Of a stretch of DNA of 64,000 nt, positions 1 through 64,000 are shown one piece after another. The stretch covers positions 62,001 to 126,000 of the forward strand of contig NZ_JBBEOG010000003.1 in NCBI RefSeq assembly GCF_037860835.1, in the 5' to 3' direction. Origin of the DNA: Aquipuribacter nitratireducens (lineage in GTDB: Bacteria; Actinomycetota; Actinomycetes; Actinomycetales; JBBAYJ01). The notes beneath the pieces are model-generated. The model worked only from the letters and a program-made list of their open reading frames with translations, did not search any database and was not told the DNA's origin. The translations under genes and the position numbers were made by a program. The stretch's first letter is position 1, and every line of letters starts with the position of its first letter.

Positions 1-188
1 CGCGCCCGCCCGGCGTGCCCGGCAAGGTGGCGCTCGCCGCCGCGGCGGAGGAGGTGCGCGTGCGCCTCGGCGCGCACGTCACCGCGGCCGCCGCCGCGAC
101 CGGGGAGCGCCTTCCCGACGACGCGGGCACCGGCCTCACCGAGGTCACCGCGACCACCGACGACACCCAGGCAGGACCCCTCGCATGA
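1..188 (+). CDS. Probable 1-acyl-glycerol-3-phosphate acyltransferase, C-terminal end only
   Basis: An open frame runs in from the left edge and ends at a TGA that overlaps the der ATG (ATGA at 185-188). About 61 residues are visible, with no stop. The last part is an alanine-rich helix followed by a polar tail containing [10 protein letters not shown]. The catalytic region lies outside the window, so function cannot be read directly. The call rests on actinobacterial synteny, where cmk and/or a PlsC-type acyltransferase precede der, and on the general look of the tail. It could also be another protein; the coding frame itself is secure because of the tight overlap. Confidence 0.45.
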
Positions 189-1678
189 GCGACACCACTC
201 CCACGAGCGCGTCGACGGCCGGCCCGACCGGCCCGACCGGCGTGAGCGACGCCGACGCCGAGCGCGTCCTCCGCAGCCAGCTCGCCGACTACGACCTCGA
301 CGACACCGACCTCGCCGTCCTCGAGGGCGCCGACGACGCGGGGGCCCTCGACGAGGACGAGGCCCGCCCCGTGGTGGCCGTCGTCGGCCGTCCGAACGTC
401 GGCAAGTCGACCCTCGTCAACCGGGTCCTCGGCCGCCGCGAGGCCGTCGTGCAGGACGTGCCCGGCGTCACCCGCGACCGGGTCAGCTACCCCGTCGAGT
501 GGGCGGGGCGGCGCTTCACCCTCGTCGACACGGGCGGCTGGGACGCCAAGGTGCAGGGGCTCGCCGCCCAGGTCGCCGAGCAGGCGGAGGTCGCCGTCGA
601 GCTCGCGGACGCCGTCGTGCTCGTCGTCGACGCGACCGTCGGGGCCACGGCCGTCGACGAGGCCGTCGTCCGGATGCTCCGCCGCTCCGGGCGCCCGGTG
701 GTCCTCGTGGCGAACAAGGTCGACGACGCCCGCGGCGAGGCCGACGCCGCCGCGCTGTGGTCGCTCGGCCTCGGCGAGCCCTACCCGGTCTCGGCGCTGC
801 ACGGGCGCGGCAGCGGCGACATGCTCGACGCGGTCCTGCGGGCCCTGCCGGAGCAGACCGCCGTCGGGCGCCCGGACCCCGCCGGGGTGCGCCGGGTCGC
901 GCTCGTCGGACGACCGAACGTCGGCAAGTCGAGCATGCTCAACGCCCTCGTCGGCAGCGAGCGCGTTGTCGTCGACGACGTCGCCGGCACCACGCGCGAC
1001 CCGGTCGACGAGCTCGTCGAGCTGGGCGGGCGCACGTGGCGCTTCGTCGACACCGCCGGCATCCGGCGCAAGCACCGTTCCAGCGAGGGTGCGGACTACT
1101 ACGCCGGCCTCCGCACGCAGGCGGCCATCGAGCGGGCGGAGGTCGCCGTCGTCCTCGTCGACGCCGCGCAGGTCCTCACCGAGCAGGACGTCCGGGTCGT
1201 CCAGGGCGCCGTCGACGCCGGGCGGGCGGTCGTCCTCGCGGTGAACAAGTGGGACCTCGTCGACGACGAGCGCCGCCGCTACCTCGAGCGGGAGCTCGAG
1301 ACCGAGCTCGTGCAGGTGCCGTGGGCGCCCCGTGTCAACGTGTCCGCACGGACCGGGCGCCACCTCGACCGGCTCGTGCCCGCGATGGAGCGCGCCCTCA
1401 CCTCGTGGGAGACGCGCGTGCCGACGGGACGACTCAACGCGCTGATCGCGGAGATCGTCGCCGCCCACCCGCACCCGGTCCGCGGGGGCAAGCAGCCCCG
1501 CATCCTCTACGCCACCCAGGCCGGTGTCCGCCCGCCGACGTTCGTCCTCTTCACGACCGGGTTCCTCGAGGCCGGCTACCGCCGCTTCGTCGAGCGCCGG
1601 CTGCGGGAGACGTTCGGCTTCGAGGGCAGCCCCATCGAGGTCAACGTGCGGGCGAGGGAGCGTCGGAAGCAGCGCTGA
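185..1678 (+). CDS. der: Ribosome-assembly GTPase Der (EngA)
   Basis: 497 residues. Der binds the 50S subunit and drives its late maturation using two tandem GTPase domains. The first P-loop GRPNVGKST lies at residues 68-76, with its G3 DTGG and its G4 NKVD near 177-180. The second P-loop GRPNVGKSS is at 242-250, with DTAG near 289-292 and NKWD near 354-357. A KH-like RNA-binding domain fills about 410-490. An acidic N-terminal extension of about 60 residues precedes the first GTPase, as is common in actinobacteria. The ATG overlaps the upstream stop by ATGA, implying translational coupling. Identification is secure. Confidence 0.97.
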
Positions 1679-1720
1679 GGCTGCGCTACTCTTCCCCCGG
1701 CGGTCCCGGCAGGGGCCGAC

Positions 1721-1794
<74 letters not shown>

Positions 1795-1898
1795 CGAGGT
1801 CGACCACGACGACCGGCCCCGACGGGCCCGGGTCGCCGGTCGGCCGGCACGGCAGCGGCGAGCGGGAGGCCATCACGACCACCGTCGTCAGCGACCGG

Positions 1899-2522
1899 GT
1901 GCTCACGGTCCCCAACGCGATCAGCCTCGCGCGGCTGGCGTGCGTCCCGCTGTTCGCGGCGTTCATCGTCCGCGACCAGGACCTCCTCGCGCTCCTCGTC
2001 CTCCTGCTGGCGGGCGTCAGCGACTACGTCGACGGGGTCCTCGCGCGGCGCTGGGGCCAGGTGACGCGCCTCGGCCAGCTCCTCGACCCCGCGGCGGACC
2101 GGCTGTACGTCACCGCCGCCCTGCTCGGTCTCGGGTGGCGCGAGGTCCTGCCGTGGTGGCTGGTCCTCACCGTCGTGGTCCGCGAGGTCGTCCTCACGAC
2201 CAACGTCCTCGTACTGCGCCGGCACGGCTTCACGTCCCTGCCGGTGCACCTCACCGGCAAGCTCGCGACGTTCGTCCTCCTGCTCGCGCTGCCGCTGCTG
2301 CTGCTCGCCGGGACGGCCGAGACCCTCGGCCCGTGGGTGGCGGACGCCCTCCGACCGGTCGCGTGGGCGCTCGTCCTGTGGGGCGCGGGCCTGTACTGGT
2401 GGGCGGCGCTGCTCTACCTCCACCAGACGCACCTGCTCATCCACGGCCGGCTCGGCCCGGACGGCTCGCGCCCGGCCGCGGTCGGCCCGAAGGCGGGCAC
2501 GGCGGGGGCGGCGCGTGGCTAG
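1899..2522 (+). CDS. pgsA: CDP-alcohol phosphatidyltransferase (PgsA-type)
   Basis: A membrane enzyme that transfers a phosphatidyl group from CDP-diacylglycerol to an alcohol, probably in phosphatidylglycerol/cardiolipin synthesis. The family signature DG-x2-AR-x8-G-x3-D-x3-D is intact in DGVLARRWGQVTRLGQLL followed by DPAAD, with the extra Asp in SDYVDG. Several hydrophobic helices follow and the tail is Ala/Gly rich. The open frame extends back through the tRNA, but the only canonical start after the tRNA is GTG 1899, giving 207 residues (conserved start of the family, LTVPNAIS). No good Shine-Dalgarno fits it; a gggagg at 1864-1869 would instead suit a non-canonical start near 1875, so the start is uncertain. 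It corresponds in position to Rv1822 (pgsA2) of M. tuberculosis. Confidence 0.85.
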   Translation: MLTVPNAISLARLACVPLFAAFIVRDQDLLALLVLLLAGVSDYVDGVLARRWGQVTRLGQLLDPAADRLYVTAALLGLGWREVLPWWLVLTVVVREVVLTTNVLVLRRHGFTSLPVHLTGKLATFVLLLALPLLLLAGTAETLGPWVADALRPVAWALVLWGAGLYWWAALLYLHQTHLLIHGRLGPDGSRPAAVGPKAGTAGAARG

Positions 2523-3411
2523 GCCCGGGTCGTCGTCGACGCTCCTGACGGAGATCATGCAGCGCCCGCTCGACCCCGGCTACGCGGTCGCGCACCGCCG
2601 GCGGGTCGAGCGCGGGGAACCCGAGGAGCGGGCGACGCGGCCGGGTCGCGACGCCTGGCGTGCGACGCTGCGCGCACGCGCGGCGCCGGCGCTCGTCGTC
2701 GGGGTGCTGCTCGGGGTCGTGACCGGCGCGGGTGTCGCCCAGCTCCGCGACACCCCGCTCGAGACGCAGGACCGCGCCGTCCTCGAGGCCGAGATCGAGC
2801 GGCGCACCGCCGTCGCGGACTCCCTCGCCGAGACGAGCGCCGAGCTGCGCGCCGAGATCGAGGAGCGGCAGCAGGCCGCCCTCGCGGACGGCTCGACGGG
2901 CGTGCTGGCTGCGAGCGACCGCCTCGCCCTGCCGGTCGGGGCCGTGCCCGTGGTGGGCGAGGGCGTGCAGGTCGTGCTCGACGACGCCGCCGGTGTCGAC
3001 GACACCAGCGGCTTCGCCGACGACGGCCGGGTGCGCGACGGCGACGTCCAGACAGTCGTCAACGGCCTGTGGAAGGCGGGGGCGGAGGGGATCGCGGTCA
3101 ACGGGCAGCGGCTCACCGCGCTCAGCACCATCCGCTTCGCCGGCTCGGCCATCGTCGTCGACCTCCGCCCGCTGGCCCGGCCGTACACGATCGAGGCGGT
3201 GGGCGACCCGGACGCGCTCCTGGAGGAGCTGCGCGGCGGGAGGACCGCCGACTACGCGCAGGCGCTGCGGACGAACTTCGGGATCAGCGTGCAGGCCGAC
3301 GCTGTGGGGGAGCTGCGCCTTCCGCCGGCGTCGCGCCTCACGCTGCGCCACGCCACCCCCGTCGAGGAGGACCAGCCCGAGGTCGGCGTAGGGGAGGATG
3401 AGCAGTCGTGA
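2515..3411 (+). CDS. DUF881 family membrane-anchored protein (first copy)
   Basis: 298 residues: a cytoplasmic N-terminus of about 55, one transmembrane helix at about 57-76, a predicted coiled coil at about 85-118 (alternating Glu/Arg and Ala/Leu), then an extracytoplasmic DUF881 domain to about residue 275. The GTG start overlaps the end of pgsA by 8 bases, and its stop overlaps the next start as GTGA. DUF881 proteins flank the small basic protein in Gram-positives and resemble envelope or division accessory proteins; their biochemical role is not settled. The order pgsA-DUF881-sbp-DUF881-gcvH equals Rv1822-Rv1826. Confidence 0.88.
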   Translation: MARPGSSSTLLTEIMQRPLDPGYAVAHRRRVERGEPEERATRPGRDAWRATLRARAAPALVVGVLLGVVTGAGVAQLRDTPLETQDRAVLEAEIERRTAVADSLAETSAELRAEIEERQQAALADGSTGVLAASDRLALPVGAVPVVGEGVQVVLDDAAGVDDTSGFADDGRVRDGDVQTVVNGLWKAGAEGIAVNGQRLTALSTIRFAGSAIVVDLRPLARPYTIEAVGDPDALLEELRGGRTADYAQALRTNFGISVQADAVGELRLPPASRLTLRHATPVEEDQPEVGVGEDEQS

Positions 3412-3740
3412 TCGCGATCATCGGGCTGCTGGCGGGGGTCCTCGTCGGCGTGCTGCTGGAGCCGAGCGTGCCGCCGTCGCTGCAGCCGTACCTCCCGATC
3501 GCGATCGTCGCGGCGCTCGACGCCCTGTTCGGCGGCCTGCGCGCCGTCATCGAGGGCATCTTCGACGACCGCGTCTTCGTCGTGTCGCTGGTCTTCAACG
3601 TCGTGGTCGCAGCCTTCGTCGTCTTCCTCGGCGACCAGCTGGGGGTCGGGGCGCAGCTGAGCACCGGGGTCGTCGTCGTCCTCGGGATCCGGATCTTCTC
3701 CAACGCCGCCGCCATCCGGCGGCACCTGCTCGGGTCGTGA
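3408..3740 (+). CDS. sbp: Small basic protein Sbp (DUF1290)
   Basis: 110 residues, almost all membrane: helices at about 2-18, 28-48 and 55-75, with a further hydrophobic stretch at about 82-96. The conserved family pattern of Gly and Pro residues is visible (GVLVGVLLEP, DALFGGLRA, RIFSNAAAIRRHL). Small basic protein is found beside division genes in Firmicutes and Actinobacteria; its mechanism is unknown. The start GTGA overlaps the upstream DUF881 stop, and the second DUF881 gene begins 10 bases after the stop. The three genes therefore form one translationally linked membrane set. Confidence 0.88.
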   Translation: MIAIIGLLAGVLVGVLLEPSVPPSLQPYLPIAIVAALDALFGGLRAVIEGIFDDRVFVVSLVFNVVVAAFVVFLGDQLGVGAQLSTGVVVVLGIRIFSNAAAIRRHLLGS

Positions 3741-3750
3741 GGTCGAGCGC

Positions 3751-4512
3751 GTGAGCAGCCCGTACCACCCGGACTCCGTCGAGCGGCGCGACGCGTGGCG
3801 CCGGCTCCGGGGCGGCCTGGGCGGGCGCCCCGGCCGCTTCCAGGTGCTCGCCGCGGTCCTGCTCTTCGCGCTGGGCTTCGCGGTCGTGACCCAGGCGCGG
3901 GAGACGTCCGAGACGGGTCTCACGGCCCTGCGCCAGACCGAGCTGGTCCGTCTCCTCGACGACGTCAGCGAGCGGCGCGAGCGACTGGAGGAGGAGGCGA
4001 CGGCGCTGCGCGAGCAGCGGGAGGCGCTCCTCACCTCCAGCGACGCCGCGGCCGAGGCGGCGGAGGCGGCCCGGCAGCGCCTCGACGTCTACGCCGTGCT
4101 CGCCGGCACCGCCCCGGCGCGGGGTCCGGGGCTCACGATGGTCGTCACAGACGTCGGGGAGCGGACCGTCACGGCCGCCTTCATGCTCGACATGCTCCAG
4201 GAGCTGCGCGACGCCGGGGCGGAGGCCGTCCAGGTCAACGACGTGCGGGTCGTCGCGAGCACGTGGTTCGCCGACGGCGAGGACGGGTCCGTCGTCGTCG
4301 ACGGCACACCGCTCACGAGTCCCTTCACCGTCCGCGCCATCGGCGACCCGGACGTCCTCGAGCCCGCGATGCGGATCCCGGGCGGTGTGGTGTCCGACCG
4401 CGAGCAGCGCGGGGACAGCGTGGTGATCACCGAGCTCGACGACGTCGTCGTCGACGCGTTGCGGGCCGTCGAGCCGCCTCAGTACGCTCGCCCGGCCCCG
4501 CCCGAGGACTGA
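3751..4512 (+). CDS. DUF881 family membrane-anchored protein (second copy)
   Basis: 253 residues with the same plan as the first copy: a short basic cytoplasmic part, a transmembrane helix at about 29-47, a coiled coil rich in Glu/Arg at about 57-110, then the DUF881 domain (APARGPGLTMVVTD, then AVQVNDVRVVASTWF). The two copies are diverged paralogues, not a recent duplication. The GTG start is 10 bases downstream of sbp; gcvH begins 38 bases after the stop, with its own Shine-Dalgarno. A structural role at the envelope is inferred from topology only. Confidence 0.88.
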   Translation: MSSPYHPDSVERRDAWRRLRGGLGGRPGRFQVLAAVLLFALGFAVVTQARETSETGLTALRQTELVRLLDDVSERRERLEEEATALREQREALLTSSDAAAEAAEAARQRLDVYAVLAGTAPARGPGLTMVVTDVGERTVTAAFMLDMLQELRDAGAEAVQVNDVRVVASTWFADGEDGSVVVDGTPLTSPFTVRAIGDPDVLEPAMRIPGGVVSDREQRGDSVVITELDDVVVDALRAVEPPQYARPAPPED

Positions 4513-4550
4513 CGGCGACGGCGGACCAGCGACCAGGGAGCGGTGAGACG

Positions 4551-4943
4551 GTGGACGTGCCCGAGGGGCTGCGGTACACGGACGAGCACGAGTGGGTCGC
4601 GAGCGTGGGCGAGGCGGGGGAGGGCGCCGTACGGGTCGGCATCACCGACTACGCGCAGGACGCGCTCGGCGACATCGTCTTCGTCGAGCTGCCCGCGGAG
4701 GGCACGACGGTCACCGCCGGGCAGCCCTGCGGCGAGGTGGAGTCGACGAAGTCCGTCAGCGAGCTGTACGCCCCGGTCTCCGGCACGGTGACCGCGCGCA
4801 ACGAGTCGCTGGAGGCCGCCCCCGAGCAGGTCAACGGCGACCCGTACGGCGCCGGGTGGATGTTCGAGATCCGCCCCGACGACCCGGCGGCAGTCGAGGC
4901 GCTCCTCGACGCGGCCACGTACCGTTCCCGCACCGAGGGGTGA
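4551..4943 (+). CDS. gcvH: Glycine cleavage system H protein
   Basis: 130 residues. GcvH carries the aminomethyl group between the P, T and L proteins on a lipoyl-lysine arm. The lipoylation site is Lys67 in GEVESTKSVSELYAPVSG, and the H-protein start (LRYTDEHEW) and end (PYGAGWMFEI) are conserved. The GTG start at 4551 is preceded by AGGGAG at about 4534-4539. The P protein gcvP lies about 4 kb downstream with regulators in between. The T protein is not in the window. Placing gcvH immediately before garA is the mycobacterial order (Rv1826-Rv1827). Confidence 0.95.
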   Translation: MDVPEGLRYTDEHEWVASVGEAGEGAVRVGITDYAQDALGDIVFVELPAEGTTVTAGQPCGEVESTKSVSELYAPVSGTVTARNESLEAAPEQVNGDPYGAGWMFEIRPDDPAAVEALLDAATYRSRTEG

Positions 4944-4991
4944 CCGCAGACCGGGGCGCCGGACGGCATGCCGCGCGGCGCGCCCCGTCTC

Positions 4992-5028
4992 TTGACGTCG
5001 ACCTGAGACTGAGGGTGGGGACTACGCT
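4992..5028 (+). promoter_or_regulatory. Putative promoter/regulatory region of garA
   Basis: TACGCT at 5023-5028 is a good actinobacterial -10 box, and GGAGGAGG just before the ATG at 5053 serves as ribosome binding site. The best -35-like hexamer, TTGACG at 4992-4997, is 25 bases away, too far for an ordinary promoter. Between them are tandem hexamers CTGAGA and CTGAGG (about 5003-5014), which could bind a regulator. Activity is not shown; the -10 box is the firm part. Confidence 0.45.
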
Positions 5029-5052
5029 TGTGACGACGGAGGAGGAACGAGG

Positions 5053-5550
5053 ATGACGGACACCCCGGACACGCCCCGCCAGCGCGGCACGGCGGCGATC
5101 CCGGTGACGCCGGGGCAGGGCGTCGACACGACCATCACGTACGCGCAGGCGACCGACACCGACCCCGGCACGGGCCTCACGCGGGACGACCAGCGGGCGG
5201 TCGAGGCGCTGCCGCAGGGGTCGGCGCTGCTCGTCGTCCAGCGGGGCCCCAACGCGGGAGCCCGCTTCCTCCTCGACAGCGAGCGGACGACCGCGGGCCG
5301 TGCCGCCGACAGCGACATCTTCCTCGACGACGTCACCGTGTCCCGCCGGCACGCCGAGTTCGGCCGGGTGGGTGAGGGCTACCGCGTCGTCGACGTCGGC
5401 TCGCTCAACGGGACCTACGTCAACCGGCAGCGCATCGAGTCGGCGGTCCTCAACGCCGGCGACGAGGTGCAGATCGGCAAGTACCGGCTGGTCTACCACC
5501 CGTCGCGGCAGCACCTCGTGCCGGCGGACGGTGAGGACGCCCGGGCGTGA
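5053..5550 (+). CDS. garA: FHA-domain metabolic regulator GarA/OdhI
   Basis: 165 residues. GarA/OdhI is a phosphothreonine-switched inhibitor of 2-oxoglutarate dehydrogenase and a regulator of glutamate metabolism in actinobacteria, phosphorylated by Ser/Thr kinases such as PknG. The FHA domain fills about 55-150: LLVVQRGPNAGARFLLDS, then AGRAADSDIFLDDVTVSRRH with the phosphopeptide-binding Arg/Ser/His, and VGSLNGTYVN. The N-terminal tail has a Thr-Thr pair (VDTTITYAQ), the likely counterpart of the ETTS phosphosite, though the motif differs. It is followed directly (GTGA overlap) by ftsR, the conserved odhI-ftsR arrangement. A kinase is not in the window. Confidence 0.93.
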   Translation: MTDTPDTPRQRGTAAIPVTPGQGVDTTITYAQATDTDPGTGLTRDDQRAVEALPQGSALLVVQRGPNAGARFLLDSERTTAGRAADSDIFLDDVTVSRRHAEFGRVGEGYRVVDVGSLNGTYVNRQRIESAVLNAGDEVQIGKYRLVYHPSRQHLVPADGEDARA

Positions 5551-6281
5551 GCAGCGTCGCGCTCGCGCGCGAGCCGCGCGGCGGCAGCGGGGGCGGCCTC
5601 ACGATCGGGGAGGTGCTCGGCGTCCTCCGCGAGGAGTTCCCCGACGTCACCATCTCCAAGATCCGGTTTCTCGAGGAGCAGGGCCTCGTGGAGCCCGACC
5701 GCACACCGTCGGGGTACCGCAAGTTCTCCGCCGGCCACGTGGAGCGGCTGCGCCGTGTCCTCGTGCTGCAGCGCGACCACTTCCTGCCGCTGCGGGTGAT
5801 CCGCGAGCAGCTCGACACCGGCGCCCCGCTGCCGGGCGGGACGGTCGGGTCCGGTGCGAGCGGTCCGTCCGCGCTGGCCCCCTTCGTCCGGGCGGTCGCC
5901 GAGCCGGGGGCGGACGAGGGGACGACGCTCGACCGGTCCGCGCTCGCGCAGCGTTCCGGCGCCTCCGACGCTCTCGTGGAGGAGCTCGAGCGGCACGGTC
6001 TCGTGCGCCCGGGCCCGGACGGCGCCTTCGGCGCCGACGACCTCGAGGTCGCGCGGGCCGCCGCGGCCCTCGGTGAGCACGGCGTCGAGCCCCGCCACCT
6101 GCGGGCGTTCCGCTCCGCCGCCGACAAGGAGGTCGACCTCGTGCGCCAGGTCGTGGCGCCGCTGCGCCGCACCGGCCGCCCGGGCTCCGCGGGCCAGGCC
6201 GCCGACACCGCGCGCGAGGTCGCCGCCGCGTGCCTGCGCCTGCACGCCGCGCTCGTCGCCGGGTCGCTCGACCGGCTCTGA
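5547..6281 (+). CDS. ftsR: MerR-type regulator FtsR
   Basis: 244 residues. A winged-helix MerR-like DNA-binding domain occupies about 15-90 (LTIGEVLGVLREEFPDVTIS, RFLEEQGLVEPDRTPSGYRK). The rest is a helical C-terminal part ending in an Ala-rich dimerisation region. FtsR, the MerR-like protein encoded after odhI in Corynebacterium, activates ftsZ transcription; Rv1828 is the mycobacterial homologue. Assignment is by family resemblance and conserved position after garA. The GTG start overlaps the garA stop. A 100-base gap follows, holding C/G-rich short repeats and the promoter of the next gene. Confidence 0.88.
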   Translation: MSSVALAREPRGGSGGGLTIGEVLGVLREEFPDVTISKIRFLEEQGLVEPDRTPSGYRKFSAGHVERLRRVLVLQRDHFLPLRVIREQLDTGAPLPGGTVGSGASGPSALAPFVRAVAEPGADEGTTLDRSALAQRSGASDALVEELERHGLVRPGPDGAFGADDLEVARAAAALGEHGVEPRHLRAFRSAADKEVDLVRQVVAPLRRTGRPGSAGQAADTAREVAAACLRLHAALVAGSLDRL

Positions 6282-6369
6282 GCACCCTTCCGTCGTCCCG
6301 CCCTCGTCCCGTCGCCGTCCCGTCGCCGTCCGTCGCCACGCCGACGCCCGGCTCCCGGCGGGCCGGGGG

Positions 6370-6375
6370 TAGCGT
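6370..6375 (+). promoter_or_regulatory. Leaderless -10 box for the bifunctional-nuclease gene
   Basis: TAGCGT ends exactly 6 bases before the GTG at 6382, and no Shine-Dalgarno lies between. Transcription would begin at or next to the start codon. The same arrangement recurs at several other genes in this window. Confidence 0.6.
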
Positions 6376-6381
6376 GGAGCC

Positions 6382-6888
6382 GTGCGCGAGCTCGACGTCG
6401 TGGGGATCCGGGTGGAGACGCCCTCGAACAACCCGATCGTGCTCCTGCGCGAGCGCGACGGGCACCGCTACCTGCCGGTGTGGATCGGCGCGGCCGAGGC
6501 CAGCGCCATCGCCTTCGCCCAGCAGGGCGTCGTCCCGCCGCGCCCGCAGACGCACGACCTGCTCCTCGACGTCGTCAACGCGCTCGGCCGGGCCGTGGAG
6601 GAGGTCCGGATCACGGAGTACCGCGACAACATCTTCTTCGCCGAGCTCGTCCTCGACTCGGGGCTGACCGTGGGGTCGCGGACCTCCGACGCCGTCGCGC
6701 TCGCGCTGCGGGCCGGGTGCCGCATCCTCACCGCCGAGGCCGTCCTCGACGAGGTGGGTGTGCCCGTGCCCGACGAGGACGAGGGCGAGGTGGAGGTCGA
6801 GCGGTTCCGCGAGTTCCTCGACAGCGTGAGCCCGGAGGACTTCGAGGGCGAGGGGCCGGACGAGGACAGCGAGGAACGACCGGGCTGA
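6382..6888 (+). CDS. Bifunctional nuclease family protein (DUF151)
   Basis: 168 residues. The BFN/DUF151 domain covers about 1-135: N-terminal MRELDVVGIRVE, then LPVWIGAAEASAIAF, and the DAVALALRAGC region. A Glu/Asp-rich tail of about 30 residues ends the protein. Some plant and bacterial members have RNase and DNase activity; the actinobacterial role is unknown. It corresponds to Rv1829 between the two MerR-type genes. The GTG start is chosen because a -10 box lies 6 bases upstream and the product then begins at the conserved family N-terminus. Confidence 0.9.
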   Translation: MRELDVVGIRVETPSNNPIVLLRERDGHRYLPVWIGAAEASAIAFAQQGVVPPRPQTHDLLLDVVNALGRAVEEVRITEYRDNIFFAELVLDSGLTVGSRTSDAVALALRAGCRILTAEAVLDEVGVPVPDEDEGEVEVERFREFLDSVSPEDFEGEGPDEDSEERPG

Positions 6889-6940
6889 CGGGCCACGCCG
6901 GCCGCGGCACGACACGCGGGTCGAAACCCTCCAGCGGTGG

Positions 6941-6969
6941 TTGACCCTTGAGGAGGCGGTCCCTACCGT
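6941..6969 (+). promoter_or_regulatory. Promoter of resR
   Basis: TTGACC (6941-6946), a 17-base spacer and TACCGT (6964-6969) form a near-consensus vegetative promoter. The predicted start near 6976 leaves a leader of about 57 bases that carries the GAGGAG ribosome binding site at 7021-7026. Confidence 0.75.
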
Positions 6970-7032
6970 CGGAGCACGACGAGGGGGACCGGGCACGACG
7001 TGCACGGACCACTCGTGCGAGAGGAGCCACCG

Positions 7033-7635
7033 ATGGCAGGACACGAGGTCGGGAGCGCGGGTTCGCGCACCGGCGCCACACCGGTGTCCGACGTGGCCCG
7101 CTCGCAGGGGCTGCTGTTCGACGACGACCTGCCCGACCTCGACGAGGGCACCGGCTACCGGGGGCCGGTCGCGGCCCGGGCCGCCGGGATCACGTACCGC
7201 CAGCTCGACTACTGGGCGCGGACCGGGCTCGTGGAGCCCGGGGTCCGGGGCGCGAGCGGCTCGGGCAGCCAGCGGCTGTACGGCTTCCGCGACATCCTCG
7301 TGCTGAAGGTCGTCAAGCGGCTCCTCGACACCGGCGTCTCCCTCCAGCAGATCCGCACCGCCACGAAGGTCCTGCGCAGCCGGGGGGTCGAGGACCTCGC
7401 CAACATCACCCTCATCTCCGACGGGGCGAGCGTCTACGAGTGCACGAGCCCCGACGAGGTCGTCGACCTCGTCCAGGGCGGGCAGGGCGTGTTCGGCATC
7501 GCCGTCGGCCGGGTGTGGCGCGAGGTCGAGGGCACCCTCGCGGAGCTGCCCGCCGAGCGTGACGGCGAGGAGCCGGCGGCGCTCCCCGGCGACGAGCTCG
7601 CCGCCCGCCGTGCCGCCCGCGCCGAAGCGGGCTGA
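7033..7635 (+). CDS. resR: MerR-type regulator ResR/McdR homologue
   Basis: 200 residues. A MerR HTH lies at about 45-115: YRGPVAARAAGITYRQLDYW, then ARTGLVEPGVRG, SGSQRLYGFRD and LLDTGVSLQQIRTA. A short C-terminal regulatory part contains the VFGIAVGRVWREV region. Rv1830 (ResR/McdR) is the homologue in position and sequence style; in mycobacteria it influences cell growth and division genes. The frame can extend to GTG 7000, but ATG 7033 has GAGGAG 6 bases upstream and is preferred. It has its own strong promoter and runs towards parA, with a tandem repeat between the two genes. Confidence 0.87.
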   Translation: MAGHEVGSAGSRTGATPVSDVARSQGLLFDDDLPDLDEGTGYRGPVAARAAGITYRQLDYWARTGLVEPGVRGASGSGSQRLYGFRDILVLKVVKRLLDTGVSLQQIRTATKVLRSRGVEDLANITLISDGASVYECTSPDEVVDLVQGGQGVFGIAVGRVWREVEGTLAELPAERDGEEPAALPGDELAARRAARAEAG

Positions 7636-7646
7636 GCCCGCCCCAC

Positions 7647-7730
7647 ACGTCTGCGTTTCTGCCGACGCGCGGCACAGACGTCTGCGTTTCTGCCGACCTA
7701 CGGCACAGACGTCTGCCTTTCTGCCGACGT
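7647..7730. repeat. 31-bp tandem repeat, 2.7 copies, with CAGACGTCTG palindromes
   Basis: Units start at 7647, 7678 and 7709. Each begins ACGTCTGCGTTTCTGCCGAC (third copy with one change, GCC for GCG), followed by a variable dinucleotide region and CGGCACAG. The first two units are 31 bases and the third is cut off at the parA stop codon. Each junction creates the perfect 10-base palindrome CAGACGTCTG. The array fills the whole gap between the convergent resR and parA genes. There are no spacers, so it is not CRISPR. It could be a protein-binding array, an intergenic repeat family or part of a bidirectional terminator. Confidence 0.9.
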
Positions 7731-8527
7731 CAGCGGGCGCGCGAGGGAGCCGCGCGCAGCACCCGGTCGAGGTGGGTGTCGAACGCCGCCGCGAGCTCCG
7801 CGCCACCGTGGCCGGGCCAGCGGTGCACGGGGGTCGTCGCGCCCTGGGACTGCTGCACCGCGGACCGGTCGGGCAGCGGCGGGCGCAGCACGAGCGGGCC
7901 GAACAGGCCCGTCATCTCCTCGAGGCGGTACCGGTGCTCGGGGGAGCGCTCCCGGTAGCGGTTGACGAGGATCCCGAGCGGCTGCAGGTGCGGGGCCTCG
8001 CTGCGGCGCAGCGACTCGACCGCGCGCAGGGCACGGTCGGCGGCCGCGACGGAGAAGATGGCCGGCTCGCTCACGACGAGTGCCCGGTCGCTCGCCACGA
8101 GACCCGTGCGCGTGAGCCCGCCGAGGGAGGGCGGGCAGTCGAGGAGCACGAGGTCGTACCACGGCACCTTCGACAGGGCCGTCGCCAGCGCGCGCATGGC
8201 GCGCGGGCGGGTCGCGTAGTCGTGGTCGAGGGTCTGCTCCGACCCGAGCATGACGTCGAGCACCCCGGGCTGGTCGCCCGCCCAGCCCGACGGCGCGACC
8301 GCCTTCGCGATCTCGCCGCGCCGGGGGTTGGCGAGGACGTCGGCGACCGTCGACTCCCGCCGCGCGGCGACGTCGAGGCCCGTGGTGGCGTCCGCCTGCG
8401 GGTCGAGGTCGACGACGAGCGTCGGCACCCCGCGCGCCAGTGCCGCCGAGGCGAGCCCGAGGGTGACCGTCGTCTTGCCCACGCCGCCCTTGAGGCTGCT
8501 CACACCCACCACGACCACGGGCGGCAC
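7730..8527 (-). CDS. ParA/MinD-type ATPase (orphan)
   Basis: 265 residues. A deviant Walker A motif KGGVGKTT with the signature lysine lies near the N-terminus (VSSLKGGVGKTTVTLGLASA). The ParA motif LVVDLDPQADATTG follows, then Walker B as VLLDCPPSLGGLT. No ParB gene is adjacent. ParA-like ATPases position plasmids, chromosomes or protein clusters; the cargo here is unknown. GTG 8527 is the first plausible start and GTG 8518 is an alternative three codons in; neither has a clear Shine-Dalgarno. It is convergent with resR and divergent from gcvP, its 5' end being about 40 bases from the gcvP promoter. Confidence 0.88.
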   Translation of the reverse strand: MPPVVVVGVSSLKGGVGKTTVTLGLASAALARGVPTLVVDLDPQADATTGLDVAARRESTVADVLANPRRGEIAKAVAPSGWAGDQPGVLDVMLGSEQTLDHDYATRPRAMRALATALSKVPWYDLVLLDCPPSLGGLTRTGLVASDRALVVSEPAIFSVAAADRALRAVESLRRSEAPHLQPLGILVNRYRERSPEHRYRLEEMTGLFGPLVLRPPLPDRSAVQQSQGATTPVHRWPGHGGAELAAAFDTHLDRVLRAAPSRAR

Positions 8528-8565
8528 GGTACCGGGCGCTGCCGGGCCGGCAGCGGGCCGGCTGA

Positions 8566-8571
8566 TAGCGT
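8566..8571 (+). promoter_or_regulatory. Putative -10 box of the gcvP transcript
   Basis: TAGCGT about 18 bases before the riboswitch aptamer. A transcript starting near 8578 would contain the entire aptamer and a leader of about 185 bases. No convincing -35 hexamer is visible. Confidence 0.5.
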
Positions 8572-8588
8572 GGGGGCCGCTGCGCACA

Positions 8589-8672
8589 CCTTGCGGGAGA
8601 GTCCGTCGGCACGCGCCGGCGGCGCCGAAGGGGCAACCTCCCCGGAACCTCTCAGGCACCCGGACCGCAGGG
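8589..8672 (+). ncRNA. Glycine riboswitch, single aptamer
   Basis: The conserved core is present in order: GCGGGAGAG (8593-8601), CGCCGAAGGGGCAACC, and CCTCTCAGGCACC. P1 is closed by 8589-8596 (CCTTGCGG) with 8665-8672 (CCGCAGGG), eight pairs including one G-U. Only one aptamer with these cores is found; no second GGGAGAG/CTCTCAGG set follows. The downstream leader to 8761 contains a small GGGAC-CGCGC-GTCCC hairpin (8688-8702) and C/G-rich segments that may form the expression platform. Glycine riboswitches usually activate glycine-cleavage genes, which fits gcvP. Confidence 0.93.
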
Positions 8673-8761
8673 CACAGGCACGCAGGAGGGACCGCGCGTC
8701 CCGACTGTCGGGGGTCCCGCACCCGTCGGGCCGCCCGGCCCGCCCCGCCTGAGGAGCGCGC

Positions 8762-11695
8762 GTGACCAGCAGCGACACCCCCCGCACCGCCTTCGTCGAC
8801 CGGCACCTCGGCCACGTCCCGGACGTCGACGCGTTCGCCGCCGGCACCGGGTTCGACGACCTCGAGGCGCTCGTCGACGCGACGGTCCCCGCCGGGATCC
8901 GGCAGGACGAGCCGCTCGACCTGCCCCCAGCCCTCGACGAGGAGGACGCGCTCGCGGAGCTGCGCGGCCTCGCCGCCCGCAACCGCGTCGTCCAGCCGAT
9001 GATCGGGCTCGGGTACCACGGGACGGTCACCCCGCCCGTCGTGCGACGCAACGTCCTGCAGGACCCCGCCTGGTACACCGCGTACACCCCCTACCAGCCG
9101 GAGATCAGCCAGGGCCGGCTCGAGGCGCTCCTCACCTTCCAGACGGTCGTCACCGACCTCACGGGCCTCGACGTCGCGAACGCCAGCCTCCTCGACGAGC
9201 CGACCGCGGCCGCGGAGGCCATGACCCTGCTGCGCCGGGCGACCCGGGCGGGCGACGACGCGGTGTTCCTCGTCGACACCGACGTCCTGCCGCAGACCCG
9301 CGCGGTCCTGCAGACCCGTGCGGAGCCGCTGGGCATCGGGCTCGTCGACCTCGACCTCGGCGCCGACGAGGACCCGGACGGTGACGCCGTCGCCGCGGCG
9401 CTCGACGGCCGCCCGGTCTTCGGCGCGCTCCTGCAGTACCCGGGCGCCTCCGGTCAGGTCCGCGACCTCCGCGCGGTCGTGGCCGCCGTGGACGCCGCGG
9501 GCGGCAAGGTCGCCGTCGCCGCCGACCCGCTCGCCCTCACCCTCCTCACCCCGCCCGGGGAGTGGGGCGCCGACGTCGCCGTCGGGTCGATGCAGCGCTT
9601 CGGGGTGCCCATGGGCTACGGCGGCCCCCACGCCGGGTACATGGCCGTCCGCGACGGGCTGCAGCGGCTCCTGCCCGGCCGCCTCGTCGGGGTGAGCAAG
9701 GACTCCGCCGGCAACCCGGCCCTGCGCCTCGCGCTCCAGACCCGGGAGCAGCACATCCGCCGCGAGAAGGCGACGAGCAACATCTGCACCGCGCAGGTGC
9801 TCCTCGCCGTCATCGCCGGCATGTACGCGGTGTGGCACGGTCCCGAGGGACTGCGGCGCATCGCGCAGCACGCCCACCGGCAGGTCTCCCGGGTCGCGGC
9901 CGCGGCGCGGGCCGCCGGGCACGACGTCGTGACGACCCGCCACTTCGACACCGTCACGATCACCGTGCCGGACGCGGACGCGGTCCTCGCCCGCGCCCTC
10001 GAGGGCGGCGTGAACCTGCGCCGGGTCGACGACACCCGCGTCGCGGTGACGGCCGACGAGACGACCCGTGACGCCCACGTCGACGCCGTCGCACGCGCCC
10101 TCGGTGCCGAGGCCCCCGCCGGCGACGACCTCCCCGCCGCGGGCGGCCCGCTCGCGCGGACGAGCGGCTACCTCGGCAACGAGGTCTTCCACCGGTACCG
10201 CTCCGAGACCGGGCTGCTGCGCTACCTGCGCCGGCTCGCGGACATGGACTTCGCCCTCGACCGCGGGATGATCCCGCTCGGCTCGTGCACGATGAAGCTC
10301 AACGCCACCACGGAGATGGAGAGCATCACGTGGTCGGAGTTCGCCGACCTCCACCCGTTCGCCCCGGCCGACCAGGCCGCGGGCACGAGGCAGGTCGTCG
10401 CCGACCTCGAGCGCTGGCTCGCGGAGGTCACCGGCTACGACGCGGTCTCCGTGCAGCCGAACTCCGGCGCGCAGGGCGAGCTGGCGGGGCTCCTCGCCAT
10501 CCGCGGCTACCACCGCTCGCGCGGCGACGAGCAGCGCGACGTCTGCCTCATCCCGGCGAGCGCGCACGGCACGAACGCCGCCAGCGCCGTCATGGCGGGG
10601 CTGCGCGTCGTCGTCGTCGCGTGCGACGAGGCGGGCAACGTCGACGTCGACGACCTCCGCACCAAGATCGAGCAGCACGGGGACCGGCTCGGCGCCCTCA
10701 TGATCACGTACCCGTCGACGCACGGGGTGTTCGAGGAGGCCGTCCGCGAGATCTGCGCGGCCGTCCACGACGCCGGCGGGCAGGTGTACCTCGACGGGGC
10801 CAACCTCAACGCCCTCGTCGGCCTCGCCCGGCCCGGCCGCTTCGGCGCCGACGTCAGCCACCTCAACCTCCACAAGACGTTCTGCATCCCCCACGGGGGC
10901 GGCGGCCCCGGCGTCGGCCCGATCGGGGTGCGGCAGCACCTCGCGGAGTTCCTGCCCGGCCACCCGCTGGAGCCGAGCCTCGCGGGCAACGTCGTGGGCC
11001 CCGTCTCCGGCGCGCCCTACGGGTCGGCGGGCATCCTCACGATCCCGTGGACGTACGTGCGGACGATGGGCCCGGACGGGCTGCGCCGGGCCACCGTGCG
11101 CGCGATCGCCGCGGCCAACTACGTCGCCCGGCGGCTGCAGGGCAGCTGGGACGTCCTCTACACCGGGCGCAACGGCACGGTCGCGCACGAGTGCATCCTC
11201 GACGTCCGCCCGCTCGCGAAGGCCGCGGGGATCACGGTCGACGACGTCGCGAAGCGCCTCGTCGACCACGGCTTCCACGCCCCGACGATGAGCTGGCCCG
11301 TCACCGGGACCCTCATGGTCGAGCCGACGGAGAGCGAGGACCTCGCCGAGCTCGACCGCTTCTGCGACGCCATGATCGAGATCCGGGCGGAGGTCGACCG
11401 CGTGGTCGCGGGGGAGTGGATCGTCGCGGAGTCGCCGCTGCGGCGTGCGCCGCACACCGCGGAGGACCTCGTCGGGGAGTGGGACCGGCCCTACGACCGG
11501 CGGCTCGGGGTGTACCCGGCCGGCACGACCCGCGGGAAGTACTGGCCCCCGGTGGGCCGCGTCGACGGCGCCTTCGGTGACCGGAACCTCGTGTGCGCGT
11601 GCCCGCCGGTGAGCGCGTTCGGCGAGCCGGAGGCAGCACCCGACGAGGTGTCGGTCGTCGAAGTGGCGGGTGAGGAGCCGGCGCTCGTGCGCTGA
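8762..11695 (+). CDS. gcvP: Glycine dehydrogenase (decarboxylating), P protein
   Basis: 977 residues, the usual length for the fused single-chain P protein. It decarboxylates glycine with pyridoxal phosphate and loads the aminomethyl group onto lipoyl-GcvH. Both halves are recognisable: the N-terminal half has [14 protein letters not shown] and [15 protein letters not shown], and the C-terminal half has [10 protein letters not shown] and the PLP-lysine loop [17 protein letters not shown] (Lys705). The GTG start has GAGGAG about 6 bases upstream. Expression is predicted to be glycine-dependent through the riboswitch. Together with gcvH it places half of the glycine-cleavage system in this cluster. 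Confidence 0.98.
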
Positions 11696-11732
11696 CCGGT
11701 CGGGCGCCGCGCGACGGCCGGGTCGCGCTCGA

Positions 11733-11738
11733 TAGCGT
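11733..11738 (+). promoter_or_regulatory. Leaderless -10 box for the DUF4190 gene
   Basis: TAGCGT ends 7 bases before the ATG at 11746, with no room for a Shine-Dalgarno. It supports ATG 11746 as the authentic start of the gene that is later frameshifted. Confidence 0.55.
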
Positions 11739-11745
11739 CAGGGGC

Positions 11746-12550
11746 ATGTCGCAGCCGCCCGACCAGCCCCACGACCCGTACGCAGCGCCGCCCGGCTACG
11801 GCCAGCAGCCGGGCTACGGACAGCAGCCCGGCTACGGACATCAGCCGGGCCACGGGTACGGCGCCCCCCAGCAGGAGCCGCCGCTCGACGGCGTCTCGGT
11901 CGCGGGTCTCGTGCTCGCCTTCCTCCTCTCCCCGGTCGGGCTCGTCCTCAGCATCGTCGGCCTGGTCCGGACGTCAGGCGGCCGGCGGCGGGCGCGGCCT
12001 CGCGATCGCGGGTGTCGTCGTGTCGATCGTCGTGTCGATCATCTGGGCGCTGCTTTTCGTCGCCGCGTTCGCGCTCGGCCGCTTCGTCGAGGAGTCGGTG
12101 CCCGGCGGCCTCGAGGGGCTGGAGGACCTGGAGGACCTGGCGCCCCTCACCGAGGTCGACCCGGCCGAGGCCGTCGACCTCGGCACCTCGGTGGAGCTCG
12201 ACGGCTATGAGGTCACCGTGACGTCGGTCGACCTCCTCGAGCCCCCGGGCGGCGGCGACCCCGTCGTCACCGCGTCGGTCGAGGCGACCCGGACCGGCGG
12301 CGGGACGGGCGAGCCGTGGTTCGAGCTGGTCGGCACGTGGTTCGAGACCGACGGCACGACCTCGTACGGCGAGGGCACGTGCCCGCCCGACGTCAGGGAC
12401 CCCGTCGAGCAGGCCGGGAGCCTCGAGGCCGGGGAGACGACGACGTTCACGTGGTGCTTCCCGGTCGACCCGGGGGCGGGCAGCGCGGGCTACGTCGCGC
12501 TCGGCGGCACCTTCGGCCTGGGCGCGACCGGTGTCTGGGGCGTCGAGTGA
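11746..12550 (+). pseudogene. DUF4190-type membrane protein, broken by a +1 frameshift
   Basis: The first frame (from 11746) gives a Pro/Tyr/Gly/Gln-rich head (GYGQQPGYGQQPGYG repeats) and the first DUF4190 helix, VSVAGLVLAFLLSPVGLVLS. After LVRTSGGRRR it turns into Arg-rich nonsense and stops at 12210. The +1 frame resumes the family at GRGLAIAGVVVSIVVSII (second helix) and continues as an ordinary acidic extracytoplasmic domain to 12550. The break lies in the G/C run at 11977-11998; removing one base would restore a protein of about 267 residues. The downstream gene still overlaps its stop as GTGA. A sequencing or assembly error is as likely as a real mutation. Confidence 0.8.
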
Positions 12551-13017
12551 GCCCCCGCGCGGCCGCCACCGCGACCCGCACCGACCTCGCGGGTCTCCTC
12601 GAGTTCTGCCGTGACCGGCACCACGTCGTCCTCGTCACCCGCCGCCAGGACGGCAGTCCGCAGCTGTCCCCGGTCTCGTGCGGCGTGGACCCGGAGGGGC
12701 GCTTCGTCATCAGCACGTACCCGGAACGGGCGAAGGCGCGCAACGCCCGTCGCGACCCGCGAGTCAGCCTCTGCGTGCTGTCCGACGACTGGGACGGGCC
12801 CTACGTGCAGGTCGACGGCACGTGCGAGGTCCTCGACCTGCCTGCGGCGCTCGAGGACTTCGTCACGTACTTCCGGGCCTTCGGGCGCGAGCACCCGGAC
12901 TGGGACGAGTACCGGCAGGCGATGCTCGACCAGGGCAAGTGCCTCCTGCGGGTGACACCGACCCGGTGGGGACCGGTCGCGACGGGCGGCTTCCCCGCCC
13001 GCCTCGTAGAGGACTGA
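12547..13017 (+). CDS. PPOX-class (Rv1155-like) F420/flavin-dependent oxidoreductase
   Basis: 156 residues, one split-barrel domain. Visible family features are VVLVTRRQDGSPQLSPVS, the strand FVISTYPERAKARNARRDPR, VSLCVLSDD and the tail LLRVTPTRWGPVATGG. Proteins of this class bind F420 or FMN; the substrate cannot be predicted. The GTG start overlaps the stop of the DUF4190 frame (GTGA), so the two were probably co-translated before the frameshift. A 40-base gap separates it from the convergent VWA gene. Confidence 0.88.
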   Translation: MSPRAAATATRTDLAGLLEFCRDRHHVVLVTRRQDGSPQLSPVSCGVDPEGRFVISTYPERAKARNARRDPRVSLCVLSDDWDGPYVQVDGTCEVLDLPAALEDFVTYFRAFGREHPDWDEYRQAMLDQGKCLLRVTPTRWGPVATGGFPARLVED

Positions 13018-13057
13018 GGCGCCTGGAGGACGAGAGGGGTCGCCGACGCCGGGAGAC

Positions 13058-14905
13058 TCAGCGCCGCTGGAGGGCGTCGAAGAGGACCGTGCGGAAGTCG
13101 GCGGGCCTCTCCGCGAGGTAGGCGGCGCCACCCGTCGCCTCCGCCACCGTGCGCAGCTCCTCGGCGTCGACGTCGGCCCCCAGACCGATGGCGACGACGC
13201 GGACGGGCCGGTCGGGCGCGGCTGCCGCCTCGTCCTCGAGCGTCGAGACCAGGGCCTCGAGGCTGATGCCGTCCGGGTCCTCGTCCGCGCCGTCGGTCAC
13301 GATGACGACGGTGTTGCTCGCCTCGGGGTCGTGGTCCTCGCGGGCGGCGCGGACGGCGGCGAGGACCGTGTCGTACAGCCCCGTGCCCCCTGGCGTCAGA
13401 CGCTCCGTGAGCCGGTCCGCGCCGGCGGCGAGCGCGGCGCGCTGGTCGGCGTCCTCCACGGGGGTGTCGAGGCGGCGCACCGGGATGACGGGGAGCCAGT
13501 CCGTGCCCTCGCCCATGCCGACGGCGAAGAACCACAGTCCGACCGCGGCAGAGTCGGGGAACAGCCCGAGGGCGTCCGTCGCCGCGTCGCGGGCGACCTC
13601 GGCGCGCGTCGGTCCCGCGGGCGTCACCGCCCGCATCGACGCGCTCGCGTCGAGGACGGCGAGCACGCGGCTGGGCCGGCTCACCTCCTCCAGCTGCGCG
13701 AGGACGCGGTCGACGTCCGCCGCGACCGGCGGCGGGACCACGAGGGGCTCCCCGTCGGAGGGTTCGACGGAGGGCTCGACGGAGGGCTCGACGGAGGATG
13801 TGACCGAAGGTCCCCCGCCGGCCCCGGTCGCCGGGGCGGGGGCACGGAACCCCTCCGCGACGAGCGCGGCCCTGCCCTCGCGCTCGAGCAGCCGCAGCAC
13901 GCCCTCGACGGCCGCCGCGGACACCCCTGCGGCGCGCTCGGGCGTGTCGACGCGGACGACGGGGTGGTCGAGCGACGTCACGGCGTCGGACGGCTGCACG
14001 GCGACGAGCGGCGTGGTGGGCGCCCCCCGGTTCACGAGGAACACCTGCTGCTCGGTCGTCACCACGACCGGCGCGTCCGTCCCGGCCGCCGCCGTCGCCG
14101 TGAGGGCGTCGCCGCCTGCGGGCGCGTCTGCCGCTGCCGGCGCGTCTCCCGCTGCCGGCGCGGCGTCCCGCTCGACCGCGACGGCGGCCGCGGTGAGCGC
14201 GGCGCGTGCGTCCTCGGGCGTCCCGGCCACCGCCTGCATGGCGACGAGGGCCTGGAGCGCGCCCGCGCTGCGGGGCAGGTCACCGAGCACCAGCGGCCGG
14301 CCCGACGCGACGGCCCCCGCCCAGGTGGGCCCCGCCGCGAGCCACTGCGCGTCGGCCGCGGCCTCGGCGCTCGTCGCGAGCACGACCGGGGTCCGGACGA
14401 GGGAGCCGACGGTCGTCAGCACGGTCCCGTCCGCCGCGGGGGCCGCACGCTCCAGCCACAGCGAGGAGTCGGGCACCCACACGTCCGGCAGCGCCCCGGC
14501 GGTCTCCCCGGCGACGACGGCGGCCGTGTCGGCGGGCTCCTGCGCGACCACGTCGACGCTCGCGCACACCCCCGTGCTCAGCGGCTCGCGGCCGACGTCG
14601 GCGGCCACGCGCTGCAGCGCGGGGACGAGCGCGGGAGCGGCGACCACCTGCACCGTCGTCCTCGTGCCGCACACCGCGACGCCCCCCGCGGCGTCGCCGC
14701 CGTCCCCGCCGGAGCGCTCCGTCAGCAGCCCCGCCCCCACGGCGACCGCGGCCACGAGGAGCAGCCCCGCCACGAGCACGCCGAGCACGCTCGGGCGGCG
14801 CCGCCGGCGCAGCCGTCCGCCCCAGCCGTCGCCCGAGGGACGCGCCACCCGGGGCGGGCGCGCGACCGGCTCGACGCCGGGGGAGGGGGTCGGGGAGGCA
14901 GGCAC
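13058..14905 (-). CDS. Membrane-anchored substrate-binding plus VWA domain protein
   Basis: 615 residues from GTG 14905. A Pro/Arg-rich cytoplasmic head is followed by a transmembrane helix at about 38-60. Next comes a periplasmic-binding-protein-like region (about 80-360; [15 protein letters not shown] is typical of the SBP half of such proteins). A linker with three SVEP repeats (12-bp DNA repeats at 13757-13792) leads to a VWA domain. Its MIDAS residues are present: DASASM, then TGLYD and VTDGADED. Such proteins probably act outside the membrane and bind a ligand and a metal-dependent partner; function is unknown. It is divergent from hisF with only 19 bases between starts, and a TATCCT box lies 8 bases before the GTG. 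Confidence 0.85.
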
Positions 14906-14924
14906 GGCCTGCCAGGATACGAGC

Positions 14925-15707
14925 GTGAGCCTGGCGGTCCGTGTCATCCCCTGCCTGGACGTCGACGCGGGCCGGGTCGTGAAGGGCGTCAACTTCGCGG
15001 GCCTGCGCGACGCCGGCGACCCCGTCGAGCTCGCCCGCCGCTACGACGCCCAGGGCGCCGACGAGATCACCTTCCTCGACGTGAGCGCGAGCGCGGCCGG
15101 GCGCGACACCACCCTCGAGGTGGTCCGCGCGACGGCCGAGCAGGTCTTCGTCCCCCTCACCGTCGGCGGGGGCGTGCGCGGCGTCGACGACGTCGAGCGC
15201 CTCCTGCGGGCGGGAGCGGACAAGGTGGGGGTCAACAGCGCGGCCGTGGCCCGCCCCGAGGTCATCGCGGAGATCGCCGACCGGTTCGGGCGGCAGGTCC
15301 TCGTCCTCAGCGTCGACGCGAGGCGCTGCCCGCCCGGCACGAGCACCGACAGTGGGTGGGAGGTGACGACGCACGGCGGGCGTCGCGGCACCGGCATCGA
15401 CGCCGTCGAGTGGGCGGCTCGCGGCGCCGGGCTCGGGGCCGGCGAGGTGCTCCTCAACTCCATGGACGCCGACGGCACGAAGGACGGCTTCGACGTCGCC
15501 ATGCTGCGGGCGGTGCGGGCCGTCGTCGACGTGCCGCTCGTGGCCTCCGGCGGCGCCGGCGAGCTCGCCCACTTCGCGCCCGCGGTGGCGGCGGGCGCCG
15601 ACGCCGTCCTGGCGGCGTCGGTCTTCCACTTCGGCCAGCTCGGCGTCGGAGACGTCAAGGCCGCGCTCGCCGCGGCGGGCCACCCCGTCCGGGTCGCCGA
15701 CAGGTAG
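14925..15707 (+). CDS. hisF: Imidazole glycerol phosphate synthase subunit HisF
   Basis: 260 residues, a full (beta/alpha)8 barrel. HisF combines PRFAR with ammonia from HisH to give IGP and AICAR. Catalytic aspartates are Asp12 (RVIPCLDVD) and Asp131 (VLSVDARR), and the phosphate loops VGGGVRG and ASGGAGEL are intact. The GTG start is 6 bases after CAGGAT (14913-14918), consistent with a leaderless start. HisH is not in the window. The stop at 15707 abuts the stop of the convergent next gene with no spacer. HisI, often adjacent, is separated here by a convergent gene and an ABC exporter pair. Confidence 0.96.
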
Positions 15708-16391
15708 TCAGACCCCGAGGCGGGCGCGCTCGAAGCGCTGCACCGACAGGGACGGACCACCGACGTCGACCTGCGCGGCGCGGCGTCCGAACAGCCGCAG
15801 GAGCAGGTCGATCGGCTCCCCGGTGAGGACGACGGGGTGGGCGCCCCGCCGCAGCACCGTGCGGCGCCCGTCCGGCCGCAGGGCCACGACCCCGAGGGAC
15901 GACCCGAGCAGGGTGAGCGCCGTCGCCCCGGGCAGGTACCGCCACACCGTGTCCTGCAGGTCCTCGACGTCCTCCCGCGGACCCAGCCCCTGCGCGCGCC
16001 GCACGTCCTCGTGGTGCACGACGAGCTCGGCGAGGTTCGCCACGACGTCGACCCCCGGCAGGGCGAACGGCGACCACGGCGGCGGGCCGGAGCGGAACCG
16101 TGCGACGACCTCGTCCAGCCCGCGGCGGGTCTCGGCGACGCGCGCCCGTTCCAGCAGCCCGCTCAGCGGCGGCACCACGAGCCCCACCGCGAGGTCGGGC
16201 CGGCGCTCGCGGACGACGAGGTGCGCCGCGAGGCCGAGCACGTCCCAGCCCTCGCACAGCGTCGGGGCATGGGCGCCGGCCGAGAGGAGGCTGTCGCAGA
16301 GCGCCTCGCGCTCCTGCTGCGTCGTCGCGCGCAGCGCGGCGAGCGGCTCGATGAGGTCGGTGCGGACGGCGCTGACGACGTTCGTGACCAT
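15708..16391 (-). CDS. TIGR03085-type DinB-like metal-binding protein
   Basis: 227 residues. The N-terminal DinB/maleylpyruvate-isomerase-like bundle has TLCEGWDVLGLAAHLVVRER and AELVVHHEDVRRA; the histidines are the usual metal ligands. The C-terminal part carries VLTGEPIDLLLRLFGR, typical of the TIGR03085 group. Members may use mycothiol as thiol partner, but the substrate is unknown. ATG 16391 is chosen because CAGGAT lies 6 bases upstream (leaderless pattern) and the protein begins at the family N-terminus. It is divergent from the ABC exporter genes. Confidence 0.82.
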   Translation of the reverse strand: MVTNVVSAVRTDLIEPLAALRATTQQEREALCDSLLSAGAHAPTLCEGWDVLGLAAHLVVRERRPDLAVGLVVPPLSGLLERARVAETRRGLDEVVARFRSGPPPWSPFALPGVDVVANLAELVVHHEDVRRAQGLGPREDVEDLQDTVWRYLPGATALTLLGSSLGVVALRPDGRRTVLRRGAHPVVLTGEPIDLLLRLFGRRAAQVDVGGPSLSVQRFERARLGV

Positions 16392-16473
16392 CCCGCCATC
16401 CTGCGGCACCGTGCGGCGGGGCGGCCACCGGGCGCCGGGCGGTGCTGTCCGGGGGACGTGGCAGGCTTGACGC

Positions 16474-18294
16474 GTGACAGACGCCCCCACCTTCCGGGAG
16501 GGGCTCGGCGTCATCGGCAGGGGGATCCGGGACGAACCGCGCACGTTCACCGTGGCGGTCGTCGGCAGCGCGCTCTTCGGGGCGGCGCTCGCCGGCAGCG
16601 GCTGGGTCCTCGGCCGGGTGACCGACGCCGTGCTCGTCCCCGCCTTCGACGCCGGCACCGTGAGCGCGCGCGACGCCTGGCTCGCGTTCGGCGCCATGGC
16701 CCTCGTCGGCCTCCTCACCGCGCTCGGGGTCATCGTGCGGCGCGGGTACGCGACCGTCACGCAGTACCGCCTCCAGGCCCGCTACCGCCGGCGCGTCTCC
16801 CGGCAGTACCTGCGCCTGCCCCTGGCATGGCACCGACGCCACCCGACGGGCCAGCTGCTGAGCAACGCCAACGCCGACGTCGAGGCCGCCTGGACGGTGT
16901 TCGCCCCCCTGCCGTTCAGCTTCGGCGTCGCCGTCATGCTCGTCGTCGCCGGCATCACGATGTTCGGCGAGGACGTCGTCCTCGGTGCCGTCGCGTTCAC
17001 CGTTCTCCCGCTGCTCGCGGTGAGCAACGGGCTGTACCAGAAGGTGATGTCGCCGCGCGTCAGCCGGGCCCAGCAGCTGCGGGCGGACGTCTCCGACGTC
17101 GCCCACGAGTCCTTCGACGGCGCGCTCGTCGTCAAGACCCTCGGCCGCGAGCGCGAGGAGACCGACCGGTTCGGTCGCCGGGCGCAGGAGCTGCGCGAGG
17201 CCAACGTCGCCGTCGGGCGGGCCCGGGCCGCCTTCGAGCCCGTCGTCGAGGCGCTGCCGACGCTCGGCACCCTCGTCGTCCTCGCCGTCGGCACGCTGCG
17301 CGTCGCCTCCGGCGCGGTCGACGCCGGTGTCGTCGTCCAGGTCGCCTACCAGCTCACCCTCCTCGCCTTCCCCGTGCGAGCCATCGGGTGGGTCCTCGCC
17401 GAGCTCCCCCGCTCCGTCGTCGGCTGGCGCCGCGTCGACGCGGTGCTGCGGGCCGAGGGCCGCATGCGCCACGGCGCCGAACGGCTGCCGGTCACGCGGC
17501 TCGGTCGCGCGGTCAGCGCCGAGGGCGTGGTCCACGACGTCGTCGACCCCGACGGCAGCCGGCAGCGCCTCCTCCACGGCGTCGACCTCGTCGCCCCCCG
17601 CGGGTCCACGGTCGCGGTCGTCGGGTCCACGGGCAGCGGCAAGTCGACCCTCGCCTCCGTCCTCGTCCGCCTCGTCGACCCGGCCGAGGGTCGGGTCCGT
17701 CTCGACGGCCTCGACGTGCGCGACGTCGTCGCCGGCGGCGAGCCGGGCAGCCTGCCCTCGACCGTCGCCTACGTGCCGCAGGGCACGTTCGTCTTCGACG
17801 ACACCGTCCGCGGCAACATCACCCTCGGCCTCGACGACGTCCCCGACGAGCAGGTGTGGCACGCGCTGCGCGCCGCCCGTGCGGACGGCTTCGTCAGCGC
17901 CCTGCCCGAGGGCCTCGACACCCGGGTCGGCGAGCGCGGCGCGAGCCTGTCCGGCGGGCAGCGGCAGCGCCTCGCGATCGCGCGCGCCCTCGTGCGTCGC
18001 CCGAGCGTGCTCGTCCTCGACGACGCCACCAGCGCGGTCGACCCGACGGTCGAGCAGCAGATCCTCGGCGCGCTGCGGGGCTCCGACGGCGTCACCGTCC
18101 TCGTCGTCGCCTACCGGCGCTCGACGATCGCCCTCGCCGACACCGTCGTCCACCTCGAGCACGGCCGCGTCGTCGACCACGGGAGCCACGAGGAGCTCAT
18201 GTCCCGCGACACCGGCTACCGCACGCTCGTCGAGGCGTACGCCCGTGACGCCGCCGAGCGCGAGCAGCTCGCCGGCCGGGGGAGCGGCGCGTGA
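16474..18294 (+). CDS. ABC exporter, half-transporter with degenerate nucleotide site
   Basis: 606 residues: six transmembrane helices in about 1-330, then an ATPase domain. Walker A GSTGSGKST is at 384-392 (Lys390), the signature LSGGQ is intact, and Walker B is LVLDDA with Asp517 in place of the catalytic Glu. The switch histidine is replaced by Tyr547 (VVAYRRST). This is the pattern of the degenerate-site subunit of heterodimeric ABC exporters such as TM287/288. The start GTG lies 6 bases after CAGGCT (16462-16467). It overlaps the next gene by GTGA. The substrate cannot be predicted; lipids, peptides or drugs are typical. Confidence 0.93.
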   Translation: MTDAPTFREGLGVIGRGIRDEPRTFTVAVVGSALFGAALAGSGWVLGRVTDAVLVPAFDAGTVSARDAWLAFGAMALVGLLTALGVIVRRGYATVTQYRLQARYRRRVSRQYLRLPLAWHRRHPTGQLLSNANADVEAAWTVFAPLPFSFGVAVMLVVAGITMFGEDVVLGAVAFTVLPLLAVSNGLYQKVMSPRVSRAQQLRADVSDVAHESFDGALVVKTLGREREETDRFGRRAQELREANVAVGRARAAFEPVVEALPTLGTLVVLAVGTLRVASGAVDAGVVVQVAYQLTLLAFPVRAIGWVLAELPRSVVGWRRVDAVLRAEGRMRHGAERLPVTRLGRAVSAEGVVHDVVDPDGSRQRLLHGVDLVAPRGSTVAVVGSTGSGKSTLASVLVRLVDPAEGRVRLDGLDVRDVVAGGEPGSLPSTVAYVPQGTFVFDDTVRGNITLGLDDVPDEQVWHALRAARADGFVSALPEGLDTRVGERGASLSGGQRQRLAIARALVRRPSVLVLDDATSAVDPTVEQQILGALRGSDGVTVLVVAYRRSTIALADTVVHLEHGRVVDHGSHEELMSRDTGYRTLVEAYARDAAEREQLAGRGSGA

Positions 18295-20177
18295 GCGCGC
18301 AGGAGCCGGCCGCCGGCCAGGGCGGCACGGGCCACCGGGTGCCGGCGCGGCCCGCCAGCGGGAGCATCGCCACCGCCTCGGAGGGTGGCGCGTGGGCGAC
18401 GGTGCGGCGGGGCCTCGCCCTGTCGCCGGAGATCACGGCCGGTCTCGGGGTCACCCTCGCGCTCGCCGCCGTGTCGTCCGTGGGGCGCATCATCGTGCCC
18501 GTCGGGGTGCAGCAGACGGTCGACACCGGGATCAACGCCGAGGGCGGCCCGGACGTCCAGCGCATCGCGCTGCTCGTCGGGCTCGCCGCGCTCGCCGTCG
18601 CGGTCACGGGCGCCTGCTCCTACCTCGTCAACGTCCGGCTGTTCCGTGCCACGGAGGCCGGGCTCGCGACCCTGCGGGTCAAGGCGTTCCGTCGCATCCA
18701 CGACCTGTCGACGCTCACCCAGAGCACGGAGCGCCGGGGGGCGCTGGTCTCCCGCGTGACGAGCGACGTCGACACGATCTCGATGTTCGTCCAGTTCGGC
18801 GGCATCATCCTGTTCGTCTCCCTCGGCCAGATCGTCGTGGCGACGGTCCTCATGGCCGTGTACTCGTGGTGGCTCGCGCTGCTCGTGTGGCTGACGTTCC
18901 TCCCGCTGTTCCTCAGCCTCCGGCCCCTCCAGAAGTGGCTGTCGGTGCTGTTCGGCACGGTCCGGGAGAACGTCGGCCTCATGCTCGGCGCCATCAGCGA
19001 GGCCGTCGTCGGCGCCGACACCATCCGCGCCTACGGCGCCGAGCGGCGCACGCAGGAGCGCATCGACGGCAGCGTCGAGGCGCACCGGCGCTCCGCCACG
19101 CGTGCCGGCGTCTTCGCCTCCAGCATCTTCGCCGCCGGCACGCTCGTGTCCGGGCTGGCCGTCGCCCTCGTCGTCGGTGTCGGGCTGTGGTTCGGCGTCG
19201 GTGACGACGGCGCCCTCACCCTCGGGCAGCTCCTCGCGTTCCTCTTCCTCGTCCAGCTGTTCACCCAGCCCGTGCAGATCGCCACCGAGGTGCTCAACGA
19301 GCTGCAGAACGCGATCGCGGGCTGGCGGCGGGTCATCGCCGTGCTCGACACCCCGGCCGACGTCGCCGACCCCGACGGGACGCCCGAGGCGACGCCGATC
19401 CCGCACGGCCCGGTGACCGCGCGCTTCGACGGCGTCTCCTACGCCTACCCGGACGGGCCGGTCGTGCTGCGCGGGGTCGACCTCGAGGTGCCCGCGCAGA
19501 CACGGGTCGCCGTCGTCGGCGAGACGGGGTCCGGCAAGACGACGCTCGCGAAGCTCCTCACGCGGCTGCAGGACCCGCTCCACGGCCGGGTGCTGCTCAA
19601 CGGCGTCGACCTGCGCGACGTCCCGTTCTCCTCGCTGCGCCGGCGGGTCGTGCTCGTGCCGCAGGAGGGCTTCCTCTTCGACGTCAGCCTGCGGGACAAC
19701 ATCCGCCTGTCGCGGCCGGAGGCCGACGACGACGCCGTCGACCTCGCCGTCACCGAGCTCGGTCTCGAGCCGTGGGTGCGCTCCCTGCCGCACGGCCTCG
19801 ACACCCGGGTCGGCCAGCGCGGGGAGAGCCTGTCGGCCGGGGAGCGGCAGCTCGTCGCCGTCGCCCGCGCCTACCTCGCCGACCCCGACCTGCTCGTCCT
19901 CGACGAGGCGACGTCGGCGGTCGACCCCGCCACGGAGGTGCGGCTCCAGCGGGCGCTCGACGGCCTCACCCGCGGGCGCACGAGCGTCGCGATCGCGCAC
20001 CGGCTGTCCACGGCCGAGGCCGCCGACGTCGTGGTCGTCGTCGACAAGGGCGAGGTCGTGGAGGTCGGCCCGCACACCGAGCTGGTCGCGGCGGGCGGTG
20101 TGTACGCCGGCCTGCACGCGAGCTGGGTGCGGCAGCGCACGAGCGACGACGGCGACCCCGTGAGACTGGACGCATGA
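18291..20177 (+). CDS. ABC exporter, partner half-transporter with catalytic Glu
   Basis: 628 residues: an N-terminal hydrophilic stretch, six membrane helices and an ATPase. Walker A is GETGSGKTT (Lys416), Walker B ends in Glu539 (LVLDEATSA) and the switch is His570 (IAHRLST), so its catalytic residues are intact. Its signature is LSAGE instead of LSGGQ. That altered signature faces the degenerate Walker motifs of the upstream partner in a heterodimer, so all changes fall in one composite site. The GTG start overlaps the partner stop, and the stop overlaps the hisI ATG. A heterodimer is strongly implied. Confidence 0.94.
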
Positions 20178-20530
20178 GCACCGACGAGCTCCTCGCGCAG
20201 GTCCGCTTCGGCCCCGACGGCCTCGTGGCCGCCGTCGTGCAGCAGCACGACACCCGGGAGGTCCTCATGGTGGCGTGGATGGACGAGGGCGCCCTGCGGG
20301 AGACGCTCACGAGCCGGCGCGGCACGTACTGGAGCCGGTCGCGGCAGGAGCGCTGGCGCAAGGGCGACACCTCCGGCCACGTCCAGCACGTCGTCCGGGT
20401 GTCGCGGGACTGCGACGGGGACACGCTCCTCGTCGAGGTCGACCAGGTGGGTGCGGCCTGCCACACGGGCACCCGCACGTGCTTCGACGACCGCGTCCTG
20501 CTCGCCGCGTCCGACGAGGGGGCGGCGTGA
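20174..20530 (+). CDS. hisI: Phosphoribosyl-AMP cyclohydrolase HisI
   Basis: 118 residues, the normal length for the monofunctional actinobacterial enzyme. It hydrolyses the adenine ring of PR-AMP in histidine synthesis. The motifs are [29 protein letters not shown] and the metal-binding [12 protein letters not shown] 20174 overlaps the exporter stop (ATGA) and the stop overlaps trpE (GTGA), so a histidine gene is sandwiched between a transporter and the first tryptophan gene in one coupled unit. The hisE-encoded pyrophosphohydrolase is not in the window. Confidence 0.96.
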
Positions 20531-22137
20531 GCGCGCCCCCCGGCACGCCGCTCGACACCCCGCTCGGGGCGACGTGGCCGGACCTCGACGGCTTCCGGAC
20601 CATGGCCGCCGACCGGCGCGTCGTGCCCGTCGTCCGCCGCTACCTCGCCGACGGCGAGACCCCGGTCGGCCTGTACCGCAGGCTCTCGGCGGACCGGACC
20701 GGCAGCTTCCTGCTGGAGTCCGCCGAGCACGACGGGTCGTGGTCGCGGTGGTCGATCATCGGGGTGCGCAGCGCCGCCGTCCTCACGAGCCGGGGACCGG
20801 GCCCCGACGACGGCTGCTGGGTGGGGCAGCCGCCCGCCGGGCTGCCCCTGACCGGCGACCCGCTCGCCATGCTCCGCGAGACGCTGCGGGTGCTGCGGAC
20901 CCCGCGCGTGCCCGGCATGCCGCCGCTCACCTCCGGCATGGTCGGGGTGCTCGGCTGGGACGTCGTGCACCGGTGGGAGCGCCTGCCGCGGCGCGCGGTC
21001 GACGACCTCCACCTGCCCGAGCTCGTCCTGTGCCTGGCCACCGACCTCGCCGTCGTCGACCACCGCGACGCGACGGTGTGGCTGGTCGCCAACGCCGTCA
21101 ACCACGACGGCAGCGACGAACGCGTCGACGAGGCGTACGCGGACGCCGTCCGCCGCCTCGACGCGATGGAGGCCGACCTCGCCCGTCCCGCCCCGACCTC
21201 GGTCACGGTCCAGGCCGGAGGCGGGACGCACGGTGCAGCCGGCCCGGTCACGGCGGCGGAGCCCCGGTCGACGACGACGCAGGAGCAGTTCCACGCGATG
21301 GTCGACGCCGGCAAGGAGGCGATCCGCGACGGCGAGGTGTTCCAGGTCGTCCTCTCCCAGCGCTTCAGCGTGCCGACGGAGCTCGACGCCCTGTCGCTGT
21401 ACCGGGCGCTGCGGCTCACGAACCCGAGCCCGTACATGTACCTCGTGCGGCTCGAGGGACCGGACGGGGAGCGGTTCGACGTCGTCGGGTCCTCCCCGGA
21501 GGCGCTCGTCACCGTCGAGGACGGGACGGTGATCTCCCACCCCATCGCGGGCACGCGACCGCGCTCCGGCGACCCGACCACGGACGCCGAGCGGGCCGAG
21601 GACCTCCTCGCCGACCCCAAGGAGCGGGCCGAGCACCTCATGCTCGTCGACCTCGCGCGCAACGACCTCGGCCGGGTGTGCGAGCCGGGGACCGTCGACG
21701 TCGTGGAGTTCATGCAGATCGAGCGGTTCAGCCACGTCCTCCACATCGTCTCGACGGTGACGGGACGGCTGCGCGCCGACGCCGACCAGGTCGACGTCCT
21801 CACGGCGACGTTCCCCGCCGGCACCCTGTCGGGGGCGCCCAAGGTGCGGGCGGTCGAGCTCATCGACGAGCTCGAGCCGACCCGCCGCGGCGTGTACGGC
21901 GGTGTCGTCGGCTACCTCGACCTCGCCGGCGACCTCGACCTCGCCATCGCCATCCGCACCGGGGTCCTCGCCGGCGGCACGCTCCACGTCCAGGCCGGGG
22001 GCGGGATCGTCGCCGACTCCACGCCGCACGGGGAGTACGAGGAGTCGCGGACGAAGTCGGCGGCCGTGCTCGCCGCCCACCGCCGCGCCGCGGACCTGCG
22101 TCCCCTCGACGGGGGGCAGGGCCCGGGGGCGCTGTGA
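20527..22137 (+). CDS. trpE: Anthranilate synthase component I
   Basis: 536 residues. It converts chorismate to anthranilate with ammonia from a TrpG subunit, not present here. The chorismate-binding core is clear: [58 protein letters not shown] and [12 protein letters not shown]. The N-terminal region has GSFLLESAE, whose Ser is the usual tryptophan feedback-site position. It starts at GTG 20527, overlapping hisI, and its stop overlaps the membrane protein that follows. No leader peptide or attenuator is visible, since the gene is internal to an operon. Confidence 0.96.
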
Positions 22138-22706
22138 GGCCCGCGCCGCTGTCCGCGGCAGCGGCGGTCGCGGCCCTGCTCGCACTCGCCACGCTCGGCC
22201 TCACGTGGGTGCGCCGCAGCACCGCCGGCCCGCTGGGCGAGGCGGGCGCCGCGACCACGGAGTCCCTCACCGGCCGCGAGGTGTCGCCGCTCACGGCCGC
22301 GCTCGTCCCCGCGGTCCTCGGTCTCGCCGTCGTCGCGCTGCTCCTGCCGGGCCGCTGGCGGCTCGTCGGCCTGGTCCCGGCGGGCCTCGCCGCGGTCGGG
22401 GCCGGGCTCGGGGCCGCCGTCGCGGCGGCGGCCGCGGACGGTGGCCGCACGGGGGCACCCGAGGTCGGGGTCGAGGTGACACCCGTGCCGTGGCTCGCGG
22501 TGGCGGCCTGCGTGCTGGTGGTGCTCCTCGCCGGAGCGGCGGCCGTGGCGGCGTGGCGTCCGGTCGTCCCGGCGGCGCCGCCGACCCGTGCCGCACCCAC
22601 CGCCGCGCCCGGTCACGCACCCGAGGCCGCACCCGACGAACGCGCCCTGTGGGATGCCCTCGACGCGGGGGAGGACCCGACCGCGCCGCCGTCGACACGC
22701 CCGTGA
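22134..22706 (+). CDS. Trp-operon-associated membrane protein (Trp_oprn_chp family)
   Basis: 190 residues with four hydrophobic helices: about 5-22, 55-70, 78-100 and 122-142. A cytoplasmic tail ends in the acidic motif LWDALDAGEDPT seen in this family. These proteins lie between trpE and trpC in many actinobacteria and have no assigned activity. It is translationally coupled to trpE (GTGA). The helices are almost pure Ala/Leu/Val/Gly, reflecting the high GC content. Confidence 0.82.
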   Translation: MRPAPLSAAAAVAALLALATLGLTWVRRSTAGPLGEAGAATTESLTGREVSPLTAALVPAVLGLAVVALLLPGRWRLVGLVPAGLAAVGAGLGAAVAAAAADGGRTGAPEVGVEVTPVPWLAVAACVLVVLLAGAAAVAAWRPVVPAAPPTRAAPTAAPGHAPEAAPDERALWDALDAGEDPTAPPSTRP

Positions 22707-22779
22707 CCGGTCGCGGCAGCGACGGGCTGGCAGGATGGGGCGGCGACGCGACCGCGAGGACCCAGGAGGACGGCCCACC

Positions 22780-23079
22780 ATGAGCGACACCCCCACCCGG
22801 GCGCAGCAGGAGCGTGCCGGCGAGGAGCACGAGGCCTACGTCGAGGGCCACGAGTACGGCCACGGCACGTCGGTGGCCGCGTGGACGGCCACCGGCGGCG
22901 TCATGCTCGGCTCCCTCGTCGTCGCCCTCGCGATGATCTTCTACTCGCCGGTGTTCATCGTCATCGGCGCCGTCGTCGCCGTCCTGGCGGCGCTCGCCGG
23001 CCCCGTCCTGTCGCGTGCCGGCCTCGGGGAGCACAGCCCGAACCGGGAGTTCACGGGCGGGCCGCGCGCCGTCCGCTGA
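22780..23079 (+). CDS. Small membrane protein of the HGxxPAAW group (DUF6704-like)
   Basis: 99 residues: a charged N-terminus, the motif GHGTSVAAWTA at about 27-37, two transmembrane helices (about 42-58 and 62-82) and a polar tail. The motif matches HGxxPAAW except that Pro is Val. Such proteins sit in trp operons of actinobacteria; no function is known. ATG 22780 has CCAGGAGGA upstream. A CAGGAT box near 22730 could provide a separate promoter. Confidence 0.75.
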   Translation: MSDTPTRAQQERAGEEHEAYVEGHEYGHGTSVAAWTATGGVMLGSLVVALAMIFYSPVFIVIGAVVAVLAALAGPVLSRAGLGEHSPNREFTGGPRAVR

Positions 23080-23137
23080 CACGGGCCCCCCGGCCGCTAC
23101 GGTCTCCCCACCGTTCCGCTACCTCGGGAGAGCACCG

Positions 23138-23443
23138 ATGTCCACGCCGTACGAGCCCGCTCCCGCCGGGCCGCCCGCCAGCGAGCCGCCGCCGTCCAAC
23201 CTCGTGTGGGCGATCCTCACGACCGTCCTCTGCTGCCTGCCCTTCGGCATCGTCAGCATCGTGTTCGCCGCCCAGGTCAACTCCAAGTGGGCGACGGGCG
23301 ACTTCTCCGGCGCCCAGGACGCCTCCCGCAAGGCCCGGCTGTGGGCGATCGTCGCCGCCGTGGCCGGGATCGTCTACCTCGTCGTCGTGATCGGGCTCTT
23401 CTCCGCGGGGATCATGGCCGTCCCCACCGAGGGCCAGCTCTGA
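23138..23443 (+). CDS. CD225/dispanin-family small membrane protein
   Basis: 101 residues: a Pro-rich N-terminus, helix 1 at about 25-45 with the conserved CCLPFGIVSIVFAAQVN, a short loop (FSGAQDASRKARLW) and helix 2 at about 69-93. This is the two-helix CD225 fold. Bacterial members are not characterised. ATG 23138 has a gggag Shine-Dalgarno at about 23126-23130, and a TACGGT box at 23098-23103 suggests its own promoter. Confidence 0.85.
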   Translation: MSTPYEPAPAGPPASEPPPSNLVWAILTTVLCCLPFGIVSIVFAAQVNSKWATGDFSGAQDASRKARLWAIVAAVAGIVYLVVVIGLFSAGIMAVPTEGQL

Positions 23444-23472
23444 CCCCTGGCGCCGCGTGGCACCCTGACGTG

Positions 23473-23937
23473 ATGGACACCGCGCAGCCCGCGCCCCCCG
23501 CAGCGGGGCGCGGGCTGCCGCGTCTCGCGGGCCGGGCGCGCGCCCTCGCGGCGACGCCGCTCGGGCCGCTCGCGGTCGCCGCGGCCGCGGCCGGCGCCCT
23601 CACCGTGCTGCAGGTCCTCGACCCGAACGAGCCCGGTCACTACCCGACGTGCCCCTTCCTCGCCGTCACCGGGCTGTGGTGCCCGGGCTGCGGGTCGCTC
23701 CGGATGCTCCACGCCCTCGGCGGCGGTGACCTCCGCACCGCGCTCGACCTCAACGCGCTCGCCCTGCTGCTCCTGCCCGTCCTCGTCGGCTACTGGGTGG
23801 CCTGGGCCGTCCGCACCGTCACGGGCCGCCCGCGCGGCCGCCCGCTCCACGCGGCGTGGGTGTGGGCGTTCCTCGCCGTCGTCACGGTGTGGTCCGTGCT
23901 GCGCAACCTGCCCGGGCTCGAGCTCCTCGCCCCGTGA
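23473..23937 (+). CDS. DUF2752 membrane protein
   Basis: 154 residues. The family signature [19 protein letters not shown] is complete, with the three cysteines and the Gly-Ser/Thr-Arg end. Three hydrophobic helices are visible at about 37-52, 90-110 and 127-145. The role is unknown; the CxxC-like pair suggests metal or redox chemistry but nothing is proved. ATG 23473 is preferred (CACCCT box 6 bases upstream); GTG 23470 immediately before it is possible. It is often found beside CD225 proteins, as here. Confidence 0.86.
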
Positions 23938-24017
23938 GCGCGGCGGCCTCAACGCGCTCGAGCGCGCCCGGGTTCCCTCCCCGCGGCCCGTGGTCCGGAG
24001 CGGTACCGGCGCCCAAG

Positions 24018-24023
24018 TACGAT
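24018..24023 (+). promoter_or_regulatory. -10 box of the trpCBA operon
   Basis: TACGAT followed by a 33-base leader that carries GAGGGAGG about 8 bases before the trpC GTG. No clear -35 and no attenuator-type leader peptide is visible in the 119 bases after the DUF2752 gene. Confidence 0.55.
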
Positions 24024-24056
24024 CGGGGCACCGCACGGGACGAGGGAGGGCGGACG

Positions 24057-24865
24057 GTGAGCGTGCTCCAGAGCATCCTCGACGGCGTCAAGGAGGACGT
24101 CGCGATCCGGCAGGCCCAGGTGCCTCTCGACGACGTGAAGGAGCAGGTCCGGCGCATGCCGTCGGCCCGCAACGGGCTCGCGGCCCTCACCGCCCACCAG
24201 GGCGTCAAGGTCATCGCCGAGGTCAAGCGCGCGAGCCCGAGCAAGGGCGACATCGCCCCGATCGCGGACCCCGCGGCGCTCGCGGGGGAGTACGCGGCCG
24301 GCGGCGCCAGCGTCATCAGCGTCCTCACCGAGGGCCGCCGCTTCGGTGGCTCGCTCGAGGACCTGCGCGGCGTCTCGTGCGCCGTCGACGTGCCCGTCCT
24401 CCGCAAGGACTTCGTCGTCACCCCCTACCAGGTGTGGGAGGCCCGCGCCGCCGGCGCCGACCTCGTCCTCCTCCTCGCGATGGCACTGGAGCAGCAGGCC
24501 CTCATCTCCCTCGTCGAGCGCGTGGAGTCCCTCGGCATGACCCCGCTCGTCGAGGTCCACGACGAGGAGGAGATCAGCCGCGCCGTCGACGCGGGCGCCA
24601 GGGTCATCGGCGTCAACGCGCGCGACCTGCGCACCCTCGAGGTCGACCGCACCACCTTCGCCCGCCTCGCCCCCCGCATCCCCGACGGCATCGTCCGGAT
24701 CGCCGAGTCCGGCGTGCGCGGTCCGCACGACGTCATGGACTACGCCCGCGCCGGCGCGGACGCCGTCCTCGTCGGGGAGACCCTCGTCCGCGAGCCCGAC
24801 CCGCGCCGCGCGGTCGCCGACCTCGTGGCGGCCGGGTCCCACCCGAGCCTGCGGGTCGCGCGCCC

Positions 24866-24869
<4 letters not shown>
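24057..24869 (+). CDS. trpC: Indole-3-glycerol phosphate synthase
   Basis: 270 residues, a single-domain barrel without the TrpF fusion seen in enterics. It closes the ring of CdRP to form indole-3-glycerol phosphate. Key segments are [23 protein letters not shown], the Glu in [23 protein letters not shown] and IAESGVR. The GTG at 24057 has a strong purine-rich site upstream; another GTG lies two codons downstream. Its stop overlaps trpB (GTGA). TrpF and TrpD are not in the window. Confidence 0.96.
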
Positions 24870-26088
<1,219 letters not shown>

Positions 26089-26092
<4 letters not shown>

Positions 26093-26943
26093 CCACCGGC
26101 ACCAGGCCCGGCACCGACGCGCGGACGCGCACCGCCGCCCAGGCCGTCGACGACGCCCTCGCCGACGGGCGCGCGGCGCTCGTCGGCTACCTGCCTGTCG
26201 GCTTCCCCGACCTCGACACCTCCGTCGAGGCGATGGTCGCGCTCGCGCGCAACGGCTGCGACGTCCTCGAGGTCGGGGTGCCGTACTCCGACCCCGTCAT
26301 GGACGGGCCCGTCATCGCCGCGGCCGCCCACGAGGCCCTGGCCGGCGGCACGCGCGTCGCGCACGTCTTCGAGGCCGTCCGCGCCGTCCGCGAGGCGGCA
26401 CCGGACACCGCCGTCCTCGTCATGACGTACTGGAACCCGGTCGCGCGGACCGGCGTCGACGCGTTCGCGCGCCGGCTCGCGGACGCCGGCGGGGCGGGGC
26501 TCATCACCCCCGACCTCGTGCCCGACGAGGCGGGGGAGTGGCTCGCCGCCAGCGAGGCGCACGGGCTCGAGCGCGTGTTCCTCGTCGCCCCGTCGAGCTC
26601 GCCCGCGCGGCTGCGCTCCACCGCGGCCGCCTCGACCGGGTTCACCTACGCCGCCTCCACGATGGGCGTGACCGGCGAGCGGACGAGCGTCGGCGCGGGC
26701 GCCGCGGACCTCGTCCGGCGCACCCGCGAGGCGGGCGCCGCCCGCGTGTGCGTGGGACTCGGTGTCTCGACCCCCGAGCAGGCCCACGAGGTCGCCGCCT
26801 TCGCCGACGGCGTCATCGTCGGGTCCGCGCTCGTCCGGGCCCTCGCCGGCAGCGACGGCGGTCCCGGCGGGGCCACGGCGGCCGGCGCCCTGGCGGGCCG
26901 CCTCGCCGCCGGGGTGCGTCGCGGCGGCGGGGCGGCGGGCTGA
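26089..26943 (+). CDS. trpA: Tryptophan synthase alpha chain
   Basis: 284 residues. It cleaves indole-3-glycerol phosphate. Catalytic Glu61 and Asp72 are seen in [15 protein letters not shown], and the phosphate-binding [13 protein letters not shown] and VIVGSALV are intact. The tail is Ala/Gly rich. In many actinobacteria lgt follows trpA; here the next gene is gltB after a 163-base gap, with no lgt between. Confidence 0.96.
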
Positions 26944-26974
26944 CCCCCCGCGCCGTGCCCCGGCGCCCACCTCG

Positions 26975-27061
26975 TGAGACGTCGGGGCCGCCATCTGAGA
27001 CGCTGCTCCGCAGTACCGGTGCCGGGCGACCGCCCGCGCACGAGCCTCCCGCGCGTACGCT
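26975..27061 (+). promoter_or_regulatory. Promoter region of gltB with TGAGACG direct repeats
   Basis: TACGCT at 27056-27061 is the likely -10 box; transcription would start near 27068. Two identical heptamers TGAGACG lie at 26975-26981 and 26996-27002, exactly 21 bases (two helical turns) apart, at about -90 and -70. This layout suits a dimeric activator. I do not recognise the regulator. The rest of the trpA-gltB gap shows nothing else. Confidence 0.5.
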
Positions 27062-27106
27062 GGAGTCCCGCCCGCACGCCCCCTGGACAGACCGGACGGT
27101 GAGCAC

Positions 27107-31666
<4,560 letters not shown>

Positions 31667-31682
31667 GCGCAGGAGCGCTGCC

Positions 31683-31719
31683 GGCGCGTCCGGGTCCGGA
31701 CCTCGGACCCGGACGCGCC
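31683..31719 (+). terminator. Terminator-like hairpin after gltB
   Basis: A perfect 16-bp stem (GGCGCGTCCGGGTCCG with its complement) and a 5-base loop, 17 bases after the gltB stop. There is no T-run. The strength of the stem and its position between gltB and the pyk promoter support termination. Confidence 0.75.
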
Positions 31720-31738
31720 CGGGTGTGACCGCGGCCAC

Positions 31739-31744
31739 TAGCGT
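31739..31744 (+). promoter_or_regulatory. Leaderless -10 box of pyk
   Basis: TAGCGT ends 7 bases before the ATG at 31752; no Shine-Dalgarno intervenes. It lies directly behind the gltB terminator hairpin. Confidence 0.6.
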
Positions 31745-31751
31745 GGTCCCC

Positions 31752-33194
31752 ATGCGCCGCGCGAAGATCGTCTGCACCCTCGGCCCCGCCGTCGCCGGGG
31801 TCGACCGCATCCGCCAGCTCGTCGAGGCGGGCATGGACGTCGCCCGCATGAACTTCAGTCACGGCGACCACGCCGACCACGAGCAGAACTTCGCCGACGT
31901 GCGCGCCGCCGCCGAGGCCACCGGTCGCAACGTCGCGGTGCTCCTCGACCTCCAGGGCCCGAAGATCCGGCTCGGCCGCTTCGCCGAGGGCGCCGTCGAG
32001 CTCGAGGTGGGCGCGGAGTTCGTGATCACGACCGAGGACGTCGAGGGCGACGTCCACCAGTGCTCGACGACGTACAAGGGACTGCCCGGCGACGTCTCCG
32101 TCGGCGACACGATCCTCATCGACGACGGGCGCCTCGCGCTGCGGGCGACCGGCGTCGACGGCCCGCGCGTCACGACCGAGGTCGTGGTCGGCGGCCGGGT
32201 GTCGAACAACAAGGGCATCAACCTGCCCGGGGTGGCCGTCAGCGTGCCCGCGCTCACCGAGAAGGACATCGAGGACCTGCGGTTCGGGCTCGGGCTGGGT
32301 GTCGACATCGTCGCCCTGTCCTTCGTCCGCCGCGGCAGCGACGTCGACGGCGTCCGGCGGGTCATGGAGGAGGAGGGCGTCCGGCGTCCCGTCATCGCCA
32401 AGGTCGAGAAGCCGCAGGCCGTCGAGCACCTCCGGGAGGTCATCGACGCCTTCGACGGGATCATGGTGGCTCGCGGCGACCTCGGGGTCGAGCTCCCGCT
32501 GTACGAGGTGCCCCTCGTGCAGAAGCGGGCCGTCGAGCTCGCCCGGCGCCAGGCCAAGCCCGTCATCGTCGCCACCCAGATGCTCGAGTCGATGATCTCG
32601 AGCCCGCGCCCGACGCGGGCCGAGGCGAGCGACGTCGCCAACGCGATCCTCGACGGGGCCGACGCCGTCATGCTGTCGGGCGAGACGAGCGTCGGGGAGT
32701 TCCCCTTCGAGGCCGTGCGGACGATGGCGGACATCATCCGCAACACGGAGGAGCACGGGCTCGACCGCATCGCCCCCCTCGGGACGAAGCCGCGCACGAA
32801 GGGCGGGGCCATCACGCGCGCGGCCGCCGAGATCGGTGCCCAGCTCAACGTCCGCTACCTCGCGTGCTTCAGCCAGTCCGGGGACTCCGCGAAGCGGATG
32901 AGCCGGCTGCGCAGCCCCATCCCGCTGCTCGTGTTCACGCCGTCGGCGGAGGCCCGTCGCCAGCTCGCGGTGTCGTGGGGGATCGAGGCCATCGAGACCC
33001 CGATGGTGACCCACACCGACGACATGGTCCGCCAGGTCGACGAGGCGATGCGGAACACCGGGCTCGGTGCCGACGGCGACCTCGTCGTCATCGTGGCCGG
33101 GTCGCCCCCCGGCATCCCGGGCTCGACGAACGCCCTGCGCGTGCACCAGGTCGGTGACGCCGTGGCACAGGTGGCGCCCGCGTACGCGACCTGA
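31752..33194 (+). CDS. pyk: Pyruvate kinase
   Basis: 480 residues. It converts phosphoenolpyruvate and ADP to pyruvate and ATP. Conserved segments include MRRAKIVCTLGPA, MDVARMNFSHG, the catalytic IAKVEKPQAV, GIMVARGDLGVELP and QMLESMISSPRPTRAE. The C-terminal domain ends in GSPPGIPGSTNALRVHQVG. ATG 31752 matches the family N-terminus and the leaderless promoter. It is followed by a convergent tRNA-Leu gene. Confidence 0.97.
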   Translation: MRRAKIVCTLGPAVAGVDRIRQLVEAGMDVARMNFSHGDHADHEQNFADVRAAAEATGRNVAVLLDLQGPKIRLGRFAEGAVELEVGAEFVITTEDVEGDVHQCSTTYKGLPGDVSVGDTILIDDGRLALRATGVDGPRVTTEVVVGGRVSNNKGINLPGVAVSVPALTEKDIEDLRFGLGLGVDIVALSFVRRGSDVDGVRRVMEEEGVRRPVIAKVEKPQAVEHLREVIDAFDGIMVARGDLGVELPLYEVPLVQKRAVELARRQAKPVIVATQMLESMISSPRPTRAEASDVANAILDGADAVMLSGETSVGEFPFEAVRTMADIIRNTEEHGLDRIAPLGTKPRTKGGAITRAAAEIGAQLNVRYLACFSQSGDSAKRMSRLRSPIPLLVFTPSAEARRQLAVSWGIEAIETPMVTHTDDMVRQVDEAMRNTGLGADGDLVVIVAGSPPGIPGSTNALRVHQVGDAVAQVAPAYAT

Positions 33195-33222
33195 GAGCCC
33201 GCGGCCGGGCCCACGTGGCGGC

Positions 33223-33300
33223 TGGTGCCCCGGGTGGGACTCGAACCCACACCAACGACGGGTTTGAGCCGTCGGCCTCTGCCAATTGGGCTACCGGGGC
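33223..33300 (-). tRNA. tRNA-Leu (CAA) with a short, class-I-type variable arm
   Basis: Read on the minus strand, acceptor GCCCCGG (33294-33300) pairs with CCGGGGC (33227-33233), the discriminator is A and CCA is encoded at 33223-33225. The anticodon arm is GACGG-CTCAAAC-CCGTC, giving anticodon CAA with A37. The T arm is GTGGG-TTCGAGT-CCCAC. Only about six bases lie between the anticodon and T stems, whereas leucine tRNAs normally carry a long variable stem. All arms pair well. The leucine identity is therefore read from the anticodon only. Confidence 0.85.
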
Positions 33301-33335
33301 GTGGTCGGGGCGGTAGGACCGCTCCGACCGGCCGC

Positions 33336-33341
33336 TAGGCT
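33336..33341 (+). promoter_or_regulatory. Leaderless -10 box of pdtaR
   Basis: TAGGCT ends 6 bases before the GTG at 33348. It lies 36 bases from the 5' end of the divergent tRNA-Leu gene. Confidence 0.6.
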
Positions 33342-33347
33342 ACCGCC

Positions 33348-34046
33348 GTGGCTGACAGCGACGACGCGACGACGGGCGTGGACGACCCGTTCCTCCCGCC
33401 CACCCGCACCGCCTCCTCCGAGGAGGAGACCGCCGCGCAGTCGGCGGGGCCCGGCACGCGCCGGCGCGTCGTCGTCGCCGAGGACGAGGCCCTCATCCGG
33501 CTCGACCTCGTCGAGATGCTCACCGAGGCCGGCTACGACGTCGTGGGCGAGGCCGGCGACGGCGAGTCCGCCATGCGCCTCGCGGAGGAGCAGCGCCCGG
33601 ACGTCGTCGTCCTCGACATCAAGATGCCGAAGCTCGACGGCCTGTCGGCGGCCGAGCGCATCGCGCAGGCCCGCATCGCCCCCGTCGTGCTCCTCACGGC
33701 CTTCAGCCAGACCGAGCTCGTCGAGCGCGCCCGGGACGCCGGGGCGATGGCGTACGTCGTCAAGCCGTTCACGGCCGCCGACCTGCTGCCGGCCCTCGAG
33801 ATCGCCGTCAGCCGGCACCAGGAGCTCGTGCAGCTGGAGGACGAGGTCGCCGACCTCGCCGACCGCCTCGAGACCCGCAAGCTCGTCGAGCGGGCGAAGG
33901 CGGCGCTGCAGCAGACGTACGGCATGAGCGAGCCCGAGGCGTTCCGCTGGATCCAGAAGACGTCGATGGACCGGCGGCTGTCGATGCGCGAGGTCGCCTC
34001 CGGCGTCCTGGCCGCGGCGGCCAACGCGGGCAAGTCCGGGCGCTGA
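33348..34046 (+). CDS. pdtaR: ANTAR-domain response regulator PdtaR
   Basis: 232 residues. A disordered acidic head (about 1-38) precedes a receiver domain with Glu45/Asp46, phospho-acceptor Asp90 (VVVLDIKMP) and Lys139 (YVVKPF). A coiled linker leads to an ANTAR RNA-binding domain at about 165-220 (LVERAKAALQQTYGMSEPEA, then MDRRLSMREVA). PdtaR (Rv1626) is activated by the orphan kinase PdtaS and binds ANTAR target hairpins to antiterminate transcription. The kinase is not in the window. The neighbours pyk and polA match the mycobacterial order. Confidence 0.93.
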   Translation: MADSDDATTGVDDPFLPPTRTASSEEETAAQSAGPGTRRRVVVAEDEALIRLDLVEMLTEAGYDVVGEAGDGESAMRLAEEQRPDVVVLDIKMPKLDGLSAAERIAQARIAPVVLLTAFSQTELVERARDAGAMAYVVKPFTAADLLPALEIAVSRHQELVQLEDEVADLADRLETRKLVERAKAALQQTYGMSEPEAFRWIQKTSMDRRLSMREVASGVLAAAANAGKSGR

Positions 34047-34107
34047 CCGCCCTTCCGGCTGCCCCCGGGCCCGCTCCCGCGCTCACTGCGGGTGACCGGG
34101 CGCCTGC

Positions 34108-34128
34108 GGGGGCGTGCACGGCGCCCCC
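34108..34128 (+). terminator. Terminator-like hairpin after pdtaR
   Basis: A perfect 7-bp stem GGGGGCG/CGCCCCC with a 7-base loop, 62 bases after the pdtaR stop and before the livJ regulatory region. No T-run follows. Confidence 0.45.
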
Positions 34129-34144
34129 TGTCGCCGCGCCGCAG

Positions 34145-34171
34145 GTCACGAACCTGCAACGCCTGGGTAAC
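34145..34171 (+). promoter_or_regulatory. GlnR-box-like operator upstream of livJ
   Basis: GTCAC-N6-GCAAC-N6-GTAAC, exactly spaced, fits the actinobacterial nitrogen-regulator GlnR pattern gTnAc-n6-GaAAc repeated (AC-n9-AC-n9-AC). A fourth half-site position (GCCGC at 34178-34182) is degenerate. The array is centred about 65 bases upstream of the predicted livJ start, a normal position for activation. Binding is inferred. Confidence 0.55.
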
Positions 34172-34187
34172 CGTCGGGCCGCGACTA

Positions 34188-34216
34188 CTGACGCCGACCG
34201 ATCGTTCGACTACGTT
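34188..34216 (+). promoter_or_regulatory. Promoter of livJ
   Basis: CTGACG (34188-34193), a 17-base spacer and TACGTT (34211-34216). The start near 34223 leaves a leader of about 50 bases with AAGGAG at 34259-34264. Confidence 0.6.
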
Positions 34217-34272
34217 TCGTCGTCAGCCGCAGCGTCCGCTGCGGACGTCCTTTGCCTGAAGGAGCACACCAC

Positions 34273-35604
34273 ATGACCCGACGCATGCGTGGATGGCAGT
34301 CCGTCGCCGTCCTCGGTATCGCCGGTCTCACGCTCGCCGCCTGTGGCGGCGGCGACGCCGAGCCCGAGGACACCGCTGCAGCCGGTGGCGACGACACCGC
34401 TGCCGCGACCGAGGAGCCGATGGAGGAGCCCACGGACGGCGGCGAGACCGCTGCCGGCGGGGGCGGCGGCGACGGCACGCTGACCATCGGCACCCTCCTG
34501 CCGGAGACCGGCAGCCTCGCGTTCCTCGGCCCGCCCGAGTTCGCCGGCGTCGACCTCGCGGTCCAGGAGATCAACGAGGCCGGCGGTGTGCTCGACAACG
34601 ACGTCGTCAAGATCGACGGCGACTCGGGTGACACCACCACCGACATCGCGACCCAGACCGTCACCCGCCTCCTCGGCGAGGGCGTCGACGCGATCATCGG
34701 TGCGGCCTCGTCCGGTGTCTCGTTCACCGTCATCGACCAGATCACCGGTGCGGGCGTCGTCCACTTCTCGCCCGCCAACACGAGCCCCGACTTCACCGAC
34801 TACGACGACAACGGGCTGTACTTCCGTACCGCGCCGTCCGACGTACTCCAGGGCCGCGTGCTCGGTGACCTGCTCGTGCAGGACGGCTGCCTCGACGCCG
34901 CCGCGATCGTCCTCGACGACCCGTACGGCACGGGCCTCATCGAGAACGTCCAGGCGTCCCTCGAGGCCGGTGGCGGTTCGCTCGTCACCGACCCGATCCT
35001 CTACCCGGAGGGCACCGACAACTTCTCCGCCCAGGTGACCCAGGTCGCCGACGCGGGCGCGGAGTGCGTCGTCCTCATCGGCTTCGCCGAGACCGCCCAG
35101 ATCATCACCGAGATGGTCGCCCAGGGCCTCAGCCCCGCCGACGTCCCGACGTACTTCGTCGACGGCAACCTCTCCAACTACGGCGAGGACCTGCCGGAGG
35201 GCACCCTCGAGGGCAACAAGGGCACCCTGCCGGGCGCCGAGGCCCCCGAGGAGTTCCAGAACCGTCTCCTCGAGGTCGACCCCGACCTCAACGACTTCTC
35301 CTACGCGGCGGAGTCGTACGACGCGGCCATCGTCATCGCCCTCGCGGCCGTCGCCGCGGGCAGCGACGACGGTGTCGCCATCGGCGCCGAGATCCCGGGC
35401 GTCACGCGTGAGGGCACGGAGTGCACGGACTTCGCCTCGTGCAAGGAGCTCCTCGACTCCGGTGAGGACATCGACTACAACGGCGTCTCCGGCCCCATCG
35501 AGCTGAGCGACCAGGGTGACCCCACCCAGGCGACGATCGGCATCTTCGAGTACGGCCCCGACAACAACTACACCCGCGTCGACAGCCTCTCGGGCACGAT
35601 CTGA
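34273..35604 (+). CDS. livJ: Branched-chain amino-acid ABC transporter, substrate-binding lipoprotein
   Basis: 443 residues. A lipoprotein signal with lipobox LAAC (Cys24) is followed by an acidic Ala/Glu-rich linker and a type-I periplasmic binding domain (TIGTLLPETGSLAFLGPPE, then LAVQEINEAGGV). It delivers leucine/isoleucine/valine or related amino acids to the LivHMGF complex, whose genes are convergent on the other strand. ATG 34273 is 8 bases after AAGGAG. Codon use is like its neighbours. The lipobox shows that the cell must make prolipoprotein diacylglyceryl transferase even though lgt is missing from its common place after trpA. Confidence 0.93.
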   Translation: MTRRMRGWQSVAVLGIAGLTLAACGGGDAEPEDTAAAGGDDTAAATEEPMEEPTDGGETAAGGGGGDGTLTIGTLLPETGSLAFLGPPEFAGVDLAVQEINEAGGVLDNDVVKIDGDSGDTTTDIATQTVTRLLGEGVDAIIGAASSGVSFTVIDQITGAGVVHFSPANTSPDFTDYDDNGLYFRTAPSDVLQGRVLGDLLVQDGCLDAAAIVLDDPYGTGLIENVQASLEAGGGSLVTDPILYPEGTDNFSAQVTQVADAGAECVVLIGFAETAQIITEMVAQGLSPADVPTYFVDGNLSNYGEDLPEGTLEGNKGTLPGAEAPEEFQNRLLEVDPDLNDFSYAAESYDAAIVIALAAVAAGSDDGVAIGAEIPGVTREGTECTDFASCKELLDSGEDIDYNGVSGPIELSDQGDPTQATIGIFEYGPDNNYTRVDSLSGTI

Positions 35605-35669
35605 GCCCCCGAGGCCTGACGCACCCGGCAGCGTGACCTGAGGGACGCGCCCGCCGGAGCGACACCGCA

Positions 35670-35704
35670 CGAGGCCCCCCACCCGCACAGGGTGGGGGGC
35701 CTCG
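35670..35704. terminator. Terminator hairpin after livJ
   Basis: A perfect 15-bp stem beginning CGAGGCCCCCCACCC with loop GCACA, about 65 bases after the livJ stop. It is symmetric and could act in both directions between the convergent liv units. No T-run. Confidence 0.8.
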
Positions 35705-36064
35705 TCGTCGTGGGTGCCCACGACCGCTGTTGACGGCCGCGCCGCCACGACCGCTGGGCCGCAGGGGCCGTGGACGCGTTTCGGGCCTCTCCGCCTCTAC
35801 AACCGCTGTGGCACCGGGATCGTGGCGCCGGCGGGGCGTCAGGGGCTCGTCGGCGACCACGACGCCTGTGCCACTGGGACTTCGGACGCCTTTCGGGCCC
35901 GAGGGCGTCCACACCCCCTGCGGCGCAGCGATCGTGGCGGTGCGGGGGCGGTGCGGGGGCGGTGCGGGGGCGGTGCGTCGGCGGTGCGGGGGCGGTGCGG
36001 GGCGGAGCGGCGACGCGCGAGGGCGCACCCCGGGGGCGGCCCCATACGACTCCACAGCACACGA
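35705..36064. other. Non-coding gap with degenerate repeats and an 11-bp tandem repeat
   Basis: No believable gene lies here. Open frames across it give Arg/Ala/Pro nonsense and overlap livF in the wrong sense. The element GGACGC(G/C)TTTCGGGCC occurs twice (about 35771-35787 and 35886-35902). Variants of CGCTGTGGC...GGGATCGTGG also recur. At 35938-36003 CGGTGCGGGGG is repeated six times in tandem (the fourth unit is CGGTGCGTCGG). It looks like decayed or slippage-generated intergenic DNA between two convergent units. Confidence 0.65.
35938..36003. repeat. 11-bp tandem repeat CGGTGCGGGGG, six units
   Basis: Five units match or nearly match CGGTGCGGGGG and one (35971-35981) reads CGGTGCGTCGG; the last is one base short. 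G-rich on the plus strand. Probably variable in length between strains. Confidence 0.8.
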
Positions 36065-36099
36065 CGACGCCCGGCCCCCGCGGGCGGGGCCGGGCGTCG
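36065..36099. terminator. Terminator hairpin after livF
   Basis: A 14-bp perfect stem CGACGCCCGGCCCC/GGGGCCGGGCGTCG with a 7-base loop, 17 bases beyond the livF stop on the minus strand. Confidence 0.75.
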
Positions 36100-36115
36100 G
36101 GAGGACGGGGCGAGG

Positions 36116-36907
36116 TCAGTCGACCTTGGCGAGCGTCCCGAGGTAGAGCTCGATGACCTTGGGGTCGTTGGCGAGGCCCTTGCCGGTGCCGGTGTAGGCG
36201 TTGCGGCCCTGGTCGAGGACGTACCCGCGGTGGCAGATCTGGAGGCACCGGCGGGCGTTCTGCTCGACCATGACGACCGAGACGCCCGTCTTGTTGATCT
36301 CGCGGGTCCGGAGGAACACCTCGTCCTGCTTGGCGGGGGAGAGCCCGGCCGACGGCTCGTCGAGGAGCAGGACGCTCGGGTCCATCATGAGCGCCCGACC
36401 CATCGCGACCATCTGCCGCTCCCCGCCGGACAGCGAGCCCGCCCGCTGGGCCCGCCGCTCGCCGAGAGTGGGGAAGAGGTCGACGACCACCTCGAAGCGG
36501 TCCTTGAACTTCTTCGGGTCCTGGTAGCAGCCCATCAGCATGTTCTCCTCGATCGTGAGGGAGGGGAACACGTTGTTGGTCTGCGGCACGAAGCCGACGC
36601 CCTTCGACACCAGCTGGTTGGCCTTGAGCCCGGTGATGTCCTCCCCGCGCAGCGTGATCGAGCCGGAGCGCACCTTCACGAGGCCGAACATCGCCTTGAG
36701 CAGCGTCGACTTGCCGGCCCCGTTGGGGCCGATGATGCCGACGAGCTCGCCGGGGGCGACGTACAGGTCCGTGGAGTTGAGGATGTTGACGCCGGGCAGG
36801 TAGCCCGCGACGAGCTCGTCGACGCGGATGAGCGCGTCCTGCGCGCCGGCCAGGTGGTCGTCGCGGCTCGTGACCGTCGACCCGCTCGTGCTCGTGGTCT
36901 CGCTCAT
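36116..36907 (-). CDS. livF: Branched-chain amino-acid ABC transporter ATPase LivF
   Basis: 263 residues. An N-terminal Ser/Thr-rich stretch of about 25 residues precedes the ATPase. Walker A is GPNGAGKST (60-68), the signature is LSGGERQ, and Walker B is LLLDEPSAGLSP. The LivF-type end (NDPKVIELYLG) is present. It energises uptake through LivH/LivM with LivG. The ATG overlaps the livG stop (ATGA), and the gene is last in the livHMGF operon. Confidence 0.95.
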   Translation of the reverse strand: MSETTSTSGSTVTSRDDHLAGAQDALIRVDELVAGYLPGVNILNSTDLYVAPGELVGIIGPNGAGKSTLLKAMFGLVKVRSGSITLRGEDITGLKANQLVSKGVGFVPQTNNVFPSLTIEENMLMGCYQDPKKFKDRFEVVVDLFPTLGERRAQRAGSLSGGERQMVAMGRALMMDPSVLLLDEPSAGLSPAKQDEVFLRTREINKTGVSVVMVEQNARRCLQICHRGYVLDQGRNAYTGTGKGLANDPKVIELYLGTLAKVD

Positions 36908-37929
36908 GCTCGCGGGTCCTCCGTCCGCGTGGTGCCGGCCGTGCCCGGGTGGTCCTCGGGACGGTCGGTGTGCTGGTAGTGGACGCCGCCGGGCTGCTCG
37001 AGCGGGTCGTCCTCGCCGATCGACTCGTCGTGGTGCCCGCCGAGGTAGGCGTCGATGACGGCCGGGTCGGCCATGACGGCGTCCGGCGGGCCCTCGGAGA
37101 CGATCTGGCCCTGGGCCATGACGATGACCCAGTCGGAGATGTCGCGGACCATGTCCATGTCGTGCTCGACGAAGAGCACCGTCATGCCCTGCTCGCGCAG
37201 GTCCTTGACGTGACCGAGCAGCGACTGGGTGAGTGCCGGGTTCACGCCCGCCATCGGCTCGTCGAGCATGACCATCGTCGGGTCGCTCATGAGCGCCCGC
37301 GCCATCTCGAGCAGCTTGCGCTGGCCCCCGGAGAGGGAGCCGGCGAAGTCCTCCTGCTTGCGGTCGAGCTTGAAGCGCGCGAGCAGCTCCTGCGCCCGCG
37401 TGCTGATCTCGGCCTCCTGCGAGCGCCACAGGAACGGCAGGAGGGCCGGCAGCAGCCGCTCCCCCCGCTGGTCCTGCGCACCGAGACGCATGTTCTCCAG
37501 GACCGTCAGCCGCGACAGCGCCTTCGTCAGCTGGAACGTGCGGACCATGCCCTTGCGGGCGACCTTGTGGGCGGCGAGCTTCGAGACGGGGTCGCCGTCG
37601 AAGGTCCACGCGCCCTCGTCGGGCGTGTCGAAGCCCGTGAGGAGGTTGAACAGCGTCGTCTTCCCGGCCCCGTTGGGGCCGATGAGCGCGGTGATGGCGT
37701 TGCGCTGGATCTCGACGTGCTCGACGTCGACGGCGGTGAGCCCGCCGAAGCGGCGCACGACGTTGTCGGCGACGAGGATCGGGTCCGGCTTCTTCGCGCC
37801 TGGCACGCGCGGGACGTCGGCGAGCGCGGCCGTGGCCCGGTCGCGGTACGTCTGCCCGACGGTGGCCGTGGCGGCACCGCCGCCCGCGGGCTCGCGGGCC
37901 TCCGGGTTGTCGGTGTGCTCAGCGTGCAT
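36904..37929 (-). CDS. livG: Branched-chain amino-acid ABC transporter ATPase LivG
   Basis: 341 residues, longer than the usual ~255 because of a hydrophilic N-terminal extension of about 45 residues and a His/Asp/Pro-rich tail of about 45. The ATPase core has GPNGAGKTT, the LivG-type ...VRTFQLTKALSRLTVLENM, LSGGQRK and MLDEPMAGVNP. Both extensions are low in hydrophobic residues and probably disordered. It overlaps livM by 11 bases and livF by 4. Confidence 0.94.
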   Translation of the reverse strand: MHAEHTDNPEAREPAGGGAATATVGQTYRDRATAALADVPRVPGAKKPDPILVADNVVRRFGGLTAVDVEHVEIQRNAITALIGPNGAGKTTLFNLLTGFDTPDEGAWTFDGDPVSKLAAHKVARKGMVRTFQLTKALSRLTVLENMRLGAQDQRGERLLPALLPFLWRSQEAEISTRAQELLARFKLDRKQEDFAGSLSGGQRKLLEMARALMSDPTMVMLDEPMAGVNPALTQSLLGHVKDLREQGMTVLFVEHDMDMVRDISDWVIVMAQGQIVSEGPPDAVMADPAVIDAYLGGHHDESIGEDDPLEQPGGVHYQHTDRPEDHPGTAGTTRTEDPRA

Positions 37930-38911
37930 CGAGAACCAGCTCCCTCCGGTCGCCGAGGATGCCCTGTGGTCGGAAGGCCATGAGGAGCATCAGGGCGAGC
38001 CCCACCAGGATGAACCGCACCTGGCCGACCTGGACACCGTCCATGAGCCACGTGGGGATGATCTCCGCCGACACCGCCCCGCGGAGGATGGTGTCGGTGA
38101 GCGACAGCGTCACCCACAGGATGACGGCGCCGAGGACCGGGCCCCAGATCCGCGCCGCGCCGCCGAGCAGGAGCGCGGTGTAGGCGAGGAACGTCAGCTG
38201 GGTCGCGTAGTTGTCCGGCTGCACGGACCCGCGCGACAGGCTGAGCACGAACCCGGCGAAGGCTCCGATGACACCGCCCAGGACGAGGGCCTGCATCTTG
38301 TACGCGAAGATGTTCTTGCCGAGGCTGCGGACGGCGTCCTCGTCCTCGCGGATGCCCTTGAGCACGCGGCCCCACGGGCTGCGCACGAGCAGCGTGACGA
38401 CGACGAGCGACAGCGCGATGAGGAACAGCGCGAACAGCCGGATCCACAGCCCCCGCTCGCTGTACGTCCACGGGCCGAAGCCGTACGTGTCCGGCGGGAA
38501 CGGGTTGAGCGCGTAGAACTCGCGCGCCATGCCGTTGATGCCGTTCGAGCCGCCCGTGATCTCGTCGGCGGTGCTCGACCGCGCGACGAAGCGGAAGATC
38601 TCGGCCGTCGCGATGGTCGCGATGGCGAGGTAGTCCGCGCGCAGGCGCAGCGTCGGGATGCCGAGGAGCAGCGCGAGGACGGTGGCCGCGCCGATGCCGA
38701 CGAGGAAACCGACCCACAGGGGGGCGTCGAGGTACGTCACCGAGATGCCGACGCCGTAGGCGCCCATCGCGACGAACGCGGCCTGACCGAAGTTCAGCAG
38801 CCCCGTGTACCCGAAGTGCATGTTGAGGCCGATCGCGGCGAGCACGAACACGAGCGTGTCGATGCCGAGGATGTTGCCGAGGCCCTGGTCGATGATGCTG
38901 GCGAAGTCCAT
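37919..38911 (-). CDS. livM: Branched-chain amino-acid ABC transporter permease LivM
   Basis: 330 residues with eight or more hydrophobic helices. The LivM features are GLNMHFGYTGLLNFGQAAF near the N-terminus, the cytoplasmic coupling loop TLLVRSPWGRVLKGIREDEDA, and LGGAARIWGPVLGAV. It forms the membrane channel with LivH. The start follows livH by 12 bases with a GAGGAGACGACG-type ribosome site. Confidence 0.94.
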   Translation of the reverse strand: MDFASIIDQGLGNILGIDTLVFVLAAIGLNMHFGYTGLLNFGQAAFVAMGAYGVGISVTYLDAPLWVGFLVGIGAATVLALLLGIPTLRLRADYLAIATIATAEIFRFVARSSTADEITGGSNGINGMAREFYALNPFPPDTYGFGPWTYSERGLWIRLFALFLIALSLVVVTLLVRSPWGRVLKGIREDEDAVRSLGKNIFAYKMQALVLGGVIGAFAGFVLSLSRGSVQPDNYATQLTFLAYTALLLGGAARIWGPVLGAVILWVTLSLTDTILRGAVSAEIIPTWLMDGVQVGQVRFILVGLALMLLMAFRPQGILGDRRELVLDAR

Positions 38912-38923
38912 GTCGTCGTCTCC

Positions 38924-40282
38924 TCAGCCGACCCGCTCGCGACGCCCGAGCAGCCCCGAGGGCTTGACGAGCAGGATGATGATGAGGACGGCGAGGGCCC
39001 CGACGTTCTTCAGCTCCGGCGGGATCACGAGGGTGCTCACCTCGATGAGCAGGCCCACGACGACCGCGCCGAGCATCGCGCCGAACGCCGTCCCGAGGCC
39101 GCCGAGGACGACGGCGGCGAAGATCAGCAGCAGGATCTGGAAGCCGAGCTGGAAGTCCATGCCCTGCGTGAGGCCGAAGAAGATGCCGGACAGGGCGGCC
39201 AACGACGTCCCGACGATCCACACGACGCGGATGACGTTGTCGACGTCGATGCCGCTCGCAGCCGCGAGCGCCGGGTTGTCGCTGACAGCGCGCGTCGCCT
39301 TGCCGATGCGCGTGTAGAGCAACGCGAGCGCGAACGCGATGAGGACGACGACGGAGATCCCCATGACGATGAGGTGCGCGGGCGGGATCCGGATCGAGCC
39401 GATCTCGATCGGCCCCTGCGCGGTGAAGTCCCGGTAGAAGACCGTCTGCCCGCCGAAGAGGTAGAGGAAGCCGTAGCGCATGAAGAAGCTGAGGCCGATC
39501 GAGAAGATCATCATCGCGATGAGCCCGATCTGCTTGCGCCGCAGCTGCCGCCAGATCGCGGTGTCCTGGAACCAGCCGAACGCCGCCGACAGCACGAGCA
39601 CGATGGGGATCGCGAGGAGCAGCGGGACCCCGCCGATGACGTGCACGGCGTACGTCACGAGCGCGCCGAACGTCACGAGCTCGCCGTGGGCGAAGTTCGT
39701 GAGGCCCGTCGTGCCGAAGACGAGCGACAGCCCGATCGCGGCGAGCGCGAGGATGAGGCCGAACCGCAGGCCCGACGCGACGAGCTGCGGCGTGCGCTGC
39801 CACGGGATGTCGGCGAAGAACCCGGTCGCGGCCGCGACGCCTCCGTCGCCCTCGCCGGCCCCGGCGACGAGCCGGAAGGCGACCGTCCGCGGCGTGCCGG
39901 GGTCGACGCGGGTCGTGAAGGGGTTCTGCTCGACGCCGAGGTCCTCGCCCTCGAAGGCGGACAGGTCGAGCTCGATCTCGTACTCGCCGGGGTCCGGGAC
40001 CGGGATGCTCGCGAGGCCGCCGTCGTCGGTCTCCGCCTCGCCGACGACCTCCCCGTCCTGACGGACGGTGACGGGGACGCCAGGAACGTCCTCGCGGGTC
40101 TCGTCGATGCGGACGCGGACGTTGATGAGCTCGCCCTCGCCTCCCTCGTCGGTGCCGCCGGCGAGCACCGCCGCGGTCGGTGGTCCGGCGGTCGCGGGCG
40201 GTCCCGCCGCGTGAGCGGCGGCCGCCGGCCCGGCGGCGGTCATGGCCAGGATCAACCCGGCGAGCGCGAGGAGTCGGCGCAC
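38924..40282 (-). CDS. livH: LivH permease fused to an N-terminal secreted beta-sandwich domain
   Basis: 452 residues, about 160 longer than ordinary LivH. The start is GTG 40282 with GGAGG 8 bases upstream. Residues 1-27 look like a signal peptide (MRRLLALAGLILAMTAAGPA). Residues about 52-140 form a repeat-free Ig/carboxypeptidase-regulatory-like domain (VPVTVRQDGEVVGEAETDDG, then IPVPDPGEYEIELDLSAFEG). The permease begins near 167 and has the LivH hallmarks GLSLVFGTTGLTNFAHGELV and NPALAAASGIDV. The extra domain would face outside the membrane and might contact LivJ or the wall. It is first in the livHMGF operon. Confidence 0.9.
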   Translation of the reverse strand: MRRLLALAGLILAMTAAGPAAAAHAAGPPATAGPPTAAVLAGGTDEGGEGELINVRVRIDETREDVPGVPVTVRQDGEVVGEAETDDGGLASIPVPDPGEYEIELDLSAFEGEDLGVEQNPFTTRVDPGTPRTVAFRLVAGAGEGDGGVAAATGFFADIPWQRTPQLVASGLRFGLILALAAIGLSLVFGTTGLTNFAHGELVTFGALVTYAVHVIGGVPLLLAIPIVLVLSAAFGWFQDTAIWRQLRRKQIGLIAMMIFSIGLSFFMRYGFLYLFGGQTVFYRDFTAQGPIEIGSIRIPPAHLIVMGISVVVLIAFALALLYTRIGKATRAVSDNPALAAASGIDVDNVIRVVWIVGTSLAALSGIFFGLTQGMDFQLGFQILLLIFAAVVLGGLGTAFGAMLGAVVVGLLIEVSTLVIPPELKNVGALAVLIIILLVKPSGLLGRRERVG

Positions 40283-40358
40283 CCTTGGTCCTCCGTTGGT
40301 CAGGCAGGGTGGAACGGCAGGGGTCCACCCACCGGTTCGCGGCGGGCGGTGTCGCCGG

Positions 40359-40364
40359 ACTCTA
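40359..40364 (-). promoter_or_regulatory. -10 box of the livHMGF operon
   Basis: TAGAGT on the minus strand, giving a start near 40352 and a leader of about 70 bases with a good Shine-Dalgarno. No clear -35. Confidence 0.5.
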
Positions 40365-40402
40365 GCCACACTCGGTGCCCGAGGGGACCCCGCCGGGCCC
40401 AA

Positions 40403-40422
40403 ACGTCACCGGAAAGTGACGT
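40403..40422. promoter_or_regulatory. GlnR-like palindrome upstream of livHMGF
   Basis: ACGTCAC-CGGAAA-GTGACGT, a perfect 7-bp inverted repeat. It reads GTCAC-N6-GTGAC on both strands, satisfying the AC-n9-AC core of GlnR sites. It lies about 50-70 bases upstream of the predicted livH start. It is also 25 bases beyond the DUF554 stop, so a terminator role is possible. Confidence 0.45.
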
Positions 40423-40446
40423 GCGCGGAACACTCGACGCGTCCGG

Positions 40447-41223
40447 TCACCCGAGGACCGAACGGACGACGGCGACGATCACGGGCGCGACGACGAGCGC
40501 GGGCAGCAGGTCGCCGACCGGCACGTCACGGACGCGGAGCAGCCGCAGCCCCACCCCCAGCAGGAGCAGCCCGCCCGTGGCGGACAGCGCCGCCACCTGC
40601 GCGGCGTCGAGCAGGTCCCCCAGCAGCGCCCCCACGACGGTGAGCGAGCCCTGGACGACGGCGACGGACATGGCGCTCAGCAGCACGCCGGAGCCCAGCG
40701 CCGAGGCGAACGCGGCCGCGGCGACGCCGTCGAGCAGCGACTTCACCGCGAGCTCGTCGATGCCGCGGCCGAGCCCGTCGTTGACGGCGCCGAGCACGGT
40801 GAGCGGACCGACGCAGAACACCAGCGACGCCGTCACGAAACCCTCGACGAAGCGGTGCTCGCCCGGCTCGTCCTCGCGGGGGCGCCGGTGCCCGGGCCCG
40901 GCGCGCAGCAGCAGGGCGCGCAGGTGGTGACCGACCCGCTCCAGGCGCGCCTCGATCCGCAGCAGGCCGCCGAGGACGGCACCGAGGAGCGCGGCGCCGA
41001 TGACGACGAGCGCTGCACCCGCCCCGACCGCGTCGGCGAGGGCGGGATCGTGGACGTCGAGGACCGACAGCACGGCGATGGCGAGGGTGCCGAGGCCGAG
41101 GGCGTCCATGGCGACCTCGCGGACGCGGTCCGGCAGGCGCGCGCCCAGGAGGAGGCCGACCGAGCCGCCGACGAGGACGGTGAGGACGTTGAGGACCGTG
41201 CCGGCGCCGACGAAGAGCGTCAC
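40447..41223 (-). CDS. DUF554 membrane protein (YdfK/YqgA-like)
   Basis: 258 residues with about seven hydrophobic helices. DUF554 features: GAGTVLNVLTVLVGGSVGLL at the N-terminus, FVTASLVFCVGPLTVLGAVNDG, ELAVKSLLDGVAAAAFASALG and the Gly-rich C-terminus. A His/Arg-rich cytoplasmic loop (about 98-125) breaks the helices. The function is unknown; a transport role has been suggested from topology. The GTG start overlaps the stop of the thioesterase gene by 4 bases. Confidence 0.9.
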   Translation of the reverse strand: MTLFVGAGTVLNVLTVLVGGSVGLLLGARLPDRVREVAMDALGLGTLAIAVLSVLDVHDPALADAVGAGAALVVIGAALLGAVLGGLLRIEARLERVGHHLRALLLRAGPGHRRPREDEPGEHRFVEGFVTASLVFCVGPLTVLGAVNDGLGRGIDELAVKSLLDGVAAAAFASALGSGVLLSAMSVAVVQGSLTVVGALLGDLLDAAQVAALSATGGLLLLGVGLRLLRVRDVPVGDLLPALVVAPVIVAVVRSVLG

Positions 41224-41693
41224 CCGGCCGAGCCGCCCGAGCCGCCGCCCGAGGCGCCGGGCACCACGTCACGGAGCAGGCACGTGATGCGGGCCGTGCA
41301 CAGGCGCCGTCCCGCGTCGTCGGTGACGACGACCTCGTAGCTCGCGAGCGTCCGCCCGAGCGAGACCGCGGTCGCGGTGCCGGTGACGCGCCCGGCGCGG
41401 GCGCCCCGGTGGTGGGTCGCGTTGATGTCGACGCCGACCGCGACCCGCCCCTCACCGGCCGCGAGCATGGCCCCGAACGACCCGAGCGTCTCCGCGAGCG
41501 CGACGCTCGCGCCGCCGTGCAGCAGGCCGTACGGCTGGGTGTTGCCCGCGACGGGCATCGTCGCCACGAGCCGCTCCGCGGACACCTCGACGAACTCGAT
41601 GCCGAGGCGCTCGATGAGCGTGCCCGGCACCGAGTCGAGGACCAGCCGCATCGCCTCGTCCGCCCCCGTCCGGGCGGTCCCGTCGTGTGTCAC
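41220..41693 (-). CDS. PaaI-type hotdog-fold thioesterase
   Basis: 157 residues. The hotdog domain spans about 25-145: LGIEFVEVSAERLVATMPVAG, then the catalytic-loop pattern NTQPYGLLHGGASVALAETLGS, and VGVDINATHHRGARAG. Such enzymes hydrolyse aromatic or other acyl-CoAs; the substrate is not predictable. A Gly/Ser-rich tail follows. GTG 41693 lies 6 bases from a TAGAGT box. The gene is divergent from polA with 23 bases between the starts, and it is co-transcribed with DUF554. Confidence 0.9.
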   Translation of the reverse strand: MTHDGTARTGADEAMRLVLDSVPGTLIERLGIEFVEVSAERLVATMPVAGNTQPYGLLHGGASVALAETLGSFGAMLAAGEGRVAVGVDINATHHRGARAGRVTGTATAVSLGRTLASYEVVVTDDAGRRLCTARITCLLRDVVPGASGGGSGGSAG

Positions 41694-41699
41694 ACCGGG

Positions 41700-41709
41700 A
41701 CTCTAGGGT
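41700..41709. promoter_or_regulatory. Overlapping divergent leaderless -10 boxes (thioesterase / polA)
   Basis: ACTCTAGGGT holds TAGAGT on the minus strand (41700-41705), 6 bases from the thioesterase GTG, and TAGGGT on the plus strand (41704-41709), 7 bases from the polA GTG at 41717. The boxes share two base pairs. RNA polymerase could not occupy both at once. Confidence 0.6.
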
Positions 41710-41716
41710 GGCGCGG

Positions 41717-44488
41717 GTGGGACGCCTCATGCTCGTCGACGGTCACTCGCTCGCGTACCGGGCCTTCTACGCGCTCCCCGCCGAGAACTTCTCCACCAGC
41801 ACCGGCCAGACCACGAACGCCGTCTACGGCTTCACGTCGATGCTCATCAACGTGCTCCGCGACGAGCAGCCGACCCACCTCGCCGTCGCCTTCGACCTCG
41901 GCCGCCAGACCTTCCGCACCGAGGAGTACGCGGAGTACAAGGCGAACCGCGCGACGACACCGACGGAGTTCTCCGGGCAGGTGCCGCTCATCCGCGAGGT
42001 GCTCGACGCGATGGGCGTCCCGCAGGTGACGGCGGAGGGCTACGAGGCCGACGACGTCATCTGCACCCTCACCCGCCGGGCGCGCGAGGCGGGCCACGAC
42101 GTCCTCGTCGTCACCGGCGACCGCGACAGCTTCCAGCTCGTCGACGACCACGTCACCGTGCTGTACCCCGTCCGCGGCGTCTCCGAGCTGTCGCGGATGG
42201 ACCCGGCCGCGGTCGAGGCCCGCTACGGCGTGCCGCCCGGGCTGTACCCGGACCTCGCGGCCCTCGTCGGCGAGGACAGCGACAACCTGCCCGGCGTGCC
42301 GGGTGTCGGTCCCAAGACCGCGGCGAAGTGGCTGCTCGCACACGGCGGTCTCGCCGGGGTCATCGGCGCAGCGGGCGACATCAAGGGAAAGGCGGGGGAG
42401 AACCTGCGGACCCACCTGCACGACGTCGAGCGCAACCGCCGGCTCAACCGCCTCGTCGGCGACCTCGACCTCCCGCTCGGCCCAGCCGACCTCGAGCGCC
42501 GACCGTGGGACCGCGACGCCATCCACACCGTCTTCGACGGCCTGGAGTTCCGCGTGCTGCGCGAGCGGCTCTTCGCGACGTTCGACAACGACGAGCCGGA
42601 GGCGACCGGCGGGTTCGCCGTCGAGGTCCGACGCCTCGACGACGCCGCCGCCCGCGCGTGGTGGGACGCGCTGCCGACGAGTGCCCGGCTCGGCGCGGAG
42701 GTCGTCCTCGACGACACCGCCGACACGGGCACCGGACCGGGTGACGGCGTGGTCGAGGCCGTCGCGCTCGCGGCGTCCCCCGCGGCGGGCGAGTCGGTGA
42801 GCGAGGTCGTCACGGTCCCGCCCGGCACGCTCCTGGACCTCGCGCGCGGCGGCGGTCCCGGTCTCGTCCTGCACGACGCGAAGCCGCAGCTCCACCTGCT
42901 CGCGGGTCGACCGCCGTCGTCGAGCACCGCCTCGCTGCCCGAGGGCCTCGTCGTCAGCGACACCGCCCTCGCCGCGTACCTGTGCCGGCCCGACCAGCGC
43001 TCCTACGACCTCGCCGACCTGTCGGTGCGGCACCTCGGGCGCACGCTCGTCGAGGGCGAGGAGGTCGAGGGCGGTGCACCGGTCGAGGACCAGCTCGGTC
43101 TCGACCTCGACGGGGGGAGCGGCGGCGGCGACGACCCCTCGGCGCTCCTCGAGGCGGCCCGCCAGGTCCGGGCGGTCCGGGCCGGCATCCGGGCGGCGGC
43201 CGTCGCCGAGCTCGACGCCGTGCTCCGCGCCGAGCTCGAGGAGCGGGAGGGTTCCGCCCTGCTCCGCGACCTCGAGCTGCCGCTCCTGCGGGTGCTCGCG
43301 CGGATGGAGGACGCCGGCATCGCCGTCGACGTCGAGCAGCTCCAGCAGCTGCGGGAGCACTACGACGTGCGGGTGTCCGAGGCGGCCCGGCTGGCGTGGG
43401 CCGAGGTGGGGGAGGAGATCAACCTCGGCTCGCCGAAGCAGCTGCAGCGGGTGCTCTTCGAGCAGCTCGCCATGCCGAAGACGAAGCGCACCAAGACGGG
43501 CTACACGACGGACGCCGAGGCCCTGCAGGACCTCTACGAGCGCACCGAGCACCCGTTCCTGCTCCACCTGCTCGAGCACCGCGACGCCATCCGCCTGCGG
43601 CAGACGGTCGAGGGCCTGCTCGCGACGGTCGGTCCGGACCGGCGGATCCGCACGACCTTCCAGCAGACGATCGCCGCGACCGGGCGGCTGTCCTCGACCG
43701 ACCCGAACCTGCAGAACATCCCGATCCGGACCGAGGAGGGCCGGCGCATCCGGGCCGCCTTCGTCGTCGGTCGGGACTCCGCCGGTGACATGGGCTGCCT
43801 CATGTCGGCGGACTACTCCCAGGTCGAGATGCGGATCATGGCGCACCTGTCGGGAGACGCCGGGCTCATCGAGGCGTTCCGCTCCGGGGAGGACCTCCAC
43901 CGCTTCGTCGGCTCGCGGGTGTTCGAGGTCGAACCGGCCGCGGTGACGCCGGAGATGCGGGCCAAGGTCAAGGCGATGTCGTACGGGCTCGCGTACGGGC
44001 TCAGCGCCTTCGGGCTGTCCCGCCAGCTCCGGACGCCCGTCGAGGAGTCCCGCGCGCTCATGGACGAGTACTTCGAGCGCTTCGGCGGCGTGCGCGACTA
44101 CCTGCGTGGGGTCGTCGACCAGGCCCGGCGGGACGGCTGGACCGCGACCATCCTCGGTCGCCGCCGCTACCTGCCGGACCTCACGAGCGACAACCGCCAG
44201 CGGCGCGAGGCCGCGGAGCGGATGGCGCTCAACGCCCCGATCCAGGGCTCGGCCGCCGACCTCGTCAAGGTCGCCATGCTCGGCGTACAGGCCGGTCTCG
44301 ACGCCGCCGGCGCCCGCTCACGGATGCTGCTGCAGGTCCACGACGAGCTCGTCCTCGAGGTGGCCCCGGACGAGCTCGACGACGTCCGGGAGCTCGTCGT
44401 GCGGGAGATGGCCGGTGCGGCCGACCTCGCCGTTCCGCTCGACGTGTCGGTGGGGGTCGGGCGGTCCTGGTTCGACGCCGCGCACTAG
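41717..44488 (+). CDS. polA: DNA polymerase I
   Basis: 923 residues: a 5'-nuclease domain (about 1-300; LMLVDGHSLAYRAFYAL, EADDVICTL, VGEDSDNLPGVPGVGPKT), a 3'-exonuclease-like domain, and the polymerase (from about 540; SADYSQVEMR, VHDELVLEV). The DxE exonuclease residues are not recognisable, so proofreading is probably absent, as in other actinobacteria. In the O helix, KAMSYGLAYG places Tyr756 where E. coli has Phe762. GTG 41717 fits the leaderless promoter; an in-frame GTG at 41708 overlaps the -10 box. The stop shares CTAG with the convergent methyltransferase stop. Confidence 0.96.
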   Translation: MGRLMLVDGHSLAYRAFYALPAENFSTSTGQTTNAVYGFTSMLINVLRDEQPTHLAVAFDLGRQTFRTEEYAEYKANRATTPTEFSGQVPLIREVLDAMGVPQVTAEGYEADDVICTLTRRAREAGHDVLVVTGDRDSFQLVDDHVTVLYPVRGVSELSRMDPAAVEARYGVPPGLYPDLAALVGEDSDNLPGVPGVGPKTAAKWLLAHGGLAGVIGAAGDIKGKAGENLRTHLHDVERNRRLNRLVGDLDLPLGPADLERRPWDRDAIHTVFDGLEFRVLRERLFATFDNDEPEATGGFAVEVRRLDDAAARAWWDALPTSARLGAEVVLDDTADTGTGPGDGVVEAVALAASPAAGESVSEVVTVPPGTLLDLARGGGPGLVLHDAKPQLHLLAGRPPSSSTASLPEGLVVSDTALAAYLCRPDQRSYDLADLSVRHLGRTLVEGEEVEGGAPVEDQLGLDLDGGSGGGDDPSALLEAARQVRAVRAGIRAAAVAELDAVLRAELEEREGSALLRDLELPLLRVLARMEDAGIAVDVEQLQQLREHYDVRVSEAARLAWAEVGEEINLGSPKQLQRVLFEQLAMPKTKRTKTGYTTDAEALQDLYERTEHPFLLHLLEHRDAIRLRQTVEGLLATVGPDRRIRTTFQQTIAATGRLSSTDPNLQNIPIRTEEGRRIRAAFVVGRDSAGDMGCLMSADYSQVEMRIMAHLSGDAGLIEAFRSGEDLHRFVGSRVFEVEPAAVTPEMRAKVKAMSYGLAYGLSAFGLSRQLRTPVEESRALMDEYFERFGGVRDYLRGVVDQARRDGWTATILGRRRYLPDLTSDNRQRREAAERMALNAPIQGSAADLVKVAMLGVQAGLDAAGARSRMLLQVHDELVLEVAPDELDDVRELVVREMAGAADLAVPLDVSVGVGRSWFDAAH

Positions 44489-45336
44489 CCGCCGTCAGGG
44501 CAGGAAATGACGAGCACGAGGGTGCCGGGCACGTACCGCCCGCGCAGCGGTGACCAGCCGCCCCACGTGTCCTCGAGGTCCTCCGGCCACTCCGGCTCGA
44601 CGAGGTCGTCCAGCCGGAGCCCCGCCCCCCGCACGAGCCGTACCCAGTCGCCCACGGTGCGGTGGTACTCGGCGTATACCACCGACCCCGTCCGGTCCCG
44701 CTCGACGTACGGGCGCCGGTCGAAGTACGGCAGCGACACCCGGAGCCCCTCCCAGCCCGGGTCGTCCGGCAGCGCCCACCGGAACGGGTGGGTGACGCTC
44801 GCGACGAACCGGCCGCCGGGTCGGAGCACCCGTGTGACCTCGCGGAGCACGGCGCCCGCGTCGGCGACGAACGGCAGCGCCCCGTACGCGGAGAACGCGA
44901 GGTCGACGCTGTCGGCGGCGAACGGCAGCCGGCTCGCGTCGGCCTGCACGGCGGGGACACCGGGACCGCGCCGGCGGAGCATGCCCGCCGACAGGTCGAG
45001 GGCGACCGGCTCGCCGCCCTGCTCCTGCACCCACCGGCTCCCCTGAGCGGCGCCCGCGCCGACCTCGAGCACCCGGCGGCCCGCCAGCGCTCCCGGCGGC
45101 CCGAGGAGCCGGGCGTCGGCCTCGTCCAGCCCTTCCGGGCCCCAGACGAGCCGGCCGGGCAGGTCGGCGGGAGCCGTCCCCGCCCGCGCCGTGGCCGCGG
45201 CGCCGCGCAGCCCCGCCAGGAACGGGGCGTGCTCGGCCTGGTACGCGGCGGCCTCGCGGTCCCACCAGGACCGATTCGCACGCACGGCCTCCTCCGCCGG
45301 CCCCCCGTCGCCCATGCCCGCCGTCGTGTCCGCCAC
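44485..45336 (-). CDS. Class I SAM-dependent methyltransferase
   Basis: 283 residues. The Rossmann core shows motif I VLEVGAGAAQGSRWVQEQGG, motif II with Asp in ALDLSAGML, VQADASRLPFAADSVDLAFS and LREVTRVLRPGGRFVASVTH. The N-terminus has the SWWDREAAAYQAEH pattern of actinobacterial class I enzymes. The substrate is unknown. Its stop codon and that of polA both lie in the tetranucleotide CTAG at 44485-44488. It is divergent from rpsA. Confidence 0.9.
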   Translation of the reverse strand: MADTTAGMGDGGPAEEAVRANRSWWDREAAAYQAEHAPFLAGLRGAAATARAGTAPADLPGRLVWGPEGLDEADARLLGPPGALAGRRVLEVGAGAAQGSRWVQEQGGEPVALDLSAGMLRRRGPGVPAVQADASRLPFAADSVDLAFSAYGALPFVADAGAVLREVTRVLRPGGRFVASVTHPFRWALPDDPGWEGLRVSLPYFDRRPYVERDRTGSVVYAEYHRTVGDWVRLVRGAGLRLDDLVEPEWPEDLEDTWGGWSPLRGRYVPGTLVLVISCPDGG

Positions 45337-45404
45337 CCGGCGAGCGTGTCACGACCCGACCGTGGGCAGGCCCAGCCGACGAAATGCCCGTCCCACCAGC
45401 CGCG

Positions 45405-45434
45405 TTGACCCTGCGTCACCGCCGTCGATACCCT
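45405..45434 (+). promoter_or_regulatory. Promoter of rpsA
   Basis: TTGACC (45405-45410), an 18-base spacer and TACCCT (45429-45434). The start near 45441 leaves a leader of about 60 bases. A short GGAG at 45485-45488 is about 11 bases from the ATG. Confidence 0.75.
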
Positions 45435-45499
45435 TTCGGCGCGCACGCCCGTGTGCGACCTGACCCCAGGTCATCAACCTATCCGGAGCCCACTACTTC

Positions 45500-46978
45500 A
45501 TGACCACCCACACGACCGAGCCCGCGAGCACCCGTACGTCCGTCGCGAGCGTCGCCGTCAACGACATCGGCAGCTCGGAGGACTTCCTCGCAGCGGTCGA
45601 CGAGACCATCAAGTACTTCGGGGACGGCGACCTCGTCTCCGGCACCATCGTCAAGGTCGACCGTGACGAGGTCCTCCTCGACATCGGCTACAAGACCGAG
45701 GGTGTCATCCCCTCCCGCGAGCTGTCGATCAAGCACGACGTCGACCCCAACGAGGTCGTCACCGTCGGCGACGAGGTCGAGGCCCTGGTCCTCCAGAAGG
45801 AGGACAAGGAGGGTCGGCTCATCCTGTCGAAGAAGCGCGCCCAGTACGAGCGCGCCTGGGGCAAGATCGAGCAGATCAAGGAGGAGGACGGCGTCGTCTC
45901 CGGCACCGTCATCGAGGTCGTCAAGGGTGGGCTCATCCTCGACATCGGCCTGCGTGGCTTCCTCCCCGCCTCCCTCGTGGAGATGCGCCGCGTCCGCGAC
46001 CTCCAGCCGTACGTCGGCAAGGAGCTCGAGGCCAAGATCATCGAGCTGGACAAGAACCGCAACAACGTCGTGCTGTCCCGCCGGGCCTGGCTCGAGCAGA
46101 CCCAGTCCGAGGTCCGCACCTCGTTCCTCAAGCAGCTCGCCCGCGGCCAGATCCGCACGGGTGTCGTCTCCTCGACCGTCAACTTCGGCGCCTTCGTCGA
46201 CCTCGGTGGCGTCGACGGCCTCGTCCACGTCTCCGAGCTGTCGTGGAAGCACATCGACCACCCGACCGAGGTCGTCGAGATCGGCCAGGAGGTCACGGTC
46301 GAGGTCCTCGACATCGACATGGAGCGCGAGCGGGTCTCGCTGTCGCTGAAGGCGACGCAGGAGGACCCGTGGCAGCACTTCGCCCGCACCCACGGTCTCG
46401 GCCAGGTCGTGCCGGGCAAGGTCACGAAGCTCGTGCCCTTCGGCGCGTTCGTCCGCGTCGAGGACGGCATCGAGGGCCTCGTCCACATCTCCGAGCTCGC
46501 CGAGCGCCACGTCGAGATCCCGGAGCAGGTCGTCCAGGTCGGTGACGACATCTTCGTCAAGGTCATCGACGTCGACCTCGAGCGCCGCCGGATCTCGCTG
46601 TCGCTCAAGCAGGCCAACGACTCCTCCGTCGCGGACGCGGTCGAGGAGTTCGACCCGACGCTGTACGGCATGGCCGCGGAGTACGACGAGCAGGGCAACT
46701 ACAAGTACCCCGAGGGCTTCGACCCCGAGACGGGCGAGTGGCTGCCGGGCTACGAGACCCAGCAGGCGGAGTGGGAGAAGCAGTACGCCGAGGCGCAGAA
46801 GCGCTGGGAGGCCCACAAGGAGCAGGTCGAGTCCGCGCAGAAGGCCGAGCTCGAGGCCGGCGCGGCGACGTCGGTCAGCAGCTCCTCCTACGGCTCCGAG
46901 GAGGACACCAGCGGCGGCGGCACCCTCGCCTCCGACGAGGCCCTCGCCGCGCTGCGGGAGAAGCTCACCGGCCGCTGA
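45500..46978 (+). CDS. rpsA: Ribosomal protein S1
   Basis: 492 residues. S1 binds mRNA on the 30S subunit. Four S1/OB domains lie at about 45-113, 131-198, 219-287 and 304-372, with the repeated elements GDLVSGTIVKVDRDEVLLDI, VVSGTVIEVVKGGLILDI, IRTGVVSSTVNFGAFVDL and VVPGKVTKLVPFGAFVRV. The C-terminal tail (about 395-492) is acidic, coiled and Ser-rich, as in other actinobacteria. Codon use is markedly biased to GAG/CTC/GTC, as expected of a highly expressed gene. Confidence 0.97.
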   Translation: MTTHTTEPASTRTSVASVAVNDIGSSEDFLAAVDETIKYFGDGDLVSGTIVKVDRDEVLLDIGYKTEGVIPSRELSIKHDVDPNEVVTVGDEVEALVLQKEDKEGRLILSKKRAQYERAWGKIEQIKEEDGVVSGTVIEVVKGGLILDIGLRGFLPASLVEMRRVRDLQPYVGKELEAKIIELDKNRNNVVLSRRAWLEQTQSEVRTSFLKQLARGQIRTGVVSSTVNFGAFVDLGGVDGLVHVSELSWKHIDHPTEVVEIGQEVTVEVLDIDMERERVSLSLKATQEDPWQHFARTHGLGQVVPGKVTKLVPFGAFVRVEDGIEGLVHISELAERHVEIPEQVVQVGDDIFVKVIDVDLERRRISLSLKQANDSSVADAVEEFDPTLYGMAAEYDEQGNYKYPEGFDPETGEWLPGYETQQAEWEKQYAEAQKRWEAHKEQVESAQKAELEAGAATSVSSSSYGSEEDTSGGGTLASDEALAALREKLTGR

Positions 46979-46995
46979 GGCCCTTCGCACCACCC

Positions 46996-47028
46996 GACGG
47001 CCCGTCCCCGCGCAGGGGGCGGGCCGTC
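46996..47028 (+). terminator. Terminator hairpin after rpsA
   Basis: GACGGCCCGTCCCC and GGGGGCGGGCCGTC form a near-perfect 14-bp stem with one mismatched or G-T position and a 5-base loop, 17 bases after the rpsA stop. Confidence 0.75.
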
Positions 47029-47050
47029 GTCGTGCTGGCACGATGTCCTC

Positions 47051-48265
47051 GTGCTGCGGGTCGGGTTGACGGGCGGGATCGGGGCGGGGAAGTCGACCGT
47101 CGCGCGCCGCCTGGCCGAGCACGGGGCACTCGTCCTCGACGCGGACGCCATGGCCCGTGAGGTCGTGGCCCCCGGCACGGACGGGCTCGCCGCGGTCGTC
47201 GCCGCCTTCGGTCCCTCGGTCCTCGACCCCACCGGCGCCCTCGACCGGGCGGCGCTGGGCCGGATCGTGTTCGCCGACCCTGACGCGCGTCGGCGGCTGG
47301 AGGACATCACCCACCCGCGGATCCGCATGCTCACCGCGGAGCGGTGGCGCTCCGCGCCGGCCGACGCCGTCGTCGTCCACGACGTGCCCCTCCTCGTCGA
47401 GCTCGGCTACGAGGACCGCTACCACCTCGTCGTCGTCGTCCACGCCGACGCCGACGAGCGGGTCCGCCGGCTCGTCGACGAACGGGGCAGCACCGAGGAG
47501 GACGCCCGCCGCCGCGTCGCGGCGCAGGCGACGGACGCGCAGCGGCACGCCGCCGCGGACGTGTGGCTCGACAACACCGGTGCCCCCGACGACGTCCTGA
47601 CGGCGGTCGACCGGCTGTGGACCGACCGGCTCGTCCCGTTCGAGGCCGGCATCCGCTCCCGCCCGTGGATTCCCCCGGCCCAACGGGTGTCGCTGCACGA
47701 GCCGGACCCCACCTGGCCGACGACGGCTCGACGGCTGGCGGCGCGCGTGCGACGCGCGGGCGGTGGCAGGGCGGTGCGGGTGGACCACATCGGGTCGACG
47801 GCCGTACCCGGTCTGGCTGCGAAGGACGTCATCGACCTCCAGCTCGTCGTGGTGGACCTCACCGATGCCGACGACGTGGCGACCGCCCTCGCCGACGCCG
47901 GCTTCCCGCGGGCGGCCGGCGCCTGGTCGGACACCCCGAAGCCGGGGGAGGCCGAGGACCCTGCACTGTGGCAGAAGCGTTTCCACGGTGCCGCCGACCC
48001 GGCACGGCCGGTCCACCTCCACGTCCGGGCCGCAGGCTCCCCCGGGGCCCGGTACGCGCTGCTGTTCCGGGACTGGTTGCGGGCCGAGCCCGCGGAGCGA
48101 CGGGGGTACGAAGCGCTCAAGCGGCGCCTCGCCGAGGAGCACCCGTGGCGCGAGGGGTACGCCGCAGCGAAGGAGCCGTGGTTCGTCGAGCACGCGTGGC
48201 CGCGCATGCAGCGGTGGGCGGAGGCGACGGCCTGGCGCGACCCGACGACGCACCCGGACGGCTGA
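47051..48265 (+). CDS. coaE: Dephospho-CoA kinase fused to a GrpB-family domain
   Basis: 404 residues, double the usual CoaE. CoaE (about 1-200) performs the last step of CoA synthesis; the P-loop GLTGGIGAGKST, DADAMAREVV and VVHDVPLLVE are intact. The GrpB/UPF0157 domain (about 222-395) has VRVDHIGSTAVPGLAAKDVIDLQ and ARYALLFRDWLRAEP, the nucleotidyltransferase-like signature. The same fusion is known in M. tuberculosis (Rv1631). GTG 47051 lies 6 bases after CACGAT (47039-47044), fitting a leaderless start. No stop or weak join separates the domains. Confidence 0.96.
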   Translation: MLRVGLTGGIGAGKSTVARRLAEHGALVLDADAMAREVVAPGTDGLAAVVAAFGPSVLDPTGALDRAALGRIVFADPDARRRLEDITHPRIRMLTAERWRSAPADAVVVHDVPLLVELGYEDRYHLVVVVHADADERVRRLVDERGSTEEDARRRVAAQATDAQRHAAADVWLDNTGAPDDVLTAVDRLWTDRLVPFEAGIRSRPWIPPAQRVSLHEPDPTWPTTARRLAARVRRAGGGRAVRVDHIGSTAVPGLAAKDVIDLQLVVVDLTDADDVATALADAGFPRAAGAWSDTPKPGEAEDPALWQKRFHGAADPARPVHLHVRAAGSPGARYALLFRDWLRAEPAERRGYEALKRRLAEEHPWREGYAAAKEPWFVEHAWPRMQRWAEATAWRDPTTHPDG

Positions 48266-48329
48266 ACCGTCACCGAACCGTCCGATCGGGGGATCCGGCC
48301 GGGGTGCCGACCGGCCGATCACGGAGGTC

Positions 48330-49616
48330 GTGGACACGCTCGGTCTCCTCGTCATGGCCTACCCGGTGGTCATGGCGCTCGTGTGGATGACCGGCGGCGT
48401 GTGGTTCTGGTGGCGGCGTGAACGAGGACAGCGCCCCGTCGACGACCCCCCGCTGCCCGCGGACCCGGCGGCGGCGCCACTGGTGAGCGTGCTCGTGCCG
48501 TGCCACGACGAGGGACCGAACGTCGCGGAGACCCTGCGCGCCGCCCTCGACCAGTCGTGGCCCGCGCTCGAGGTCGTCGCCGTCGACGACGGCAGCAGCG
48601 ACGACACGTGGGAGCAGATGCTCGCCGTCGCCGCCACCGACGAACGCCTCCGCGTGCTGCGGCTCACCTCGAACGAGGGCAAGGCGGTCGCGCTGCGCAC
48701 GGCCGCGCTCGCGGCACGCTCCGACGTGCTGGTGTGCGTCGACGGCGACTCCCTCCTCGACACCCACGCCGTCGCGTGGCTCGCGTCCCACCTGACGTCC
48801 ACCGCCCGGGTCGGCGCCGTCGCGGGCAACCCCCGCATCCGCAACCGGTCGAGCCTGCTCGGGCGGCTCCAGGTCGGCGAGTTCAGCGCCATCGTCGGCC
48901 TCACCCGCCGTGCCCAGCGGACGTACGGCCGCGTCTTCACCGTGTCGGGGGCGGTGTGCGCCTTCCGTCGCGCCGCCCTCCACCGGGTCGGCTACTGGTC
49001 GGACACGGCGGTGACGGAGGACATCGACATCTCGTGGCGGCTGCAGCGCGACCACTGGGACATCCGCTACGAGCCCCGGGCGCTGTGCGCGATCCTCACC
49101 CCCGAGTCCGTCCTCGGGCTGTGGCGGCAGCGCCGCCGGTGGGCGCGCGGCGGCCTGCAGGCGCTCGTGCGGCACGCGCCGTCGCTGCTGTCGTGGCGGC
49201 GCCGGCGGATGTGGCCCGTCCTCGTGGAGTCCGTCGTGAGCCTGCTGTGGGCGCTGGCGGCGCTGGCCGTCGTGATCGCCACCACCACCGGCGTCGTCGT
49301 CGGCGCGCTCGCAGCCGGCAGCACGGCCGCGGAGCTGGGCGTCGACCTCGGGAGCGCGGTCGTCCGCTGGACGGGTGTCGTGGTCGCGCTGGTGTGCCTG
49401 CTGCAGTTCGCCGTCAGCCGCCGCATCGAGGCCGCGTACGAGCCGGCCGGTGACCGCAGCCTCGTGTGGCTGGTGTGGTACCCGCTCGCGTACTGGCTCA
49501 TCAGCATGCTCGCGGCTGTCGCCGCGGTCCTCACGCTCGGCTGGCGCACGGCGCCGGGCCGCGCGACGTGGTCGAGCCCGGACCGGGGCCTCGCCGCGAC
49601 CGGTGGTGCGTCGTGA
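48330..49616 (+). CDS. PgaC/IcaA-like processive family 2 glycosyltransferase
   Basis: 428 residues from GTG 48330. An N-terminal transmembrane helix (about 5-27), a GT2 catalytic domain (about 50-290) and three or more C-terminal helices. Catalytic motifs: VVAVDDGSSDDTW, CVDGDSL, the TED of VTEDIDISW and the processive Q-x-x-R-W motif as RQRRRW. This is the layout of PNAG synthase PgaC/IcaA and related hyaluronan or chitin synthases; the exact polymer is inferred. GTG 48330 has GGAGG only 2 bases upstream; ATG 48354 is an alternative. It is followed by a PgaD-like gene (GTGA overlap). Confidence 0.85.
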   Translation: MDTLGLLVMAYPVVMALVWMTGGVWFWWRRERGQRPVDDPPLPADPAAAPLVSVLVPCHDEGPNVAETLRAALDQSWPALEVVAVDDGSSDDTWEQMLAVAATDERLRVLRLTSNEGKAVALRTAALAARSDVLVCVDGDSLLDTHAVAWLASHLTSTARVGAVAGNPRIRNRSSLLGRLQVGEFSAIVGLTRRAQRTYGRVFTVSGAVCAFRRAALHRVGYWSDTAVTEDIDISWRLQRDHWDIRYEPRALCAILTPESVLGLWRQRRRWARGGLQALVRHAPSLLSWRRRRMWPVLVESVVSLLWALAALAVVIATTTGVVVGALAAGSTAAELGVDLGSAVVRWTGVVVALVCLLQFAVSRRIEAAYEPAGDRSLVWLVWYPLAYWLISMLAAVAAVLTLGWRTAPGRATWSSPDRGLAATGGAS

Positions 49617-50128
49617 GGGTCCTCGACCACGTCGTCGACCTGTCCCGGGCGCGCTCGCGGCGTCGGCGCCTCGTCGAGGGCGCGACGACCGTCCTGGCGT
49701 GGGGGGTCCTCACCCTGCTCGCGGTGTCCGCGTTCGACCTCCCCGGCCTCGTGGGTCTCGCGAGCCTCCCGACCGGGCGCACGCAGCTCCTCCTCGTCGT
49801 CGCGCTCGCCGCCGTCGGGCTCGGGCTGTGCCTCGCGCTCCTGCTGTGGGCGGCGTGGCAGCTGCACCGCTTCCGTGACGTCGAGCGACGCACCCGGCCC
49901 TCGGACGTCACGGTGGAGGAGGGCGCGGCCCTCCTCGCGACCGACCGGGTCGCCGGGTGCGACCTGCGCCTGGCCCGGGTGGCCGAGGTGTCCCTCGACG
50001 CCGAGGCGCGCGTGCGGGCGGTGACGGTCCACGAGCTCCTGCCCGCCGACGTCCGGTGGGCGGGGGACCGGCTCCCCGGTCCCCGCGTCCCCGGTCAGCG
50101 ACGGGCCGCGACGGAGGTACCCGGGTAG
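49613..50128 (+). CDS. PgaD-like membrane accessory protein
   Basis: 171 residues: a basic start, two transmembrane helices (about 22-47 and 58-83), then a cytoplasmic domain with WQLHRFRDVERRTRPSDVTV. This fits PgaD, the small subunit that works with PgaC and responds to cyclic-di-GMP in enterobacteria. Sequence similarity to PgaD cannot be proved by eye, so the call rests on size, topology and coupling to the PgaC-like gene. No PgaA/PgaB deacetylase genes are present. Confidence 0.62.
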   Translation: MRVLDHVVDLSRARSRRRRLVEGATTVLAWGVLTLLAVSAFDLPGLVGLASLPTGRTQLLLVVALAAVGLGLCLALLLWAAWQLHRFRDVERRTRPSDVTVEEGAALLATDRVAGCDLRLARVAEVSLDAEARVRAVTVHELLPADVRWAGDRLPGPRVPGQRRAATEVPG

Positions 50129-50163
50129 CGCCCCGCCCGAGCGGCGCTGTCGGTGGCCCGGCT

Positions 50164-50169
50164 TACCGT
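50164..50169 (+). promoter_or_regulatory. Leaderless -10 box of uvrB
   Basis: TACCGT ends 7 bases before the GTG at 50177. No Shine-Dalgarno between. No LexA-type palindrome is visible nearby. Confidence 0.6.
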
Positions 50170-50176
50170 AGGGACC

Positions 50177-52270
50177 GTGCGTCCCGTCACCGACATCCAG
50201 CGCTCGGTCGCGCCGTTCCAGGTCGTCAGCGAGTACAACCCGTCCGGCGACCAGCCGCAGGCGATCGAGGAGCTCGCCCGGCGGGTCGACCGCGGCGACA
50301 AGGACGTCGTCCTCCTCGGGGCCACCGGCACGGGCAAGTCGGCGACGACGGCGTGGCTCGTCGAGCGGGTCCAGCGCCCGACGCTCGTCCTCGTCCAGAA
50401 CAAGACGCTCGCCGCGCAGCTGGCGAACGAGTTCCGCGAGCTGCTGCCGCACAACGCCGTCGAGTACTTCGTCAGCTACTACGACTACTACCAGCCCGAG
50501 GCGTACGTCCCGCAGTCGGACACGTACATCGAGAAGGACTCCTCGATCAACGAGGAGGTCGAGAGGCTGCGGCACTCGGCGACGAACTCCCTCCTCACCC
50601 GACGGGACGTCGTCGTCGTCGCGACCGTGTCGTGCATCTACGGCCTCGGCACGCCGCAGGAGTACGTCGACCGCATGACCCGGCTGCGGGTGGGCGACAG
50701 CATCGACCGCGACGAGCTGCTCCGGCGCTTCGTCACCATGCAGTACACCCGCAACGACCTGTCCTTCACGCGCGGCACGTTCCGCGTCCGCGGCGACACC
50801 ATCGAGATCATCCCGGTCTACGAGGAGCTCGCCGTCCGCATCGAGCTGTTCGGCGACGAGGTCGAGCGGCTCTACACCCTCCACCCGCTCACCGGTGAGG
50901 TCGTGCGCGAGGAGGACGAGATGTACGTCTTCCCGGCCTCCCACTACGTCGCCGGGCCCGAGCGGCTCGAACGCGCCGTCGGCACGATCGAGGCCGAGCT
51001 CACGGACCGGCTCGCCGAGCTCGAGCGGCAGAACAAGCTCCTCGAGGCGCAGCGGCTGCGCATGCGGACCACGTACGACGTCGAGATGCTCCGTCAGGTC
51101 GGCACGTGCGCCGGCGTCGAGAACTACTCCCGCCACTTCGACGGCCGCTCGCCCGGCAGCCCGCCCAACACCCTCCTCGACTACTTCCCGGAGGACTTCC
51201 TCCTCGTCATCGACGAGTCCCATGTCACCGTCCCGCAGATCGGCGGGATGTACGAGGGCGACATGTCCCGCAAGCGGACGCTCGTCGACCACGGCTTCCG
51301 GCTGCCGAGCGCCATGGACAACCGGCCGCTGCGGTGGGAGGAGTTCGTCGAGCGGATCGGGCAGACCGTGTACCTGTCCGCGACGCCTGGCCCCTACGAG
51401 ATGGGCCGGGTCCGCGGCGACGTCGTCCAGCAGATCATCCGCCCGACGGGGCTGGTCGACCCCAAGGTCGTCGTGAAGCCGACGAGGGGTCAGATCGACG
51501 ACCTCCTCGCGGAGATCCGGGAGCGCACGAGCCGCGACGAGCGGGTCCTCGTCACGACGCTGACGAAGAAGATGGCGGAGGACCTCACCGACTACCTCCT
51601 CGACCAGGGGGAGCGGGTGCGGTACCTCCACTCGGAGGTCGACACGCTGCGCCGCGTCGAGCTGCTCCGGGAGCTGCGGCAGGGCGACTACGACGTCCTC
51701 GTCGGCATCAACCTGCTCCGCGAGGGCCTCGACCTGCCGGAGGTGTCGCTCGTCGCGATCCTCGACGCCGACAAGGAGGGCTTCCTCCGCTCCGCCACCT
51801 CGCTCATCCAGACGATCGGACGCGCCGCCCGCAACGTGTCGGGCGAGGTCCACATGTACGCGGACCGGATCACGCCGTCGATGGAGCAGGCGATCGACGA
51901 GACGAACCGGCGCCGGGAGATCCAGCTCGCGCACAACCGCGCCCACGGCATCGACCCGACGCCGCTGCGCAAGCGGATCGCCGACATCACCGACCTCATC
52001 GCCCGGGAGGACGAGGACACCCGCGCCCTGCTCGGCGGGTCGGGCCGGCGCCAGTCGACGGGCAAGGCCCGCGGCGGTGCGGTCGCGCCCCTGCCCGTGT
52101 CCCGGCACGAGGGTATGCCGCAGGCGGAGCTCGCCGACCTCATCCAGCAGCTCACGGACCAGATGCACGCTGCGGCGGCGGAGCTGCAGTTCGAGGTGGC
52201 GGCGCGGCTGCGCGACGAGATCGGGGACCTCAAGAAGGAGCTGCGGGGGATGCAGGCCGCGGGGGTCTGA
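50177..52270 (+). CDS. uvrB: Excinuclease ABC subunit B
   Basis: 697 residues. UvrB verifies the lesion and forms the pre-incision complex. Helicase motif I is [11 protein letters not shown], the beta-hairpin is [20 protein letters not shown], the DEAD-like motif is [11 protein letters not shown], and motif VI is QTIGRAARN. The UVR domain (about 655-690) that binds UvrC ends the protein. GTG 50177 gives the family N-terminus ([14 protein letters not shown]). The last 41 bases overlap the convergent decarboxylase gene. Confidence 0.97.
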
Positions 52271-53672
52271 GGTCCGCGACCGCCTCGCGCACCACCTCGA
52301 CCGCGAGGTCGACGTCGTCGGCGTCCGTCGACCAGTTCGCGACCGACACGCGCATCACGTCGCGGTCGTGCCAGCGTGACCCCGAGATCCACACGCGCCC
52401 GTCGGCGAGGACGCGGGCGACGGTCGCGCGAGTCGTCTCGTCGTCGTGGAGTGCGGCGGTCACCTGTGTCGACACGACGTCGTTGAGGACGCTCACCCCG
52501 GGAATCGTGCGAAGCCCGTCGGCCACCCGGACCGCGTTGTCGTGCAGCCCCTCGACGAGGGCGGCGAGGCCGCTGCGACCGAGGCTGCGCAGCGCCGCCC
52601 ATGTGCCGAATGCGCGGCCCCGCCGGGACCACTCCGGGGTGCGCTCGATCGGCTCGAGGACGTGCTCGGCGTTCATCACCATGTAGGCGGCCTGCATGCC
52701 CATGGCGGCGGCGACCGCGGCCGGCTCGCGGACGAGGGCCATGCCGCAGTCGTACGGCGCGTTGAGGGTCTTGTGGGCGTCGGTGGACCACGAGTCCGCC
52801 TCCGCCATGCCGGTCGTGAGGTGGCGGAGCCGCGGTGCCGCCGCGGACCACAGGCCGATGGCGCCGTCGACGTGCACCCAGCCGTCCCGCTCGCGCGCGA
52901 GCGGGACCAGCTCGGGGAACGGGTCGTACGCGCCGGAGTGGATGTGCCCCGCCTGCAGGCACACGACGAGCGGCGCGCCCTCCGGTACCTCCGACAGCGC
53001 GTCGGCGAGCGCGGCCGGGACGACGCGGCCCTGGCCGTCGACGGCGACCGGTGTCGGCGCCCCGAGGCCGAGGAAGCGCAGGGCGCGGTCCACCGTCTCG
53101 TGCCGCTCGGCGCCCACGAGGACGTGGACCCTCGGCGCGCCGGTCAGACCGTCCGTGCCGACGTCGTGACCGGCGCGGCGCAGGACCGCGTCCCGGGCCG
53201 CCGCCAGGCACGTGAAGTTCGCCGACTGCCCGCCGGGGACGAGCCCGAGCACGGTCTGCCGGGGCAGCCCGAGCACGTCGACGACCCACCGCTCGACGCA
53301 GTCCTCGACTGCGGCGTGCGCGGGCGAGGCGGCGCGCAGGCCGGTGTTCTGGTCCCACGCGACGCCCAGCACGTCGGCGGCGAGCGCGGCCGGGAGCGCA
53401 CCTCCGATGACGAAGCCGAAGAACCGTCCGCTGCCGGTGGCGGTCAGCCCGGGCTCCGCGCCCGCGGCGAGCCGCTCGAGGACGTCCGCCGGCGCCTCGG
53501 GCGCCTCCGGCAGGGGACCGCCGAGGGCGGTGAGGTCCTCCGGTCGCACCGCGGGCACGACGCGGCGTCCGGGCAGCCCGTCCGCCCAGCGGGCCGCGTG
53601 GGCCGCCGCACGCGCCAGCAGCTCCTCCCAGCCGTCGTACGTGCGCACCGTTACCAGCCCCGCGCCCGCCAC
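52230..53672 (-). CDS. PLP-dependent group II decarboxylase
   Basis: 480 residues, fold-type I. The internal aldimine is Lys301 in STDAHKTLN, preceded by the Asp of HVDGAIGLW and the His of [11 protein letters not shown]-terminal [20 protein letters not shown] and WDQNTG are group II features. Substrates of the family include glutamate, aromatic amino acids, tyrosine and aspartate; none can be chosen here. Its start overlaps the metallo-beta-lactamase stop by 22 bases and its 3' end overlaps uvrB by 41 bases. It is third in a reverse operon with GH15 and MBL genes. Confidence 0.9.
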
Positions 53673-54379
53673 CCGGGCAGCTGCGGTCGCTCCGTCCCGA
53701 GCGTCGTGCCGTCGCCGTGACCGGGCAGGACGAGCGTCGCATCAGGGAGCACGTCGAACAGCCGGGCCTCGACGTCGTCGAGGAGCGAGGCGAAGCGTCC
53801 CGGGTCCTGCCACGTGTTGCCCACCCCGCCGGGGAACAGCGAGTCGCCTGTGAACGCGACCGGCGGGTGCTCGGCCGTGCCCGGCAGCACGAGGGCGACC
53901 GAGCCGGGGGTGTGGCCGCGCAGGTGGACGACGTCGAGGCGGAGCCCGGGCAGGTCCACGACGTCGCCGTGGTGGAGCTCGCGGTCCGCCGGTCGGGGGA
54001 GGTCGGCCGCGTCGTCGGCTCCCACCGCGCTCGAGGCCCCGGTCGCCGCCAGGACGTCCGGCAGCGCCCGGTGGTGGTCCCAGTGCCCGTGGGTCGTGAC
54101 GACGACGCGGACGTCCCGCGCCGCGCGGCCACCGGCGGTCACCGTCGCGGCCTCGTCCGCGAGCGCGAGGACGGCCGGGGCGTCGTCGGCGGCGTCCACG
54201 AGCAGCTGGACCCCGCCGTCGCGGGCGGTGACGACGTAGCAGCAGTTGTCCTGCTCGCTGACCGAGGCCTTCGACACGACGACCGGTCCCAGGTCGAGGT
54301 GGACCGCGGGCCCGCCGCGGCGCGTCGTGAGGCGTGGCGTGTCCGGCTCGCTCGGTCGCACCACCCGGGGGGAGGTCAC
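53651..54379 (-). CDS. MBL-fold metallohydrolase (glyoxalase II-like)
   Basis: 242 residues. Metal-binding motifs: THGHWDHH, the His of HLRGHTPGSVALVLPG, Asp in FTGDSLF, and the terminal GHGDGTTLGTE. The head is Pro/Arg rich; the core starts near residue 30. The arrangement resembles glyoxalase II-type hydrolases of thioesters. GTG 54379 overlaps the GH15 stop by GTGA, an alternative GTG being one codon upstream. The substrate is unknown; mycothiol conjugates are possible in actinobacteria. Confidence 0.9.
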   Translation of the reverse strand: MTSPRVVRPSEPDTPRLTTRRGGPAVHLDLGPVVVSKASVSEQDNCCYVVTARDGGVQLLVDAADDAPAVLALADEAATVTAGGRAARDVRVVVTTHGHWDHHRALPDVLAATGASSAVGADDAADLPRPADRELHHGDVVDLPGLRLDVVHLRGHTPGSVALVLPGTAEHPPVAFTGDSLFPGGVGNTWQDPGRFASLLDDVEARLFDVLPDATLVLPGHGDGTTLGTERPQLPGWRARGW

Positions 54380-56304
54380 CACTCGTCCCGCTGGTCGACG
54401 TGGTCGAGCGCCTCGGCGGCGCGGACGAGGGCGAGGTGGCTGAACGCCTGCGGGTAGTTGCCGGTGAAGATGCCTGCCGCGGGGTCGTACTCCTCGGCGA
54501 GGAGCCCCAAGCCGGGGGTCGAGAGCGAGACGAGGCGGTCCATCAGGGAGGTCGCCTCCTTCTCCCGACCCGTCCGCGCCCAGTGCTCGACGAGCCAGAA
54601 CGAGCACGCGAGGAACGGGTGCTCGTCGCCCGCGAGCCCGTCGACGCCGGTCTCGGCGCGGTAGCGGAGCACGAGGCCGTCGCGCACGAGGTCGCTCTCG
54701 ACCGCCTGGACGGTCGCGAGCATGACGGGGTCGTCCCAGTCGAGGAACCCGACCTGGGCCGCCTGCAGCAGGGCGGCGTCGACGGTGGTCCCGCCGAGGT
54801 ACTGCACGAGGTTGCCGCGCTCCGGGTCGACGCCGTCCCGCAGGACCTGCTCGCGGATCTCGTCGGCCGTCCGCTGCCACACCTCGACGTGACCCGGTCG
54901 GCCGAAGTCCTCGACGGCCCGCACCCCCCGGTCGAAGGCCGCCCACGCCATGATCCGCGAGTGGGTGAACGCGCGGAGCTCACCCCGGATCTCCCAGATG
55001 CCGTTGTCGTAGCGGTCCCAGATCTCGGCGAGGTGGTCGAGCAGCGCCGCCTGGAGCGACCAGCTGAAGACGTCCGTCGGCAGGCCGGCGCACCGCGCGG
55101 CGTGGAGGGCGACCATGACCTCGCCGATGACGTCGACCTGGAGCTGGGCGACCGCGGCGTTGCCCACGCGCACGGGCCGCGACCCCGCGTAGCCCGCGAG
55201 GTGGTCGAGCTCGTACTCCTCGAGGCGGCGCTCGCCGGCGATGCCGTACATGATCTGCACGTCCTCGGGGGCGCCGGCCACGGCGCGCAGCAGCCACTGC
55301 CGCCAGGAGTCGGCGATGTCGAGGTAGCCGTGCGCGAGCAGGGCCTCGAGGGTGAGCGCGGCGTCGCGCAGCCAGACGTAGCGGTAGTCCCAGTTCCGCT
55401 CCCCGCCGATGTCCTCCGGCAGCGATGTCGTCGCCGCGGCGACGATCCCCCCGGTGTCCTCGTGGGTGAGCGCCCGGAGGGTGAGGAGGGACCGCTTGAC
55501 CGGCCCTGAGTAGCGGCCCTCGTGCGCGCAGCGGGACGCCCAGTCCTTCCACCACGCGTCCGTCCGGTCGATGGCCGCGGTGACGTACACGGGCTCCGGC
55601 GGCGGCCGGTGCGACGGGTACCACGTGAGGACGAGGTCGTGCCGGCGGCCCGCGGCGACGTCGAACTCCCCGGCGTGGCGGTGGTCGACCGGCACGGGCA
55701 GCGGGTCGCAGCGCAGCAGGACGGCGTCGGGGCCCGCGACGGCGAGGAGCGCCTGCGCGCCGCCGTCGTCGCTGGCGGAGGTCGCGGCGTTCGGGCCCGA
55801 GCCGACGCCCCGGAGCCTCGTCTGGCGCGGTGCGGGCAGCGCGAACGCGGCGTCGACGGCGGAGCCGTCGTCCCGGATGCGTCGCACCCACGGGATGTCC
55901 GCGCCGTAGCCGAAGCGGAGGACGAGCTCCTGCCGCATGCGCACGGTGCCCTCGACCCCCTCGACGCGGCGGACGAGGTCGGCACGGCGCCCGCCGACCG
56001 GCATCGTCTCCGTGACCCGGACGGTCCCCGTGCCGGTCCGCCACACGGTCTCGAGGGTGAGGGTGTCGGCGCGGTAGCCCCGCTCGAGGAGCTCGGCGTC
56101 GTCGTCGGCCGGTCGCAGCAGCCACCGCCCGTCGTCCGGCGTGCCGAGGAGGGCGGCGAAGCACGCGGGGGAGTCGAAGCGCGGCAGGCAGAGCCAGTCG
56201 ACGCTGCCCTCCTCCGACACCAGCGCGGCGCAGTGCAGGTCGCCGAGGAGGGCATAGCTCCCGATGGGCTGCGGCAGGGAGCCCGAGGGCAGGGTCGGTC
56301 CCAC
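54376..56304 (-). CDS. GH15-family glycoside hydrolase (trehalase/glucoamylase-like)
   Basis: 642 residues. The N-terminal trehalase-associated segment has SYALLGDLHCAALVSEEGSV followed by DWLCLPRFDSPACFAALL. The (alpha/alpha)6 core contains GGERNWDYRYVWLRDAAL and ends in LAEEYDP...GNYPQAFSHLAL, where EEYD holds the probable catalytic Glu. No signal peptide, so it is cytoplasmic. Mycobacterial Rv2402-type enzymes of this group are trehalases; glucan hydrolysis is possible. GTG 56304 is preferred because TAGCGT lies 7 bases upstream. The open frame upstream of it is a Pro/Arg nonsense stretch. Confidence 0.88.
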   Translation of the reverse strand: MGPTLPSGSLPQPIGSYALLGDLHCAALVSEEGSVDWLCLPRFDSPACFAALLGTPDDGRWLLRPADDDAELLERGYRADTLTLETVWRTGTGTVRVTETMPVGGRRADLVRRVEGVEGTVRMRQELVLRFGYGADIPWVRRIRDDGSAVDAAFALPAPRQTRLRGVGSGPNAATSASDDGGAQALLAVAGPDAVLLRCDPLPVPVDHRHAGEFDVAAGRRHDLVLTWYPSHRPPPEPVYVTAAIDRTDAWWKDWASRCAHEGRYSGPVKRSLLTLRALTHEDTGGIVAAATTSLPEDIGGERNWDYRYVWLRDAALTLEALLAHGYLDIADSWRQWLLRAVAGAPEDVQIMYGIAGERRLEEYELDHLAGYAGSRPVRVGNAAVAQLQVDVIGEVMVALHAARCAGLPTDVFSWSLQAALLDHLAEIWDRYDNGIWEIRGELRAFTHSRIMAWAAFDRGVRAVEDFGRPGHVEVWQRTADEIREQVLRDGVDPERGNLVQYLGGTTVDAALLQAAQVGFLDWDDPVMLATVQAVESDLVRDGLVLRYRAETGVDGLAGDEHPFLACSFWLVEHWARTGREKEATSLMDRLVSLSTPGLGLLAEEYDPAAGIFTGNYPQAFSHLALVRAAEALDHVDQRDEW

Positions 56305-56311
56305 GACCTCG

Positions 56312-56317
56312 ACGCTA
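56312..56317 (-). promoter_or_regulatory. Leaderless -10 box of the GH15-MBL-decarboxylase operon
   Basis: TAGCGT on the minus strand, 7 bases before the GH15 GTG. It separates this operon from the HD-GYP gene 91 bases upstream. Confidence 0.6.
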
Positions 56318-56395
56318 CCCCCGCCGCCCCGCGGGCGCGGGACTTCGGCACGCGGCGGGACGCCCGTGCGTCGCCCCCCGGCGGGCGTGCGGGTC

Positions 56396-58240
56396 TCAGC
56401 CCGTCGAGGGGGCCGGCGCGGCGCCGGGTGCGGCGCCGGGACCCGCCTTCGCCGAGGCTGTCGCGGGCTCCGGAGCGGCGGGTGCGCCGCCCGGCTGGTC
56501 GGGTGCACCCGGAGCGGCAGGCGTGGTGGGAGCGGTGGGCGTGGTGGGAGCGGCGGGAGCGGTGGGGGCGGTGGGTCGGGGTGCAGGAGGGGTGGTGCGG
56601 GGTGCAGGAGGAGTGGTGCGGGCGGCGGGTGGGGTGGTGCTGGTGCGGTTGGCGGGCACCGTCGTGTGGGTGTCCACCGGCGCCGCGGGGACCGGCGGGG
56701 TCGTCGGGGCAGGGGTCGGCGGGGCCGGAGTCGGGCTGCGGTCCGCACCCGGGACGTCGGCGGAGGGCTCCCGGCCGGCGTCGGTCGGTGCCGACGCCCC
56801 GGGGGCGACGGGTCCCGCCCCCGGACCCGACGTGCCGGTCGGGGCTCCTCGACCGGTGGGTGCGGCACCGGACGCCGCCCGTCCGGTGCTCTCGGGCCTC
56901 TGGGGGGCGGGTCCCGGCGGTGGTCCCCCGGTCGCCCGCGCCGTGTTCACGACCGCGGGGCCGGCGCCGGGTCCCGTCGAGGGTGACGCGCCCGTCGGGC
57001 CCACCGTCCCGCTCGTCCCGCTCGTCCCCCCGGTGCCGATCGCGTCCGCCGTGGACGACGTCCCACCGACCAGCAGGCTCAGTGCGGGCAGGTGCTCCGC
57101 CGCCGTGGCGGCGAGGGGGGCCAGGGCGAGCGCGCCACCCACGCCGACGACCGCCGCCGTGCCCGCCGCGACAGCAGCGGTGCCGGCGGCGGCGGCGCCG
57201 GCACCGGACGCCGCGACGACGGATCCCGAGACCTGGACGACGGCCTGCTGCGCGCTGCCGACCACCGGCACCTGCAGGACGAGACCGAGCGGTCCGGTCG
57301 CCCACCAGAGCCGGGGGAGGGGGATGCCGATGAAGGCGCGGACGGCGGCCGGGTCGAACTGCGTGCCGGCGCACCGGGTGAGCTCGGCGAGGGCGGCGCG
57401 GGTGCTGCCCGCCCGCTTGTACGACCGGGCGGCGGTCATCGTCTCGAAGGCGTCGACGACACCGACCAGGCGCCCGGCGCGGCTGATGTGCGTGCCGGCG
57501 AGACCGTCGGGGTAGCCGGCGCCGTCCCAGCGCTCGTGGTGGTGGCCGATGCCGCCGGCCCACTCGCCGAGCCACGTCGCGAAGGGGCCGGCGAGCCGGA
57601 GGCCGCTCGTGGGGTGCTCCCGCATGAGAGCCCACTCGTCGGCGTCGAGGCGCGACGGCTTCGACAGGACCGACGCCGCGATGTCGAGCTTGCCGATGTC
57701 GTGGAGGAGGGCCGCCCAGCGCAGCCGGTCCCGGTCCTGCTGCGGGAGCCGCAGCTGCTCGGCGAGAAGGTCGGTGAGCATGCGGACGCGTTCGCTGTGA
57801 CCGCGGGTGCGTCGGTCGTGGCGTCCGAGGGCCGTGACGAGGGCGAGCATCGCGGCGGCCACCTCCTCGGCGGGCGCGCTCGAACGGAGCACCGCCTCGA
57901 CCCTGCCGCGGTCGCGGCCGAGGCGGGCGACGGCCAGCCGGGACGGGGCGCGGCCGGGGAAGAGCATCGACATGCGCAGCAGGGCGTGCAGCGGGAGGAA
58001 CCTGCGCGTCGCGACCTCGGCGAGGACGGCGACGGCCAACGAGGCGACCATGACGGCGAGGACGCGGGTGGGAGCGGCCGCGGCCTCGAGCAGCCGTCCC
58101 GCGGCGAGTCCGGCGGCCGCGGCCGCGACCGCGGGCAGGCACAGCATCGAGATCCGCAGCGTGGCCGCCAGGACCGGTCGCGACGCCCAGCGTTCCTCGC
58201 GCGACCCGCCCCGCGGGTGCGATTCTCGGGTCGTCGTCAC
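56396..58240 (-). CDS. HD-GYP-type membrane phosphohydrolase with a Pro/Thr/Ala-rich tail
   Basis: 614 residues. Two transmembrane helices at about 24-50 and 58-78 are followed by an HD-GYP-like domain (about 120-315): RTRGHSERV, LLHDIGKLD, IGHHHERWDGAGYPDGL and DAFETMTAARSYK. Its GYP motif (GYPDG) is intact. Further hydrophobic stretches (about 320-400) lead into a low-complexity tail rich in Pro, Thr and Ala (TTPPAPRTTPPAPR). HD-GYP proteins often degrade cyclic-di-GMP. The tail would probably be outside the membrane if the C-terminal helices span it. GTG 58240 is the first plausible start. Confidence 0.85.
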   Translation of the reverse strand: MTTTRESHPRGGSREERWASRPVLAATLRISMLCLPAVAAAAAGLAAGRLLEAAAAPTRVLAVMVASLAVAVLAEVATRRFLPLHALLRMSMLFPGRAPSRLAVARLGRDRGRVEAVLRSSAPAEEVAAAMLALVTALGRHDRRTRGHSERVRMLTDLLAEQLRLPQQDRDRLRWAALLHDIGKLDIAASVLSKPSRLDADEWALMREHPTSGLRLAGPFATWLGEWAGGIGHHHERWDGAGYPDGLAGTHISRAGRLVGVVDAFETMTAARSYKRAGSTRAALAELTRCAGTQFDPAAVRAFIGIPLPRLWWATGPLGLVLQVPVVGSAQQAVVQVSGSVVAASGAGAAAAGTAAVAAGTAAVVGVGGALALAPLAATAAEHLPALSLLVGGTSSTADAIGTGGTSGTSGTVGPTGASPSTGPGAGPAVVNTARATGGPPPGPAPQRPESTGRAASGAAPTGRGAPTGTSGPGAGPVAPGASAPTDAGREPSADVPGADRSPTPAPPTPAPTTPPVPAAPVDTHTTVPANRTSTTPPAARTTPPAPRTTPPAPRPTAPTAPAAPTTPTAPTTPAAPGAPDQPGGAPAAPEPATASAKAGPGAAPGAAPAPSTG

Positions 58241-58342
58241 GGCCAGGGGATCGGCAGGACCGGCCCGTGCTCGCAGGCTGTGGTTTCGACGTCAACCGTT
58301 CGGGGGCACGCCGTCCCGGACGGCGGTGTCCGAGGAGCGACC

Positions 58343-58348
58343 TACCCT
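58343..58348 (+). promoter_or_regulatory. Leaderless -10 box of uvrA
   Basis: TACCCT ends 6 bases before the GTG at 58355. No Shine-Dalgarno. Confidence 0.6.
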
Positions 58349-58354
58349 TGAGGC

Positions 58355-61273
<2,919 letters not shown>

Positions 61274-61344
61274 GGACCCCCTACGCATCCGCCGACCGGC
61301 TCGGTGCCGTACCCCTCGACGACATCCCCGCCCCAGGAGGACAC

Positions 61345-61908
61345 ATGGCCGACGACACGTTCCCCTGCTCGTCACGGCGCTCGCTGCTGCGGGCGCTCGC
61401 CGGGGTCGGCGTGACGACCATCGCCGCGGGCGTGCTCGCGGCGTGCGGAAACGGCGAGGAGGACGCCGTCGCCACGGACGCGGCCGGCGCGGGCGACGGG
61501 ACCGCCGCCGGTGCGACAGGCGGGTCCGGGGCCGGTACGGAGGCCGGGACGGACACGGGGTCGCAGGCCGGGACCGGGACGACCGCCGGCGGCACGGACG
61601 CCTCCGCCGAGGCCACCGTCCCGCTCGCCGACGTCCCGGTGGGCGAGGCGGTCGTCGTCGACGCCCTCGGGACCCGGCTCGTGGTCGCGCAGCCCACGGC
61701 GGGCGAGGTCGTCGCCTTCAGCGCCGCCTGCACCCACCAGGGCACGACCGTCGAGGCCGCCGGCGGGCTCGAGCTCTTCTGCCCCAACCACGGCAGCCGG
61801 TTCGACGCCGGCGACGGCGCCGCGGTCGTCGCCGGCCCCGCCCCGACGCCGCTGCCGTCGGTGCCGGCCCGTGTCGAGGGCGACCAGGTGGTCCTCACCC
61901 CCGCCTGA
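61345..61908 (+). CDS. Rieske [2Fe-2S] protein with Tat-type lipoprotein signal
   Basis: 187 residues. The N-terminus has SSRRSLLRALAGVGVTTIAA and a lipobox LAAC near residue 33, so Tat export with lipid anchoring is likely. A Gly/Thr/Ala-rich linker follows (about 36-90). The Rieske domain has the two cluster loops CTHQGTTVE and CPNHGSRFD. It may donate or accept electrons at the outer face; the partner is unknown. ATG 61345 has AGGAGG 4 bases upstream. It stands between uvrA and uvrC, an arrangement shared by other actinobacteria, with no obvious link to repair. Confidence 0.92.
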   Translation: MADDTFPCSSRRSLLRALAGVGVTTIAAGVLAACGNGEEDAVATDAAGAGDGTAAGATGGSGAGTEAGTDTGSQAGTGTTAGGTDASAEATVPLADVPVGEAVVVDALGTRLVVAQPTAGEVVAFSAACTHQGTTVEAAGGLELFCPNHGSRFDAGDGAAVVAGPAPTPLPSVPARVEGDQVVLTPA

Positions 61909-61926
61909 GCCGTCGGGGCCCGCACC

Positions 61927-61932
61927 TACCCT
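61927..61932 (+). promoter_or_regulatory. Leaderless -10 box of uvrC
   Basis: TACCCT ends 6 bases before the GTG at 61939, the same arrangement as uvrA. Confidence 0.6.
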
Positions 61933-61938
61933 GGAGCG

Positions 61939-63945
61939 GTGGCGGACCCCTCGACGTACCGGCCGAGGACCGGCGAGATCCCGGACCAGCCCGGCGTCTA
62001 CCGCTTCTCGGACCGACACGACCGCGTCATCTACGTCGGCAAGGCCAAGAGCCTGCGTCAGCGGCTCACGAGCTACTTCGCCGACCCCGCCGGGCTCCAC
62101 CCGCGCACCCAGCAGATGGTGTTCACCGCGACGAAGGTCCATTGGACGGTCGTGCGCACCGAGGTCGAGGCGCTCCAGCTCGAGTACTCCTGGATCAAGG
62201 AGTTCGACCCTCGCTTCAACGTCAAGTACCGCGACGACAAGTCCTACCCGTGGCTCGCGGTGACCGTGGGGGAGGAGTTCCCGCGCGTCCAGGTGCTGCG
62301 AGGGGCCAAGCGGAAGGGCACCCGCTACTTCGGTCCCTACTCTCACGCGTGGGCGATCCGGGAGACCGTCGACCAGCTCCTGCGCGTGTTCCCCGTCCGC
62401 ACGTGCAGCGCGGGCGTCTTCAGGCGCGCGGGCCAGGTCGGTCGACCGTGCCTGCTCGGCTACATCGACAAGTGCTCCGCCCCGTGCGTGGGCCGGGTGA
62501 GCGCCGAGGAGCACCGCGCGCTCGTCGACGACTTCGTCGAGTTCATGGCGGGGGACACCCAGAAGTTCGTCCGGCGCATCGAGCGGGAGATGAAGGCGGC
62601 CGCCACGGCCCTGGACTACGAGCGGGCCGCGCGGCTGCGTGACGACATCGGGGCGCTGCAGCGGGCGCTCGAGCGCAACGTCGTCGTGCTGCCCGATGCG
62701 ACGGACGCCGACGTCTTCGCCCTCGCCGAGGACGAGCTCGAGGCCGCCGTCCAGGTCTTCCACGTCCGCGGTGGCCGCATCCGCGGGCAGCGCGGCTGGG
62801 TGGTGGAGAAGGTGGAGGACGTCACCACCGCCGAGCTCGTCGAACGGCTCCTCCAGCAGGTGTACGGCGCCGACGACCCGAGCGGGGACCCGAGCGGGGC
62901 GGTGCCGCGCGAGGTGCTGGTCCCGGAGGAGCCGGCCGACGCCGACGAGGTCCGTGAGTGGCTGTCGGGCCTGCGGGGGTCGCGCGTGGACGTCCGGGTG
63001 CCGCAGCGGGGCGACAAGCGCGCGCTGCTCGACACCGTCCGGACCAACGCCACGCAGGCGCTCGCGCTGCACAAGACCCGCCGCGCCGGCGACCTCACGA
63101 CCCGCAGCCTCGCCCTGCAGGAGCTGCAGGAGGCGCTCGCCCTGCCCGAGGCACCCCTGCGGATCGAGTGCTACGACGTCTCCCACCTGCAGGGCAGCAA
63201 CCGGGTGGCGTCGATGGTCGTCTTCGAGGACGGCCTGCCACGCAAGTCGGAGTACCGCACGTTCAACGTCCGGGGCGACCTCGGGGACGACGACACCGCC
63301 GCCATGCGGGAGGTCCTCGGCCGGCGGTTCCGGCGCTACCTCGAGGACCGCGAGCAGGCCGGCGACCTCGAGATGGGCCCCGACCCGGACGAGGGCGACG
63401 ACGAGGGGGCGCGAGCGCCCGGCGCGATCGACCCGACGACAGGACGACCGCGCCGCTTCGCCTACCCGCCGCAGCTCGTCGTGGTCGACGGCGGCGCCCC
63501 TCAGGTCGCGGCGGCGGGCCAGGCCCTCGCGGACCTCGGCATCGCCGACGTCGCCGTGGTCGGCCTCGCCAAGCGCCTGGAGGAGGTGTGGGTGCCGGAC
63601 GACGACCACCCCGTCGTGCTCCCGCGCTCGAGCCAGGGGCTCTACCTGCTGCAGCGGCTGCGCGACGAGGCGCACCGCTTCGCCATCACCAAGCACCGGG
63701 CCCGCCGCAGCAAGGGCATGACCGTCAGCGAGCTCGACGCCGTGCCCGGCCTCGGGCCGGCCCGGCGTCGCGCGCTGCTCGACGCGTTCGGCTCCGTCCG
63801 CGCCGTCCGCGAGGCGGACGAGGCCGCCGTCGCGCAGGTGAAGGGCATCGGTCCGGCGCTCGCCGCCGCGGTGGTCGCCGCCCTGCGCCCGGGCGACGGC
63901 GCGGGTGTCTCGGTCGACACGAGCACCGGCGAGGTGGTGGGCTGA
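61939..63945 (+). CDS. uvrC: Excinuclease ABC subunit C
   Basis: 668 residues. The GIY-YIG nuclease is at about 15-95 ([20 protein letters not shown]). A Cys cluster CSAGVF...C and CSAPCVG follows, then the UVR segment ([20 protein letters not shown]). The RNase-H-like nuclease has [20 protein letters not shown] with the catalytic Asp and VVVDGG, and tandem helix-hairpin-helix motifs end it ([27 protein letters not shown]). It makes both incisions beside the lesion. All three excinuclease genes are within this 14-kb stretch. Confidence 0.98.
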
Positions 63946-63979
63946 GACCCCGCCTCACCCAGCCCGAGGAGACGCACCC

Positions 63980-64000
63980 GTGACCGAGCCGCTCGACGGC
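63980..64000 (+). CDS. Start of the next gene, probably rapZ
   Basis: GTG 63980 begins MTEPLDG at the right edge, with GAGGAG 7 bases upstream. Only seven residues are visible. RapZ (YvcJ-type nucleotide-binding protein) follows uvrC in most actinobacteria, before yvcK and whiA. The name is from synteny alone. Confidence 0.4.

Follow-up and report, generated by a model that had tools for sequence, protein, structure and literature searches.

A GlnR-like but variant operator for an OmpR-type regulator upstream of livJ in an actinomycete clade

The DNA upstream of livJ carries three tandem half-sites, GTCAC-gaacct-GCAAC-gcctgg-GTAAC, and their identification as an operator for an OmpR-type response regulator is well supported by comparison of genomes. 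A regulator of the OmpR/PhoB family would bind two or three of these half-sites, which form 11-bp repeats, and would activate livJ from about −52 to −78. The most likely occupant and activator is, on balance, GlnR, which would act on a variant box when nitrogen is limiting.

The operator and the livJ promoter

Coordinates refer to the window, the whole stretch of 64,000 nucleotides that was analysed. The features around the site are:

33348–34046, + strand: upstream gene, a response regulator with an ANTAR output domain (Pfam PF00072 and PF03861), PdtaR-like and not of the DNA-binding type
34141–34171, + strand: genus-wide conserved block GCAGGTCACGAACCTGCAACGCCTnGGTAA, first spacer included, from an alignment of three congeners (loci L051–L053)
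34145–34171, + strand: operator with half-sites GTCAC (34145–34149), GCAAC (34156–34160) and GTAAC (34167–34171), period 11 bp, near-invariant in three congeners
34188–34193, + strand: putative −35 element CTGACG, read from the sequence; TGACGCCGACC is conserved within the genus
34211–34216, + strand: putative −10 element TACGTT, 17 nt after the −35 and 39 nt after the operator, conserved within the genus and supported by distance counts
34260–34264, + strand: Shine-Dalgarno sequence AGGAG of livJ, conserved within the genus
34273–35604, + strand: livJ-type periplasmic binding protein, a lipoprotein (Pfam PF13458, 134 bits)

The half-site letters and positions given in a preliminary description were confirmed by reading the sequence, and the spacing is, as claimed there, right for actinobacterial GlnR boxes: the full site reads AC-n9-AC-n9-AC and so contains AC-n9-AC twice. 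The distance to the livJ start, put at about 65 bases, had to be corrected to 101 nt, measured to the ATG at 34273 that follows the Shine-Dalgarno sequence. Between the site and livJ lies the predicted promoter, CTGACG-N17-TACGTT (34188–34216), whose −10 begins 39 nt past the last half-site. Tandem half-sites, an 11-bp period and phasing to the promoter, as in OmpR/PhoB-type operators, are all found.

Two further readings of this region were rejected. A fold z-score of −1.0 and the lack of an Rfam match told against an RNA element in the leader of livJ. The inverted repeat GCAGGT-n5-ACCTGC within the site, considered as a separate palindromic operator, is conserved in the genus only and absent from other families.

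Conservation of the element

Comparison of the three congeneric species shows diverged DNA upstream of the site and an almost invariant block, after which the −35, −10 and Shine-Dalgarno sequences are kept. Most of the order's other families also have GTnAC-type pairs ahead of livJ, and AC-n9-AC/T was found there in f1 (which includes the window genus), f2, f6, f8, f9, f10, f16, f17 and f19. The box takes the form GTCACGAnnnnrCAACrA in f2, f8, f17 and partly f16, GTCACrnAATCGTGAy in f10, GTTAynnGGnTGTrAC in f6 and f19, and GACACATnnnCGTCAC in f9. The livJ upstream boxes beat dinucleotide shuffles at p<0.05 in 22 of the 30 loci; combined p-values were given no weight because the loci are related.

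A near-invariant site amid diverged flanks, together with GTnAC pairs across families, points to a real operator read by an OmpR-type regulator as 11-bp repeats. The preliminary description had named loss of the site upstream of livJ in relatives as a finding that would count against it; when this was tested, the site proved to be conserved in congeners and in other families.

Matrix scores and chance expectation

The scoring matrix, 16 nt long, was derived solely from sequences upstream of glnA and amtB (30 loci each, 60 boxes). It was seeded with the published consensus, then refined, and converged on GTMAC-n6-GWAAC. In the window genome the glnA box, GTCACgtgcccGAAAC, scores 22.3 bits, the amtB box, GTCACgtgcctGTAAC, 21.0 bits and the livJ site 11.4 bits. 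The suggested check, whether the livJ site scores like the glnA and amtB boxes, thus came out negative. About 1.8 two-half-site matches as good as livJ are expected per random 64 kb, so the livJ score alone proves nothing, and the site is counted as real because it is conserved. This expectation is what speaks for a chance match with no regulatory role; the 30-base block almost unchanged in three congeners amid diverged DNA, and the conservation of the element in other families at a constant position and phase, bring that reading close to refutation and make it very improbable.

None of 30 simulated windows contained two scores of that height in tandem at an 11-nt distance, and the three-half-site pattern has a single occurrence in the 64-kb window. 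Suggestively, two upstream regions, those of livH and livJ, hold the two highest matrix scores among about 128,000 window positions; the congeners do not retain the livH match, which lies at 40416. The genome was examined by pattern searches and in selected stretches. GTNAC-n6-GNAAC-n6-GNNAC has six occurrences in the whole genome, glnA being one of them, versus none for the backwards pattern.

GlnR and the GlnR consensus

The absence of glnR from the genome had also been named as a finding that would count against the original proposal, and here too the outcome was favourable: a GlnR orthologue is encoded at G000:C8:108204-108872. The genome has 15 OmpR-type winged-helix matches, and the protein from this locus aligns over its full length with PDB entries 8hig and 8hih (E ~1e-80), which we take to be actinobacterial GlnR structures. 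It also matches 4o1h, an entry named GlnR (E 9e-24). Ignoring kinship, a GlnR match is present in 83 of 99 genomes of the order (absent from 16) and in all 32 genomes with this livJ.

The livJ site resembles actinomycete GlnR boxes (gTnAc-n6-GaAAc; AC-n9-AC) in half-site length, 11-bp period, core, the uptake gene downstream and the presence of glnR. It differs from them in its right half-site, which is GCAAC and not the GaAAC or GTAAC of glnA and amtB, in an ACGA extension, in lying 39 or 50 nt rather than 32 or 10 nt from the −10, and in a score half that of glnA. The fit to the GlnR consensus claimed at the outset therefore stands for the AC-n9-AC core and falls short in the GCAAC half-site, the matrix score and the clade's −10 distance. 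Work on M. smegmatis shows that GlnR depends on AC-n9-AC, that the b-site can read Gc/aAAC and that importers of amino acids and urea are driven by GlnR (PMC3662644, PMC10704036); C is permitted in the b-site by the mycobacterial consensus (PMC10704036).

Those GlnR-controlled importers (MSMEG2978-2982 and amino-acid permeases) offer a parallel, a nitrogen regulator ahead of importers of the Liv/Urt superfamily, in which GlnR at livJ is a candidate only. MSMEG2978-2982 is described as serving urea uptake (PMC3662644), whereas the window genes, livH excepted, resemble Liv models instead. A link between GlnR and livJ in actinomycetes was not found in the searchable literature.

Distance to the −10 element

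The distance from the end of the box to TAnnnT was measured at loci selected, in the case of livJ, without geometry as a criterion. Among 30 genomes, the glnA distance is 32 nt in 27 and 10 nt in three. The livJ box in f6, f9, f10 and f19 lies 32–33 or 10 nt from TAnnnT, as at glnA; in f1, f2, f8, f16 and f17 the distance is 39–40 or 48–50 nt, two values that differ by about one helical turn. These counts imply that the livJ operator keeps phase with its promoter in all of these families and that the clade of f1, f2, f8, f16 and f17 uses another register; the glnA spacing is not found in the window clade. The amtB loci (L178–L207) were unusable for this comparison because 29 of their 30 genomes have no TAnnnT in the 100 nt adjoining the GlnR box. 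It seems that amtB uses another kind of promoter, unlike glnA with its fixed 32 or 10 nt. Whichever regulator binds, the −10 distance offers a simple, testable way to distinguish such operators.

GlnR is the leading candidate because the livJ box of the sister families has the geometry of glnA, glnR is present and the shared genes import organic nitrogen; the AC-n9-AC core, the tolerance of C in the mycobacterial consensus (PMC10704036) and the role of GlnR in driving importers (PMC3662644) add to this. We infer GlnR binding, activation rather than repression, and a nitrogen signal, and the livJ site would work like a GlnR box, being GlnR-like but variant in the window clade. The original claim of GlnR regulation thus holds firmly as regards OmpR-type control and as a likelihood as regards GlnR itself. 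The half-site, score and register of bona fide boxes in the same genomes were tested and are not those of livJ, which is thus a probable rather than a confirmed member of the GlnR regulon.

Recurrence at other importer operons

A genome search with the livJ form, AGGTCACGAnnnnGCAACG, gave four further sites at one mismatch, against about 0.25 expected from base composition (our own estimate), and 17 matches at up to two mismatches, against five for a reversed control. Two of the one-mismatch sites precede a PnrA/BMP-type (nucleoside) ABC operon and a glutamate-type ABC operon adjoining recA/recX, both exactly 39 nt before TAnGTT. The remaining near matches were not counted, being mostly inside genes or far from a −10. 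When half-site pairs 38–40 nt before TAnnnT were sought, four were found in the window genome (both ABC operons, livH and one other) and none with the reversed pattern, and the same two ABC operons were recovered in both other congeners.

The letters of this variant class can be set against those of the 60 glnA and amtB boxes, in a comparison that overstates the difference, because the 18 variant sites were chosen partly for their likeness to livJ and several come from close relatives: C at position 13 (14 of 18 versus 0 of 60), GA after the first half-site (13 of 18 versus 3 of 60) and GA after the second (9 of 18 versus 1 of 60). The ACGA extension is frequent in the clade's variant element, unlike in GlnR boxes.

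These observations bear on a second reading, less probable but a serious rival, in which another OmpR-family regulator (MtrA, a PhoP/RegX3-like protein or some other) reads GTCACGAnnnnGCAACGA and switches on ABC importers of amino acids and nucleosides, with GlnR binding elsewhere. A consensus and −10 phasing distinct from those of the glnA boxes in the same genomes, and the variant lying 39 nt before TAnGTT at the PnrA/BMP-type and glutamate-type operons of all three congeners, with none for the reversed pattern, fit such a regulator, and mtrA is present in the genome (NF040689, 382 bits). Published sites are similar: the repeats bound by MtrA, GtnAcC-n5-GTnAcn, have an 11-bp period and overlap GlnR boxes (PMC5650626, PMC13189361, PMC10704036), and AfsQ1 recognises GTnAC-n6-GTnAC (PMC6988585). 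In Streptomyces, gluABCD has an OmpR-type regulator of its own, GluR (PMC9739842). MtrA sites share GTnAC with the livJ element; their C after the half-site is absent after the first two half-sites at livJ, and published MtrA targets are mostly cell-wall, development and metabolism genes. Against this reading, GCAACGA is absent from the published MtrA and PhoP consensus sequences compared, and the livJ box has the exact glnA geometry in four sister families, so a change of regulator is needed. It would then be tentatively supposed that, in the window clade, the livJ, glutamate-type and PnrA/nucleoside-type ABC operons, and perhaps livH, form a small non-GlnR OmpR-type regulon with GTCACGAnnnnGCAACGA centred near −60 or −71, while livJ in the sister families stays under GlnR, so that a conserved importer gene would have been handed from one regulator to another.

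A third reading, which overlaps with GlnR as occupant and is rather unlikely, has GlnR and a second regulator such as PhoP or MtrA competing for the element and so joining nitrogen with phosphate or envelope signals. GGTCAC, the left half, agrees with the PHO direct-repeat unit no less well than with GlnR (the pstS box of this genome is GTTCACCGAGGGTTCACC), and cross-regulation at Streptomyces amtB and glnA has been published (PMC10704036, PMC6988585). PHO boxes (GTTCACC repeats) are likewise 11-bp direct repeats, but the second and third half-sites at livJ are unlike GTTCACC.

If GlnR, the preferred candidate, is the occupant, import of branched-chain amino acids, glutamate and nucleosides would join the nitrogen regulon of an actinomycete order; if another regulator binds, the locus would show an importer moving between related regulators with a common 11-bp grammar.

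In one congener (G018, L228 about 1501), GTGAC-n6-GTGAC lies 39 nt before TACGCT, ahead of an OmpR-type response regulator gene. The orthologue in the window genome retains one GTGAC and CTACGCT.

The liv genes and their neighbourhood

The other liv genes lie on the opposite strand, convergent with livJ:

36116–36910, − strand: livF ATPase, start approximate; best model LivF
36904–37929, − strand: livG ATPase; best model LivG
37919–38911, − strand: livM permease (Pfam PF02653); best model LivM
38924–40282, − strand: livH permease (Pfam PF02653), GTG start predicted from a signal-like N terminus
40359–40364, − strand: putative livH −10 element TAGAGT, 40 nt from the candidate operator, from the sequence and a distance search
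40405–40431, − strand: second candidate operator, upstream of livH, from a pattern search; GTCAC-tttccg-GTGAC on the livH strand (40405–40420)

The outer GGAAC of the livH candidate (40427–40431 on the + strand) is not kept in the genus, and the livH boxes carry little weight because their conservation is only loose.

The livJ product gave a weak match to the LivJ-type model (73 bits, below the cutoff of 477). A urea (Urt) transporter was rejected, as UrtA models gave 19–26 bits against cutoffs near 493, and the window genes are closer to Liv than to Urt models, with the exception of livH, which scores slightly higher against UrtB. The substrate of this livJ-type importer is accordingly a prediction from these models.

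Ahead of the liv genes gltB, pyruvate kinase and the ANTAR regulator stand in a row (27107–34046); none of the 12 best matrix scores of the window falls just upstream of gltB. A glycine riboswitch aptamer was found at 8584–8677 (Rfam RF00504, 62.7 bits).

Other boxes in the genome

Boxes of the GlnR type were seen at three further places. The three canonical half-sites GTCAC-GTAAC-GTAAC (17.3 and 18.8 bits) precede, by about 80 nt, the gene of a secreted S8 subtilase (G000:C1:383409-383435; L023:4410-4436), which is likely to be a GlnR-controlled extracellular protease. Another box (19.8 bits) stands between a LacI-type regulator and a sugar-type ABC binding protein (G000:C7:21299-21325; L027:4800-4826); in other systems GlnR is known to control ABC transporters for carbohydrates. 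The third, a strong one (21.2 bits), is upstream of a WhiB-family gene (G000:C6:10489-10515; L115:1501-1527), and in M. smegmatis a WhiB gene lies under a GlnR ChIP peak (PMC3662644). A PHO-box-like repeat, GGTCACGAGTGTTCACC, was also observed between a secreted glycerophosphodiester-phosphodiesterase-like gene and a FecCD-type permease gene (G000:C4:316555-316573; L217 about 1501).
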